A DNA stretch of 64,000 nt from positions 1,550,001 to 1,614,000 of the forward strand of contig NC_015145.1 in NCBI RefSeq assembly GCF_000189535.1, given 5' to 3'. Position 1 is the first letter of the stretch. Every line of letters begins with the position of its first letter. A program made the translations under genes and the position numbers. This document shows positions 1-64,000 of the stretch, piece after piece. The DNA comes from Pseudarthrobacter phenanthrenivorans Sphe3. GTDB taxonomy: Bacteria; Actinomycetota; Actinomycetes; Actinomycetales; Micrococcaceae. The notes beneath the pieces are model-generated. The model did no database searches. It had not been told where the DNA came from and worked only from the letters and a program-made list of their open reading frames with translations.

Positions 1-471
1 CCCGGCCGGGAGCGGCTCATCGTATCCCGGACCATGAGCAAGGCCTTCGCCCTGGCCGGCGCGCGGCTTGGTTACATGGCAGCAGCGCCTGAAGTCACCG
101 ACGCCATCCGCCTGGTCCGTCTCCCGTACCATCTCTCCGCCATCACACAGGCCACCGCCCTCGCCGCCCTCCGGCATCGTGAGGCGCTCATGGCGGATGT
201 CGAGGACATCAAGAAGCAGCGGGACCGCATCGTGTCCGAGCTCACGCGGATGGGCCTCAAGCCCGCTGCATCGGATTCGAACTACGTCTTCTTCGGCGGC
301 CTGGAGGACCCGCACCGGGTGTGGCAGGAACTGCTGGACGCCGGCGTGCTGATCCGGGACGTCGGGATCTCCGGCCATCTTCGCGTGACGGCCGGAACTG
401 AGACTGAAACCACAGCATTCCTGACGTCCCTGGAAAGCATCCTTGCAAGCCGGGCCACCCTTCCGGCCTAG
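1..471 (+). CDS. hisC: Histidinol-phosphate aminotransferase, C-terminal part (cut by window start)
   Basis: The reading frame is open from the first base and ends at 471, leaving the last 156 residues of a PLP-dependent class I/II aminotransferase. It contains the S-R-T-M-S-K-A-F segment, where the lysine is the expected PLP Schiff-base residue, followed by the A-G-A-R-L-G-Y stretch whose arginine binds the substrate phosphate. HisC makes histidinol phosphate from imidazole-acetol phosphate and glutamate. hisB follows after 59 bp and hisH after that, so histidine biosynthesis is the right assignment rather than another aminotransferase. The N-terminal part lies outside the window. Confidence 0.93.
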   Translation, partial: PGRERLIVSRTMSKAFALAGARLGYMAAAPEVTDAIRLVRLPYHLSAITQATALAALRHREALMADVEDIKKQRDRIVSELTRMGLKPAASDSNYVFFGGLEDPHRVWQELLDAGVLIRDVGISGHLRVTAGTETETTAFLTSLESILASRATLPA

Positions 472-530
472 ACTGGAAGCAGCGGCGCTGGAAGCCCTGA
501 CCACCCCCTTGACCCTTAAAGGACCCAAGC

Positions 531-1157
531 ATGAGTACCACTGGATTGAATGCGGCTGCGGCCCGGACTGCGCGCATGGAACGTGCCACCAGTGAGTCGT
601 CCGTGCTCGTGGAAATCAACCTCGACGGTACCGGCGTCTCGGACATCGACACTTCAGTGCCGTTCTACGACCACATGCTCACTGCGCTTTGCAAGCACTC
701 CCTGATCGACATGACCGTCAAGGCCACCGGTGACATCCACATTGACGTCCACCACACGGTGGAGGACGTCGCGATTACCTTCGGCGAGGTGCTGCGCACG
801 GCGCTGGGCAACAAGGCGGGTATCAGGCGGTTTGGTGAAGCCACAGTGCCGCTGGACGAAGCGCTGGCCCACGCCGTCGTCGACGTGTCCGGCCGCCCCT
901 ACCTTGTGCACGGCGGCGAACCCGCGGGCCAGGAGTATCACCTGATCGGCGGGCACTTCACGGGGTCCCTTACCCGCCACGTCTTTGAAGCCATCACGCT
1001 GCACGCCGGGATCTGCCTGCACATGAACGTGATTGCCGGCCGCGATCCCCACCACATCGTGGAGGCCCAGTTCAAGGCATTCGCCCGGGCCCTGCGCGCC
1101 GCCGTGGAACCGGATCCCCGCGTTGAGGGAATCCCCTCCACCAAGGGTGCGCTGTGA
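531..1157 (+). CDS. hisB: Imidazoleglycerol-phosphate dehydratase
   Basis: A 208-residue monofunctional HisB that dehydrates imidazole glycerol phosphate to imidazole-acetol phosphate. The paired metal-binding histidine motifs are visible: F-Y-D-H-M-L near residue 45, D-V-H-H-T-V-E-D near 75, and the second-half copy around H-H-I-V-E-A near 175. No histidinol phosphatase domain is fused, as expected outside the enterobacteria. The start at 531 gives about 20 residues before the conserved core; the internal ATG at residue 16 is an alternative. The stop overlaps the hisH start as GTGA, indicating translational coupling. Confidence 0.95.
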
Positions 1158-1918
1158 GCGGCCAGGTCCTGCGCGACGGCGCCATCATCGACCCTTCAGC
1201 CTCACGGAAGCTCCCTTCTCCGGAAGGGAAACCCACTGTTACCGTGCTGGACTACGGTTCCGGTAATGTGCGGTCGGCGGTCCGTGCCCTGGAACGGGCG
1301 GGGGCTGAGGTTATCCTGAGCTCCAAGCCCGAGGATGTCCTGAACGCGGACGGCCTGGTGGTTCCCGGCGTAGGTGCCTTCGAAACCGTCATGCGGGAGC
1401 TCAAGGCGGTGGACGGTATCCGCCTTATCGGCCGGCGCGTAGCCGGGGGACGCCCGGTCCTGGGCATCTGCGTGGGACTGCAGGTTCTCTTCGAAGCGGG
1501 TGTCGAGCACGGCACCGAGGCGGAAGGGATCGGCGAGTGGCCCGGAAAGGTGGAGCTCCTGCCAGCCGATGTGGTGCCCCACATGGGCTGGAACACCGTC
1601 AAGGTACCCGAGGGTTCAACGCTGTTCGCAGGGGTCGAGAACGAGCGGTTCTACTTCGTGCACTCGTACGGTGTGCAGGAATGGAACTTCGACGTCATCC
1701 AGCCAAGGATGGCCCCGCCCCTGGTCACCTGGTCAGAACACGGCGCACCGTTCATCGCAGCCGTGGAGAACGGGCCGCTGTGTGCAACCCAGTTCCACCC
1801 GGAGAAGTCCGGCGACGCCGGAGCCCGGCTGCTGCGTAACTGGGTGCAGGCCCTGCGCAAGCCGGAGGCCACCCCGGAGCCGGGCACCACAGAGACTCCC
1901 GCGGACGGCTCCGCCTAG
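1154..1918 (+). CDS. hisH: Imidazole glycerol phosphate synthase, glutaminase subunit HisH
   Basis: A 254-residue class I glutamine amidotransferase that supplies ammonia to HisF in making IGP and AICAR. The catalytic triad is present: Cys in G-I-C-V-G-L-Q, and His and Glu in Q-F-H-P-E-K. The GTG start overlaps the hisB stop by 4 nt. The conserved core (V-T-V-L-D-Y-G) begins only about 29 residues in, so this form has an N-terminal extension, and it also has a Pro/Glu/Thr-rich C-terminal tail of about 20 residues. hisF is not in the window. Confidence 0.94.
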
Positions 1919-2077
1919 ATGTGGTCGGTTCTCCTGATGGGGCTCGCCGGCCTGCTTATCGGCGGCGCCCTGTCCTTCCGGCAGCAGCATAAGCCGCTCT
2001 GGACCCAGATATCGTTTTACGTCCTGGCGGGGATGTCGCTGCTCGCCGCCTACCTGCTGACGCTGCCGGCTTCCTGA
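1919..2077 (+). CDS. Small two-segment membrane protein, unknown function
   Basis: A 52-residue ORF whose ATG directly abuts the hisH stop codon. It contains two hydrophobic segments, roughly residues 3-19 and 32-50, separated by a basic, polar loop (R-Q-Q-H-K-P). It therefore looks like a helical hairpin in the membrane. It lies between hisH and priA with the same orientation and no gap on the hisH side, so it should be translated from the his transcript. I do not recognise the family. Codon use is high-GC like its neighbours, which supports a real gene rather than chance. Confidence 0.6.
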   Translation: MWSVLLMGLAGLLIGGALSFRQQHKPLWTQISFYVLAGMSLLAAYLLTLPAS

Positions 2078-2116
2078 CCGCCGCTGCCCACCCTGCCCCC
2101 GACCCTGAGGATTGAC

Positions 2117-2866
2117 ATGACCACCGCCCCAACCGACTTGCCGGTTCTTGAACTGCTGCCCGCTGTCGACGTCGTCAACGGCCAGGCCGTCCGGCTGGTG
2201 CAGGGGGAGGCCGGGAGCGAGACCAGCTACGGAACCCCACTGGAGGCTGCGCTGAACTGGCAGCAGCAGGGAGCAGAGTGGGTGCACCTTGTAGATCTTG
2301 ACGCCGCCTTCGGCCGTGGCTCCAATGCGGAGCTGCTGCGCGAAGTGGTGGGCAGGCTGGATATCAAGGTGGAGCTCTCCGGCGGGCTCCGCGACGACGA
2401 AACCCTGGAAGCCGCCCTTGGCCTCGGCGTGGCCCGCGTCAACCTGGGAACAGCCGCCCTGGAGAACCCTGAGTGGACGCGCCGGGCCATCGAACGCTTT
2501 GGCGACAAGATCGCCGTCGGCCTGGATGTCCGCGGCACCACCCTGGCAGGCCGTGGCTGGACCAAGGAAGGCGGGGACCTCTGGGAGGTTCTGGGCCGTC
2601 TTGAGGAAGCCGGCTGCAGCCGCTACGTGGTCACGGATGTGACCAAGGACGGCACCCTGCAGGGGCCCAACGTGGAACTCCTGCGCCAGATGGTTGAGAA
2701 GACCGGCAAGCCCGTGGTGGCGTCCGGTGGAATTTCCAGCCTGGATGACCTCAAGGTGCTGCGTTCGCTGGTGCCGCTGGGCGTGGAAGGGGCCATCGTG
2801 GGCAAGGCCCTCTACGCCGGTGCCTTCACACTGCCCGAAGCCCTGGACGTCGCCGGCCGCCGCTAG
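2117..2866 (+). CDS. priA: Bifunctional HisA/TrpF isomerase PriA
   Basis: A 249-residue (beta-alpha)8 barrel that isomerises ProFAR in histidine synthesis and, in actinobacteria without trpF, also phosphoribosyl anthranilate. The first catalytic Asp is at L-P-A-V-D (residue 18), with the arginine after G-Q-A-V shortly downstream. The C-terminal half carries [15 protein letters not shown] and the phosphate-binding G-G-I-S and G-K-A-L-Y motifs. The G-R-G-W segment corresponds to the Arg/Trp loop used by PriA for dual specificity, which favours PriA over single-function HisA. It lies 39 bp after the small membrane protein and ends the his cluster here. Confidence 0.9.
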
Positions 2867-2897
2867 GCAGCGCGGGCGCAAAAGCAAAGGCACAGCC

Positions 2898-3785
2898 ATG
2901 GCCAGCAACGAAACCGGGCCCGGCAGGACTCCGCAACGCCACCTGCCTGGCCATATCGCAGCGGCGCTGGCAGGCGCGGGCGGCGCGGCGGACTCAGCCG
3001 GGCAGCCGTGGGCAGGCCGCAGCCTGGCGGGCGAACACGCCAAAATCCATAATTTCGAGGACGACGACGGAACGGCCGACGCCGGTTACCAGGCCGCCGT
3101 CGCGGCACTTCGGAATGGAACAGGGGAAGAAGCGGCCGTCGTGGCGGCGCTTGCCACCGCCCGTGTCTTCATTCCCATCGTTGCCCAGCTTGCGGAAGAA
3201 GCTGATGCCGGGCACGGCCTGCAGTCCGACAAGCAGGCGGACATGGCCCTGGTCACGCTGAAGGCAGCGGATGGCAGGACCGCGATGCCGGCGTTCACGT
3301 CGGCAGCGGCGCTGGCGGCCTGGCATCCAGGGGCCAGGCCGGTCGCCGTTTACACAGCGCGGGCGGCCCTCTCCGCTGTCGCCGAAGGCGCCGAGCTGCT
3401 GGTTCTTGATCCGGGGCAGGAGTTCACCTTCGTTGTCCGCCGGCCGGCCGTCTGGGCGTTGGCGCAGCAGCGGGACTGGCTTCCGTCCTACCGCGATGAA
3501 GACCTTGCCGCGGAGATGGGAGCGGCAGCATCAGGGTTCCCCGCTGTTCGGAGCGTTGAACTGCTTCCCGGGCGGGGAGTGGCGGCACGCGCGGCGGACG
3601 GCACAGTGGTGGCAGGCGGGGGCGCCGGACCGGAGCTGCAGGTGGTGCTGTACCTCGAGGACGGGCTCAATGCGGCAGGGGTGCAGGAGCTGGTGGCAGG
3701 ACTCCAGGCGCAGTGGTCACGGAATGTATTGTTTGGGGAGCGCGTCGACTCGATCGACATCAAGTTGAGGCGCGCCAACCACTAG
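2898..3785 (+). CDS. SseB-domain protein
   Basis: A 295-residue soluble protein. The ATG at 2898 lies 31 bp after priA. After a low-complexity Ala/Gly-rich N-terminus it shows the SseB N-terminal domain pattern: V-F-I-P-I-V near residue 95, a D-M-A-L-V-T-L region, then A-M-P-A-F-T-S and W-H-P-G, and L-V-L-D-P-G. The domain is named for a Salmonella secretion protein but is widespread in actinobacteria with no secretion role shown. Co-orientation with priA suggests cotranscription. Function unknown. Confidence 0.75.
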   Translation: MASNETGPGRTPQRHLPGHIAAALAGAGGAADSAGQPWAGRSLAGEHAKIHNFEDDDGTADAGYQAAVAALRNGTGEEAAVVAALATARVFIPIVAQLAEEADAGHGLQSDKQADMALVTLKAADGRTAMPAFTSAAALAAWHPGARPVAVYTARAALSAVAEGAELLVLDPGQEFTFVVRRPAVWALAQQRDWLPSYRDEDLAAEMGAAASGFPAVRSVELLPGRGVAARAADGTVVAGGGAGPELQVVLYLEDGLNAAGVQELVAGLQAQWSRNVLFGERVDSIDIKLRRANH

Positions 3786-3842
3786 CCGGCAGCCAGGTGG
3801 GGTGATCCCCGGCCCGCTGCGGCAGACCAAAGGATCACACCC

Positions 3843-5132
3843 GTGAATTTCGCCCTCTACCGGGAGTTGCTTGCCGTCCGGCCAATACGCCGGCTGTTGC
3901 TGGTGGGTATGGTTGCCCGGATCCCCCACTCGGCAGCGGGGGTGCTGCTGACCCTGCACATCGTCCTCACCCTGGACCAGGGATATGCCGCCGCCGGTGC
4001 TGCGGCCGCCGTCATGACCATCGGCATCGCTGTTGGCGCCCCTTGGCGCGGGCGGCGGGTGGACACGGTGGGCCTGCGTACCGCGTTGATCCCGTCGGTT
4101 ATTTCCGAATCGGTCATCTGGTCCGTTGTTCCGCATGTGTCCTACCAGTGGCTCCTGCCGCTTGTGTTCGTAGGCGGGCTCCTGACGCTTCCCATCTTCA
4201 GCGTGGTGCGCCAGTCGCTGGGTGTACTGGCCGACGGCGATCAGCGCCGTACGGCCTTCGCGCTGGATGCGATCACGACCGAGATAGTCTTCATGATCGG
4301 CCCGGCTGCCGGGGCGATCGTCGCCACCAGCGGCTTCACGGTGCTGGGACTGACGGTTGTCGGTGTATCCACGTCCTTGGCCGGGTTGTTCCTGATGTGG
4401 TTCAACCCGCCCACCCGCAGCGCCGGGCAGGCAGGGGAAAGCAGCCTGGAGGAGCGCCATGCTGCCGAGGCGGCGGTAGTTGCCGCTGCCCCCGCCCACC
4501 TCCAGGAGCCGGCCGCCGAGCTGGCGCATGCAGAAGCGCGCGGAGGCCCGGGACTGCGCGGCAGGGTGGCCCACAACTTTGCCTGGTTCACCGCCACCGT
4601 GGCGGCAGTCTTTGCCGTCGCGGCCGGCGCGGGGATGGTCCTCAGCGGCACGGACGTGGGGATTGTTGCAGCCTTGGAGCTGGGCGGGCACCAGCGCGAA
4701 ATCGGCATTGTCTTCGTCTTTTGGTGCGCCGCGTCCGTGGTGGGCGGGCTGGTCTACGGTGCGATGCACCGGCCGGTGTCGCCCATTCTCCTGCTGCTTG
4801 GCATGGCGGCACTGACCATCCCCATGGGCTTCGCGCACGACACCTGGACCCTGGCGTTCGTTTCCATCCTGCCGGGACTGCTGTGCGCGCCGGTTTTGTC
4901 CTCCGCGTCGGAAAAAGTTGCCGACCTGGTGGCCGAGGACCGCCGCGGGGAAGCGATGGGCTGGTACGGCTCCGCCCTGACGGCAGGCGTGGCCCTGGGC
5001 GCACCGCTGGCGGGCATTTTCATCGACGGCATCGGGCCCTCCGGCGGGTTCGTCTCGGTGGGCGTTGCCGGTGTGGTGCTGTGCTTTGCCGGACTGGTGC
5101 TGCAGCAGCGGCGGCGGCGCGCTGCCGTGTGA
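3843..5132 (+). CDS. MFS transporter
   Basis: A 429-residue polytopic membrane protein with about 12 hydrophobic segments and a central polar linker (residues about 190-250, Ala/Glu-rich). It starts with GTG 57 bp after the SseB-domain gene. The first half carries the MFS pattern of short basic loops, including G-A-P-W-R-G-R-R-V-D between helices 2 and 3. It resembles the DHA-type exporter branch, but the substrate cannot be read from the sequence. It converges on the DUF1844 gene, with an inverted repeat between them at 5155-5192. Confidence 0.8.
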   Translation: MNFALYRELLAVRPIRRLLLVGMVARIPHSAAGVLLTLHIVLTLDQGYAAAGAAAAVMTIGIAVGAPWRGRRVDTVGLRTALIPSVISESVIWSVVPHVSYQWLLPLVFVGGLLTLPIFSVVRQSLGVLADGDQRRTAFALDAITTEIVFMIGPAAGAIVATSGFTVLGLTVVGVSTSLAGLFLMWFNPPTRSAGQAGESSLEERHAAEAAVVAAAPAHLQEPAAELAHAEARGGPGLRGRVAHNFAWFTATVAAVFAVAAGAGMVLSGTDVGIVAALELGGHQREIGIVFVFWCAASVVGGLVYGAMHRPVSPILLLLGMAALTIPMGFAHDTWTLAFVSILPGLLCAPVLSSASEKVADLVAEDRRGEAMGWYGSALTAGVALGAPLAGIFIDGIGPSGGFVSVGVAGVVLCFAGLVLQQRRRRAAV

Positions 5133-5154
5133 ACCCCTCCTGCGGTTAAATGCA

Positions 5155-5192
5155 CGACGGCGGGCCGACCTTTGGAGGCCCGCCCGCCGTCG
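5155..5192. terminator. Bidirectional hairpin between convergent genes
   Basis: An 11-bp perfect inverted repeat (5155-5165 with 5182-5192, arms CGACGGCGGGC and GCCCGCCGTCG) sits between the converging MFS gene and DUF1844 gene. No strong T-tract follows, so termination is inferred from its position and stability. Confidence 0.5.
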
Positions 5193-5214
5193 TGGACTGC
5201 CGGGGGAGTGACGC

Positions 5215-5598
5215 TTAGTTGACTGCGCCCGTGTACTTTTCGCCTGGGCCCTTGCCCGGTGCGTCGGGGATCAGCGACTCTTCGCGGAAGGCCAGCTGCA
5301 GGGAGCGCAGTCCGTCGCGCAACGGGCCGGCGTGCTGGGAACCAATTTCCGGCGCGGCTGCCGTGACGAGCCCTGCCAGCGCAGTGATCAGCTTCCGCGC
5401 TTCGTCCAGGTCCTTGAGCTCTTCGGCGTTCTCTTCCGCAGCCAGGCCAAGCTTGACCGCGGCGGCGCTCATCAGGTGCACCGCGGCGGTGGTGATGACC
5501 TCAATGGCCGGCACTTCGGAAATGTCGCGGATCTGCTGTGAGACGTCGCCGGGGCCGGCGGGCTCGAAAACGTGTGAATTACTGTCTGGGGTGCTCAT
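5215..5598 (-). CDS. DUF1844-domain protein
   Basis: A 127-residue protein of the DUF1844 family. It has the characteristic I-S-E-V-P-A-I-E-V-I-T-T-A-A-V-H-L-M-S-A-A-A-V-K-L-G region (split here as a short helical block, residues about 27-53), then D-L-D-E-A-R and a helical segment with L-R-D-G-L-R. In actinobacteria this gene is regularly next to infC, transcribed the opposite way, as here. Function is unknown. Its start lies 343 bp from the infC start, so the two share a divergent control region. Confidence 0.8.
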   Translation of the reverse strand: MSTPDSNSHVFEPAGPGDVSQQIRDISEVPAIEVITTAAVHLMSAAAVKLGLAAEENAEELKDLDEARKLITALAGLVTAAAPEIGSQHAGPLRDGLRSLQLAFREESLIPDAPGKGPGEKYTGAVN

Positions 5599-5608
5599 AC
5601 TGGTAAGC

Positions 5609-5637
5609 TTGACACAGACCGACTGGATGTCGTTATT
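5609..5637 (+). promoter_or_regulatory. Candidate infC operon promoter
   Basis: TTGACA at 5609-5614, a 17-bp spacer, then GTTATT at 5632-5637. The -35 is perfect and the -10 weak. Two other possible -10 boxes lie downstream: TACAAT at 5654-5659 and TAGAAT at 5702-5707. Which one is used decides whether the T6 hairpin at 5665 lies inside the infC leader. Confidence 0.4.
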
Positions 5638-5664
5638 TCAGGGATTGTTCCCATACAATCAAGG

Positions 5665-5698
5665 TTCCCAGCAACGCCTGCGTTGTCGGGAATTTTTT
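5665..5698 (+). terminator. Hairpin followed by T6 upstream of infC
   Basis: Arms 5665-5677 and 5680-5692 pair over 13 positions with one A-C mismatch and one G-U, followed directly by six T residues (5693-5698). This is a classic intrinsic terminator on the plus strand. It either blocks transcription entering from upstream or acts as an attenuator if infC is transcribed from 5609 or 5654. Confidence 0.6.
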
Positions 5699-5867
5699 CT
5701 GTAGAATGACATGCAGTTTGCAAGCGGAGTTCTCTCCCACCCGCGTCAGCCGCTGTTCCAGCTGTTTATGGAACGCAAGGTTGCCGGGTACCTGGTCGGG
5801 CAAGGAACCGGTATTCGCCGGATCCCTGCAGGCAGTCCCCCCGCGGGACCCGCATCCGATCTTTCAG

Positions 5868-5908
5868 AGGCCTTCGATTGCTCCGGCAATTGGGGGCCTT
5901 CTCTATTT
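5868..5908 (+). promoter_or_regulatory. Attenuator-like hairpin in the infC leader
   Basis: A 14-bp uninterrupted stem (5868-5881 with 5886-5899, including four G-U pairs) closed by a UCCG loop and followed by a pyrimidine-rich TCTCTATTT run. It ends 42 nt before the infC start codon. Together with a smaller stem at 5755-5760/5769-5774 it makes the leader strongly structured. Control of the infC-rpmI-rplT operon by leader attenuation is an inference from position and shape. Confidence 0.5.
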
Positions 5909-5941
5909 GCCGGAATCCACAACAACAACAGGAGCTTTAAC

Positions 5942-6997
5942 ATTAGCGAGCCAAGAATCAATGAGCGTATCCGCGTCCCCGAGGTGCGGCTGGTCGGCCC
6001 TGCAGGTGAACAGGTAGGAATCGTCCGTATTGAGGATGCCCTGCGTCTGGCTGCCGAGTCCGACCTTGATCTCGTTGAAGTTGCACCTCAGGCCAAGCCT
6101 CCGGTGTGCAAGCTGATGGACTTCGGCAAGTACAAGTACGAGGCCGCGGTTAAGGCACGTGAAGCCCGGAAGAACCAGACGAACACCGTTCTGAAGGAAA
6201 TCCGCTTCCGCCTGAAAATCGACACCCACGATTACGAGACCAAGCGCGGGCACGCACTGCGCTTCCTCGGCGCCGGGGACAAGGTCAAGGCAATGATCCA
6301 GTTCCGCGGCCGCGAGCAGCAGCGTCCGGAGATGGGCATCCGCCTGCTCCAGCGCTTCGCGGAGGACGTCGCAGAGGTCGGTGTGGTGGAGTCCAGCCCC
6401 CGTATTGACGGCCGCAACATGGTCATGGTGGTTGGCCCGCTGAAGAACAAGGCAGAGGCCAAGGCCGAGGCACGCCGCGCTACCCAGCGCGCCGAAGCCA
6501 AGGCCCAGAACGAAGCCAAGGCCTCCGGCCGCGTCGACGTATCCGGAAACGACCAGGCCCCCATGACGCAGTCCCTTGCGGACCTGCTTCCTGAGGGATT
6601 CACCGTCTCCACGGAGCCCGAGGCAGCAGCCGAAGCCCCCGCACAGGAGCCGGCTGCCGCCGTCGAACCTGCCGCCGTCGAACCTGCTCCAGCCGAAGCG
6701 CCCGCGAAGGCCGCAGAAGCACCCAAGCAGGAGGCACCAAAGCAGGAGGCACCCAAGCAGGAAGCCCCGAAGGCAGCTCCAAGGGCTGCTGCTCCAAAGG
6801 CTGCTGTGCCGAAGGCTGCAGAGCCCAAGGCTGCGCCGGCCCAGCCGGCGGCAGGGGAGAAGCCCGCTGCGGCAGCTCCGAAGCCTGCAGCAGTCCCCGC
6901 CCCGCCGAAGCCGGTGGCAAGGCCTGCTGCGCCGAAGCCTGCCGCCCGCCCTGCCCCCAAGGCAGCGCCCAAGCCGGTTGGCAAGAAAAACACTTAG
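5942..6997 (+). CDS. infC: Translation initiation factor IF-3 with rare ATT start and long C-terminal tail
   Basis: IF-3 prevents early 50S joining and checks the start codon. The IF3-N domain spans about residues 4-75 ([10 protein letters not shown], then [11 protein letters not shown]) and IF3-C about 80-170 ([16 protein letters not shown]). I start it at ATT 5942: no ATG, GTG or TTG lies in frame near the conserved N-terminus, and AGGAG at 5930-5934 sits 7 nt upstream of the ATT. ATT is the known unusual infC start, used for self-repression in E. coli. The protein is 351 residues because of an Ala/Pro/Lys/Glu-rich tail of about 175 residues, with repeated P-K-Q-E-A units, where most IF-3 proteins end near 180. 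Confidence 0.93.
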
Positions 6998-7115
6998 TTC
7001 ACAGCTGCTGGAGGTTCCGCCCTCCGGCAGTCCGCAACCAGCACGCTGCCCGCAAGGGCGGCTGCGCGAGAGAGCTGCAGGCCATGCCTGCGGATACGTA
7101 AGGAGATCGGTTCCC

Positions 7116-7310
7116 ATGCCGAAGATGAAGACCCACAGTGGTGCCAAGAAGCGCTTCAAGCTGACTGGCAGCGGCAAGCTGCGCCGCCAGCAGGCCAACC
7201 GCCGCCACTACCTCGAGCACAAGTCCTCGCGGCTGACCCGTCGCCTTGCCGGCGACAAGATCGTCTTCAAGGGCGATGCCAAGGTCATCCGTAAGATGCT
7301 CGGCATCTAA
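7116..7310 (+). CDS. rpmI: 50S ribosomal protein L35
   Basis: A 64-residue basic protein beginning [14 protein letters not shown], the universal L35 N-terminus, and ending K-M-L-G-I. Its ATG has AAGGAG upstream (about 7100). It lies 118 bp after infC and 118 bp before rplT, in the standard infC-rpmI-rplT order. It binds 23S rRNA in the large subunit. Confidence 0.97.
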
Positions 7311-7428
7311 TTTCCAAGTTCTTTGACTGGCTGCCGCCTGGTGGCCCGTCACCTGCCAAAAAGCCTTCTCAGGCCGCCGGGAAACCGGCAGTAGATGCTT
7401 GGGATCAGATTTTCGAAGGAGTACGCAC

Positions 7429-7815
7429 GTGGCACGTGTGAAGAGGGCGGTCAACGCCCACAAGAAGCGCCGGGTTATCCTTGAACGCGCAAAGGGCTAC
7501 CGTGGACAGCGTTCACGCCTGTACCGCAAGGCCAAAGAGCAGCTGCTGCACTCGTTTGTGTACAGCTACGGTGACCGCAAGAAGAAGAAGGGCGACTTCC
7601 GCCGCCTGTGGATCCAGCGCATCAACGCTGCGTCCCGCGCCAACGGCCTCACCTACAACCGTCTCATCCAGGGCCTGAAGGCTGCTGAGGTTGAGGTTGA
7701 CCGCCGCATGCTCGCCGAGCTCGCCGTTTCCGACGCCAACGCCTTCGCAGCACTGGTCAAGGTTGCCAAGGACTCGCTGCCTGCCGACACCTCCGCCAAG
7801 AAGGCCGTTGCCTAG
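7429..7815 (+). CDS. rplT: 50S ribosomal protein L20
   Basis: A 128-residue basic protein starting V-A-R-V-K-R-A-V with GTG at 7429, preceded by AAGGAG at about 7416. The start is fixed by the conserved N-terminal A-R-V-K-R. L20 binds 23S rRNA early in assembly and in some bacteria represses its own operon through the leader. It is the last gene of the infC operon; the next gene has its own likely leaderless promoter. Confidence 0.97.
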
Positions 7816-7863
7816 CAACAGCCTCCCCGCAGGAGCAGTTCAGGAACCGGCGACTTCAGCCAC

Positions 7864-7869
7864 TAAAGT
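7864..7869 (+). promoter_or_regulatory. -10 box for a leaderless transcript
   Basis: TAAAGT followed by exactly 6 nt and then ATG at 7876. This spacing places the transcription start on the start codon. No clear -35 and no Shine-Dalgarno sequence are seen. Confidence 0.5.
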
Positions 7870-7875
7870 TCTTGT

Positions 7876-8787
7876 ATGAACGAAACCGGGCGCCCGCAAG
7901 ATTTTCCACTGTCCAATCCCCGAGCCGATCGGGTGAGGGACGTGGCAAAACTTGCAGGGCGCCCGGCGCGTTTAAAGCGGGGCCACTTCCTCGCCGAGGG
8001 CCCACAGGCCGTCCGCGAAGCCCTCAAGCTCCACCAGCAGCGGCTGGCGAGCGGAGGACCGGGCGTAGTCAGCGAAGTCTTTGCCAGCGAGGCCTGCCTG
8101 GACCGCTTCCCGGAATTTGAGGAACTGTCCCAGGGTGTCAACGCCCGCCTTGCCACCGACGACGTCCTGGCTGCCATGGCAGACACCGTGAACCCGCAGG
8201 GCATCATTGCCGTCTGCCGCTTCGTCGACGTCCCCCTGGAAGAAGTGCTCGACGGCGGCCCGCGCCTGATTGCCGTGCTGTGCCAGGTCCGCGACCCAGG
8301 GAACGCAGGGACTGTGCTGCGGGCGGCGGATTCGGCGGGAGCGGACGCCGTCGTCCTCACGGCTTCCAGCGTGGACATCTACAACCCGAAGGCCGTCCGC
8401 TCCACAGCCGGTTCGCTGTTCCACCTTCCGGTGGTGCTGGGCGCGGACGTCGGTGAACTCGCGGCTGCCTGCCGGGCCAGGGGAATCGGCATCCTCGCCG
8501 CCGACGGCTACGGCTCCCTCAACCTGGACACCCTCCAGGACGAAAGCGCCCGGCGCAGGCTCACGGGGGCAGGCCCATCCTCCACTTACGCCCTGGAGCA
8601 GCCCACCGCCTGGCTGTTTGGAAACGAGGCCCAGGGCCTGTCCGAGGAGGAACTTGCGCTGGCCGACCACCGGGTGGCGGTACCCGTTTACGGATCCGCA
8701 GAGAGCCTCAACCTGGGAACGGCTGCCACCGTCTGCCTGTATGCCAGCGCCCGTTCACAGCAGGTGCCGGCAGCGGTCCGCGGCTAG
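7876..8787 (+). CDS. SpoU/TrmH-family RNA 2'-O-methyltransferase
   Basis: A 303-residue SPOUT methyltransferase using S-adenosylmethionine. An N-terminal substrate-binding domain (residues about 1-105, with L-A-G-R-P-A-R-L-K-R and F-L-A-E-G-P-Q-A-V) precedes the knotted catalytic domain: V-R-D-P-G-N-A-G-T-V-L-R-A-A-D (motif 1), L-F-G-N-E-A-Q-G-L (motif 2) and S-L-N-L-G-T-A-A (motif 3). It is closest to the TsnR/RlmB-like group, so 23S rRNA is the likely substrate, though the exact nucleotide is not readable. The position after rplT fits ribosome biogenesis. Confidence 0.85.
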   Translation: MNETGRPQDFPLSNPRADRVRDVAKLAGRPARLKRGHFLAEGPQAVREALKLHQQRLASGGPGVVSEVFASEACLDRFPEFEELSQGVNARLATDDVLAAMADTVNPQGIIAVCRFVDVPLEEVLDGGPRLIAVLCQVRDPGNAGTVLRAADSAGADAVVLTASSVDIYNPKAVRSTAGSLFHLPVVLGADVGELAAACRARGIGILAADGYGSLNLDTLQDESARRRLTGAGPSSTYALEQPTAWLFGNEAQGLSEEELALADHRVAVPVYGSAESLNLGTAATVCLYASARSQQVPAAVRG

Positions 8788-8807
8788 GAGCTTCCACTTT
8801 TCAGGCG

Positions 8808-8845
8808 CCAACAAAAATAAAGGCCCCGGATGAAGCCGGGGCCTT
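8808..8845 (-). terminator. Intrinsic terminator of the GlsB-type gene
   Basis: A perfect 10-bp inverted repeat (AAGGCCCCGG at 8820-8829, CCGGGGCCTT at 8836-8845). Read on the minus strand it is followed by TATTTTTGTT, so it terminates the leftward GlsB-type gene. It also lies just after the plus-strand methyltransferase. Confidence 0.75.
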
Positions 8846-8875
8846 GGTGCTGCTGGATTTCCGCCGCGGTGCACG

Positions 8876-9151
8876 TCAGGGTGCGCGTGTTGCCTTTCCG
8901 CGTCCGGTGATGGCTCCGTAGATGCCGGCTACCACCAGGCCGCCGACGATGGCGAGAATCCAGGTGCCGAGGTCGAAGAACGCAAGATCGCCCCGGTTGA
9001 ACAGGAGGCTGCCAATCCAGCCGCCCACGATGGCGCCCACTACGCCCAGAACGAGGCTGGTGACCCAACCGCCGCCGACCCGTCCCGGCATGACCGCCTT
9101 AACGATGGCCCCAACGATGAGGCCGAGAATGATCCAAGCAAGAAAACCCAT
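8876..9151 (-). CDS. GlsB/YeaQ/YmgE-family small membrane protein
   Basis: A 91-residue protein with three hydrophobic segments (about residues 2-22, 29-50, 58-80). The Gly-rich transmembrane pattern G-L-I-V-G-A-I-V-K and G-A-I-V-G-G-W-I-G is typical of the transglycosylase-associated or stress-response membrane family. Its ATG has a strong AAGGAGGAG ribosome site 5 nt upstream. Members are often induced by stress but their activity is not known. It is monocistronic with its own terminator at 8808-8845. Confidence 0.85.
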   Translation of the reverse strand: MGFLAWIILGLIVGAIVKAVMPGRVGGGWVTSLVLGVVGAIVGGWIGSLLFNRGDLAFFDLGTWILAIVGGLVVAGIYGAITGRGKATRAP

Positions 9152-9343
9152 TGTCTCCTCCTTATGTTTACCGGGATGTGATGGTCCCGATGAGGCTCAA
9201 GCTAACATAACGGCGCTGTGATGTCAGCAGGTTTTTGCCCGGCCGCTGGACTGCGTGGCCAGCGCCACAAAGGCCCCCTTAAATGCTGGGCCGCGTGGGA
9301 ATTTCCACCGGGAGACAGGACCGCCTGCGGCGGATTCAGGGGA

Positions 9344-10552
9344 TCAGGCGGTCAGCGGCTTCCGGCGCTCGAGGAGGCCACTGGCCACGGCAACGCCCAG
9401 GCCCAGGATGGCGAGGACGGCACCCACCAGCGCGGGTGCCACATAGCCCCAGCCAAGGGCGATGACCAGTCCGCCCAGGAAGGCGCCCAGTGCGTTGGCC
9501 ACGTTCAGCGCCGCGTGGTTCAGCGACGAAGCCAGCGACGGGGCGTCCGGCGACGCGTCCAGGAGCCGGGTCTGGAGCGCCGGGATCAGCATGGACCCGG
9601 ACGCGCCCACCACGAAGACCATGACAAACGCGGACCACGGCCAGTGGGCAGCCACCGCATAGACCACCAGGGCAGCCGCGATCGCGGGCAACACGGAGTA
9701 CAGGGTTCCCATGACGGAGCGGTCCGCAAGCCTGCCGCCCACGATGTTGCCCGCCACCATTCCCAGGCCATAGAGCGCAACCACCAGCGGAATCAGTGAC
9801 GAGGGAATGCCCGCCACCAGGGTCATGGTGTGGGCAATGTACGTGTAGGTGGCGAAGAAGCCGCCGAAGCCCACGATGCCGATCAGGATGGCCAGCCACA
9901 CCTGGAGCCGTTTGAGGGCGCCGAGTTCACGCCTGATGCTGGCATCCGGATGTGCGTCCTGGAAGGGGACGAACTTCCACACCATGAGCAGGGTCAGCAG
10001 GCCAATGAAGCCCACCAGGATGAACAGCAGCCGCCAGCCGTACGTCTGCCCCAGCCAGGTGGCGAACGGCACGCCCACCACGTTCGAGATGCTCAGGCCG
10101 GCCATCACCATGGAGATCGCCCAGCCCCGCCGCGTCGGCGGAACCAGGGATGCGGCGATCACAGCTGCCACGCCAAAAAAGGCGCCGTGCGGCAGTCCGG
10201 CTGCGAACCGCGAGACCAGCATCATGCCGTAATCCGGGGCGAGGTAGGAGGCAAAGTTGGCCACCGTAAAGATCAGCATCAGCCCGAGCGCCAGGTGCTT
10301 GCGCGGGAGTTTGGCGCCGACGGCGGCGAGCAGGGGCGCTCCCACCACGACGCCCAGTGCGTAGGCAGAGATGAGGTGGCCGGCCTCGGGCGTCGAAATC
10401 GCAAGCCCCTGCTCCACTTCCTTCAGCAGGCCCATCATGGTGAACTCTGTCACCCCGATGCCCACCCCGCCCATGGCCAGGGAGAGGATGGCCATCGCGA
10501 GGTTGGTGGACCGGGCGGGGGCTGCCGTGGACTTGTCGAGAACGCTGCTCAT
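9344..10552 (-). CDS. MFS transporter, AraJ/YdhP-type
   Basis: A 402-residue protein with 12 predicted membrane segments of the DHA1 drug/sugar antiporter branch. Conserved features are G-I-G-V-T-E-F-T-M-M-G-L-L in helix 1, G-A-P-L-L-A-A-V-G-A-K-L-P-R-K after helix 2, and F-A-A-G-L-P-H-G-A-F-F-G in helix 4, which are usual in AraJ/YdhP/arabinose-efflux proteins. Its substrate is not determinable from sequence. It is transcribed away from the Nudix gene at 10710 across a 157-bp gap. Confidence 0.85.
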   Translation of the reverse strand: MSSVLDKSTAAPARSTNLAMAILSLAMGGVGIGVTEFTMMGLLKEVEQGLAISTPEAGHLISAYALGVVVGAPLLAAVGAKLPRKHLALGLMLIFTVANFASYLAPDYGMMLVSRFAAGLPHGAFFGVAAVIAASLVPPTRRGWAISMVMAGLSISNVVGVPFATWLGQTYGWRLLFILVGFIGLLTLLMVWKFVPFQDAHPDASIRRELGALKRLQVWLAILIGIVGFGGFFATYTYIAHTMTLVAGIPSSLIPLVVALYGLGMVAGNIVGGRLADRSVMGTLYSVLPAIAAALVVYAVAAHWPWSAFVMVFVVGASGSMLIPALQTRLLDASPDAPSLASSLNHAALNVANALGAFLGGLVIALGWGYVAPALVGAVLAILGLGVAVASGLLERRKPLTA

Positions 10553-10697
10553 CTGCCTGCTTTTCGGGGATGGAACTGGAAGGTTGCTGATGCCACGGCA
10601 GTGGGGCTGGTCAGTCCGGACCCTTCCGGCAACCGGGAAAGGAAGGAAGGTATTCCCGATTCCGGCGGCTGGATCCGGTCCCCTTCATTGTCCCCCA

Positions 10698-10703
10698 TAG
10701 AAT
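10698..10703 (+). promoter_or_regulatory. -10 box for a leaderless transcript
   Basis: TAGAAT, then 6 nt, then GTG at 10710. The near-consensus -10 and fixed spacing suggest the Nudix gene is made from a leaderless mRNA; no Shine-Dalgarno sequence is visible. Confidence 0.55.
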
Positions 10704-10709
10704 GGGGCG

Positions 10710-11159
10710 GTGACTGGACTGATACAGGTAGTGGGCGGAGCAGTGCTGGACAACCTTGAGGAACCTTCCCTGCTGCTCGTGGCCAGGCGCAGTGCTCCGG
10801 AGGCCCTGGCCGGCCTGTGGGAGTTCCCAGGCGGCAAGGTGGAACCGGGCGAAGAGCCGGAGGCGGCCCTGGTCCGGGAGCTGTCCGAGGAGCTGGGAGT
10901 CACGGTTCGCCTGGGCAGCGAGCTCGCCGCTGAATCGCCGGCCGGCTGGCCGCTGAATCCCCGGGCCAGCATGCGGGTGTGGTTTGCGGAGGTGGCCCAG
11001 GGGGTGGCCCAGCCGCTTGAAGACCATGATGAGCTGCTGTGGGTTCCCCTGGCCGAAACGGAAAGCGTCCTCGGCCTGCCGTGGATCCCGGCCGATTACC
11101 CGATCGTGCGGGCCCTGCTGTCAGCGCTGTCCCTGCCGGTGGGCCCAACGGCAAAGTAA
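10710..11159 (+). CDS. Nudix hydrolase, MutT-like
   Basis: A 149-residue Nudix enzyme. The Nudix box spans residues about 39-61: G-G-K-V-E-P-G-E, then R-E-L-S-E-E-L-G-V, matching G-x5-E-x7-R-E-U-x-E-E-x-G-U. The W-E-F-P-G-G-K lead-in is typical of MutT/8-oxo-dGTP or CTP pyrophosphohydrolases that clean the nucleotide pool. The GTG start gives a full-length fold with no spare N-terminus. It is divergent from the MFS gene and converges with the radical SAM gene. Confidence 0.85.
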   Translation: MTGLIQVVGGAVLDNLEEPSLLLVARRSAPEALAGLWEFPGGKVEPGEEPEAALVRELSEELGVTVRLGSELAAESPAGWPLNPRASMRVWFAEVAQGVAQPLEDHDELLWVPLAETESVLGLPWIPADYPIVRALLSALSLPVGPTAK

Positions 11160-11203
11160 CGGTCCCTTCGGGCTGACCGCCGCCCAGTCCCACCCCCCGG
11201 AAG

Positions 11204-12316
11204 CTAGAACAGGGTTGGTTGGCCTGCTGGTCCGGCAGGACTGCCTCCGCCCGCTGCGGGAGTGCCGGCTGATCCTTGGGGAATGATGCCTGCAGGGTAC
11301 TCCGCTTCCTCGCCACGGGGATCGTCCTCCAGGTCCCTGTGGCTGAACCCCGACGAATTGGTGAACCCGTGCCGGGCCTTGAAGTAGCGCACCTTGCCGG
11401 CCAGCCAGCTCCGGTACTCCTTTGAGGCGTAGGAGCCGGATCCGTAGAGCCGCCGGTAGCGGCCTGCCAGTGCTGGATGGTGTTCCGCAATCCACTTCAT
11501 GAACCACTCACGGGTGCCAGGCTTCAAGTAGAGCGCCCCAGCCGAAACCCCGGTGGCGCCCGCGGCAGCCAGCGACGCAAACAGGGAATCCAGGGCTTCG
11601 TCGCTGTCCGAGAGCCACGGCAGGATGGGCATGGCCATCACCCCGCAGGGGAGGCCGGCTTCACGGAGGCGGGAAACAAGCTTGAGCCGTGCCCGCGGCC
11701 CGGGTGTCCCCGGTTCCACCGCCTCCGAGAGCTCCTCATCCGTCATGGCCAGGGAGATCCCCAACCCCACCGGGACTTGGGCAGCCGCACTCTTCAGCAG
11801 GGGAATGTCCCGCGCCAGGAGCGTCCCCTTGGTCAGGATGGACAAGGGAGTCCCCGACTCGGCCAGGGCATTGATGATCCCCGGCATCAGCCGGTAGCGG
11901 CCCTCGGCCCGCTGGTATGGGTCCGTGTTGGTGCCGAGGGCTACCTGCTGGCGGCTCCAGGACGGCTTTGCCAGCTCCTTGCGCAGGACCTCAGCGGCGT
12001 TGACCTTCACCACCACCTGGCTGTCGAAGTCCAGCCCGGCGTCGAAGTCCAAATACATGTGGCTCTTCCGGGCGAAGCAATAGACACAGGCATGGCTGCA
12101 GCCCCGGTAGGGGTTGATGGTCCATTCAAACGGCATCCGCGAACCTGCCGGCACCTTGTTGAGCACCGATTTGGCAGTGACCTCGTGGAAAGTGATGCCG
12201 GCGAACTCCGGCGTAGTCACGGAGCGCACAAGGCCAGCCAGCGGCAGTAATGCCGGGACAGCCGCGGCCCCAGTTTCGCCCGCAGCCGGAACCAGTGCCT
12301 GCGCCTCCCACCTCAT
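11204..12316 (-). CDS. Rv2578c-family radical SAM protein (SOS-controlled)
   Basis: A 370-residue radical SAM enzyme of the SplB/Rv2578c type. The [4Fe-4S] motif is P-Y-R-G-C-S-H-A-C-V-Y-C near residue 70, the C-x3-C-x2-C pattern. Downstream come G-T-N-T-D-P-Y-Q and L-T-K-G-T-L-L, typical of the group. A Gly/Ala/Pro tail ends the protein. I choose ATG 12316; the open frame continues upstream to 12730 but loses similarity and would cross a perfect LexA operator 7 bp before this start. The related M. tuberculosis gene is, to my knowledge, in the DNA-damage regulon. Repair of a DNA lesion is likely but the substrate is unknown. Confidence 0.85.
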   Translation of the reverse strand: MRWEAQALVPAAGETGAAAVPALLPLAGLVRSVTTPEFAGITFHEVTAKSVLNKVPAGSRMPFEWTINPYRGCSHACVYCFARKSHMYLDFDAGLDFDSQVVVKVNAAEVLRKELAKPSWSRQQVALGTNTDPYQRAEGRYRLMPGIINALAESGTPLSILTKGTLLARDIPLLKSAAAQVPVGLGISLAMTDEELSEAVEPGTPGPRARLKLVSRLREAGLPCGVMAMPILPWLSDSDEALDSLFASLAAAGATGVSAGALYLKPGTREWFMKWIAEHHPALAGRYRRLYGSGSYASKEYRSWLAGKVRYFKARHGFTNSSGFSHRDLEDDPRGEEAEYPAGIIPQGSAGTPAAGGGSPAGPAGQPTLF

Positions 12317-12322
12317 GCACCT

Positions 12323-12342
12323 ATTCGAACCTATGTTCGAAT
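12323..12342 (-). promoter_or_regulatory. LexA (SOS) operator
   Basis: The core TCGAAC-N4-GTTCGA (12325-12340) matches the actinobacterial/Gram-positive LexA box, and the palindrome extends to 8+8 bp with flanking AT on each side. It begins 7 bp upstream of the radical SAM start codon, so bound LexA would block initiation. The other side is only 5 bp from the end of the neighbouring minus-strand gene, so its only sensible target is the radical SAM gene. Confidence 0.85.
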
Positions 12343-12347
12343 GGAAG

Positions 12348-12824
12348 TCAAGGAATGGCGGTCCCGGACCCCTTGTCCGGCCGCGCCTCCCGGCGCGGGT
12401 AGCCGCCCGCTGCCAGACCGGCATGGCGCTCGAAGACGTTGCCTGTGCCGGGGTTCCCGGTGCGCAGCATTGACCAGCCGGCGGCCAGGAAATACAGGGG
12501 AAGGAACGCAAGGCCCTGGCACCAGGCGTATTGGGTGGAGTGCCTTTCCTCGTGGCCCAACAACGCAGGGCGCGCCAGCAGTTCCTCGGCGGGCTGGCGG
12601 CAGAGCACCACGTTCCCCAGGGTGAACGCCCCGGCAAAGGGCAGCCGCCATCCATAGCCCCCTGCGACGATGAGGCCGCGCGGGCCACGGATGACCTCGG
12701 TGCGGGCGGCTGTGGCGACGGCAAGGCCAAGGGCCGTACTGCCGTTGGCCAGGTTGGCGGCCTGCCTGACGCGCTGGGCGGCCGTGAGGCGCCCTGGCGC
12801 TTCCTGCGGCCGGTGCCCTGTCAT
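12348..12824 (-). CDS. Conserved membrane-associated protein with HExxH motif
   Basis: A 158-residue protein I cannot name. Central features are a hydrophobic hairpin (G-Y-G-W-R-L-P-F-A-G-A-F-T-L-G-N-V-V-L), then L-L-G-H-E-E-R-H-S-T-Q-Y near residue 93, an HExxH pattern seen in zinc peptidases, and a hydrophobic stretch F-L-P-L-Y-F-L-A-A-G-W. The Arg/Pro-rich ends are probably soluble. It lies directly upstream of the LexA-controlled gene in the same orientation, 31 bp away. Its start has TACCAT exactly 6 nt upstream, suggesting a leaderless mRNA. A zinc peptidase role is inference from one motif. Confidence 0.6.
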   Translation of the reverse strand: MTGHRPQEAPGRLTAAQRVRQAANLANGSTALGLAVATAARTEVIRGPRGLIVAGGYGWRLPFAGAFTLGNVVLCRQPAEELLARPALLGHEERHSTQYAWCQGLAFLPLYFLAAGWSMLRTGNPGTGNVFERHAGLAAGGYPRREARPDKGSGTAIP

Positions 12825-12830
12825 GAGGCC

Positions 12831-12836
12831 ATGGTA
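12831..12836 (-). promoter_or_regulatory. -10 box for a leaderless transcript
   Basis: On the minus strand TACCAT, 6 nt, then ATG at 12824. The same TACCAT-N6-ATG arrangement precedes the pdxH-like gene at 26702. Confidence 0.45.
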
Positions 12837-12861
12837 GCGGGGGCAAGTGAATTAGACTGGA

Positions 12862-12898
12862 GGGCAGTGGCCGCCGGTTTTACCGGTAGGCCCTGCCC
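12862..12898 (+). other. Large hairpin in the pheS leader region
   Basis: Three stacked stems: GGGCAG/CTGCCC (12862-12867 with 12893-12898), GGCC/GGCC (12869-12872 with 12889-12892) and CCGG/CCGG (12874-12877 with 12883-12886), separated by one- or two-base bulges. It lies about 140 nt before pheS in a 211-bp gap. It could be a leader RNA element or a DNA-level inverted repeat; no T-box signature is present. Confidence 0.45.
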
Positions 12899-13035
12899 TG
12901 GTCATTGAATGTACCGAAATGCGCAGCTGGCATGAGGGACATTCATCCATGACCTGCCAGTGACGGACGTGCCGCCGGGAAACCATGCAGGCTGCCTGTT
13001 CACCGGCAGCCACGACTCGTAGCTAAGAACAGTAG

Positions 13036-14097
<1,062 letters not shown>

Positions 14098-14100
14098 ACA

Positions 14101-16644
14101 GTGCGTATCCCACTTTCCTGGCTGCGTGAATTCGCAGAGGTACCGGCCGGAGCAACGGCCGAAGACGTGATGGCCGAACTGGTCAAGGTCGGCTTCGAAG
14201 AGGAGGACGTCCACCGTCCCACCGACACCCTGCAGGGACCCATCGTGGTGGGCCAGGTCCTGAGCGTGGTCAAGGAGCCGCAGACCAACGGCAAGACCAT
14301 TAACTGGTGCCAGGTCCGCGTGGTCCCCGAGGGACAGGAGCAGACACTCACCGGCGACGGCATCGACCCGTCCGGCGTGCAGGGCATCATCTGCGGCGCC
14401 CACAACTTCGTCGAAGGCGACAAAGTGGTGGTCACGCTGCCCGGCGCCGTGCTGCCCGGCGACTTCCACATCTCGGCACGGAAGACTTACGGCCACCTGT
14501 CGGCCGGCATGATCGCCTCCGTCCGCGAACTCGGAATCGGCGAGGACCACGACGGCATCCTGGTGCTGTCCCGCATCGGGCTGGACCCGGAAGTCGGTAC
14601 TGACGCCATGGAGCTCCTGGGCCTCTATGACCAGGCGGCAGAGATCAACGTGACGCCGGACCGCGGCTACGCCTTCTCCATCCGGGGCGTGGCACGCGAG
14701 TATGCGCACGCCACCGGAACCACCTTCACCGATCCCGCCACCCGCGTCAGCGCTCCTGCCGCGCTCTCCGGCGGCTTCGGCGTCAAGATCAACGACGACG
14801 CACCCATCTACGGCAAGCCCGGCTGCGACCGGTTCGTGGCGCGCACGGTCCGCGGCGTTGACGCAACAAGGCCAACGCCGCCCTGGATGTCCTCCAGGCT
14901 GCGCCTCGCCGGCATCCGCTCCATCTCACTGCCGGTGGACATCTCCAACTACGTCATGCTGGAACTCGGCCAGCCCCTGCACTTCTACGACCAGGACAAG
15001 CTGTCCGGCGACATCGTGGTGCGGCGGGCAGTGGCGGGGGAGAAGCTCGCCACCCTTGACGGCAGGGAGCGCTCGCTCGACCCCGAGGACCTGTTGATCA
15101 CTGATGCCTCAGGACCGATCGGCATCGCGGGTGTCATGGGGGGAGCCGCTACAGAGGTTTCCGACGCCACCTCGACTGTCCTGATTGAGGCCGCCCATTT
15201 CGAGGAAGTATCCATCGCCCGTTCCCGCCGGCGGCACAAGCTGCCTTCAGAGGCGTCCAAGCGCTTCGAGCGCGGCGTGGACTGGCACATCGCCGGCATC
15301 GCCGCCCAGCGCGCGGTGGACCTCCTGGTGGAGTTGGCGGGCGGAACCGCGGACGAGGCGGGGACCGACGTCGGTACAGCGCCGGACTCGGTGACCATCG
15401 AATTGCCGGCGGCCTTCGCTGCCGCCCGGATCGGTATCGACTTCACGGAAGAGCAGATCGTCACGTCCCTTGAGGACCTGGGCGCAGCCGTGGTGAAGAA
15501 CGACGGCGGCTGGCGCGTCACGGCCCCCAGCTGGCGCCATGACCTGGAGACCAAGGAGGATCTTTCCGAGGAGATCGCCCGGCTGGTGGGTTACGACCAG
15601 ATTCCCGCCACGCTGCCCGTGGCACCTCCCGGGCGGGGGCTGACGCGCGTGCAGCAGCAGCGCCGGCGCCTGATCCAGGCGCTCGCGGACGCGGGACTCA
15701 CCGAGGTCCTGTCCTACCCGTTTGTTTCCAAGGCCGCGAACGACACCTTTGGCGTGCCTGGCGAGGGCGCGGGCCGCACCGCGGTCAAGCTGGCCAACCC
15801 GATCAGCGAGGAGCAAGGCTACCTGCGCACCTCCATCCTGCCGGGGCTTATCGAAGTGGCTAAGCGCAACCACTCGCGCGGTTTCCGTGACCTGGCGCTT
15901 TTCGAGTCCGGCCTGGTGTTCCTTCCGGCCGAACGAACGGGCACCGAGTCCATCCCGCCGCTGGGCGTCAAGCCTGCCGACGAGGTGCTGGATGCACTGT
16001 ACGACGGCGTCCCGCACCAGCCCTTCCACCTCGCCGCGGTGCTCACCGGACACGACTCCCCGGCAGCCCCCGGGCATTCCCCCCGTACCTGGGACTGGGC
16101 CGACGCGCTGGACATTGCCCGGCTCGCGGGCGACGTCCTGGGCGTGGAGGTTGTGGTCAGCCAGGGCAGCCACCAGGCATTCCACCCCGGCCGTGCCGCC
16201 CGGCTGTCCCTGCGCACGGGTGAAGTAGTGGGCTACGCCGGTGAACTGCATCCCAAGCTGCTTGCCGCCTCGGACATGCCTGCCCGTTCGGTTGCCCTGG
16301 AGCTCAATGCCGATGCCCTGTTCGATGCTGCTCCGGACGTGATTGTGGCCCGCTACATCTCCACGTTCCCCGTGGCAACCCAGGACGTGGCCCTGGTGGT
16401 TCCGGCCGGCGTGCCCGCCGATGACGTGCTGGCGGCACTCCGCGAGGGCGCCGGCGAACTCCTGGAGGATGTTGCACTCTTCGACGTCTACGCCGGCAAG
16501 GGAATCGAAGAAGGCAAGAAGTCCCTGGCCTTCGGGCTGCGGTTCCGTGCGGACGACAGGACACTGACGGCAGACGAAGCATCCGCCGCACGCGCAAGCG
16601 CCGTGGCACTGGCCGCCGAGCGTTTCGGGGCAGTACAGAGGTAG
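14101..16644 (+). CDS. pheT: Phenylalanyl-tRNA synthetase beta subunit
   Basis: An 847-residue subunit starting with GTG 3 bp after pheS. Domains in order: EMAP-type tRNA-binding fold (about 40-160), B3/B4 editing domain (about 220-390, with R-S-R-R-R-H-K-L-P-S-E-A-S-K-R-F-E-R-G), B5 DNA-binding-like fold (about 420-500), the catalytic-like core, and the C-terminal ferredoxin-fold anticodon-binding domain (about 750-847, F-P-V-A-T-Q-D-V-A-L-V-V). It edits mischarged Tyr-tRNA(Phe). The operon ends at the strong hairpin at 16683. Confidence 0.96.
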   Translation: MRIPLSWLREFAEVPAGATAEDVMAELVKVGFEEEDVHRPTDTLQGPIVVGQVLSVVKEPQTNGKTINWCQVRVVPEGQEQTLTGDGIDPSGVQGIICGAHNFVEGDKVVVTLPGAVLPGDFHISARKTYGHLSAGMIASVRELGIGEDHDGILVLSRIGLDPEVGTDAMELLGLYDQAAEINVTPDRGYAFSIRGVAREYAHATGTTFTDPATRVSAPAALSGGFGVKINDDAPIYGKPGCDRFVARTVRGVDATRPTPPWMSSRLRLAGIRSISLPVDISNYVMLELGQPLHFYDQDKLSGDIVVRRAVAGEKLATLDGRERSLDPEDLLITDASGPIGIAGVMGGAATEVSDATSTVLIEAAHFEEVSIARSRRRHKLPSEASKRFERGVDWHIAGIAAQRAVDLLVELAGGTADEAGTDVGTAPDSVTIELPAAFAAARIGIDFTEEQIVTSLEDLGAAVVKNDGGWRVTAPSWRHDLETKEDLSEEIARLVGYDQIPATLPVAPPGRGLTRVQQQRRRLIQALADAGLTEVLSYPFVSKAANDTFGVPGEGAGRTAVKLANPISEEQGYLRTSILPGLIEVAKRNHSRGFRDLALFESGLVFLPAERTGTESIPPLGVKPADEVLDALYDGVPHQPFHLAAVLTGHDSPAAPGHSPRTWDWADALDIARLAGDVLGVEVVVSQGSHQAFHPGRAARLSLRTGEVVGYAGELHPKLLAASDMPARSVALELNADALFDAAPDVIVARYISTFPVATQDVALVVPAGVPADDVLAALREGAGELLEDVALFDVYAGKGIEEGKKSLAFGLRFRADDRTLTADEASAARASAVALAAERFGAVQR

Positions 16645-16682
16645 GTGCTGTACAAAGGTAGGAGACTCCTCCTGACGTGAAG

Positions 16683-16734
16683 AGGTCCCCGCAGCCAGGA
16701 TTGATAGATCCTGGCTGCGGGGACCTTGGCGTTT
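16683..16734. terminator. Strong terminator after pheT
   Basis: A perfect 19-bp stem (16683-16701 with 16708-16726) around a 6-nt loop. On the plus strand GTTTT follows at 16731-16735 after a short GC stretch, and the stem should also end the convergent quinone oxidoreductase transcript. Confidence 0.8.
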
Positions 16735-16761
16735 TCTCCAGGTCCAGCCCAGCTGCCGAAG

Positions 16762-17727
16762 CTAGGGCACCAGCAGCACCTTGCCCGTAGTCCGCCGTCC
16801 CTCAAGGTCACGGTGTGCCTGCGCGGCCTGCACCAGGGGATAGCGGGCCCCGATCCTCACCTTGAGGCTGCCGTCCGCGGCAGCGGCGAAGATCTCCCGG
16901 GAGCGCCAGCGCCGTTCCGCAGCATCCCGCAGGTGGTGGGCAATGGTGGGCCTGGTGAGGAACAGGGAACCGCCCGAGTTGAGGCGTTGGGGGTCCACCG
17001 GCGGTACTGGCCCGGAGGCGGCACCGAACAGGACAAGCATGCCCCGCGTCCGCAACGCTTCCAGTGAGCCGTCAAAGGTGTCCTTGCCGACTCCGTCGTA
17101 CACCACGTCCACCCCCGTTCCGCCGGTGATGTCCCTGACCCGCCCGGCGAACCCCTTGTACGGCAGCACGTGGTCCGCCCCGGCCTCACGCGCCAGCTCC
17201 TCCTTTTCCCCTGTGGAGACGGTGGTGATGACCTCCGCCCCGCGGGCCTTGAGGAGCTGGGTCAGGAGCAGGCCCACGCCGCCGGCGCCTGCGTGCAGAA
17301 GGACGGTATGTCCCGGCTCCACCTTGAAGGTGGAATTCATCAGGAAATGCGCCGTCATTCCCTGCAGCGGCAGGGCAGCGGCGGTGAAGTCATCCAGCGT
17401 GGCAGGAACGGGAAGCGCAGCCTCCTCAGCAACCAGCGCGAAGTCCGCGTAGCAGTTGATACCCTCGGCCGTTGCAACCCGGTCGCCGGGAACGAAGCCC
17501 GTCACGCCCTCGCCTACCTCCTCAACCGTCCCTGCCGCTTCCGAGCCCGGAGTAAAGGGGTACTGCACCTTGTAGGTGCCGCTGCGCTTGTAGGTGTCGA
17601 TGAAGTTCACGCCGGCTGCCGCCACCTTGACCAGCAACTGGCCTGGGCCTGGAGCGGGCCGGTCCACATCCGCATACTCAAGGACTTCCGGGCCGCCCGC
17701 CTGGCGTGCGACGATTGCATGCGTCAT
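16762..17727 (-). CDS. NAD(P)H:quinone oxidoreductase, zinc-free MDR family
   Basis: A 321-residue medium-chain dehydrogenase/reductase. The N-terminal GroES-like domain (1-115) contains V-N-F-I-D-T-Y-K-R-S-G and F-T-P-G-S-E-A-A-G-T-V. The Rossmann domain carries H-A-G-A-G-G-V-G-L-L-L-T-Q for NADPH binding. Zinc-ligand cysteines are absent, as in QOR/zeta-crystallin enzymes, which reduce quinones by one electron. The C-terminus matches quinone reductases (L-E-G-R-R-T-T-G-K-V-L-L). It converges with pheT and diverges from argC. Confidence 0.9.
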   Translation of the reverse strand: MTHAIVARQAGGPEVLEYADVDRPAPGPGQLLVKVAAAGVNFIDTYKRSGTYKVQYPFTPGSEAAGTVEEVGEGVTGFVPGDRVATAEGINCYADFALVAEEAALPVPATLDDFTAAALPLQGMTAHFLMNSTFKVEPGHTVLLHAGAGGVGLLLTQLLKARGAEVITTVSTGEKEELAREAGADHVLPYKGFAGRVRDITGGTGVDVVYDGVGKDTFDGSLEALRTRGMLVLFGAASGPVPPVDPQRLNSGGSLFLTRPTIAHHLRDAAERRWRSREIFAAAADGSLKVRIGARYPLVQAAQAHRDLEGRRTTGKVLLVP

Positions 17728-17826
17728 GGCTCTCCTTCCCCGGGCCCGGCCTTTCCAGCCCCGGCTACCCGAACCATCCTATGGACATCAGGCGGCGAGG
17801 CCCCACCTTTCCACCTGCAACGCGGC

Positions 17827-17860
17827 ATGCATAAATATCGGTACTAGTGAATAGTTTTGC
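17827..17860 (+). promoter_or_regulatory. Candidate ArgR operator/promoter region of the arg operon
   Basis: An AT-rich patch 15-48 bp before argC in otherwise GC-rich DNA, with two ARG-box-like half elements: ATGCATAAATAT at 17827-17838 and AGTGAATAGTTT at 17846-17857. ArgR boxes are weakly conserved AT-rich palindromes of about 18 bp, often paired. The assignment rests on location, base composition and the argR gene inside this operon. Confidence 0.45.
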
Positions 17861-17865
17861 TGTAA

Positions 17866-20069
<2,204 letters not shown>

Positions 20070-20109
20070 CCGCCCGCCACCCGTGCGGACACTTTTCGGA
20101 AGAGACAGC

Positions 20110-21065
20110 ATGAACACCCAGACGCGTGAAACCACCAGCATGTCCGACGCCCAGGACAAGGCAGCGACCCTCATTGAAGCCCTGCCCTGGATCCAGCGGT
20201 TCGCCGGCACCACCATGGTGATCAAGTACGGCGGCAACGCCATGGTCAATGACGAACTCCGCCGCGCCTTTGCCGAGGACGTTGTCTTCCTCCACCACGT
20301 GGGCATCCACCCGGTGGTGGTCCACGGCGGCGGCCCGCAGATCAACTCCATGCTGGGCCGGCTCGGCATCGAGTCCGAGTTCAAGGGCGGCCTGCGGGTC
20401 ACCACCCCGGAAGCCATGGACGTGGTCCGGATGGTCCTCACCGGCCAGGTGGGCCGCGAACTGGTGGGCCTCATCAACTCCCACGGCCCCTACGCGGTGG
20501 GCATGTCCGGCGAAGACGGCGGCCTGCTGCGCGCCGTCCGCACCGGGACTGTGGTGGACGGCGAGGAAGTGGACCTCGGGCTGGTAGGCGAGGTGGTCGG
20601 CGTCGACCCGGCCGGCATCGTGGACATCCTCGAGGCCGGCCGGATCCCGGTCATCTCCACCGTCGCGCCAGAAATAGTGGATGAGGGCGACGGCTTCCTT
20701 GGCACGGCAGGTTTCCAGACCACCGGCCAGGTGCTCAACGTCAACGCAGACACCGCGGCCGCGGCCGTCGCCTCGGCCCTTGGCGCCTCCAAACTGGTGA
20801 TCCTGACCGACGTCGAAGGCCTGTATGCCAACTGGCCGGACAAATCCTCCCTCATTTCCTCGCTCACGGCGTCCGAGCTGCGGGCCATGCTGCCCAAGCT
20901 TGAATCGGGAATGATCCCCAAGATGGCCGCCTGCCTCAAGGCAATCGACGAGGGCGTGGAGCGGGCGCATATCGTGGACGGGCGCCTGCCGCATTCCATG
21001 CTGCTTGAAACATTTACGACGGCGGGCATCGGCACCCAGGTTGTCCCGGACGAGGAGATCAACGG

Positions 21066-21069
<4 letters not shown>
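20110..21069 (+). CDS. argB: Acetylglutamate kinase
   Basis: A 319-residue amino acid kinase that phosphorylates N-acetylglutamate and is the usual feedback point for arginine. Motifs: V-I-K-Y-G-G-N-A-M (ATP lysine), V-V-H-G-G-G-P-Q-I, and L-T-D-V-E-G-L-Y near the C-terminal half. The N-terminal extension before the core (about 25 residues) resembles the helix found in arginine-inhibited, hexameric forms. I use ATG 20110 with AGAGACAGC upstream; a second ATG 13 residues further in is possible. Overlaps argD by 4 bp. Confidence 0.94.
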
Positions 21070-23337
<2,268 letters not shown>

Positions 23338-23338
<1 letters not shown>

Positions 23339-23868
23339 TGTCTGCCCAACCGGCGTCACCGGGCTCCAGCCCGGCCACCAAGACAGCCCGGCAGGCCCGC
23401 ATTGCGGCCATCCTGACGGGTGAATCGGTGCGTTCCCAGGCTGAGTTGGCGGCCCTGCTGGCGGACGACGGCGTGCAGGTCACCCAGGCGACGCTCTCGC
23501 GGGACCTGGTGGAACTCGGCGCTGTCCGGGTGCGCGGCAAGGAGGGCGTGCTGGTCTACGCCGTACCCGGTGAAGGCGGCGAGCGGGCCGCAAAAAGCGG
23601 GGTAAGCCAGGAGATCCTGGACGCCCGGCTGGCCCGGCTCTGCAGCGAACTGCTGGTCACGGCGGAAGCCTCAGCCAACATCGCCGTGCTCCGGACCCCG
23701 CCCGGCGCCGCCAACTTCCTCGCCCTGGCGATCGACCACTCGGTGATGCCGGCCATCCTGGGAACCATCGCCGGCGACGACACCGTGCTGCTGGTCTCCC
23801 GCGACCCGAACGGCGGCCAGGACCTCGCGGCCCGGTTCCTGCAGCTGGCCGAAGAGGCCGGGCAATAA
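23338..23868 (+). CDS. argR: Arginine repressor
   Basis: A 176-residue ArgR. The N-terminal winged helix (about 18-85) contains S-Q-A-E-L-A-A-L-L and T-Q-A-T-L-S-R-D-L-V-E-L-G, the recognition helix. The C-terminal hexamerisation and arginine-binding domain carries G-T-I-A-G-D-D-T-V-L-L-V, where the Asp pair contacts arginine. It sits inside the operon it should repress (operator candidate at 17827-17860), giving autoregulation. Begins with GTG. Confidence 0.95.
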
Positions 23869-23913
23869 GCTTGAAGACAACACCTACCACCCCCAATTAC
23901 AAGGAGCATCCCC

Positions 23914-26552
<2,639 letters not shown>

Positions 26553-26555
26553 CCT

Positions 26556-26662
26556 CCAACGCTCTCTCACTTAACGTGCCTTTCCGGCCAACGCTCTATC
26601 ACTTTCCCCAGGAAAGTGATAGAGCGTTGCCAGTTTTCGCACATCAAGTGAGAGAGCGTTGG
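26556..26662. repeat. 32-bp-period inverted repeat cluster
   Basis: Two forward units begin CGCTC at 26560 and 26592 (32 bp apart). Two units in the opposite orientation end GAGCG at 26626 and 26658 (again 32 bp apart). The two inner units pair as a perfect hairpin of about 18 bp (AACGCTCTATCACTTTCC with its complement) around a short loop; the two outer units pair over about 16 bp. The same motif family forms the arrays at 40712-40903 and 43715-43778. It fills most of the 149-bp gap between argH and the pdxH-like gene. Confidence 0.85.
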
Positions 26663-26689
26663 GGCGCCGACGGGGAGGAGGGCCCGGGC

Positions 26690-26695
26690 TACCAT
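26690..26695 (+). promoter_or_regulatory. -10 box for a leaderless transcript
   Basis: TACCAT, then 6 nt, then ATG at 26702, with no Shine-Dalgarno sequence between them. Confidence 0.5.
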
Positions 26696-26701
26696 GGCCG
26701 C

Positions 26702-27238
26702 ATGAGCGAAACCTTCCGCAAGTTCCTTCGCACCCTTCCAGACTTCCCTGACGATCTTCCGGAGTTCCATCCGGACAAGGCCCCGCAGGACCCCACCGAA
26801 CTTTTCAAGCAATGGCTCGATGAGGCGCTGGACGCGGGGGAGCGGCAGCCGCACGCGTGCAGCCTCGCCACCGTGGACAACGCCGGCCGGCCGTCCTCCA
26901 GGATGCTGATCCTGAAGAACATTGACGACGACGGCTGGCACTTTGCCACGTCGCGCAGCTCCCGCAAGGGCCGGGAACTGGACGGGAACCCGCACGCCGC
27001 CCTCAACTTTTACTGGCCGTCGCTGGGCCGCCAGGTCCGGGTGGCAGGTCCCGTCGTGGAGCTGTCCGCCGATGCCTCGGCCAGGGACTGGGCGGAACGG
27101 CCCCAGGCCGACGGCAGCGAAAACCCCCAGTGGCAGCTCTACGCGATCCGTCCCGAAGAGCTGGAGTTCTGGCAGGCCAGCCACGACCGGCGCCATATCC
27201 GCCACCGCCTGGGGGCGGACGGGGAACGGCTGGACTAG
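26702..27238 (+). CDS. Pyridoxamine 5'-phosphate oxidase family protein
   Basis: A 178-residue FMN-dependent split-barrel protein. The PNPOx core is clear: A-C-S-L-A-T-V-D-N-A-G-R-P-S-S-R-M-L then L-K-N-I-D, F-A-T-S-R-S-S-R-K-G and N-P-H-A-A-L-N-F-Y-W-P, followed by R-Q-V-R-V-A-G. The C-terminus (F-W-Q-A-S-H-D-R-R-H-I-R-H-R-L) resembles but does not exactly match the PdxH R-L-H-D-R active-site motif. True PLP synthesis is plausible but a related flavin oxidase cannot be excluded. ATG 26702 is favoured by the -10 box 6 nt upstream. Confidence 0.8.
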   Translation: MSETFRKFLRTLPDFPDDLPEFHPDKAPQDPTELFKQWLDEALDAGERQPHACSLATVDNAGRPSSRMLILKNIDDDGWHFATSRSSRKGRELDGNPHAALNFYWPSLGRQVRVAGPVVELSADASARDWAERPQADGSENPQWQLYAIRPEELEFWQASHDRRHIRHRLGADGERLD

Positions 27239-27241
27239 GCT
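27236..27241 (+). promoter_or_regulatory. Possible -10 box overlapping the pdxH-like stop codon
   Basis: TAGGCT, 7 nt, then ATG at 27249. The TAG is also the stop codon of the upstream gene. Weaker than the other leaderless candidates. Confidence 0.35.
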
Positions 27242-27248
27242 GGGCGCC

Positions 27249-28009
27249 ATGACCGCTCCCGCACCTGACATCCTGCTCGCCGGGCTCCACAAAGCCGCCG
27301 ACGACGTCACCTCCGATGTTGCCAAACTCACCGACGAGGACGTGAAGGCGCCGTCTGCCCTGCCGGGGTGGACGCGGGGACATGTCCTCGCCCATCTCAC
27401 CGGCATCTCCAACGCCATGGCGCGGCAGCTCGAATACGCGGCGCGCGGCGAAACCGTTGAGCTGTATGACGGCGGCATGGACGGCCGGAACAAGGCGATC
27501 GACATGGCCGCAGGCCACGACGCCGACACCCACAGGGCAGATCTGTCCGCCGCCCTGGCCCGTGCCATCCGGGCGTTCGATGCGCTGCCCGGCGTCAAGG
27601 ATTCCGCGGCCAACCGGACGGGCTGGTGGGCGCCGATCTCCTACCGCGGGGGAGTGGTGCTCGACGGCGGGCTCGCTCTCTGGCGCGAACTGGTCATCCA
27701 CAACGCCGACCTATTAACGGGCCGGGGACCCGAAACGTGGAGCCGGCCGTTCTGCGAGCACCTGTTTGACTTCCTGTCAGCCCGCGTACAGCCCGATGAC
27801 AGGCTGGTGCTGCAGCCGCTCGGCCTGCCGCCGGTGTCCATCGGCAGCGGCACCCGGTCCACCGTGGTCAGCGGCATGATCACGGACATGCCGCCTGGCT
27901 GGCAGGACGCGAACCAACCCTGGGCAGCCTGCGGGCGTCGGCAGCTGCCGACGGCGTGGACCTGCCGGATCTCTTGCCGTGGCCGTCGGGAACCCCCTCG
28001 TCGAAGTAG
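27249..28009 (+). pseudogene. Mycothiol-type maleylpyruvate isomerase family gene, frameshifted near the 3' end
   Basis: Residues 1-213 read as a normal TIGR03083/DinB-like protein: L-P-G-W-T-R-G-H-V-L-A-H-L with the metal-ligand histidines near 50-54, then W-R-E-L-V-I-H-N-A-D-L. At 27889/27890 the frame breaks. One base appears missing, and the next frame continues with A-A-W-L-A-G-R-E, the usual family C-terminus, ending at TAG 28007-28009 (253 residues if repaired). As sequenced, the frame instead runs to 28112 through unrelated residues and overlaps ogt. A recent mutation or a sequencing error would look the same. Confidence 0.7.
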
Positions 28010-28108
28010 CGGATTGCGCCCCGAAATCCTTCGCCCGATGGCACTTCGCGGCAATCCTGCCGGGCGGCACTGCCATGTGCTGCCATCTCGCGGGCACTCC
28101 AGGGCAGC

Positions 28109-28603
28109 TTAGAGCGCTTCGCGTGCCAGCAGGCTCTTCTTGATGGGCAGGCCCCACCGGAAACCCCCGAGCGATCCGTCCGTCCGGATCACGCGGTGGC
28201 AGGGAACGAACAGGGCAGCGGCGTTGAAGGCGCAGGCGCTGGCGGCCGCCCGGACGGCCTTGGCATTGCCCGCAAGCGCCGCGTACTCCGTGTAGGTCAC
28301 AGGCGCCCCGGGCTCCACCAGCCGCAGCACATCCCAGGCGTGGGCCCGGAATGGCCCCGATTTCTGCAGTACCGGGACGTGCATCGCCGGCGCCGGATCC
28401 CCGGCGTAAAAGGCCTCGACGGCATCCGAGATACCGGCTAACCCGGTCACCAGTTCCATGGTGGCCGGCCGCAGGGACGGATGGATTTGCCCGGTCAGAT
28501 CGCCTGGCTTGTCGGTCCACCCGCTGGAGAGCACGGCCCCGTCCTGGGCGAGGATGGTGAACGGGCCGTCCGGCGTGGACATCTGGAGCAACTGGGCCTT
28601 CAT
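28109..28603 (-). CDS. ogt: Methylated-DNA-protein-cysteine S-methyltransferase
   Basis: A 164-residue suicide repair protein taking methyl groups from O6-methylguanine. The acceptor cysteine is in F-V-P-C-H-R-V-I near residue 133, followed by G-G-F-R-W-G-L; the helix-turn-helix arginine-finger region is G-N-A-K-A-V-R-A-A-A. Standard motifs sometimes read G-R-P-x-A-V at that finger; here it is G-N-A-K-A-V-R. It is translated after the adaA-alkA fusion with a 4-bp overlap, forming an alkylation-repair operon. Confidence 0.9.
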   Translation of the reverse strand: MKAQLLQMSTPDGPFTILAQDGAVLSSGWTDKPGDLTGQIHPSLRPATMELVTGLAGISDAVEAFYAGDPAPAMHVPVLQKSGPFRAHAWDVLRLVEPGAPVTYTEYAALAGNAKAVRAAASACAFNAAALFVPCHRVIRTDGSLGGFRWGLPIKKSLLAREAL

Positions 28604-30123
28604 CGATTCACTTTCTCTGCTGTTCCGGTTCCGGCGGCGGCTGCGCCGGCAAGGTTACTGGACCCGCCAGGACGCGGCCCTGCCCCGGGCCGGGCCGCGG
28701 CACGCCACAGGTGCATGGTGGCGTAGGACCGCCACGGGCTGACCTTGCTGAAGTCGCTGCCTGGCGTGTCGCCGGCAGGGAGGGCCCGGATGCCGTTCCG
28801 CACCGCGGCGTCGTTGGCCAGGAAGATGTCCGGGGCGCCAAGGACCCGCATGGCCAGGTACCCCACTGTCCAGGGGCCCACGCCCGCCAGCGGCAGCAGT
28901 TTCGCCGAAAGGCTTGCCAGGTCATCGCCGTAACCAAAATCCAGTCTCCCCTCCGCAAGGGCAGAGGCGGCGGCGCGCAGCGCCTCAGTGCGCCGCCGAG
29001 GTCCGCGCAGGAGGGCGTAGCCCTCGGCAGCGATCCCGGCAGGGGTCGGGAACATCCGGTCCAGCCCTTCCCCCGGGTTTTGGCTTGGGCGTCCGACGGC
29101 GGCCAGTTGGGTGAGTGCCGTCCGCGCCGATGCGACGGTGACCTGCTGTCCGATCATGGCGCGGACCAGCATTTCGGCGGGATCGAGGGCGCCGGGCATC
29201 CGGATGCCCGGCGCCTCGGCGACAGGTTCCGCCAGCCGCGCGTCCCCGGCCAGTGCAGTGTCTATGGCCACCGGATCAGCGTCGAGGTCGAAGAGCCGCC
29301 GGACGCGGCTCAACAGTGCCGGCAGGTCCCGTAAGTCCACCGCGCCGATGGTGAGGGTCAGCGGCCGCCCCGAAGCGCCGTCGTCGTACTCCACCCGGAA
29401 GCGCGCATCCCCATGGGGCAGGGCGAGGGTCCGTGCGTAGGAGGATGCCGTACCCGACTCGATCCCGGGGAGGGCCCGGACTGCCAGGAAGGTGAAGATG
29501 CCGGGATGGAACGGCTCGCGGTAGGGGAGGCTGAGGGTCAGGGCGGTGGAACCGCCGGCCTTCCTGGGATGCCGGGCGGCGCGGAGGGCGGAGGGCGTCA
29601 TGTCGAAGACCTCCACCATGGTCTCGTTGAATTGCCGGACGCTGCTGAAGCCGGCGGCAAAGGCGACGTCGGCCAGCTTCATGGAGGTGGACACCAGCAG
29701 GGCGCGGGCGGTCTGGGCCCGTCCCGCCCGCGCCAGTGAAAGCGGTCCCGCGCCCAGTTCCTGGCTGAGGATGCGGTTGAGCTGACGGGAGGAATAGCCC
29801 AGGCGCGCGGCGAGGCCCTCCACCCCTTCCCGGTTGATGACGCCGTCGTTGATGAGCCGCATGGCGCGCCCGGCCACGTCCTGCCGGACATTCCAGGCCG
29901 GGGTGCCGGGAACTGCCTCCGGAAGGCAGCGCTTGCAGGCGCGGAAGCCGGCGTCGTGCGCTGCTGCGGAGGTCTCATAGAACGTGACGTTGGACGCTTT
30001 CGGCGTCCTGGCCGGGCAGGAAGGCCGGCAGTAGATGCCCGTTGTCCGGACGGCAGTGTAGAACTGGCCATCGAACCGGGTGTCCCGCGCATCAATTGCC
30101 CGGTACCGCTGCCAGAAATCCAT
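28600..30123 (-). CDS. AdaA-AlkA fusion: methyl-sensing activator plus 3-methyladenine glycosylase
   Basis: A 507-residue three-part protein. Residues 1-75: Ada zinc domain with Cys32, Cys36, Cys63 and Cys66 (C-R-P-S-C and C-K-R-C), the part that accepts methyl from phosphotriesters. Residues about 80-185: AraC-type helix-turn-helix pair (L-G-Y-S-S-R-Q-L-N-R, V-A-F-A-A-G-F-S-S-V-R-Q-F-N). Residues about 200-480: AlkA fold with helix-hairpin-helix L-A-G-V-G-P-W-T-V-G-Y-L-A and the catalytic Asp in F-L-A-N-D-A-A-V. It lacks the O6-methylguanine domain, which is supplied by ogt. I start at ATG 30123 with GGATGGAGG upstream; upstream codons are not family-like. Confidence 0.9.
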   Translation of the reverse strand: MDFWQRYRAIDARDTRFDGQFYTAVRTTGIYCRPSCPARTPKASNVTFYETSAAAHDAGFRACKRCLPEAVPGTPAWNVRQDVAGRAMRLINDGVINREGVEGLAARLGYSSRQLNRILSQELGAGPLSLARAGRAQTARALLVSTSMKLADVAFAAGFSSVRQFNETMVEVFDMTPSALRAARHPRKAGGSTALTLSLPYREPFHPGIFTFLAVRALPGIESGTASSYARTLALPHGDARFRVEYDDGASGRPLTLTIGAVDLRDLPALLSRVRRLFDLDADPVAIDTALAGDARLAEPVAEAPGIRMPGALDPAEMLVRAMIGQQVTVASARTALTQLAAVGRPSQNPGEGLDRMFPTPAGIAAEGYALLRGPRRRTEALRAAASALAEGRLDFGYGDDLASLSAKLLPLAGVGPWTVGYLAMRVLGAPDIFLANDAAVRNGIRALPAGDTPGSDFSKVSPWRSYATMHLWRAAARPGAGPRPGGSSNLAGAAAAGTGTAEKVNR

Positions 30124-30226
30124 GCCTCCATCCTGCCAGTCCCCCGGGAGTGCTGCTAGCGGAAATCGGACACGGCCGTGGCGTAGTCTTGGCCGGCATA
30201 TCGCCGGTGTCCGCGCCGGTCTTGGA

Positions 30227-30232
30227 TAAAGT
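30227..30232 (+). promoter_or_regulatory. -10 box for a leaderless transcript
   Basis: TAAAGT, 6 nt, then ATG at 30239; identical hexamer and spacing to the methyltransferase gene at 7876. Confidence 0.5.
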
Positions 30233-30238
30233 CTGGCC

Positions 30239-30928
30239 ATGAGCATAAATCCGCTGACGAACGGGCAGCCGCTGCGGGAGCTCCTTTCGGGGGACGCCCG
30301 CCAGCTTGCGCCCCTGCTGCTGGGGGCCGTCCTGACCCATGAGTCCAGGGATGGAGCGGTATCCGTCCGGCTGACCGAGGTGGAGGCCTACCTGGGGCCC
30401 GAGGATTCCCTGCACCCGGACCCCGGTTCGCACACCTATCGGGGCCCCACGCCCCGCAACGCACCCATGTTCGGGCCCGCAGGGCACCTGTACGTCTACT
30501 TCACCTATGGGATGCACCACTGCACCAACATCGTCTGCGGCCCGGAAGGAACGGCCTCGGCACTGCTGCTGCGGGCCGGTGAGATCGTGGCGGGAACGGA
30601 CGTGGCGCGGCGCCGGCGGACCACCTCCAAAAGCCCGGCAGACCTGGCCAGGGGCCCGGCACGGCTCGCCAAAGCACTGGGCTTGACCACCGCGGACAGC
30701 GGCCGCGACGCGCTCGCGCCGCCGTTCGGCCTGGTGCTTCCGCCCCGTCCCGTCCCGTCCGTGAGCTCCGGACCGAGGGTAGGCGTGTCAGGAGCGGGCG
30801 GCTCGGACCAGTATTCCTGGCGCTTCTGGATTACCGGCGACCCCACCGTGTCCCAGTACAAGGCCGCCAAGCCCAGGGCAGCCAGGCCGCCGGCCGCAGG
30901 GCCCCGGATGGGCGGGCCGGCGGCGTGA
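30239..30928 (+). CDS. 3-methyladenine DNA glycosylase, MPG/AAG family
   Basis: A 229-residue AAG-fold glycosylase, unrelated in fold to AlkA, that removes alkylated purines. Visible signatures: T-E-V-E-A-Y-L-G-P-E-D with the catalytic Glu, H-T-Y-R-G-P-T-P-R-N-A-P-M-F, and Y-V-Y-F-T-Y-G-M-H-H-C-T-N-I-V, which contains the intercalating tyrosine region. It is divergent from adaA-alkA-ogt with 115 bp between start codons, so three alkylation-repair genes are clustered. The end is Ala/Gly/Pro-rich. Confidence 0.92.
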   Translation: MSINPLTNGQPLRELLSGDARQLAPLLLGAVLTHESRDGAVSVRLTEVEAYLGPEDSLHPDPGSHTYRGPTPRNAPMFGPAGHLYVYFTYGMHHCTNIVCGPEGTASALLLRAGEIVAGTDVARRRRTTSKSPADLARGPARLAKALGLTTADSGRDALAPPFGLVLPPRPVPSVSSGPRVGVSGAGGSDQYSWRFWITGDPTVSQYKAAKPRAARPPAAGPRMGGPAA

Positions 30929-31013
30929 CTGCCGGAAGCCGGCCCGTTTCGCCAGCGTTAACGGAAATGCCTGTAGAATAGTAGGTCTGTCTTTTGCGAT
31001 AGGGGAACGTTAG

Positions 31014-33242
31014 ATGCACGACGCCGATTTGGCCCACGAACGGGACTATGTTGCGGGCCTGTATGCCCGGCTGGAGGAGCTTCGCGAGGAGAAGCGCAAG
31101 CAGCTCGCCCAGGTCCGCCGGGCCGGAGCGGTGGGCACCATGCAGAACGTTTCCGAACGTGACGCGTTCGCCGCGCTCTATGAGGACCGCCTTGCCCAGC
31201 TCGATGCCGTTGACGACCGGCTGGTTTTCGGCCGCCTGGACCTGGACTCCGGGGAAGCCCAGTACATCGGGCGCATTGGACTCACCACCGAGGACCTGCA
31301 GCGGCTCATGGTGGACTGGCGTGCCCCCGAGGCCGGCCACTTCTACCAGGCCACGGCCTTTGACCGGCAGGGCGTCCGCCGCCGCCGGCACCTGATCCTG
31401 CAGGGCCGCGAAGTCAAAGCCATCGAGGATGACGTGCTCGATCCGGAGATGCTGGCGGACAACGAGTCGCTGCAGGGCGAGGGTGCCCTGCTCGCGGCCC
31501 TGAACTCCAAGCGCACCGGCCGGATGTCGGACATCGTCAGCACCATCCAGTCCGAGCAGGACCGCATCATCCGCTCGTCCATCTCCGGTGCCCTCGTGGT
31601 GCAGGGCGGCCCAGGCACGGGCAAGACCGCGGTTGCCCTGCACCGTGCCGCCTACCTGCTCTACACCCACCGCGACCGCCTCAAGACCGCCGGCGTGCTG
31701 CTGGTGGGCCCGTCGTCGTCGTTCATGAAGTACATCGAACGGGTGCTGCCCTCCCTGGGCGAGACCGGCGTGGTGATGGCAAGCCTGGGCCGGCTGATGC
31801 CGGGCATCCACGCTGTGCCCGAACCGGACCCGGCCGTGGCTGTCATCAAGGGGCGGCTGGACATGGCCGCCGTCGTGGCCAACGCAGTGGCCAACCGGCA
31901 GCGGATGCCTGCCGAAGACCGGATCCTGGAAGTTGACGGACGCAAGCTCGTCCTGACGCAGCGCCAGGTCCGCCGGGCGCGGGAGCGCGCACGGTCCACC
32001 GGCAAGCCCCACAACGAGGCACGCGTGACCTTCGTCAAGATCCTGCTCCGGGAGCTGACGGAGCAGATGACGGAGCTGGTGGAGGCAGGAAATATCGGCA
32101 ACAACGCCGACCGCTCCTACCTGGCCGAGGATGTGCGTACTGCCCGGGACGTGCGGATTGCGCTGAACCTGTGCTGGATGCCCATGACGCCGGAGAAACT
32201 GATCTCCGAACTCTTCAGCAAGCCCGCGATCCTCGACGCCTGCACCCCCAACCTGACCCCGGCCGAACGCGCGCTGCTGCTGCGGCCCGCGGACGCACCC
32301 TGGACCGAATCCGACGTTCCGCTGCTGGATGAAGCCGCCGAGCTGCTCGGGGACCTCGACGCCGCTGCCGGGCGGGGACTCGCCCAGCAGGAACACGACC
32401 GCGCCCGGGACCTTGCCAACGCCAAGCAGACACTCGTCAACATGCAGGCCGCCGGCGTCGATCCGCTGATGTCCGCCGAGGACCTGGCCGAACAGAACCA
32501 GGAACAGGAAGCACGGCTGACCGCTGCGGAGCGTGCCACCAGCGACCGCACCTGGGCGTTCGGGCACATCGTGGTAGACGAGGCACAGGAGCTTTCGCCG
32601 ATGCAGTGGCGGCTGCTGGTCCGCCGCTGCCCCCTGAAATCCTTCACCATCGTGGGCGATATTGCCCAGACCAGTTCCGTGGCCGGCGCCAACTCATGGC
32701 AGGGCGCGCTTGCGCCGATGTTCGGGGACCGCTGGCAGCTCGAGGAGCTCACGGTGAACTACCGCACCCCGTCCCAGATCGCCGAGGCCGCCGTTCGAAT
32801 GGCCAACGCCGCCGGGCTCGTGGTTTCTGCTCCCAAGGCCGTTCGTGAAGGGCGCTGGTCCCCGGTGATTGATGAAGTGGCCGCCGGCCAGGTGGTCAGC
32901 CGCCTGGTTGAGGTCCTGCCGGAGGAACTGGACGCGCTCGACGGCGGACTGCTCGCTGTGATCGCGGATGGCCACTTCCTGCCGGAGGCCACCGCTGCCC
33001 TGCGCGCCGCTTACGGGCGCCGGGTTGGCACAGGCGCGGGCAGCTATGAGCAGGACATCGTGGTCATGAGTCCCCGGGAAGCCAAGGGCCTGGAGTTCGA
33101 CGGCGTGGTGGTGCTGGAGCCGTCCATGATGCTGAACCACGAACACGGCAAGGTGGGGGACCTCTACGTGGCAATGACCCGCGCAACCCAGCGGCTGCGG
33201 CTCATCGCCTCGGAACCCGTACCGGCCGGAATCAAGCGCTGA
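31014..33242 (+). CDS. HelD/HelR-like RNA polymerase recycling ATPase
   Basis: A 742-residue UvrD/Rep-like superfamily 1 ATPase. It starts with a coiled-coil (about 1-45, L-E-E-L-R-E-E-K-R-K-Q) typical of HelD proteins that reach into RNA polymerase. Walker A is V-Q-G-G-P-G-T-G-K-T-A near residue 200; the Walker B V-V-D-E-A-Q-E-L and G-D-I-A-Q-T-S follow, and the C-terminal lobe has E-A-K-G-L-E-F-D and V-A-M-T-R-A-T. HelD-class proteins release stalled polymerase, and the HelR branch gives rifamycin tolerance. A UvrD-type DNA helicase is less likely given the N-terminal arm. Confidence 0.85.
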   Translation: MHDADLAHERDYVAGLYARLEELREEKRKQLAQVRRAGAVGTMQNVSERDAFAALYEDRLAQLDAVDDRLVFGRLDLDSGEAQYIGRIGLTTEDLQRLMVDWRAPEAGHFYQATAFDRQGVRRRRHLILQGREVKAIEDDVLDPEMLADNESLQGEGALLAALNSKRTGRMSDIVSTIQSEQDRIIRSSISGALVVQGGPGTGKTAVALHRAAYLLYTHRDRLKTAGVLLVGPSSSFMKYIERVLPSLGETGVVMASLGRLMPGIHAVPEPDPAVAVIKGRLDMAAVVANAVANRQRMPAEDRILEVDGRKLVLTQRQVRRARERARSTGKPHNEARVTFVKILLRELTEQMTELVEAGNIGNNADRSYLAEDVRTARDVRIALNLCWMPMTPEKLISELFSKPAILDACTPNLTPAERALLLRPADAPWTESDVPLLDEAAELLGDLDAAAGRGLAQQEHDRARDLANAKQTLVNMQAAGVDPLMSAEDLAEQNQEQEARLTAAERATSDRTWAFGHIVVDEAQELSPMQWRLLVRRCPLKSFTIVGDIAQTSSVAGANSWQGALAPMFGDRWQLEELTVNYRTPSQIAEAAVRMANAAGLVVSAPKAVREGRWSPVIDEVAAGQVVSRLVEVLPEELDALDGGLLAVIADGHFLPEATAALRAAYGRRVGTGAGSYEQDIVVMSPREAKGLEFDGVVVLEPSMMLNHEHGKVGDLYVAMTRATQRLRLIASEPVPAGIKR

Positions 33243-33263
33243 TCCGGCACGCCGCAATACTGC

Positions 33264-33269
33264 TAACTT
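33264..33269 (+). promoter_or_regulatory. Possible -10 box before tyrS
   Basis: TAACTT, 7 nt, GTG at 33277. The spacer AGAAGGC could also serve as a weak ribosome site, so leaderless use is uncertain. Confidence 0.35.
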
Positions 33270-33276
33270 AGAAGGC

Positions 33277-34593
33277 GTGCCAGAACTCAACAGCAGCCTC
33301 GAAACGCAGCAGAACGACCCCACTTTTGCCAACATTTGGCAGGAACTGAAGTGGCGTGGCCTGGTCCACGTCTCCACCGATGAAGCAGAGCTTGAAAAGC
33401 TGCTTGCCGGCGGACCGGTCACGTACTATTGCGGCTTCGACCCCACTGCGCCAAGCCTGCACCTGGGCAACCTGGTCCAGCTGCTCGTGATGCGCCGGCT
33501 GCAGCTGGCCGGCCACAAGCCGCTGGGGCTCGTTGGCGGTTCCACCGGCATGATCGGGGACCCTCGTCCCACCGCTGAGCGGACCTTGAACACCAAGGAC
33601 ACAGTGGCGGAATGGGTGGGATACCTGCAGGCCCAGGTGCGTCGCTTCCTCAGCTTCGAGGGAGACAACGCCGCGCGCATGGTCAACAACCTCGACTGGA
33701 CGGCTCCGCTGAGCGCCATCGACTTCCTGCGCGACGTTGGCAAGCACTTCCGCGTGGGCACCATGCTGCGCAAGGACGCAGTGGCCTCCAGGCTGAATTC
33801 CGACGAGGGGATCAGCTATACCGAGTTCAGCTACCAGATCCTTCAGGGCATGGACTACCTGCAGCTGTACCGTGACTACGGCTGCATGCTGCAGACCGGC
33901 GGCTCCGACCAGTGGGGCAACCTCACCAGCGGAACCGAACTGATCCGCAAGGTGGAGGGCAAGAGCGTCCACGCCCTCGGAACCCCGCTCATCACCAACG
34001 CTGACGGCACCAAGTTCGGCAAGAGTGAAGGCAACGCCATCTGGCTCGACGCCGGCATGTGCAGCCCCTACGCCTTCTACCAGTTCTGGCTGAACACGGC
34101 GGATGCCGATGTTGTAAACCGCTTGAAGGTCTTCACTTTCCTGACGCGGGCCGAAATCGACGAGCTTGCTGCTGCTGTGGCGGAGCGCCCGTTCGCCCGG
34201 GAAGGCCAGCGGAAACTCGCCTACGAAGTGACGTCCCTTGTGCACGGAGTCGAAGCCACCGAAAAGGTCATCGCCGCATCTGCTGCGCTCTTTGGGAACG
34301 GAGACCTGACCGCCCTGGATAAGACCACACTCCAGGCAGCCACCTCCGAGCTTCCCTCCGCCACCGTGCAGGTGGACGAAATGGGGATTGTGGACCTGCT
34401 GGTTGCTTCCGGGCTGTCCGAAAGCAAATCCGCAGCGCGCCGGACCGTGGGCGAGGGCGGTGCCTACGTCAACAACGAAAAGGTGTCCGACCCCGAGGCT
34501 GTTATCTCGGAATCCGAGTTGCTGCACGGCCAGTACCTGTTGCTGCGCCGCGGGAAGAAGAACCTTGCCACCGTGGAAGTGCTGGTCCCGTAG
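33277..34593 (+). CDS. tyrS: Tyrosyl-tRNA synthetase
   Basis: A 438-residue class I synthetase of the bacterial TyrRS type. The first half has C-G-F-D-P-T-A-P-S-L-H-L-G-N-L (HIGH-like) and the later K-F-G-K-S-E-G (KMSKS-like) motif, with G-G-S-D-Q-W-G-N between. A C-terminal S4 RNA-binding domain (about 365-430) ends the protein. GTG start. A hairpin terminator follows at 34625, then the rrn promoter region. Confidence 0.96.
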   Translation: MPELNSSLETQQNDPTFANIWQELKWRGLVHVSTDEAELEKLLAGGPVTYYCGFDPTAPSLHLGNLVQLLVMRRLQLAGHKPLGLVGGSTGMIGDPRPTAERTLNTKDTVAEWVGYLQAQVRRFLSFEGDNAARMVNNLDWTAPLSAIDFLRDVGKHFRVGTMLRKDAVASRLNSDEGISYTEFSYQILQGMDYLQLYRDYGCMLQTGGSDQWGNLTSGTELIRKVEGKSVHALGTPLITNADGTKFGKSEGNAIWLDAGMCSPYAFYQFWLNTADADVVNRLKVFTFLTRAEIDELAAAVAERPFAREGQRKLAYEVTSLVHGVEATEKVIAASAALFGNGDLTALDKTTLQAATSELPSATVQVDEMGIVDLLVASGLSESKSAARRTVGEGGAYVNNEKVSDPEAVISESELLHGQYLLLRRGKKNLATVEVLVP

Positions 34594-34624
34594 AGGCCTT
34601 CTCCCGCACGCCACAGACCCTTTG

Positions 34625-34674
34625 CACGCTCCTCCGCAGCCGATTTGCACGGCCGCGGGGGAGCGTGTAATGTT
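34625..34674 (+). terminator. Terminator after tyrS
   Basis: Arms 34625-34637 and 34655-34667 (CACGCTCC and GGAGCGTG cores plus CCGC/GCGG, one T-G pair) form a 13-bp stem, followed by TAATGTTTTC. Confidence 0.75.
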
Positions 34675-35102
34675 TTCTGAGTCGCCGCCGCTGAAGCGGA
34701 AAAATAGCGACCAACCCCCACCAAAAAGTGAAGCAACTTCACCACGAGATGATGAAGAAATGCTTCAATTTATGGTGGGCGGATTCATTCCGCAGAGTGA
34801 ATTCCGGGAAAATAACCGGATTTGCAAAGTGAAAATGAATCAAATAAGATTGAAACATCGCAGCGAAGAAATACGAAATAAGAATTCAATTCAAATTGAA
34901 TTATTTCGGGAATATTCGAATGTGTCTGTTGTTTGAGAACTCAATAGTGTGCCAAGTTTGTTGATACCAATTGTTTTAGTGATTGGTTGAATTGACCGGG
35001 TCATCCGCCCCTGTGGGTGGTCTGGTTTTGACAGCTGGTTTCAAATTTTGTGCAGCTTTTTGGTCCCGTTTTCCCGGGGCTGGGGGTTGTGTCTGTTTTA
35101 CT
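34675..35102 (+). promoter_or_regulatory. rRNA operon promoter and leader region
   Basis: This stretch holds no gene. It is markedly AT-rich for this genome between about 34690 and 34990. The best promoter is TTGCAA (34822-34827), 17-bp spacer, TAAGAT (34845-34850). A second, weaker one may be TTGAAA (34850-34855) with TACGAA (34872-34877). An AATTCAATT/AATTGAATT inverted repeat lies near 34881-34902. GTTTGAGAACTCAATAG (34931-34947) is the boxA-like antitermination element; the same GTTTGAGAACT occurs again in the 16S-23S spacer. The short ORF that spans part of this region is chance. Confidence 0.7.
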
Positions 35103-40258
<5,156 letters not shown>

Positions 40259-40491
40259 ACCACACACCCACCCCGCAAACGGGTTCAAAAGCGTTTGCAC
40301 CAGGGGAGGGTAAAAAGATACACAAGACTGCTTGCGTCCACTATGTGGTTCCCAACCAACAAACCCGCCACGGGCCTGTTGCGCTGAGGAACACAACTGA
40401 ATAAACAACACCACCGCTCCCTAACAGGAGCAGTTGTAACCACGAAGAGATTTCCCACACCACCCCAACAGGGTTGGTGACGGGTAACAGG

Positions 40492-40609
40492 GTTACGGCG
40501 GTCATAGCGTGGGGGAAACGCCCGGTCCCATTCCGAACCCGGAAGCTAAGACCCACAGCGCCGATGGTACTGCACCCGGGAGGGTGTGGGAGAGTAGGTC
40601 ACCGCCGGA
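40492..40609 (+). rRNA. 5S ribosomal RNA
   Basis: About 118 nt from GTTACGGCGGTCATAGCG to TCACCGCCGGAC, whose ends pair (GGCGGT with ACCGCC). The internal CCCGGTCCCATTCCGAACC and GTGGGAGAGTAGGTCACCG blocks are typical of actinobacterial 5S. The 233-bp 23S-5S gap holds no tRNA. Confidence 0.96.
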
Positions 40610-40622
40610 CAACCATTAGGTC

Positions 40623-40662
40623 GAGGCCCCAACCAGAACATGGTTGGGGCCTCCCACATTTA
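40623..40662 (+). terminator. rrn operon terminator
   Basis: A perfect 13-bp stem (40623-40635 with 40641-40653) with a 5-nt loop, directly after 5S, followed by CCACATTT. Confidence 0.75.
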
Positions 40663-40711
40663 ACACCCACACCCCACCAGAACACAGCACACCCACACCC
40701 GCACCACCCGA

Positions 40712-40903
40712 CGCTCTCCCACCCGATGCGCGTTTCTGACGGTCGCTCTCCCACTCGATGCGCGTTTCTGACGGTCGCTCTCCCACTCGATGCGCGTTTC
40801 TGACGGACGCTCTCTCACTTGATGCGCGTTTCTGACGGATGCTCTCTCACTCGACGCGGGTCGTGGCCCGACGCTCTCTCAGTTCATGTGCTTTCTATCG
40901 CGG
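40712..40903 (+). repeat. Tandem array of six 32-bp-period repeat units
   Basis: The CGCTCTC core recurs at 40712, 40744, 40776, 40808, 40840 (first base changed) and 40872, exactly 32 bp apart. Units 1-4 share the full pattern CGCTCTCNCAC, then YGATGCGCGTTTCTGACGG; units 5 and 6 keep only the core and diverge after it. Between this array and the IS30 end there is about 90 bp of C-rich non-repeat DNA. The core faces the inverted units at 40988-40997 and 43715-43778. There are no unique spacers, so it is not a CRISPR. Confidence 0.9.
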
Positions 40904-41019
40904 GCCCAGACAAGCCCACCCACCACCATCACCCCCGCCCGACCGGCATCGACCACCACGACAGCGTCGAAAGACCCAACAACAACTGATAGAGCGTCCA
41001 GGGCAGGTTCAAGGGGTCG

Positions 41020-41768
41020 TTGCAACACCTGAGTGATTGGGGTGTTGTTGTGGGTTTTGGTCGGCCTGAGCTGTTGCAGTCGGTGGTGCGGGTTTTCTGG
41101 GAGGCGCGGTCTTCTGGGGCATCTGATGAGGTGGCGGCGGCGGTGGCCGGTATGTCCCTGTCTGCGGCCAGGTTGATCGTCCGTCAGCATGGTGGGGTGG
41201 ATCCTGCGAAGAAGCCCCCGTGCGGGCGGTTCCTGTCCTTCGATGAGCGCGAGTTGATCGCTGTGTGGCGGGCGGCCGGGTGCGGCGTGCGGGAGATCGG
41301 TCGGCGTTTGGGCCGGAACCCGTCCACTGTCAGCAGGGAGCTGGGCAGGAACATCCGGAACGGGGGCAACCGTCCGTACCTGGCGTCCTCGGCGCAGAAC
41401 CGTGCGCAGAAGCTGGCGCGCAGGCCTAAGGCACGGAAGCTGGTTTTCAACGAGGCCCTGGCGCTTTACGTCGCCGGAATGCTGACGGCGCGGGAACGGT
41501 TGTCCCCGGAGCAGATCAGCGCCCGGCTGCGGATTGATTTCCCCGATGATGAAAGCATGCGCATCAGCCCGGAGACTATCTATCAGTGCATCTACATCCA
41601 GGGCCGCGGCGGGCTGAGAGCCGAGCTCGCTGCTGCTCTGCGCACCGGCCGGGCCGTGCGGCAGCCAAACCGGCGCGCGGGCATGCGAAGGCCCCGGGTC
41701 CCGCAAGAGTTGCTGATCAGTGAACGCCCCGCGGAAGCCGATGACCGGGCAGTGCCCGGGCACTGGGA
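41020..41768 (+). pseudogene. IS30-family transposase, N-terminal part (interrupted)
   Basis: About 249 residues. A helix-turn-helix (R-E-I-G-R-R-L-G-R-N-P-S-T-V-S-R-E-L) near residue 100 is the IS30 DNA-binding domain, and the part ends at V-P-G-H-W-E, just before the first catalytic Asp. The TTG at 41020 lies inside the inverted repeat, so the real start is probably one of the GTG codons shortly downstream. Joining 41768 to 43226 keeps the frame and completes G-H-W-E-G-D-L-I-I-G. Confidence 0.85.
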
Positions 41769-41783
41769 ATCTCAATGTTTCTG

Positions 41784-42986
41784 TCAAGCCGCCTGAGCGG
41801 TGATGCGTGGCATTGGTTCCTGGTAGATGGTGTGGTCACGGAGCATCGCCCAGAGGACGTTGATGCGACGTCTGGCGAGGGCGATGAGGGCCTGTTTATG
41901 CGACTTTCCTTCTCCGCGCTTCCGGTCGTAATAGGTTCTTGAGGCCGCGCTGTTCTTCAAGCTGGAGAGGGCGGCGAGGTAACAGGTCCGCAGGAGCCTG
42001 CGGTTAAAGCGACGTGGTCGGTGCAGGTTCCCGCTGATTCGTCCGGAATCGCGCGGGACGGGAGCCAGCCCCGCGACGCTGGCGAGCCGGTCGACTGAGT
42101 CAAACGCGTCCAGGTTGCCGCCGATGTTCGCGAGAAAAGTAGCTGCGAGTACGGGGCCGAAGCCCGGCATGGTGAGCAAAACATCGGCGCTGTCGTGCTT
42201 CCCGAACAGGTCCGTGATCTGGGCATCGATGCCGGCGATCTCCGCATCGAGAGTGCTGATTTGCCCGGCCAGCCGGACGACCAGGGCAGAGCCTGTGGTC
42301 TGAGTTGGCAGTACGGTGTGCTGGGAGTTTGCGGCTATCAGTGCCTTCTCTGCCATCTTGGCACTATTGCGGCAGCCGCGTTTCCTCAGCCAACCGGTGA
42401 GCCGAGCTAGTCCGATCCGCCGGATGCCCTCGGGTGTCTGGTAGCCGCCCAGGAGGACCAGGGGCGCCTGTTTGGAGTAGTCGAACGCACGCTCGAGAGC
42501 CGGGAAATATTCCAGCAAGGTGGCGCGGAGCCTGTTGATCGCCCGGACACGGTCGCAGATCAGATCCGTACGGCGGGCGGTGAGGAGCCGCAGGTCAACG
42601 CTGATCTGGTCCGTGCGGCGGACTGGTTGGAGGTCCGTGCGCATCCGTGCCTGGTCAGCGATGATCCTGGCATCTTTCGCGTCGGTCTTGCCATCTCCGC
42701 GGTAGGTCTCCGCAGCGTGATGCACGATCCGTCCAGGTATATAGAGCAGTTGCTGGGCGTGCGCGGCCAACAACTCGATCAACAGGGCCGCTCCGCCGGA
42801 ATTCAGATCCGTGGCCCAGCAGACTTCGCCCCCGGCCGCGATCTCCGCGATCGTGGCTATGAGTTCGAGCACTGCGTTTTCGTCGTTCTCGACCCGTTTC
42901 GAGAGCAGCACGGTCCCCGTCTGATCGATCACGACGCAATGATGTGCTCTTTTGCCTGAGTCGATTCCTACCCAGAATGCCGGCAT
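41784..42986 (-). CDS. IS110-family transposase (RNA-guided bridge recombinase)
   Basis: A 400-residue intact protein. The N-terminal DEDD RuvC-like domain has Asp9 in V-G-I-D-S-G-K, Asp60 in C-W-A-T-D, and Asp102/Asp105 in K-T-D-A-K-D-A-R. A helical middle region (about 140-260) leads to the C-terminal Tnp domain: M-P-G-F-G-P-V-L-A near residue 273, A-G-L-A-P near 305 and S-G-R-I-S-G, whose Ser314 (or Ser318) is the expected nucleophile. IS110 enzymes excise the element as a circle and insert it at a site chosen by a bridge RNA. The TGA stop overlaps the TTGACA of a junction promoter. Confidence 0.95.
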   Translation of the reverse strand: MPAFWVGIDSGKRAHHCVVIDQTGTVLLSKRVENDENAVLELIATIAEIAAGGEVCWATDLNSGGAALLIELLAAHAQQLLYIPGRIVHHAAETYRGDGKTDAKDARIIADQARMRTDLQPVRRTDQISVDLRLLTARRTDLICDRVRAINRLRATLLEYFPALERAFDYSKQAPLVLLGGYQTPEGIRRIGLARLTGWLRKRGCRNSAKMAEKALIAANSQHTVLPTQTTGSALVVRLAGQISTLDAEIAGIDAQITDLFGKHDSADVLLTMPGFGPVLAATFLANIGGNLDAFDSVDRLASVAGLAPVPRDSGRISGNLHRPRRFNRRLLRTCYLAALSSLKNSAASRTYYDRKRGEGKSHKQALIALARRRINVLWAMLRDHTIYQEPMPRITAQAA

Positions 42987-43029
42987 GTTCAGTCTCCTTC
43001 GATCAGCTCCAATTTCGGTTGGCCCTGTC

Positions 43030-43180
43030 GATAACTACGCCGGCACGTCCTTACCCAACGATCAATGTCGTAATTCTCAATCAGCGGTCGAGTCATCGGC
43101 GGGCAGCGGGCGGCCATTCCCAGTGAGCCATCCAAGCGGCAGGGCGACCTAGGCCATACCCGCCACCCGAGGGTGATCGA
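43030..43180 (-). ncRNA. Predicted bridge RNA of the IS110 element
   Basis: Read on the minus strand. A 5' hairpin CACC-CTCG-GGTG (43175-43164) comes first. The target loop follows, closed by GCGGG/CCCGC and GGCC/GGCC (43163-43152 with 43115-43106) and capped by GCC/GGC (43140-43138 with 43129-43127). Its left side, 43150-43141, reads AGGTCGCCCT against AGATCGCCCT in the flank (43234-43225). Its right side, 43125-43116, reads CACTGGGAAT, identical to 41761-41770. The donor loop is closed by CGCCG/CGGCG and capped by ACGA/TCGT (43071-43068 with 43061-43058). It holds ATTGAGA (43081-43075, equal to the element right end at 41776-41770) and GTAAGGA (43054-43048, complementary to the element left end at 43219-43225). 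Limits are approximate. Confidence 0.8.
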
Positions 43181-43225
43181 AACACTACGACAGCTCCGAA
43201 ATCACCCACAACAAAATCGTAAGGA

Positions 43226-43685
43226 GGGCGATCTGATCATCGGTACCCCTGGCGCCGGGGCGATCGGAACCCTCGTGGAACGCAGTAGCCGTTTCGTGAT
43301 GCTCCTGCACCTGCCTAACGGACATACCGGCGAGCAGGTGCTGGCCGCCATCGAGGCAACCCTTCCGACCCTGCCGGCCCAGCTGCGCCGGTCCCTGACC
43401 TGGGACCAAGGCGCTGAGATGGTCGGCATTCACGAACGCGTCAGGATCGCCACCGGCGCCGAGGTCTACTTCTGCGATCCTCACTCACCCTGGCAACGCG
43501 GCACGAACGAGAACACCAACGGACTCCTGCGACAGTACTTCCCCAAAGGCATGGACCTCACCACCGTCACCCGCGCAGACCTCGACTACGCTGCCGCAGG
43601 ACTCAACGGACGCCTACGCAAAACCCTCGGCTGGAAAACACCCGCACAAGCCCTCCAGCAAATACTGGAAGAATCAGCAGCATAG
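43226..43685 (+). pseudogene. IS30-family transposase, C-terminal part (interrupted)
   Basis: The rest of the DDE domain: G-D-L-I-I-G with the first Asp, a second acidic region at T-W-D-Q-G-A-E-M, and D-P-H-S-P-W-Q-R-G-T-N-E-N-T-N-G with the final Glu, all typical of IS30. It runs to the TAG just inside the right inverted repeat. With the N-terminal part it would give about 402 residues from 41020. No start codon of its own is expected to be used. Confidence 0.88.
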
Positions 43686-43714
43686 GACGTGTTGCAACGA
43701 CCACTTGAATCCGC

Positions 43715-43778
43715 CCAGGGAAACCCGACATCAACTGCGAGAGCGTCCAGGGAAACCCCACATCAAGTGCGAGAGCGT
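43715..43778 (-). repeat. 32-bp-period repeat units right of the IS30 element
   Basis: Two units in inverted orientation relative to the 40712 array; GAGAGCG ends at 43745 and 43777, 32 bp apart, each preceded by CATCAA-S-TGC and CCAGGGAAACCC. A third, older unit (GAGCG ending at 40996) lies on the other side of the insertion. Confidence 0.85.
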
Positions 43779-43963
43779 GTGAATAATGCCACGATGCTGC
43801 TGCCTGGGCTTCACTCCGTCCTGCCGGTAGGGGCGTCTCCTCTAGAATTGATAAAGATGTACGGACTTCGAAGCGCTTGATTTCGGGTTGCGTAGGAAAA
43901 CAAAACACGGATACGAGCGGCTGCAGTTGCGCCAGTGGTCAGCTCACAACAGGAGGAATCCAC

Positions 43964-45820
43964 ATGGCTGAGCACAACGGGGGCAACCGGGGCGGCAACG
44001 ACCGCGGCGGGTTCCGCGGCAACAACAATTCTGGCGGGGAGCCCCGCGGGTTCCGTGCCCGCACCAACCGAGACGGCAGCGATCCCGCGCGGCGTTCTGC
44101 CAGCGGTGGAGAGCGCAAGCCTTTCGGTGACCGTGACAAGAAGCCTTTTGGTGACCGTGACAAGAAGCCTTTTGGTGAGCGTCCGCGTCGTGACGGCGAG
44201 GGTGATCGCCGTGGATTCGGTGGCGGCGAGCGTAAGCCCTTCGGCGACCGTGACCGTAAGCCGTACGGAGACCGGGAGAACCGATCCTTTGGTGAGCGTC
44301 CGCGTCGTGACGGCGAGGGGGACCGCCGTGGATTCGGTGGCGGCGAGCGTAAGCCCTTCGGCGACCGTGACCGCAAACCGTACGGCGACCGGGAGAACCG
44401 AACCTTCGGGGACCGTCCGCGTCGTGACGGCGAGGGGGATCGCCGTGGATTCGGTGGCGGCGAGCGTAAGCCCTTCCGCGACCGTGACCGTAAGCCCTTT
44501 GGTGACCGTGACCGTAAGCCGTACGGCGACCGGGAGAACCGCTCCTTCGGGGACCGCCCTCGGCGTGACGGAGAAGGCGACCGCCGTGGCTTCGGTGGGG
44601 GAGAGAACCGGAAACCCTTCGGTGACCGCAGCGAAAGGCCAGCCCGCGGTGACCGCCAGGACCGCGCGCCCCGCAGCTTCGACCGCGGTGCCAGCCGTGG
44701 CGACGCCGGTCCCCGCAGCTTCGGGCGTGACCGCCAGGAAGACCGTCCTGTTCGGGTGCCCAACGTCCGTGACCTCCGCAGCGCGAACCGGCCGGACCGC
44801 GAAAGGTCGCCGGAAATTGATGAGGATGTCACAGGCAAGGAACTTGACCGCGCCACCCAGCACCAGATCAAGACGCTCGAGGCGAAGAGCGCGGAGTGGG
44901 TCGCCCGCCACCTGGTCATGGCAGGCCGCCTGATCGATGAAGAACCCGAACTCGCTTTCCAGCATGCACTGGCTGCCAGCCGGCGCGGAGGCAGGCTGGC
45001 AGCGGTCCGGGAAGCCGTAGGGCTGACGGCCTACGCAGCCGGCCACTATGGCGAGGCCCTGCGGGAGTTCCGCACATACCGCCGCATCAGCGGGTCCAAC
45101 GTCCACCTTCCGGTCATGGCGGACTGTGAACGTGGCCTGGGCCGCCCGGACCGCGCCTTGGACGTGGCACGGTCTGAAGAAGCCCAGGACCTGGATGCCC
45201 CCGGCAAAGCGGAGCTCGCAATCGTGGCCGCCGGTGCCAGGACAGACCTCGGCCAGCTGGACGCCGCTGTGGCCGAACTGGAAATCCCTCAGCTGGACAT
45301 CAACCGGGCCTTTTCCTACAGCCCGCGGCTGTTCCGTGCCTACGCTGACGCCCTGTCCGGCGTAGGCCGCGACGAGGAGGCTGAGAAATGGCGCAAGCAG
45401 GCCGTCGTGGCCGAAAACGCCTTGGGCCAGGGTGTGGATGAGGAGCCCGACATCATCGACCTCGGCTGGGACGAGGAGGAAGAGGCCAGGGAAGAAGCCG
45501 AACGCCGCCGTTTGCTGGAGCGCGCCTCCCAGGCGTCCAAGACCGCCCCCAAGGCCGCATCCGCTGCCGGCGCAGCTGAAGCCGTGCCCGGAGCCAGCCC
45601 GGCCAGCGAGCCGCAGGACGCCGGCATCGACGACCAGGAAGCCGACTACTTTGTCTCCGATGACGCTGAATCGGACGAGGACTCCGTGGAGCCGGACGAG
45701 CTGGAGACCGCAACCGAAAACGACGGCGGCGCTGACGGCGGCCATGCTGAGGCAGGCGATGCTGACGGTCAGGACCTGGAATACCAGGCCGGGGACCAGC
45801 AGGACCGCCGGGAAGACTGA
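43964..45820 (+). CDS. RG/RD-repeat disordered protein with C-terminal TPR-like domain
   Basis: A 618-residue protein from ATG 43964, with AGGAGGA 8 nt upstream. Residues about 1-290 are disordered and rich in Arg, Gly and Asp, with about four copies of a 39-residue unit built of R-K-P-F-G-D-R-D-R-K-P-Y-G-D and R-P-R-R-D-G-E-G-D-R-R-G-F-G-G-G-E. Residues about 320-510 are helical and TPR-like (A-F-Q-H-A-L-A-A-S, Y-G-E-A-L-R-E-F-R-T-Y). An acidic tail follows. I do not know its function. The RG-rich part suggests RNA binding. The long opposite-strand frame here is a by-product of the biased codons. TAGAAT at 43850-43855 may be its -10. Confidence 0.8.
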   Translation: MAEHNGGNRGGNDRGGFRGNNNSGGEPRGFRARTNRDGSDPARRSASGGERKPFGDRDKKPFGDRDKKPFGERPRRDGEGDRRGFGGGERKPFGDRDRKPYGDRENRSFGERPRRDGEGDRRGFGGGERKPFGDRDRKPYGDRENRTFGDRPRRDGEGDRRGFGGGERKPFRDRDRKPFGDRDRKPYGDRENRSFGDRPRRDGEGDRRGFGGGENRKPFGDRSERPARGDRQDRAPRSFDRGASRGDAGPRSFGRDRQEDRPVRVPNVRDLRSANRPDRERSPEIDEDVTGKELDRATQHQIKTLEAKSAEWVARHLVMAGRLIDEEPELAFQHALAASRRGGRLAAVREAVGLTAYAAGHYGEALREFRTYRRISGSNVHLPVMADCERGLGRPDRALDVARSEEAQDLDAPGKAELAIVAAGARTDLGQLDAAVAELEIPQLDINRAFSYSPRLFRAYADALSGVGRDEEAEKWRKQAVVAENALGQGVDEEPDIIDLGWDEEEEAREEAERRRLLERASQASKTAPKAASAAGAAEAVPGASPASEPQDAGIDDQEADYFVSDDAESDEDSVEPDELETATENDGGADGGHAEAGDADGQDLEYQAGDQQDRRED

Positions 45821-45823
45821 CGA

Positions 45824-46813
45824 ATGGCTGACGTCCCCCTGATTTCCCTGTTTGATGCACTCCTGGCTGACCTGGACGGGGTGGTCTATGCCGGTCCGCA
45901 TGCCATTCCCGGTGCCATCGAGTCCCTGAAGCAGCTCACCGGCCTTGGCGTCGGGCTGGGCTACGTGACGAACAATGCGTCCCGTTCACCCGCACAGGTG
46001 GCTGCCCACCTCCGGGAACTCGGGGCACCTGCCGAGGACCAGCAGGTGGTCAGTTCCTCGCAGGCCGCCGCAGACCTGCTCGCGTCCCTGCTGGCCCCGG
46101 GTTCCAGGGTCCTGATCACCGGAAGCCCGGCCCTGGCCGCGGAGATTGAACTGGTTGGACTGGTGCCTGTCTACAGCCAAGGGGAAGAACCGGTGGCGGT
46201 GGTACAGGGCTTCAACCCCGAAATCGGGTGGAAAGACCTGGCCGAAGCAACCTACGTGGTGAACGCCGGTGCGCTCTGGGTTGCCACCAACACCGACATG
46301 TCCATTCCGCAGGCCCGCGGCATCGCCCCGGGCAACGGAACGCTGGTCTCTGCGGTGGCAGCGGCAACAGGCCAAACCCCGCGGGTGGCCGGGAAGCCGG
46401 AAGCGCCGCTGTTCCATTCCGCAGCCAAACGGCTCGGCGCGGAGCGTCCCCTGGTGGTTGGGGACCGGCTGGATACCGACATCCTGGGCGGTAACAACGC
46501 AGGATTCGCAACAGTGGCGGTCCTGACCGGCGTCGATACCCGGCAAACCATCCTGGCTGCCCGCGCCGCCGAGCGCCCGGACTACATCATCAGCTCCCTC
46601 GCGGACCTGCACCGGGCGTACCCGGACGTGACGCACGACGACGGCACGTACGCATGCGGTGAGGCAACCGCCCGCGTGGCCAACGGCGCAGTGGGGATCA
46701 TCGGCAGCCCGGACAGCCTTGATTCCTGGCGGGCTGCCTGCGCGGCCTGGTGGGGAGCCACTCCGGATGCCGCCGTACCGCAGACGCCTGAACTCGTCTG
46801 GCTGGATCACTAG
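45824..46813 (+). CDS. HAD-IIA family phosphatase (NagD-like)
   Basis: A 329-residue haloacid-dehalogenase hydrolase. The nucleophile motif is L-A-D-L-D-G-V-V-Y near residue 14. T-N-N-A-S-R-S near 48 is motif II, and G-D-R-L-D-T-D-I-L-G-G near 220 is motif IV, with K-P-E-A in motif III. The type IIA cap lies between. Relatives dephosphorylate small sugar or nucleotide phosphates such as UMP, glycerol 3-phosphate or 2-phosphoglycolate; the substrate is not readable. It begins 3 bp after the RG-repeat gene. Confidence 0.88.
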   Translation: MADVPLISLFDALLADLDGVVYAGPHAIPGAIESLKQLTGLGVGLGYVTNNASRSPAQVAAHLRELGAPAEDQQVVSSSQAAADLLASLLAPGSRVLITGSPALAAEIELVGLVPVYSQGEEPVAVVQGFNPEIGWKDLAEATYVVNAGALWVATNTDMSIPQARGIAPGNGTLVSAVAAATGQTPRVAGKPEAPLFHSAAKRLGAERPLVVGDRLDTDILGGNNAGFATVAVLTGVDTRQTILAARAAERPDYIISSLADLHRAYPDVTHDDGTYACGEATARVANGAVGIIGSPDSLDSWRAACAAWWGATPDAAVPQTPELVWLDH

Positions 46814-46816
46814 ACT
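46811..46816 (+). promoter_or_regulatory. -10 box for a leaderless transcript
   Basis: TAGACT, 6 nt (GGTGGA), then ATG at 46823; the TAG is the stop codon of the HAD gene. GGTGGA could also act as a close Shine-Dalgarno sequence. Confidence 0.4.
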
Positions 46817-46822
46817 GGTGGA

Positions 46823-47044
46823 ATGACTGCGCTGACCGAACCTGATGATGCAGCAGCCCAGCCTTCCCCGGATTGGCCTGATCCCACTGAAGCGGGCGTC
46901 ACGGACCCCGTGGTGGCACAGGCCCTCGTGCGGCTGCGTGCCCTGCAGCAGGTCCCCGTCTCCGAGCACGAAAACGTCTACAACGAACTTCACGATGAGC
47001 TTCTTGCCGCACTGAACGCCCAGCCCGCGGACGGGGGCACCTGA
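46823..47044 (+). CDS. Small acidic protein, unknown function
   Basis: A 73-residue soluble, acidic protein. The first 25 residues are Pro/Asp/Ala-rich and probably disordered; the rest is one or two helices (V-V-A-Q-A-L-V-R-L-R-A-L, Y-N-E-L-H-D-E-L-L-A-A-L). The stop shares its last base with the tlyA start, so it is co-translated with tlyA. Comparable small genes precede tlyA in many actinobacteria, but I know no function. Confidence 0.7.
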   Translation: MTALTEPDDAAAQPSPDWPDPTEAGVTDPVVAQALVRLRALQQVPVSEHENVYNELHDELLAALNAQPADGGT

Positions 47045-47859
47045 TGGCGGTGCGCCTTGACCAGGCCCTGGTTGCGCGCGGCCTGGCCCGGTCGCGCACC
47101 CATGCGGCCACGCTGATTGCCGAGGGGAAAGTCAGCTCCGCCGGCCAGATCCTCAGCAAGGCGTCCCTCCAAGTGGACGACGGCAAGGACCTCGCCGTGC
47201 GGCATGACGAACAGGACACCTACGTCAGCCGGGCGGGGCACAAGCTGGCAGGTGCCCTTGACGCTTTCCCCGCGATCAAACCGCAAGGTAAAAGGTGCCT
47301 CGACGCCGGTGCCTCCACGGGCGGCTTCACTGACGTGCTGCTCCGGCGCGGGGCCGCGCACGTGGTGGCGGTCGACGTCGGGCACGGCCAGCTGGTGCCG
47401 CAGCTCCGTGAAGATCCGCGCGTGGAAGTCCACGAGGGACTGAACGTCCGCTACATGTCCCCGGCGGACATCGGCGGTCCCGCCGAGCTCACCGTGGCCG
47501 ACCTGTCCTTTATCTCCCTTGCCCTCGTGGTGGGTCCGCTTGCGGAATGCACCGAACCGGGCGGGGACCTTGTGCTGATGGTCAAACCCCAGTTTGAGAT
47601 CGGCAAGGACCGGCTGGGACGCACCGGTGTGGTGACATCCGACCGGGAGCGCAGGCTGGCGGTAGAGAAAGTTGCCAAGGCAGCGCTCGACGCCGGGCTG
47701 GACCTGTGCGGCCTGGCGGTCAGTCCGCTGCCCGGCCAGGACGGAAACGTCGAATACTTCCTGTGGATAAAACGCAGGATCAGTGAAGACTTGCCTAAGA
47801 TCGAAGAGCGTGAGGCAGCGGCCGCTGCTTTGCTCGGACGAATCTGGCCGAACCACTAG
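47044..47859 (+). CDS. tlyA: TlyA-family rRNA 2'-O-methyltransferase
   Basis: A 271-residue protein with an N-terminal S4 RNA-binding domain (about 1-60, V-R-L-D-Q-A-L-V-A-R-G-L-A-R-S-R) and an FtsJ-like methyltransferase domain (about 65-250), with SAM motif C-L-D-A-G-A-S-T-G-G-F-T-D near residue 85 and V-K-P-Q-F-E near 180. TlyA methylates 16S and 23S rRNA and gives capreomycin sensitivity in mycobacteria. It leads the tlyA-nadK-recN set common to actinobacteria. Confidence 0.92.
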   Translation: MAVRLDQALVARGLARSRTHAATLIAEGKVSSAGQILSKASLQVDDGKDLAVRHDEQDTYVSRAGHKLAGALDAFPAIKPQGKRCLDAGASTGGFTDVLLRRGAAHVVAVDVGHGQLVPQLREDPRVEVHEGLNVRYMSPADIGGPAELTVADLSFISLALVVGPLAECTEPGGDLVLMVKPQFEIGKDRLGRTGVVTSDRERRLAVEKVAKAALDAGLDLCGLAVSPLPGQDGNVEYFLWIKRRISEDLPKIEEREAAAAALLGRIWPNH

Positions 47860-47872
47860 AGAGCGGAACCTG

Positions 47873-48898
47873 ATGAGCAGGCGTGTACTGGTCCTTGCCC
47901 ATACGGGCCGCGAGGACTCACTGAAGGCCGCCTGGGAGGCGTGCGCCCTCCTGCATGCCTCCGGCATTGTCCCGGTGATGCAGGAGTCCGAGCTGGGGGA
48001 CATGGAGAGGTTCTTCGGGCACCTGGCACAGCCCGTGGAAGTCCTCCACGACCACGTCCAGCTCCCCGATGTTGAACTGGTCATGGTCCTGGGCGGTGAC
48101 GGCACCATTCTGCGGGCCGCCGAACTGGTCCGCGAGGTGGACGTGCCGCTCCTGGGCGTGAACCTCGGCCACGTGGGCTTCCTTGCCGAAAGCGAACGGG
48201 CGGACCTGGCCCAGACGGTCGACTGGATCGCCAGCCGCGAGTACACCGTGGAAGAGCGCATGACCATCGATGTGCAGGTGTGGGTGCGGGGCCAGAAGAT
48301 CTGGCACACGTGGGCGTTGAACGAGGCAGCCATTGAGAAGGCCAACCGGGAGCGCATGCTTGAGGTCGTGACCGAAGTGGACGAACGTCCGCTGACGTCC
48401 TTTGGCTGTGACGGCATCGTGCTGGCCACCCCCACAGGTTCCACGGCTTACGGTTTTTCCGCTGGAGGCCCCGTGGTGTGGCCGGAGGTGGAGGCCCTGG
48501 TGATTGTCCCCATCAGCGCCCATGCGCTGTTCGCCAAGCCCCTGGTGGTTTCTCCCCGCTCCCGGCTCGCCGTTGAAGTCCTGGGCCGGACGGATGCCCA
48601 GGGTGTCCTGTGGTGTGACGGCAGGCGCTCGGTGGACCTGCCGCCGGGCGCAAGGGTTGAGGTCACCAAATCCGCCACTCCGGTGAGGCTCGCCCGCACC
48701 CACCAGACTCCCTTCTCCGCCCGCCTGGTCCGGAAGTTCGAGCTGCCCATCCATGGTTGGCGGGGCCCTGTGCTCAAGGCCGAATCCGTGCACACCGGGC
48801 CCATCCCCATCGTCAGGACGCCGCGGCCCATGCCACCGCTCCAGGTACCGCAGGCCGGCCAGCCCGATGCTGACACCGATCCGTCGACTGCAAAGTGA
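47873..48898 (+). CDS. nadK: NAD kinase
   Basis: A 341-residue ATP- or polyphosphate-dependent kinase making NADP. Motifs: V-L-G-G-D-G-T-I-L-R near residue 75, N-L-G-H-V-G-F-L-A and T-P-T-G-S-T-A-Y-G-F-S-A-G-G-P. I start at ATG 47873, which begins the conserved R-R-V-L-V-L-A-H-T-G; upstream frame overlaps tlyA. The C-terminal 35 residues are Pro-rich and not conserved. recN starts 4 bp later. Confidence 0.94.
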   Translation: MSRRVLVLAHTGREDSLKAAWEACALLHASGIVPVMQESELGDMERFFGHLAQPVEVLHDHVQLPDVELVMVLGGDGTILRAAELVREVDVPLLGVNLGHVGFLAESERADLAQTVDWIASREYTVEERMTIDVQVWVRGQKIWHTWALNEAAIEKANRERMLEVVTEVDERPLTSFGCDGIVLATPTGSTAYGFSAGGPVVWPEVEALVIVPISAHALFAKPLVVSPRSRLAVEVLGRTDAQGVLWCDGRRSVDLPPGARVEVTKSATPVRLARTHQTPFSARLVRKFELPIHGWRGPVLKAESVHTGPIPIVRTPRPMPPLQVPQAGQPDADTDPSTAK

Positions 48899-48902
48899 AG
48901 CC

Positions 48903-50642
48903 ATGCTTGAAGAACTGAGAATCCGCGATCTTGGCGTCATCACTGACGCAACCTTGCCGCTGGGACCTGGCCTGAGCGTAGTGACCGGCGAGACTGGTGC
49001 CGGCAAGACCATGGTGGTCACCGCCGTCGGGCTCCTCCTCGGCGCCCGTTCGGATGCGGGGGCGGTCCGGAGCGGAGCGAAGAGCGCCACCGCAGAGGCT
49101 GTCCTGAAGCTCGACGCCGGCCATCCCGCTATTGCCCGGGCCCTGGACGCAGGTGCGGAGGCGGAAGAGTTCGACGGCGGTGCGGAGCTGATTCTCGCCC
49201 GCCGCCTGGGCTCGGACGGCCGCAGCCGTGCTTTCCTGGGCGGCAGGGCCGCGCCGGTGGGGGTCCTGGCCGAGATCGGCGAAACCCTGGTGGTGGTCCA
49301 CGGCCAGTCGGACCAGATCCGGCTCAAGGGCGCGGCTGCACAGCGGGGCGCCCTGGACAAGTTCGCGGGCGAGGCTTTGGCGGGTCCGCTCACGGCCTAC
49401 CAGGACCTGTACAGCCGGTGGAAGTCCAGCCTGGCCGAGCTGGAGGAGCTCCGCAGTGCGGCCCGGGACCGGCTGCGGGAAGCGGAGTCCCTGCAGAGTG
49501 CCCTCGCCGAGATTGACGAGGTGGATCCGCAGCCCGGCGAAGACGAGCTGCTCAAGGCCGAAGCCGTGAAGCTGGCCAACGTGGAGGAGCTCCGGATCGC
49601 CGCGAGCACAGCCCACCAGGCCCTCATTGCCGAGGATTTCGGCGAGGCGGGGGACGCCACAACCCTGGTTGACACCGCCAAACGGACCCTCGAGCACGTG
49701 GCGGAGCACGACGCCGAGCTGGGTTCCGCTGCAGCCCGGCTGGCCGAGGTCGGCTTCCTGTTGAACGACATCGCCACGGAGCTGGCGAGCTACCAGGCCG
49801 GGCTGGACACGGAAGGACCGGAGCGGCTCGCGGAGATCGAGGACCGGCGGGCCGCCCTGGCCAAGCTGGTCCGGAAGTATGCTCCCACCATCGATGAGGT
49901 CCTGGTTTGGGCCGAAAACGCCCGGGTGCGCTTCGACGAACTGCAGGACGATTCCACGCGCATCGAAACCCTGGACGCCGAGGTGGTGAAGGCTGAGGCG
50001 GACCTGAAGAAGCAGGCTGCCGCGATCAGCAAGATCAGGGCCAAGGCCGCGAAGGACCTTTCGGCCAGGGTCAGCGCGGAGCTGAAGGCGTTGGCCATGG
50101 CCGATGCCACCCTGGTGATCAACCTTGAGCAGGCCGGGCAGCTGGGGCCGCACGGAGCCGATGAGATCAGCTTCCTGCTGCAGCCCCACTCCGGCGCCCC
50201 CGCCCGCCCCCTGGGCAAGGGCGCCTCGGGCGGTGAACTGTCGCGCGTCATGCTTGCCATCGAAGTGGTGCTGGCAGCGGTGGACCCCGTCCCGACGTTC
50301 GTGTTCGACGAGGTGGACGCCGGCGTCGGCGGACGTGCGGCCGTCGAAATCGGCCGCAGGCTGGCCATGCTGGCCCGCCACGTCCAGGTGCTGGTGGTCA
50401 CGCACCTGCCGCAGGTGGCGGCCTTTGCCGACCAGCACATCACCGTCACCAAGACCTCAGTCCGGGGAGCCGACGGCGGAACCGCCACCGGCTTCACCTC
50501 CAGTGATGTCCGCCTCCTCGACGGTCCGGAACGGGTCCGGGAACTGGCCCGCATGCTGGCCGGCCAGGAGGATTCCGAGTCGGCGCAGGCCCACGCCCAG
50601 GAACTGCTGGACGACGCAAAGCTCCTGCCCCAGCGCGCCTGA
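48903..50642 (+). CDS. recN: DNA repair protein RecN
   Basis: A 579-residue SMC-like ATPase for double-strand break repair. The start at ATG 48903 gives M-L-E-E-L-R-I-R-D-L-G-V-I, the usual RecN N-terminus. Walker A is G-E-T-G-A-G-K-T at residues 29-36. A long coiled-coil (about 150-380, Ala/Glu/Leu-rich) separates it from the signature S-G-G-E-L-S-R and Walker B F-V-F-D-E-V-D-A-G-V-G-G. No LexA box is seen before it, so here it is probably expressed with nadK. Confidence 0.94.
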   Translation: MLEELRIRDLGVITDATLPLGPGLSVVTGETGAGKTMVVTAVGLLLGARSDAGAVRSGAKSATAEAVLKLDAGHPAIARALDAGAEAEEFDGGAELILARRLGSDGRSRAFLGGRAAPVGVLAEIGETLVVVHGQSDQIRLKGAAAQRGALDKFAGEALAGPLTAYQDLYSRWKSSLAELEELRSAARDRLREAESLQSALAEIDEVDPQPGEDELLKAEAVKLANVEELRIAASTAHQALIAEDFGEAGDATTLVDTAKRTLEHVAEHDAELGSAAARLAEVGFLLNDIATELASYQAGLDTEGPERLAEIEDRRAALAKLVRKYAPTIDEVLVWAENARVRFDELQDDSTRIETLDAEVVKAEADLKKQAAAISKIRAKAAKDLSARVSAELKALAMADATLVINLEQAGQLGPHGADEISFLLQPHSGAPARPLGKGASGGELSRVMLAIEVVLAAVDPVPTFVFDEVDAGVGGRAAVEIGRRLAMLARHVQVLVVTHLPQVAAFADQHITVTKTSVRGADGGTATGFTSSDVRLLDGPERVRELARMLAGQEDSESAQAHAQELLDDAKLLPQRA

Positions 50643-50750
50643 AACCCGGCTTTGCCGTGTGCCGGCCACCGGTCCCCTTGCTCCGGGGGCGGCCCGACCG
50701 GCAGACTTGGGCGTTTGGGGAACACTGCCGGCGACCCGTGGAAGGCTCAA

Positions 50751-52523
50751 ATGATGATAAGCTCGAATTCCGTGGTGCAGCGATCAAATTCCCGTGTAAA
50801 TTCCCGGTTCCCGGGCTCATCCAAGACGACCAAACACATCTTCGTAACCGGTGGTGTGGCGTCCTCGCTCGGTAAGGGACTGACGGCGTCAAGCCTCGGT
50901 CATCTGCTGCGGGCACGCGGCCTGTCTGTAACCATGCAGAAGCTCGATCCGTACCTGAACGTGGATCCGGGCACCATGAACCCCTTCCAGCACGGCGAGG
51001 TCTTCGTCACCGACGACGGCGCAGAGACCGACCTGGACATCGGGCACTATGAGCGCTTCCTCGACGAGAACCTCGAAGGCTCAGCCAACGTCACCACCGG
51101 CCAGGTGTACTCCACGGTCATCGCCAAGGAGCGCCGTGGCGAATACCTGGGCGACACCGTCCAGGTCATCCCGCACATCACGGACGAAATCAAGCGCCGC
51201 ATGCGACTGCCCGCCGAGGGCAAGAACGCCCCGGACGTGATCATCACCGAAATCGGCGGCACCGTTGGCGACATCGAGTCCCAGCCCTTCCTGGAGTCCG
51301 CCCGCCAGGTCCGCCAGGACATCGGCCGGACGAATGTCTTCTTCCTCCACGTTTCGCTGGTTCCGTACATCGGGCCGTCCCAGGAGCTGAAGACCAAGCC
51401 AACCCAGCACTCCGTTGCGGCGTTGCGCTCCATCGGCATCCAGCCCGAAGCCATCGTGATCCGTTCGGACCGCGAAGTCCCCGAGGCCATGCGCGAAAAG
51501 ATCGGCCGCATGTGCGACGTCGACATCGACGCCGTGGTCAACGCCGCCGATGCCCCCAGCATTTACGACATCCCCAAGACCCTGCACACCCAGGGCCTGG
51601 ATTCCTACATCGTGCGCGCCCTGGACCTGCCGTTCAAGGATGTGGACTGGACCAGCTGGGACAAGCTGCTCGAAGCGGTCCACAACCCCAAGCACCACGT
51701 GGAAATCGCACTGGTGGGCAAGTACATCGACCTGCCGGACGCCTACCTTTCCGTGACCGAGGCCCTGCGCGCCGGCGGTTTTGCCAACGACGCCAAGGTC
51801 AAGATCCGCTGGGTCCCCTCGGACGAATGCGAAACCCGCGAAGGCGCCATCAAGGCGCTCGACGGCGTCGACGCCATCTGCGTCCCGGGCGGCTTCGGCA
51901 TCCGCGGACTCGAGGGCAAACTCGGTGCCCTGAAATTCGCCCGCGAAACCAAGCTTCCCGTCCTGGGCCTGTGCCTGGGCCTGCAGTGCATGGTCATCGA
52001 ATACGCCCGCAACGTGGTGGGACTCGAAGGCGCCTCTTCCAGTGAGTTCGAGCCGGATTCGAAGTACCCGGTCATCGCCACCATGGAAGAGCAGCTGGAA
52101 TTCGTCGAAGGCCGCGGCGACCTGGGCGGCACCATGCGCCTGGGCCTCTACGAAGCCAAGCTCGAGGCCGGTTCGGTGATCGCCGGGACGTACGGCAAGA
52201 CCACCGTCAGCGAACGCCACCGCCACCGCTACGAGGTCAACAACAAGTACCGCGAGCAGATCGCCGCCGAAGGCCTGGTCTTCTCCGGCACGTCCCCGGA
52301 CGGCAAGCTCGTGGAATTCGTGGAGCTGCCGGCAGACGTCCACCCGTACTACGTGGCCACCCAGGCGCACCCCGAACTGAGCTCTCGTCCCACCCGGCCG
52401 CACCCGCTGTTCGCCGGCCTGGTCAAGGCGGCACTGGACCACCAGGGAGTGGCCGACACGGCTGCCGCCGCAGGCGCCGGCGCTGCCCAGGACGAGCCGT
52501 CCGGTACGGTAGCCGCTAAGTAG
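50751..52523 (+). CDS. pyrG: CTP synthase
   Basis: A 590-residue enzyme aminating UTP to CTP. The amidoligase domain begins with [16 protein letters not shown] and includes H-Y-E-R-F near residue 100. The C-terminal glutaminase domain has G-L-C-L-G-L-Q with the catalytic Cys, and A-H-P-E-L. ATG 50751 and ATG 50754 are adjacent; either gives about 25 residues before the core. The 108-bp gap after recN may hold a promoter, but none is clear. Confidence 0.95.
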
Positions 52524-52550
52524 TTTCCGCAACAGAAAAAGGACGGCGCG

Positions 52551-53210
52551 ATGCCCGGTTCACCTGAAGCCACCCATGTAGTCAAGGTTTCGGATGCGCC
52601 GAGCCCGCGCCGTCTTCTGTCCACGGAGAAGGTCTACGAGGGACGGATCTGGGACGTTGTCAGCGACACCTTCCAGCTGCAGGAGACGGGCGAAGCCCTT
52701 ACCCGGGATTACATCGACCACCCCGGCGCGGTGGCCGTGCTGCCCATGAACGACGACGGCGAGATCCTCCTCCTGAAGCAGTACCGCCACCCCGTGGGCA
52801 TGGACCTCTGGGAGATCCCGGCCGGCCTGCTGGACGTGGAGGGCGAGGACTTCCAGGTGGGGGCGGCCCGCGAACTGGCTGAAGAGGCGGACCTCGCGGC
52901 CAGCACGTGGAACGTCCTGGCCGATGTCTTCAACTCCCCGGGTTCCTCCAGTGAGGCCATCAGGATCTACCTGGCCCGCGGCCTTACCGAAGTCCCGCAC
53001 CACGACCGCCACGAGCGGACCGACGAGGAAGCCGAGATCGAGTTCCACTGGATCGGTCTGGACGACGCCGTGGAGTCGGTGCTGGCAGGCCGGCTGCACA
53101 ACCCATCCGCCGTCGTCGGAATCCTGGCCGCCGCTGCCGCACGCGCGCGGGGATATGCACACCTCCGCCCCGCTGACGCACCCTGGCCGGCGCACCCCAG
53201 CCAGCGCTGA
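52551..53210 (+). CDS. Nudix hydrolase, ADP-ribose pyrophosphatase type
   Basis: A 219-residue Nudix protein. The box is G-L-L-D-V-E-G-E then [11 protein letters not shown] near residue 100, preceded by Q-Y-R-H-P-V and E-I-P-A-G, both typical of ADP-ribose pyrophosphatases (NudF-like). It hydrolyses ADP-ribose or related NDP-sugars. The position between pyrG and xerD is common in actinobacteria. Its stop overlaps the xerD start (TGATG). Confidence 0.88.
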
Positions 53211-54214
53211 TGGTGCCAGCCCCTTCTGCAGGTCTGGCCTCCGGGCCCGCCCAGGACTCCGCCCCGCCGGCTGCCCCGCCTACCGCCATTGAGCGCGGCA
53301 TCACGGATTACCTGCAGCACATGGGCGTGGAGCGGGGGCTTGCAGCCAACACCCTTTCCGCCTACCGCCGGGACCTTGCCCGGTACTCCCGCTACCTCGC
53401 TGCCCAGGGCTGCAGCAGTCCCCAGGACATTACGCGCCACCACGTCACCGGGTACGTCCGGGCCTTGTCGGACGGGTCCGACGGCGGTTCGGCCCTGGGC
53501 GTCAGGTCTGCGGCCAGGACCGTGGTTGCAGTGCGGGGGCTCCACAAGTTCTGGGCGCTGGAGGGCTATACCCCTGCTGATCCGGCCAGCGAGGTGCATC
53601 CGCCCATGCCGGGGAAGCGCCTGCCCAAGGCGATCAGCGTGGATGAGGTGACCAGGATCCTGGAGGCAGCCGGAACGGACACCGCCACCGGCCTGCGCGA
53701 CCGGGCGCTCCTGGAATTCCTGTATTCCACGGGAGCCAGGATCAGCGAGGCGGTTGGCCTGGATGTGGACGATATTTCCCTTGACACCGGGGAGTCCGGC
53801 CCGGCCATCGTGCGGCTCTTCGGCAAGGGGTCCAAGGAACGGCTGGTCCCTTTGGGCTCCTACGGCGCGCGGGCACTGGATGCCTACCTGGTCCGCGGCC
53901 GCCCGCTGCTGGCCGCCAAGGGAAAAGGCACGCCGGCCCTGTTCCTCAACGCCCGCGGCGGCCGGATCAGCCGCCAGAGCGCCTGGACCATCCTGAAGGC
54001 CGCCGCCGGGAAGGCGCAGATCACCAAGGACGTCTCACCGCACACCCTCCGGCATTCCTTCGCCACGCACCTGCTTGAGGGCGGTGCCGACGTCCGCGTG
54101 GTCCAGGAGTTGTTGGGACACGCATCGGTGACAACCACCCAGGTGTACACGCTGGTCACGGCCGACACCCTCCGCGAGATCTATGCGGCGGCGCACCCCC
54201 GGGCGCTGGGGTGA
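53210..54214 (+). CDS. xerD: Site-specific tyrosine recombinase XerD
   Basis: A 334-residue recombinase that resolves chromosome dimers at dif with XerC. The N-terminal SAM-like core-binding domain (about 25-130) has [15 protein letters not shown]. Catalytic residues: Arg in G-A-R-I-S-E-A near residue 180, [12 protein letters not shown] near 280, the second His in L-G-H-A-S-V-T-T-T, and Tyr in Q-V-Y-T. It has an extended Ala/Pro-rich N-terminus of about 25 residues. Chromosomal context supports XerD rather than an integrase. Confidence 0.92.
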
Positions 54215-54699
54215 CGGTGAACGGCGCTGCTGTAGCCCTCTGCTTCCTGCTGCGTGAGGTGGACGGAGTGCCCCAGGTCCTGCTGGGGCTCAAGAAGACC
54301 GGGTTCGGGCGCGGCAAGATTGTCGGCATCGGCGGCCACGTCGAAGCGGGGGAGAGCGATGCGGAAGCGGCCATCCGCGAGGTGCGGGAGGAAGCCGACG
54401 TCGGAGTCCGGCACGAGGACTTGAGGGACGCGGGCGTGGTGCGCTTTGTGTTTCCTGCAAAACCGGAGTGGAACATGGACACGCGCCTGTTCACGGCCGC
54501 CCGCTGGGAGGGCGAACCCACGGAAAGCGCGGAAATAGCCCCCGCCTGGTTCGACACCGCCACCCTTCCCGTGGACCGGATGTGGCAGGACGCCGACCAC
54601 TGGCTCCCGGTCGTCCTGGAAGGCGGCAAGGTCAACATCGTGGTCACCATGGACGACGACAATGAAGCTGTTGCCTCGTCCGAGAGCCTGCTCTTCTGA
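54211..54699 (+). CDS. Nudix hydrolase, MTH1/8-oxo-dGTPase-like
   Basis: A 162-residue protein starting with GTG in a 4-bp overlap with xerD. The Nudix box is G-G-H-V-E-A-G-E then [12 protein letters not shown] near residue 55, with the lead-in [12 protein letters not shown] seen in MTH1-like oxidised purine hydrolases. It is the last gene of the rightward group and the third Nudix gene in the window. Confidence 0.85.
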
Positions 54700-54722
54700 G
54701 GCAGCAGGACCCGTTAAGGACG

Positions 54723-54762
54723 ACGGCGGTGCGGCCACCCTGGAAGGTGACCGCACCGCCGT
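54723..54762. terminator. Bidirectional terminator between convergent genes
   Basis: Arms 54723-54739 and 54746-54762 pair over 17 positions with one mismatch around a 6-nt loop. It separates the rightward Nudix gene from the leftward prp operon. Confidence 0.75.
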
Positions 54763-54801
54763 GGCTCCCCGCCGTCGTCGTGCTTTCCGTAAGGGCTGGG
54801 G

Positions 54802-55941
54802 TTACGGCAGGTGCCGTTCCTCTACGCCGTTGTACTCGCTCAGGGGCCGGATCAGGGAGTTCGACGCCAGCTGCTCCATGATGTGGGCCGTCCAGCCCGT
54901 GATCCGGCTCGCCACGAAGAGCGGCGTGAACGTTTCCGTGTCGAAGCCCATCAGGTGGTAGGTGGGCCCGGCGGGGTAATCGAGGTTGGGCTTGATGGCC
55001 TTGGCCTCGTCCATGGCCGTCTCCAGGCCCTGGTACAGGCCCAGGATCTCCGGCCGTCCATAGTGGGCGATCATCTTGTCCAGGGCCGCCTTCATGGTGG
55101 GCACGCGGGAGTCGCCGTGCTTGTAGACTCGGTGGCCGAAGCCCATGACCTTCTTCTTCTGGGCCAGCGCGTTCTCCATCCAGGCCTTGGCCCTGGCCGC
55201 TGCCTCTTCCAGCGATTCCTCGGGCCGGATGCCGATCTCGTCGAAGGTGTGCATCACGGCCTCGTTGGCACCCCCGTGCAGCGGCCCCTTCAGCGCCCCA
55301 ATGGCGCCGGTGACTGCCGAGTGGAGGTCCGAGAGCGTGGACGTGATTACCCGCGCCGTGAACGTTGAAGCGTTAAAGCTGTGCTCGGCATAGAGGATCA
55401 TGGAGACGTTGAAGGCCTCCACCACTTCGGGGACCTGCTCCTCGCCAAAGGCCATCCACAGGAAGTTGGCGGAGTATCCGAGGTCATCCCGAGGCTCCAC
55501 GACGTCCTGCCCGTGCCGGCGGCGCTGGTCGTACGCCACCACCGCCGGCATCGCGGCAAACAGGTCCACGGCTTTTGCCATGTTGGCCTCAGGAGACGAA
55601 TCCTCCGCCAGCGGGTGCCGGGCCCCCATCACGGAGGCCGCCGTCCGGCACACATCCATGGGGTGTGAGCTGGTGGGCAGGGCATCGACCACCTGCTTGA
55701 CCACCGGATCGAGGGCGCGCCCGGCCCGCTCCCTTGCCGTGAACTCCGCCAGCTGCTCCCGGGTGGGCAGCTCGCCGTTCCACAGCAGGTACGCCACTTC
55801 CTCAAAGCTGCACCGTGCAGCCAGCTCCTGGACAGGGTAGCCGCGGTACAGCAGCGAGTTGGTGTCCGGGTTGACCTTCGAGACTGACGTGTAATCCACT
55901 ACGACGCCGGCGAGACCCTTTTTAATGTCCTGTTCAGCCAT
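54802..55941 (-). CDS. prpC: 2-methylcitrate synthase
   Basis: A 379-residue citrate synthase-family enzyme condensing propionyl-CoA with oxaloacetate. Active-site residues are in H-G-G-A-N-E-A-V (His), G-F-G-H-R-V-Y (His) and the C-terminal Asp near R-P-L-S-E-Y. The short length and the N-terminal K-G-L-A-G-V-V-V-D-Y-T-S resemble PrpC rather than the housekeeping citrate synthase. It is the last gene of prpD-prpB-prpC, with the terminator at 54723. Confidence 0.92.
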   Translation of the reverse strand: MAEQDIKKGLAGVVVDYTSVSKVNPDTNSLLYRGYPVQELAARCSFEEVAYLLWNGELPTREQLAEFTARERAGRALDPVVKQVVDALPTSSHPMDVCRTAASVMGARHPLAEDSSPEANMAKAVDLFAAMPAVVAYDQRRRHGQDVVEPRDDLGYSANFLWMAFGEEQVPEVVEAFNVSMILYAEHSFNASTFTARVITSTLSDLHSAVTGAIGALKGPLHGGANEAVMHTFDEIGIRPEESLEEAAARAKAWMENALAQKKKVMGFGHRVYKHGDSRVPTMKAALDKMIAHYGRPEILGLYQGLETAMDEAKAIKPNLDYPAGPTYHLMGFDTETFTPLFVASRITGWTAHIMEQLASNSLIRPLSEYNGVEERHLP

Positions 55942-56000
55942 GCTGAAACTCCCTTGTTCCTGTCGCCTTTCGGATGCCGGCCGCGGCCGGCGGTGGTCCT

Positions 56001-56906
56001 TTAGTGCTTTCCGGGGACCTGGAAATTGAAGACCCCGGTGTCAAAACGGTTGTACGCCTCGTAGTCGACGAGATCGTACAACCGCGCACGGGTCAGCATG
56101 CTGCCAACCTGTGCCTCCTGCGTTCCCTCAGCCTTGATCGAATCCAGCGTACGCTCAGCAGCGCCCATGGCACTACGGAGCAGGGTCACCGGATAAATCA
56201 CCATGTTCACGCCCACTCCCGCCAGCTGCCCGACGGTGAAGAGGTCGCTCTTTCCGAACTCCGTCATGTTCGCCAGGATGGGCACGTCCACGGCTTCGCG
56301 GATGCCCTGGAACTCGTCCAGTGTGGCCATCGCCTCCGGGAAGATCGCGTCGGCGCCGGCCTCCACGAGCGCCTTGGCCCGGTCCTGCGCCGCTGCCAGT
56401 CCATCCGTGGCGCGGATGTCGGTGCGCGCCATGATCAGGAAATTCGGGTCGCGGCGGGCATCCGCTGCCGCCCGGATCCGCTTGGTGGCTGTCTCCAGGT
56501 CCACCACGTTCTTGCCGTCCAGGTGCCCGCAGCGTTTGGGGTTGAACTGGTCCTCGATATGCAGTCCGGCCAAGCCGGCGTTCTCGATCTCCTGGACGGT
56601 GCGTGCCACGTTCATCGGTTCGCCGAACCCGGTGTCGGCGTCAACGATGGCGGGCAGGTCCGTCATCCGGGCGATCTGCCCCGCCCGGGTGGCCACCTCG
56701 GTGAGCGTGGTCAGTCCGATGTCCGGCAGGCCCAGGTCGTTGGCCAGTACGGCGCCCGAGATGTACACCCCGGCGAATCCCTTCTCCTCGATCAGCCGGG
56801 CCGACAGCGGGTTGAACGCGCCCGGGAACTGCTGGACGGTTCCCGAGGCGAGGAGTTCCCGGAACCGGATCCGCTTCTGTTCGGGCGTGACTTTGGAGTA
56901 CAGCAT
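56001..56906 (-). CDS. prpB: 2-methylisocitrate lyase
   Basis: A 301-residue isocitrate lyase-superfamily barrel releasing pyruvate and succinate from methylisocitrate. The catalytic Cys is in K-R-C-G-H (near residue 125), with D-A-D-T-G-F-G-E and A-R-T-D near the metal site. The short length excludes a full-size isocitrate lyase. Its start ATG overlaps the last base of prpD. Confidence 0.93.
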   Translation of the reverse strand: MLYSKVTPEQKRIRFRELLASGTVQQFPGAFNPLSARLIEEKGFAGVYISGAVLANDLGLPDIGLTTLTEVATRAGQIARMTDLPAIVDADTGFGEPMNVARTVQEIENAGLAGLHIEDQFNPKRCGHLDGKNVVDLETATKRIRAAADARRDPNFLIMARTDIRATDGLAAAQDRAKALVEAGADAIFPEAMATLDEFQGIREAVDVPILANMTEFGKSDLFTVGQLAGVGVNMVIYPVTLLRSAMGAAERTLDSIKAEGTQEAQVGSMLTRARLYDLVDYEAYNRFDTGVFNFQVPGKH

Positions 56907-58426
56907 CAGAACAGTCCCTTGGGTGCGGCACCGAGATCGATGACGCCGGGGGCAGCGGTGATGTTCAGCTGGTCCAGTTCGCCGGGGCCCAGTTCCGGGA
57001 GGCGTTCGACGGCGGCGAGGAACCTTTCGACTTCGGCATCCTCCACAAGGCCGGCGGCCAGCGTGCGGAATTTGTTGATGTATTCAGCGCGTCCGAAGGG
57101 CCGGGCGCCCAGCGGGTGTGCGTCCGCCACGGCGATTTCGTCGGTGATGACATTGCCGTCCGTCAGGACGATCTCCACAGACCCGCCGAAGGCCTTCTCG
57201 GAGATGTCCAGGGAGTGGTACCTGCGCGTCCACTCGGGATCTTCCTCGGTGCTGACCTTCTGCCACAGGTCCACGGTGTCCGGCCTGCCGGCGCGTTCGG
57301 GGGAGTAGGAGTCCACATGGTGCCAGACGCCGTCCTGCAGCGCCACGGTGAAGATATACGGGATGGAGTGGTCCAGGGTTTCCCGGCTTGCCTTGGGATC
57401 GTACTTCTGCGGATCGTTCGCACCCGAGCCGATGACGTAGTGCGTGTGGTGGCTCGTCCTGATCAGGATGGACTTCACGTTGGCCGGGTCCGTGGCTTCG
57501 GGGTGCTCCCGGTTCAGTTTCCGGGCCAGGTCGATCCAGGCCTGCGCCTGGTACTCCGCGGAGTGTTCCTTGGTGTAAGTATCCAGGATGGCGCGCTTGG
57601 CTTCCCCGGCTTCCGGCAGCGGGACCAGGTAGGAGGCGTCCGGCCCGTCCAGCAGCCAGGCGATCACCCCGTCCTCGCCCTCATAGATGGGAACGGGGGA
57701 AGTCTGGCCGCGCATGGACCGGTCCGCGGCCTCCACCGCCATTTTCCCTGCGAACGCCGGAGCGTGTGCCTTCCAGGTGGAGATCTCACCCTTGCGGGAC
57801 TGCCTGGTGGCGGTGGTGGTGTGCAGGGCCTGGCCCACTGACTGGAAGACGGTCTCGACGTCGAGCCCCAGCAGGGTGCCGATGCCGGCGGCCGCCGAGG
57901 GGCCAAGATGCGCCACGTGGTCAATCTTGTGCTTGTGCAGGCAGATGGCCTTGACCAGGTTCACCTGGATCTCGTAGCCGGTGGCGATGCCCCGCACCAG
58001 GTCGCGTCCGCTGGCCCGGGTATGCTGTGCCACGGCCAGGATCGGCGGGATGTTGTCGCCGGGGTGGGAGTAGTCCGCGGCCAGGAACGTGTCGTGGTAG
58101 TCCAGTTCGCGCACCGCAACTCCGTTGGCCCAGGCCGCCCATTCCGGTGAAACGCGCTCGCCGATGCCAAAGACCTTGGCGCCCTGGCCACCGGTACTGG
58201 GACCATGGGCCAGTGCCTGGGCCCGGGCCGAGATGATGGGACCACGGTTAAGCGACGCGATGGCCACGGAGGCATTGTCGATGATCCGGTTGATCACCAT
58301 GTCGGTTACGTCAGCGGTGACTTCGACCGGATCGGTGGCAACCTTGGCGATCTTGTAGGCGAGCTGCTCCTCCCGGGGCAGGTTTTCCTCGCTCTTGTAT
58401 ACGCGGACGTGGTGTTCCTTAACCAT
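56906..58426 (-). CDS. prpD: 2-methylcitrate dehydratase
   Basis: A 506-residue MmgE/PrpD-family dehydratase making 2-methyl-cis-aconitate. Family features: [13 protein letters not shown] near residue 95, H-P-G-D-N-I-P, and [15 protein letters not shown]. No iron-sulfur cysteines are needed in this type. The start ATG 58426 overlaps the regulator gene by 8 bp, so the regulator and enzymes share one transcript. Confidence 0.92.
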
Positions 58427-59078
58427 GGTGCTCCTTGTCGTGGGGCGTGTGGGTGTTTTTGACGTGGGAAAGGCTTCGGTGCAGGTGCAGGACGGTGGCT
58501 GCCTCAGCCAGCCGGGGATTGCGGGCGGCGATGGCCTCGGCTATCGCCGCATGCTCGGTGGCAGCGGCAGTAAGCCGTTGGGCGTCGTCGGCGGCCAGCC
58601 GGCGCACGCGGACCAGGTGCACGCGCAGGCCCCGCATCGCCTGGGCAAGGTAGGAATTGGAGACGGCGGCATCAATGGCTCCGTCGAGCCGGGCGGCAAG
58701 TTCGTAGTAGGCATGCCGCCCTGCGTCGGTGCCGTCAATAAGGGCGGGTGCTTCGAGGAGCTCCTTCTGCAGCTGGAGGAAGACTGCGGAGTCACCCCGT
58801 TCGGCCGCCAGGGCGGCAGCCTTGCACTCAAGGGTTTCCCGAAGTTCAAAGAGTTCGTCGATGTCCTCGAGCGACACATCGGTGACGACGACGCCGCGGC
58901 TGCCTGCCGTCGTCGTGAGCCCTTCCGCGGTGAGCCGGCCCAGCGCCTCCCGCAAGGGAGTGCGCGAGACGCCAAGCCGTTCGGATTGCTCCACTTCGCC
59001 CAGGACAGTGCCGGGAAGGAGGCGCCATTCGGTGATGTCGTCGCGCAGTGCGGCGTAGGCCCTGTCACTGGCACGCAT
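58419..59078 (-). CDS. GntR-family (FCD) regulator of the prp genes
   Basis: A 219-residue GntR protein of the FadR/FCD type. The N-terminal winged helix (about 5-70) contains [27 protein letters not shown] (shown in parts) and L-T-A-E-G-L-T. The C-terminal all-helical FCD domain should bind an organic acid, possibly methylcitrate. It is first in the prp operon and faces prpE; two TGTATACA palindromes in the shared gap are its probable operators. Actinobacterial prp genes are often under a different regulator (PrpR/RamB), so this is a local variant. Confidence 0.85.
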
Positions 59079-59110
59079 CCTTGCCTCCTTCGGTGATCAA
59101 CTTCCTCCAG

Positions 59111-59118
59111 TGTATACA
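59111..59118. promoter_or_regulatory. GntR-type operator, site 1
   Basis: TGTATACA palindrome 33 bp from the regulator start; FCD-class GntR proteins bind short palindromes of this kind. The flanking bases continue partly symmetric (AG-TGTATACA-GA). Confidence 0.6.
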
Positions 59119-59173
59119 GAATGGAAGGAAAAGCCAGAGGCGGCTGCGATTTCCGCCACGGATGCATTAGCTG

Positions 59174-59181
59174 TGTATACA
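59174..59181. promoter_or_regulatory. GntR-type operator, site 2
   Basis: A second TGTATACA, 63 bp from the first (six helical turns) and 73 bp before the prpE-like start. Placing both on one DNA face would allow cooperative or looped binding across the divergent promoters. Confidence 0.6.
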
Positions 59182-59253
59182 GACCTCTTGTTTCCGCTCA
59201 GTTCGCGGGCTAGCATGGCGTTCATCACAATGTCGTGGATGGGATGCACTTTC

Positions 59254-61146
59254 ATGGTTACGAACAGCTACCGGGACACCTACGAACTGAGCCTCAGCCG
59301 GCCGGAGGAGTTTTGGCTCGACGCTGCCGGCAAGGTGTCCTGGACCCGGGCGCCCCTGCAGGGCCTGGATGCAAGCAGGGCTCCGCTGTATGGCTGGTTC
59401 CCGGACGGCATGCTGAACACCTCCTACAATGCGCTGGACCGCCACGTCGAGGCCGGCCGCGGGGCCCAGGACGCCCTGGTCTACGATTCGGCGATGCTCG
59501 GCACGAGGCAACGTTTTACCTACTCGGAACTTACCGGCCTGGTGGCGCGCTTCGCCGGGGCACTCCGCCGCCGGGGGGTGGGCAAGGGGGACCGGGTGGT
59601 CATCTACATGCCGATGATTCCGGAGGCCGCAATCGCGATGCTGGCAACGGCCAGGCTCGGAGCGGTGCATTCGGTGGTTTTCGGCGGTTTTGCCCCGAAA
59701 GAGCTAGCGGCCCGGATCCGGGATGCCGCGCCCACCCTGGTGGTGACAGCCTCCGGCGGGATCGAACCGTCACGCCGCATCGAATACCTCCCCGCCGTCG
59801 CGGAGGCGCTGGACCTGGCGGGAGCGCCGGATCTTCCCGTGCTTGTACGGGAACGGGAGGGCTTCACCGGCTCAGCCGCAGCCTATGGCTGGCTGGACTG
59901 GGATGCGGAAATGGCGGCCGCGGAACCGGCCGGACCTGTGGACGTCGCGGCCACGGATCCGCTGTACATCCTGTACACCTCCGGAACCACCGGCACCCCC
60001 AAGGGGGTGGTCCGGGACAACGGGGGACACGCCGTCGCCCTCAGCTGGACCCTCGGCAATATCTACGACGTCGGCCCCGGGGACGTCATGTGGACAGCCT
60101 CGGACGTGGGCTGGGTGGTGGGGCATTCCTACATTGTCTACGGGCCCCTCCTTGCCGGCGCCACCACTGTGCTGTACGAGGGAAAGCCGGTGGGGACGCC
60201 GGACGCAGGCGCCTTCTGGCGGGTCATCCAGGACCATGGCGTCAATGTCCTGTTCACAGCCCCCACGGCGCTGCGGGCAATCCGCAAGGCGGACCCCGAG
60301 GCCGCCCTGGTGCGGAACTACGACATTTCCAGCCTGCGCACGCTGTTCACGGCGGGGGAGCGGCTGGACACGGACACCTTCCACTGGGCATCCCGCTCCG
60401 TGGGCGTCCCGGTTGTGGACCACTGGTGGCAGACGGAAACGGGCTGGGCCATCTGCGCCAACCCCCGCGGGCTCGAGGAACTTCCCATTAAGCCTGGTTC
60501 CCCCAGCGTCCCGATGCCCGGGTTCAGGCTCCGGATCGTGGACGGCCTTGGGGACGAGGTGGGCGCCGGGACGGAAGGCAACATCGTGCTGGGACTGCCG
60601 CTGCCGCCGGGGACGCTGACCACGCTGTGGGGCGACGACGGGCGGTACGTCTCCTCCTACCTCCGGGCGTTCGAGGGCAGCTACGCCACCGGCGACTCCG
60701 GCTACCGGGATGACGACGGATATGTGTTCGTCATGGGGCGGACCGATGACATCATCAACGTGGCGGGCCATCGGCTGTCCACCGGCGCGATGGAGCAGGT
60801 CATCGGGCAGCATCCGGCAGTGGCCGAATGTGCGGTGATCGGCCTCGCGGACCCGCTCAAGGGCCAGCGTCCCACCGGGTATGTGGTGCTCAAATCCGGC
60901 GTCGAGGTGCCGGCGGACGTGCTGGCCGAAGATCTGGTGGCGATGGTCCGGCGGGACATCGGCGCCGTAGCGGACTTCAAGCATGTGACGGTGGTGGACG
61001 CCCTGCCCAAGACGAGGTCGGGCAAGATCCTCCGCAAGACCATGCGCCAGATTGCCGACGGCGAGGAATACACCATTCCGTCCACCATTGAGGACCCCGG
61101 GGTCATCGAGACGCTGATCGGAACCCTGCGCCCCACGGCAGGCTGA
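59254..61146 (+). CDS. prpE: Propionyl-CoA synthetase-like acyl-CoA ligase
   Basis: A 630-residue ANL-superfamily acyl-AMP ligase. The phosphate loop is Y-T-S-G-T-T-G-T-P-K-G near residue 245; the adenylate motifs W-W-Q-T-E-T-G-W and Y-A-T-G-D-S-G-Y follow, and the C-terminal lysine lies in T-R-S-G-K-I-L-R-K. Length and G-F-A-P-K-E-L match acetyl/propionyl-CoA synthetases. Divergence from prpDBC supports propionate as substrate. Several ATGs exist (59215, 59230, 59239, 59254); I use the one before the conserved N-S-Y-R-D-T-Y. Confidence 0.85.
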   Translation: MVTNSYRDTYELSLSRPEEFWLDAAGKVSWTRAPLQGLDASRAPLYGWFPDGMLNTSYNALDRHVEAGRGAQDALVYDSAMLGTRQRFTYSELTGLVARFAGALRRRGVGKGDRVVIYMPMIPEAAIAMLATARLGAVHSVVFGGFAPKELAARIRDAAPTLVVTASGGIEPSRRIEYLPAVAEALDLAGAPDLPVLVREREGFTGSAAAYGWLDWDAEMAAAEPAGPVDVAATDPLYILYTSGTTGTPKGVVRDNGGHAVALSWTLGNIYDVGPGDVMWTASDVGWVVGHSYIVYGPLLAGATTVLYEGKPVGTPDAGAFWRVIQDHGVNVLFTAPTALRAIRKADPEAALVRNYDISSLRTLFTAGERLDTDTFHWASRSVGVPVVDHWWQTETGWAICANPRGLEELPIKPGSPSVPMPGFRLRIVDGLGDEVGAGTEGNIVLGLPLPPGTLTTLWGDDGRYVSSYLRAFEGSYATGDSGYRDDDGYVFVMGRTDDIINVAGHRLSTGAMEQVIGQHPAVAECAVIGLADPLKGQRPTGYVVLKSGVEVPADVLAEDLVAMVRRDIGAVADFKHVTVVDALPKTRSGKILRKTMRQIADGEEYTIPSTIEDPGVIETLIGTLRPTAG

Positions 61147-61182
61147 ACCGGCGGGCCCGGCGCAACCACGCTGCGGCCCGGG

Positions 61183-61896
61183 TCACCGCCCGCTCCAGCG
61201 GTACTCGTTCTCCGGCCTGCCCGGAGTTCCGTAACGGGCGGTCCTGGAGACCGTTCCGGCATCCGCCAGGTATTCCAGGTACCGGCGCGCCGTAACCCTG
61301 GACATCCCCAAGGCATCCATGACTTCGGTGGCCGAAACAGCCTCGCGCTGCTGCTTGATGAAGTCCTGGACCGAGCCAAGGGTGGAAACGGAAAGGCCCT
61401 TGGGCAGCGGGAGTTCCGAGGGCGCCCGCAGGCTGGCAAACGCCTGGTCAACTTCGCTCTGGGAGGCGCCGGTTTTCCCCGGGCCCCTGTCCCCGCCCGC
61501 CAGCTGCTGGCGGAACTGCCGGTAGCTTTCCAGCTTGTCCGCGAACGTGGCGAAGGTAAACGGCTTGATCAGGTACTGGACCACGCCGATAGCCACGGCG
61601 CTGCGCACAATTGCCAGCTCCCGGACCGCCGTGATCGCGATGATATCCGCCAGGATCCCCGCCGCCCGCATCCGCCGCGCGATGTCGAGGCCATGCAGGT
61701 CAGGCAGGTTCATGTCCAGGAGGACAAGCTCCACCGGGTTGCCTGCCGCGGAAAACTCATTCAGCAGCCGCAGGGCGGACTGCCCGTCCGGGGCGCTTCC
61801 GGCCAGCTCGAAGCCCGGCAGCCGCCCGATGTAGGCCGCATGGGCGGCTGAGGCGATTGCTTCGTCTTCAACCACGAGGACGCGGATGTTGCTCAC
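61183..61896 (-). CDS. CitB/DcuR-type response regulator
   Basis: A 237-residue two-component regulator. The receiver domain (1-120) has the phospho-Asp in L-L-D-M-N-L-P-D and the conserved K in Y-L-I-K-P-F. The C-terminal part carries a helix-turn-helix (A-T-E-V-M-D-A-L-G-M-S-R-V-T-A-R-R-Y) of the DctR/CitB kind. It overlaps its sensor gene by 4 bp. Its likely target is the divergent dicarboxylate symporter gene. Confidence 0.88.
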   Translation of the reverse strand: MSNIRVLVVEDEAIASAAHAAYIGRLPGFELAGSAPDGQSALRLLNEFSAAGNPVELVLLDMNLPDLHGLDIARRMRAAGILADIIAITAVRELAIVRSAVAIGVVQYLIKPFTFATFADKLESYRQFRQQLAGGDRGPGKTGASQSEVDQAFASLRAPSELPLPKGLSVSTLGSVQDFIKQQREAVSATEVMDALGMSRVTARRYLEYLADAGTVSRTARYGTPGRPENEYRWSGR

Positions 61897-63527
61897 GGTG
61901 TGTGCTCCTTCTGCGGGGACACCGCTGCGGGAAGAAAAACTTCAAACTTCGCTCCGCGCCGTCCATTAACGGTCAAGGTACCCCCCAGCCGCTGCACGGC
62001 CTGCCGCACCAGCGCCAACCCGATGCCCCGCCCTCCGGGCCCCGCAGGCTTGGTGCTGAAACCGTGCCGGAAGATCCTTTCGGCAGCAGCGGGTTCCAGG
62101 GCGGCGCCGGAATCGTGGACGGCAATGTCCAGGCCTTCCTCATCCGACTCCACCGTGAGCTCCACCCGCCGGGGCGGCGGGCCCTCAGCGGCAGCATCGA
62201 TCGCATTGTCCAGCAGGTTGCCCAGGATGGTGACCAGGTCCTGCACAGCTACACCCGCCACCGTACCGGATCCCAGCGTGGCAACATCCAGCTGGACCCC
62301 GCGTTCGTGGGCTTCAGCCACCTTTCCCACCACCAGCGCACCCAGGACCGGCTCGTCCACGGAACTGACCATGTCATCCGTCAACTGCTGGCTGAGCTGC
62401 AGGTCACGGGTGGCAAAGTCCAGGGCTTCCTGGGTCCGGCCCAGCTCCAGGAGCGAAACCATGGTGTGCAGCCTGTTGGCGTGCTCGTGGGTTTGGGCAC
62501 GGAGTGCTCCGGACAGGGTCCGCATGGATTCCAGTTCGTTGCCCAGGGCCTCGATTTCGGTGCGGTCACGCAGCGTGGCCACGGTGCCATAGACGGGGGT
62601 CCTGCCGCGGGTTCCAGGCGAATCAGGTGCCTTGGCCGGCCCCTGGTTAACCACCAGGACACGCGAGCCCGTGAGGATGATCTCGTCCTTGGCAGTCCGC
62701 CCGGACTCGAACAGCTCCCGGAGCTCCTCCTCGAGGGGCAGCTCGGCCAGCGACGGCGGCCTGGTGGGATCCTTGCTGCCGGCACCTTCGAGCCCCAGCA
62801 GTTCGGCCGCCTGGTCGTTGTACATCACCACCCGCCCCTTTGCGTCGATGAGGATCAGGCCCTCGCGCACGGAATGCAGGACTGATTCGTAGTAGGCAAA
62901 CAATTGCGCGAGCTGCTCCGGCCCCCAGCCGCGGGTGACCCGCCGGAGGTAGCGGCCCAGCAGCCAGGAGGCCAGGGATCCTCCCACCAGCAGGGCAAGG
63001 CCAATCGCCAGCAGGGCAGGCAGGCGCCCTGCGAACGCAACATCCACCGTCCGGACGGTAACGCCCACGGCCACCAGCGCCTTCACCGTGCCCTGGTCGT
63101 CCTGGACCGGAACAATGGTCCGGACCGACGGCCCCAGCGTTCCAGCGGTCACTTCCGTAAACTGCCCGCCCTGCAGGGCCACATCGATGGAACCGATATA
63201 GGGCCTGCCGATTTCCTCCTGGCGCGGGTGCGTCCACCGCGTCCTGTCCGGGGCCATGATGGTGATGAAGTCGACGTCGGCTCCCGCCATGACATCGTCC
63301 GCGTAGGGCTGCAGGAAAGCAGTGGGGTCCGGGCCCGCCGCGGCCTCGAGGACCAGCGGGTTGGCGGCGATGGAAGCGGCAATGCCCGCCATCCGTTCCC
63401 CCGCCTCATCGTAGGTGCGGTCGCGGGCGTCAACGAAGGTGGCCGAACCAACGATGGCGATAAAGACCACCACAATCAGCAGGTTCGCCACGAAAAGCCG
63501 GCGGGCGATACTCCAGGGATGGATCAT
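61893..63527 (-). CDS. CitA/DcuS-type sensor histidine kinase
   Basis: A 544-residue sensor. TM1 (about 10-30) and TM2 (about 175-200) enclose an extracytoplasmic PAS-like domain, as in citrate and C4-dicarboxylate sensors. A cytoplasmic PAS follows (about 225-330), then the phospho-His in H-E-H-A-N-R-L-H and the ATPase N-box N-L-L-D-N-A-I-D-A-A, with G-x-G motifs near the end. I start at ATG 63527 (M-I-H-P-W-S), which has GGAGGG 9 nt upstream; 63551 and 63608 are possible. It senses a carboxylic acid by family inference. Confidence 0.86.
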   Translation of the reverse strand: MIHPWSIARRLFVANLLIVVVFIAIVGSATFVDARDRTYDEAGERMAGIAASIAANPLVLEAAAGPDPTAFLQPYADDVMAGADVDFITIMAPDRTRWTHPRQEEIGRPYIGSIDVALQGGQFTEVTAGTLGPSVRTIVPVQDDQGTVKALVAVGVTVRTVDVAFAGRLPALLAIGLALLVGGSLASWLLGRYLRRVTRGWGPEQLAQLFAYYESVLHSVREGLILIDAKGRVVMYNDQAAELLGLEGAGSKDPTRPPSLAELPLEEELRELFESGRTAKDEIILTGSRVLVVNQGPAKAPDSPGTRGRTPVYGTVATLRDRTEIEALGNELESMRTLSGALRAQTHEHANRLHTMVSLLELGRTQEALDFATRDLQLSQQLTDDMVSSVDEPVLGALVVGKVAEAHERGVQLDVATLGSGTVAGVAVQDLVTILGNLLDNAIDAAAEGPPPRRVELTVESDEEGLDIAVHDSGAALEPAAAERIFRHGFSTKPAGPGGRGIGLALVRQAVQRLGGTLTVNGRRGAKFEVFLPAAVSPQKEHTP

Positions 63528-63679
63528 CCGGACCTGCCCTCCACCTTCCATGACCAATATGAACGCAACGGTGAGCTGGGTCACGGCGTACCCAATGATG
63601 GATATCACACCGGAGGACGTGCCGAGCCCAGAGACTGTGCCGCAGCGTCTATCAGATTATCCATCCAAGGAGACACATC

Positions 63680-64000
63680 ATGGCTTCTCAACGAGGAGAG
63701 TCGCTTGACACCGTGAAGACACGGCGCAAGGGCATCGACAAGTCGCACTACCTCTACATCGCGGTCATCGCCGCCGTCATCCTCGGCGCGGTGATTGGCC
63801 TGATGTTCCCCGAGGTTGGCAAGTCCCTCAAACCGCTCGGCGACGGCTTCATCAAACTCATCAAGATGATGATCGCACCGGTCATCTTCTGCACCATCGT
63901 CCTGGGCATCGGTTCCATCGCCAAGGCCGCGACCGTAGGCAAGGTGGGCGGCCTGGCCTTGGGCTACTTCGTGCTCATGTCCACTTTCGCGCTCGGCATC
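63680..64000 (+). CDS. dctA: Cation:dicarboxylate symporter, N-terminal part (cut by window end)
   Basis: The first 107 residues of a DAACS-family transporter. After a basic N-terminus come membrane segment 1 (Y-L-Y-I-A-V-I-A-A-V-I-L-G-A-V-I-G-L) and the family signature F-I-K-L-I-K-M-M-I-A-P-V-I-F. This signature is shared by C4-dicarboxylate (DctA) and glutamate carriers; the adjacent CitA/CitB-type pair favours dicarboxylates. AAGGAG at 63667-63672 is the ribosome site. The rest lies beyond the window. Confidence 0.85.
   Translation, partial: MASQRGESLDTVKTRRKGIDKSHYLYIAVIAAVILGAVIGLMFPEVGKSLKPLGDGFIKLIKMMIAPVIFCTIVLGIGSIAKAATVGKVGGLALGYFVLMSTFALGI

What the first reader, a model, noticed from the sequence alone, without database searches (positions are those of the whole stretch)
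42987..43225. IS110 bridge RNA whose four guide segments can be read directly from the insertion
In transposase orientation the 239-nt non-coding stretch has, in order, AGGTCGCCCT (43150-43141), CACTGGGAAT (43125-43116), ATTGAGA (43081-43075) and GTAAGGA (43054-43048). The first equals the left target flank AGATCGCCCT (43234-43225) with one G-U-compatible change. The second is the complement of the right target flank (identical to 41761-41770 on the plus strand; its last two bases are already inside the element). The third equals the element's right end (41776-41770). The fourth is complementary to its left end (43219-43225). This is the LTG-RTG-LDG-RDG order and strand logic described for IS110/IS621 bridge RNAs. 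Both pairs sit in internal loops between visible stems (43163-43152/43115-43106 with cap 43140-43138/43129-43127; cap 43071-43068/43061-43058). A 10-nt match by chance in 239 nt is unlikely.
Basis: partly seen in the sequence, partly recalled or inferred. Interest (0 to 1): 0.92.

Follow-up and report, generated by a model that had tools for sequence, protein, structure and literature searches.

The report
RNA-guided transposon that hits other transposons
A small bacterial jumping gene carries a two-part guide RNA that directs it into the catalytic-site codons of another family of jumping genes; the guide RNA is of a recently described kind, and the choice of victim is the interesting part.

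Summary
In detail: all four guide segments lie where stated (31.5 of 32 match points; 0 of 5000 shuffles). The element is an IS110-family insertion sequence with a bridge RNA upstream of its transposase. The genome holds 12 copies at 7 distinct sites. Sixty aligned RNAs (59 relatives and the window) share a two-loop fold with 17 doubly compensated pairs. In relatives with other targets both target guides follow their own flanks (0 of 20000 permutations each), and donor guides change with element ends. Joined ends would form a TTGACA-N17-TACGAT promoter. The new part is the target: HWE^GDL codons of IS30-family transposases. By left flank, all 22 elements of this group sit there; in this genome 10 of 10 IS30 genes reaching the site are split. 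ISEc21, which targets catalytic codons of IS3 transposases, is a published precedent. Transcription and activity are untested. Verdict: new member of a known kind.

The parts
41769..43225 (-). IS110-family insertion sequence, with one copy of core TC (43225-43224) and donor position 7 (41769)
   Evidence: 12 copies in the genome; ends set by comparing copies with different flanks
41784..42986 (-). IS110-family transposase, 400 aa; D9, D60, D102, D105, S314 where DEDD plus Ser are expected (D9 and D60 by motif only)
   Evidence: NF033542 240 bits (cut-off 140), PF01548, PF02371; PDB hits ISCro4 and IS621; columns in 69 rows
43023..43175 (-). bridge RNA, the conserved two-loop part as aligned; the transcript probably starts near 43209 (inferred from the -10 box)
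   Evidence: alignment A1, 60 rows; 33 pairs, 17 doubly compensated
43141..43150 (-). left target guide (LTG)
43118..43125 (-). right target guide (RTG) CACTGGGA, with GA as core guide
43116..43117 (-). putative handshake guide AT, complementary to donor positions 7 and 6
   Evidence: position 7 complementary in 42 of 45 loci; position 6 invariant T-A in 45 of 45
43075..43081 (-). left donor guide (LDG)
43048..43054 (-). right donor guide (RDG)
   Evidence: changes together with the element's left end
43226..43234 (-). left target AGATCGCCC (antisense to the GDL codons of IS30)
41761..41768 (-). core TC and right target CCAGTG (antisense to the HW codons and the first two bases of the Glu codon of IS30)
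41782..41787 (-). -35-like box TTGACA in the right end, overlapping the transposase stop codon; would act only when the ends are joined (inferred)
43216..43221 (-). -10-like box TACGAT in the left end, 17 nt from TTGACA when the ends are joined
41020..41766 (+). N-terminal part of the interrupted IS30-family transposase, up to HW
   Evidence: NF033563 positions 1-138
43226..43685 (+). C-terminal part of the same IS30-family transposase, from GDLIIG
   Evidence: NF033563 positions 137-267

Best explanation
The stretch encodes the bridge RNA (seekRNA) of an IS110-group insertion sequence. When the element is a circle, its joined ends form a promoter that transcribes the RNA. [quoted passage not shown] In this group the guides are written against the HWE^GDL codons of IS30-family transposases, so the element inserts into, and breaks, IS30 elements. 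Shown here by sequence: guide matches and covariation, fold, ends, empty sites, junction promoter motif, target identity, occupancy. Inferred: transcription, circle formation, RNA-protein complex, catalysis, and that damage to IS30 is a selected strategy and not a by-product.
For: Guide segments at the stated places, 0 of 5000 shuffles. 12 copies at 7 distinct sites in one genome. Two-loop consensus: 96.6% of cells paired, against 90.7% in column shuffles and 28-54% with slid partners. Relatives with other targets: LTG fits its own left flank 6.96 of 8 against a permuted mean of 5.20, 0 of 20000, 42 distinct pairs; RTG fits its own right flank 4.85 of 6 against 2.39, 0 of 20000, 20 distinct pairs. 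RDG: 62 of 67 non-empty guides have their exact complement in the left-end segment, in six types, among them GTAGAGC/GCTCTAC with a GC core in L089. Junction-spanning promoter score of 9 or 10 of 12 in 40 of 45 elements, mean 8.9 against 7.0 in shuffles. Empty IS30 sites: 85 matches in 51 of 149 family genomes against 2 control matches; 15 of 15 fetched encode HWEGDL (40). Own genome: 10 of 10 IS30 genes that reach the site are split there.
Against: No RNA or activity data. Single-sequence fold not better than shuffles. No Rfam family matches the stretch. In the left-flank test the own flank is the single best fit for only 12 of 42 guides. Within the IS30 group guides do not tell their own flank from others' (3977 and 6862 of 20000 permutations; 27, 35), as expected when all share one target. 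5 of 67 RDGs do not match the left end. A two-pair helix of the predicted consensus lies inside LDG (57), so the donor loop is not drawn fully open. The handshake change A-T to T-A follows the group boundary, so it may be one event. L015 fits only on the right and shows a 7-9 bp repeat of target sequence; L014 fits LTG only with a one-base shift.
Confidence: 0.95

Rival explanations
1. The RNA guides as described, but IS30 targeting is only passenger spread: the IS110 entered one IS30 and was copied with it, so guide and flank match by descent.
For: Five copies of IS30-A, and two of IS30-C, carry the element with the same flanks, so some of these may be copies of one event.
Against: Four further IS30 types, whose right flanks are 86, 60, 62 and 69% identical to IS30-A over 100 nt, and two other genes carry the same element: seven distinct sites. 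21 relatives in many actinobacterial genera sit at the same codon site of different IS30s. Relatives with other targets show guide-flank covariation (27, 35).
Confidence: 0.04
2. The non-coding stretch is an ordinary 5' leader (attenuator or antisense regulator) of the transposase, and the guide matches are chance or old target repeats.
For: It lies directly upstream of the transposase; the fold of the single sequence is unremarkable.
Against: 0 of 5000 shuffles; guides change together with target and donor DNA among relatives.
Confidence: 0.01

Closest known systems
IS621 and its bridge RNA (PMC11208160: outline, passages, sections 8 and 12 seen; PMC11208158: passages and section 11 seen)
   Same: IS110 group, RNA upstream of the transposase, LTG-RTG-LDG-RDG order and strand logic, core dinucleotide, handshake guide on the target loop, promoter at the joined ends, RuvC plus Tnp(Ser) protein
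   Different: Core TC, not CT; the window element's LTG reaches only the first core base; target is an IS30 gene, not REP; Asp at the place of E60 (by motif); proteins align only in part by phmmer
ISEc21 and its seekRNA (PMC11187229: outline, passages, sections 12 and 13 seen)
   Same: IS110-group element whose target is a run of codons at the catalytic centre of another family's transposase; promoter formed by abutted ends
   Different: [quoted passage not shown] here it is HWEGDL of IS30-family transposases, by a different, actinobacterial group
IS4321/IS5075 (IS1111 group; seen only as a title in reference lists)
   Same: Insertion sequence of the same wider family that targets transposons
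   Different: [quoted passage not shown]

Membership tests
IS110 family (IS110 group) | IS110-type transposase (PF01548 plus PF02371) | tested here: met
   163.9 and 66.9 bits; NF033542 240 bits, cut-off 140
IS110 family (IS110 group) | DEDD tetrad and catalytic Ser | tested here: inconclusive
   D102, D105 and S314-G315 align with IS621 D102, D105, S241-G242 (chain offset of 2 worked out by hand; the D102-D105 stretch aligns at only 0.1 bits). D9 and D60 are placed by motif; the E60 place reads D in 69 of 69 rows
IS110 family (IS110 group) | Long non-coding left end upstream of the transposase, short right end | tested here: met
   239 nt left, 14-15 nt right
IS110 bridge RNA | Conserved fold with two internal loops | tested here: met
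   a two-pair helix is also predicted inside LDG
IS110 bridge RNA | First loop pairs with both target strands, guides follow targets among relatives | tested here: met
IS110 bridge RNA | Second loop pairs with the donor (element ends) | tested here: met
   LD was located by its likeness to LDG, so that half is circular; the RDG half is not
IS110 bridge RNA | Handshake guide of the target loop complementary to donor position 7 | tested here: met
   42 of 45, but A-T occurs only in the IS30 group and T-A only outside it
IS110 bridge RNA | Handshake guide of the donor loop complementary to target position 7 | not tested
   no call made
IS110 bridge RNA | Shared core, insertion without target duplication | tested here: met
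   L014 against uninterrupted relatives, 9 of 9 loci read; exception L015
IS110 bridge RNA | Promoter formed by joined ends | tested here: met
   as a sequence motif only: 40 of 45
IS110 bridge RNA | RNA made, bound by transposase, needed for recombination | not testable with these tools
   needs experiment

The most novel reading that the evidence does not exclude
A whole clade of IS110 elements has specialised as RNA-guided parasites of IS30 transposons: the guide is written against codons that IS30 cannot change without losing its catalytic Asp, mismatches gather at third codon positions, and in this genome every IS30 gene that reaches the site is occupied. Together with ISEc21 (IS3, second D) and L071 here (a cousin inserted in the TNENTNG motif of an IS30-type gene), this suggests a repeated strategy: aim at the catalytic codons of rival transposases, a safe, abundant and mutation-resistant target that also silences a competitor.
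Probability: 0.5. Interest if true: 0.65.

Novelty: new member of a known kind. Interest (0 to 1): 0.5.

Why it matters
It is a natural case of RNA-guided transposon-against-transposon insertion in which the guide, the target codons, used sites, free sites in relatives and off-target insertions can all be read from sequence. It gives a ready set of natural mismatches for bridge-RNA targeting rules, a diverse family (guides, cores TC and GC, donor types) for comparison, and a testable idea on why guide RNAs settle on catalytic codons of other transposases.

Tried and rejected
Rfam search of 41000-44000 gave one match at E up to 1, nadA at 18.9 bits (gathering score 37.5), taken as chance, and no bridge-RNA family. 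Single-sequence folding gave no support. The idea that the guide puts wobble-capable G or U opposite third codon positions was dropped: at target position 4, 13 of 22 pairs are plain mismatches; what holds is that mismatches gather at third positions (24 of 66 cells against 9 of 132 elsewhere; 6 of those 9 come from L034, L037 and L038, whose guides carry extra bases). The idea that relatives in general hit transposases was not borne out: of 20 longest open flank fragments scanned with Pfam, 15 had no match, one a transposase-type helix-turn-helix (L064), and four others a transhydrogenase, a pyruvyl transferase, a DUF and a helicase-associated match below its cut-off. These fragments are open frames, not known genes, and stand for 20 of the relatives outside the IS30 group, so the scan is weak either way; L071 also gave none although its motif reads as IS30. 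Absence of a promoter in the integrated copy says little, since shuffles expect only 0.3. Literature: the eight searches listed no paper whose title or abstract start links an IS110 element to an IS30 target (lists were capped in 28, 48 and 65); PMC12500396 (passages seen) reports IS110 and IS30 elements in one Kocuria genome without naming a target. Subscription papers, preprints and ISfinder were not searched. The tree puts 20 of 22 IS30-site rows in one branch (97/100); L039 and L077 fell outside on very long branches, most likely because their frames are broken and were translated as they stand.

Full report
What is there. The minus strand of 41769-43225 is an IS110-family insertion sequence. 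Its 400-aa transposase (41784-42986) matches NF033542 'IS110 family RNA-guided transposase' at 240 bits (cut-off 140), PF01548 and PF02371, and by sequence the PDB entries of ISCro4 and IS621. It interrupts an IS30-family transposase gene whose halves lie at 41020-41766 and 43226-43685.

The stated segments are real. LTG 43150-43141, RTG from 43125, LDG from 43081, RDG from 43054, in that order and on the right strands; ordered score 31.5 of 32 against a maximum of 28.0 in 5000 dinucleotide shuffles.

Copies. The genome (4.54 Mb, three contigs) holds 12 copies: 11 full-length including the window's (one, L018, a base longer) and one split by an insertion of about 2.1 kb (L019); a 73% fragment lies elsewhere. 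Comparing flanks gives seven distinct sites: IS30-A (five copies), IS30-B (L012), IS30-C (L009, L013), IS30-D (L010), IS30-E (L018), a gene that reads like a CaiB-type CoA-transferase (L014) and one that reads like a glycosyltransferase (L015; both names are my reading of the sequence, not a search). The left flank keeps the target's own base before the core and the right flank always shows the element's T, so the shared core is best read as TC: LT-TC-CTTACG and TTGAGAT-TC-RT.

Empty sites. For L014, nine of nine relatives read are uninterrupted; in L160 the site is CAGGTCGCC-TC-CCAGGG, so insertion there added and removed nothing (one search found matches in 31 of 59 genomes). For L015 the one relative found (L169) implies a 7-9 bp repeat of target sequence around the element, which the usual model does not predict. 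For IS30, the pattern AGRTCNCCYTCCCARTG occurs 85 times in 51 of 149 genomes of the family against 2 matches of the reversed control, and never in the own genome; 15 of the 85 were fetched and 15 of 15 encode HWEGDL. The occupied left junction (AGRTCNCCYTCCTTACG) occurs 9 times in the own genome and in none of the other 148 (L010's site differs from the pattern). In the own genome 21 of the 23 IS30 profile matches belong to ten genes, all split at the site: ten N-terminal parts end at profile position 139, nine C-terminal parts begin at 137, and the tenth (beside L018) is matched only from 172 although its flank reads GDL; the other two matches are fragments that do not reach the site. With the pattern AGRTCRCCNTCCCARTG no free site with fewer than two mismatches exists in the genome; 32 sites with two mismatches compare with 25 for the reversed control.

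Fold. Free energy of the single sequence is not remarkable (z = -0.05). In 60 aligned rows (the window and 59 of 68 relatives; five identical rows and four with a missing or badly aligned guide region left out) RNAalifold predicts 33 pairs, 17 with changes on both sides. As counted, 96.6% of cells pair, against 90.7% in column shuffles and 28-54% with partners slid by one to three columns. The target loop lies between a 15-pair helix and a 4-pair cap, the donor loop between a 7-pair helix and a 3-pair cap; a two-pair helix is also predicted within LDG.

Guides follow DNA. The search for related loci kept 80 of 122 relatives. I used 68 plus the window and left out 12: L041, L067 and L088 (incomplete), L044-L047, L050, L084 and L086 (look like near-copies of rows kept; not checked), and L091 and L096, for no strong reason. 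I split the rows into an IS30-site group (window, L021-L039, L077, L080) and the rest, with transposase likeness and the blastn, which included flank, in view; so the grouping is not independent of the target, and the tree is the check. Outside the IS30 group, the best 8-nt match of LTG to its own left flank scores 6.96 against 5.20 for permuted partners (0 of 20000; 42 distinct pairs, among them L081, which has almost no flank and scored -1); the own flank is the single best fit for 12 of the 42. RTG to its own right flank scores 4.85 of 6 against 2.39 (0 of 20000; 20 distinct pairs). Three rows were dropped from the left test (L023, L075, L079) and 24 of 69 from the right test because no exact left-donor sequence was found within 90 nt of the stop. 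Within the IS30 group own and other flanks fit alike (3977 and 6862 of 20000), because all share one target. RDG: of 67 non-empty guides 62 have their exact complement in the left-end segment, in the types GTAAGGA 43, ATAAGGA 9, TTAAGGA 4, GTAGGGA 4, GTAGAGC 1, GTATGGA 1; 5 do not. In L089 core, RTG and RDG have all moved from TC to GC.

Handshake. Hiraizumi et al. (PMC11208158, section 11 seen) describe bases next to the core guide of RTG that pair with donor positions 7 and 6 after strand exchange. Here the base after RTG's core guide and donor position 7 are A-T in 21, T-A in 21 and T-T in 3 of 45 loci; the next base and position 6 are T-A in all 45, which shows complementarity but no change. 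A-T occurs only in the IS30 group and T-A only outside it, so the double change may be one event. The matching handshake of the donor loop with the target was not tested.

Promoter. With right and left ends joined in a script, TTGACA in the right end (overlapping the stop codon) and TACGAT in the left end stand 17 nt apart (10 of 12; 0 of 200 shuffles as high); 40 of 45 elements score 9 or 10 of 12 with the boxes on either side of the junction, mean best score 8.9 against 7.0 in shuffles. A scan of the integrated region found no promoter-like site, where 0.3 is expected. IS621 and ISEc21 are reported to make a promoter this way (passages).

Target. The left flanks of all 22 elements of the group decode on the other strand to (E/K)GD followed by L or C: 17 by script, 5 (L029, L030, L034, L039, L077) by my reading of the aligned flanks. 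On the right, 17 of 22 show HW and L031 shows LW; L032 has no right end found, and L035, L039 and L080 have right flanks in which the script finds no such motif. The core TC is the complement of the first two bases of the Glu codon between HW and GDL. That GDL holds the first catalytic Asp of IS30's DDE triad is recalled knowledge, not a call. Guide-flank mismatches fall at third codon positions in 24 of 66 and elsewhere in 9 of 132 cells. In the protein tree 20 of 22 form one branch (97/100); the other two have what look like broken frames. A cousin outside it, L071, has flanks reading TNE on one side and NTNGLLRQYFPKG on the other; the same TNENTNG occurs in IS30-A at 43503, and it is the region of the catalytic Glu (recalled). 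Pfam and NCBIfam did not call that short flank, so this rests on the motif.

Against what is known. Bridge RNAs (seekRNAs) of IS110 elements were described in 2024 (PMC11208160, PMC11187229), so the RNA is expected here. [quoted passage not shown] My searches listed no paper on IS110 elements aimed at IS30 (some lists capped).

Noticed in passing
L015 (C1:778332-779787) against L169: One copy sits in a poor left match, with a 7-9 bp repeat of target sequence on both sides of the element, unlike the clean insertion at L014. Possibly an aberrant or two-step event.
   Followed up: partly
L019 about 4258-6404 (from C1:2984691-2994293): One IS110 copy is split at the 3' edge of the aligned bridge-RNA stretch by an IS21-family element with IstA- and IstB-type genes: a transposon in a transposon in a transposon.
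   Followed up: partly
41784-42986 and relatives: The place of the Glu of the DEDD tetrad reads Asp in 69 of 69 aligned transposases; its alignment to IS621 is by motif only.
   Followed up: partly
L089 2770-4212: Relative whose core is GC instead of TC, with RTG and RDG changed to match.
   Followed up: partly
L071 2747: Relative inserted between TNE and NTNG of an IS30-type transposase.
   Followed up: partly
L034, L037, L038: Left target guides carry 2-3 extra bases, so that the two outermost guide positions no longer fit the flank.
   Followed up: no
L035, L039, L080: Left flank is IS30, right flank shows no IS30 motif: probable deletion or rearrangement next to the element; L035 and L080 read CTTA right after the core, like an element left end.
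   Followed up: no
window 43877-45820 (+): Reading frame of 647 aa with many repeats of the type RPRRDGEGDRRGFGGGERKPFGDRDRKPYG.
   Followed up: no
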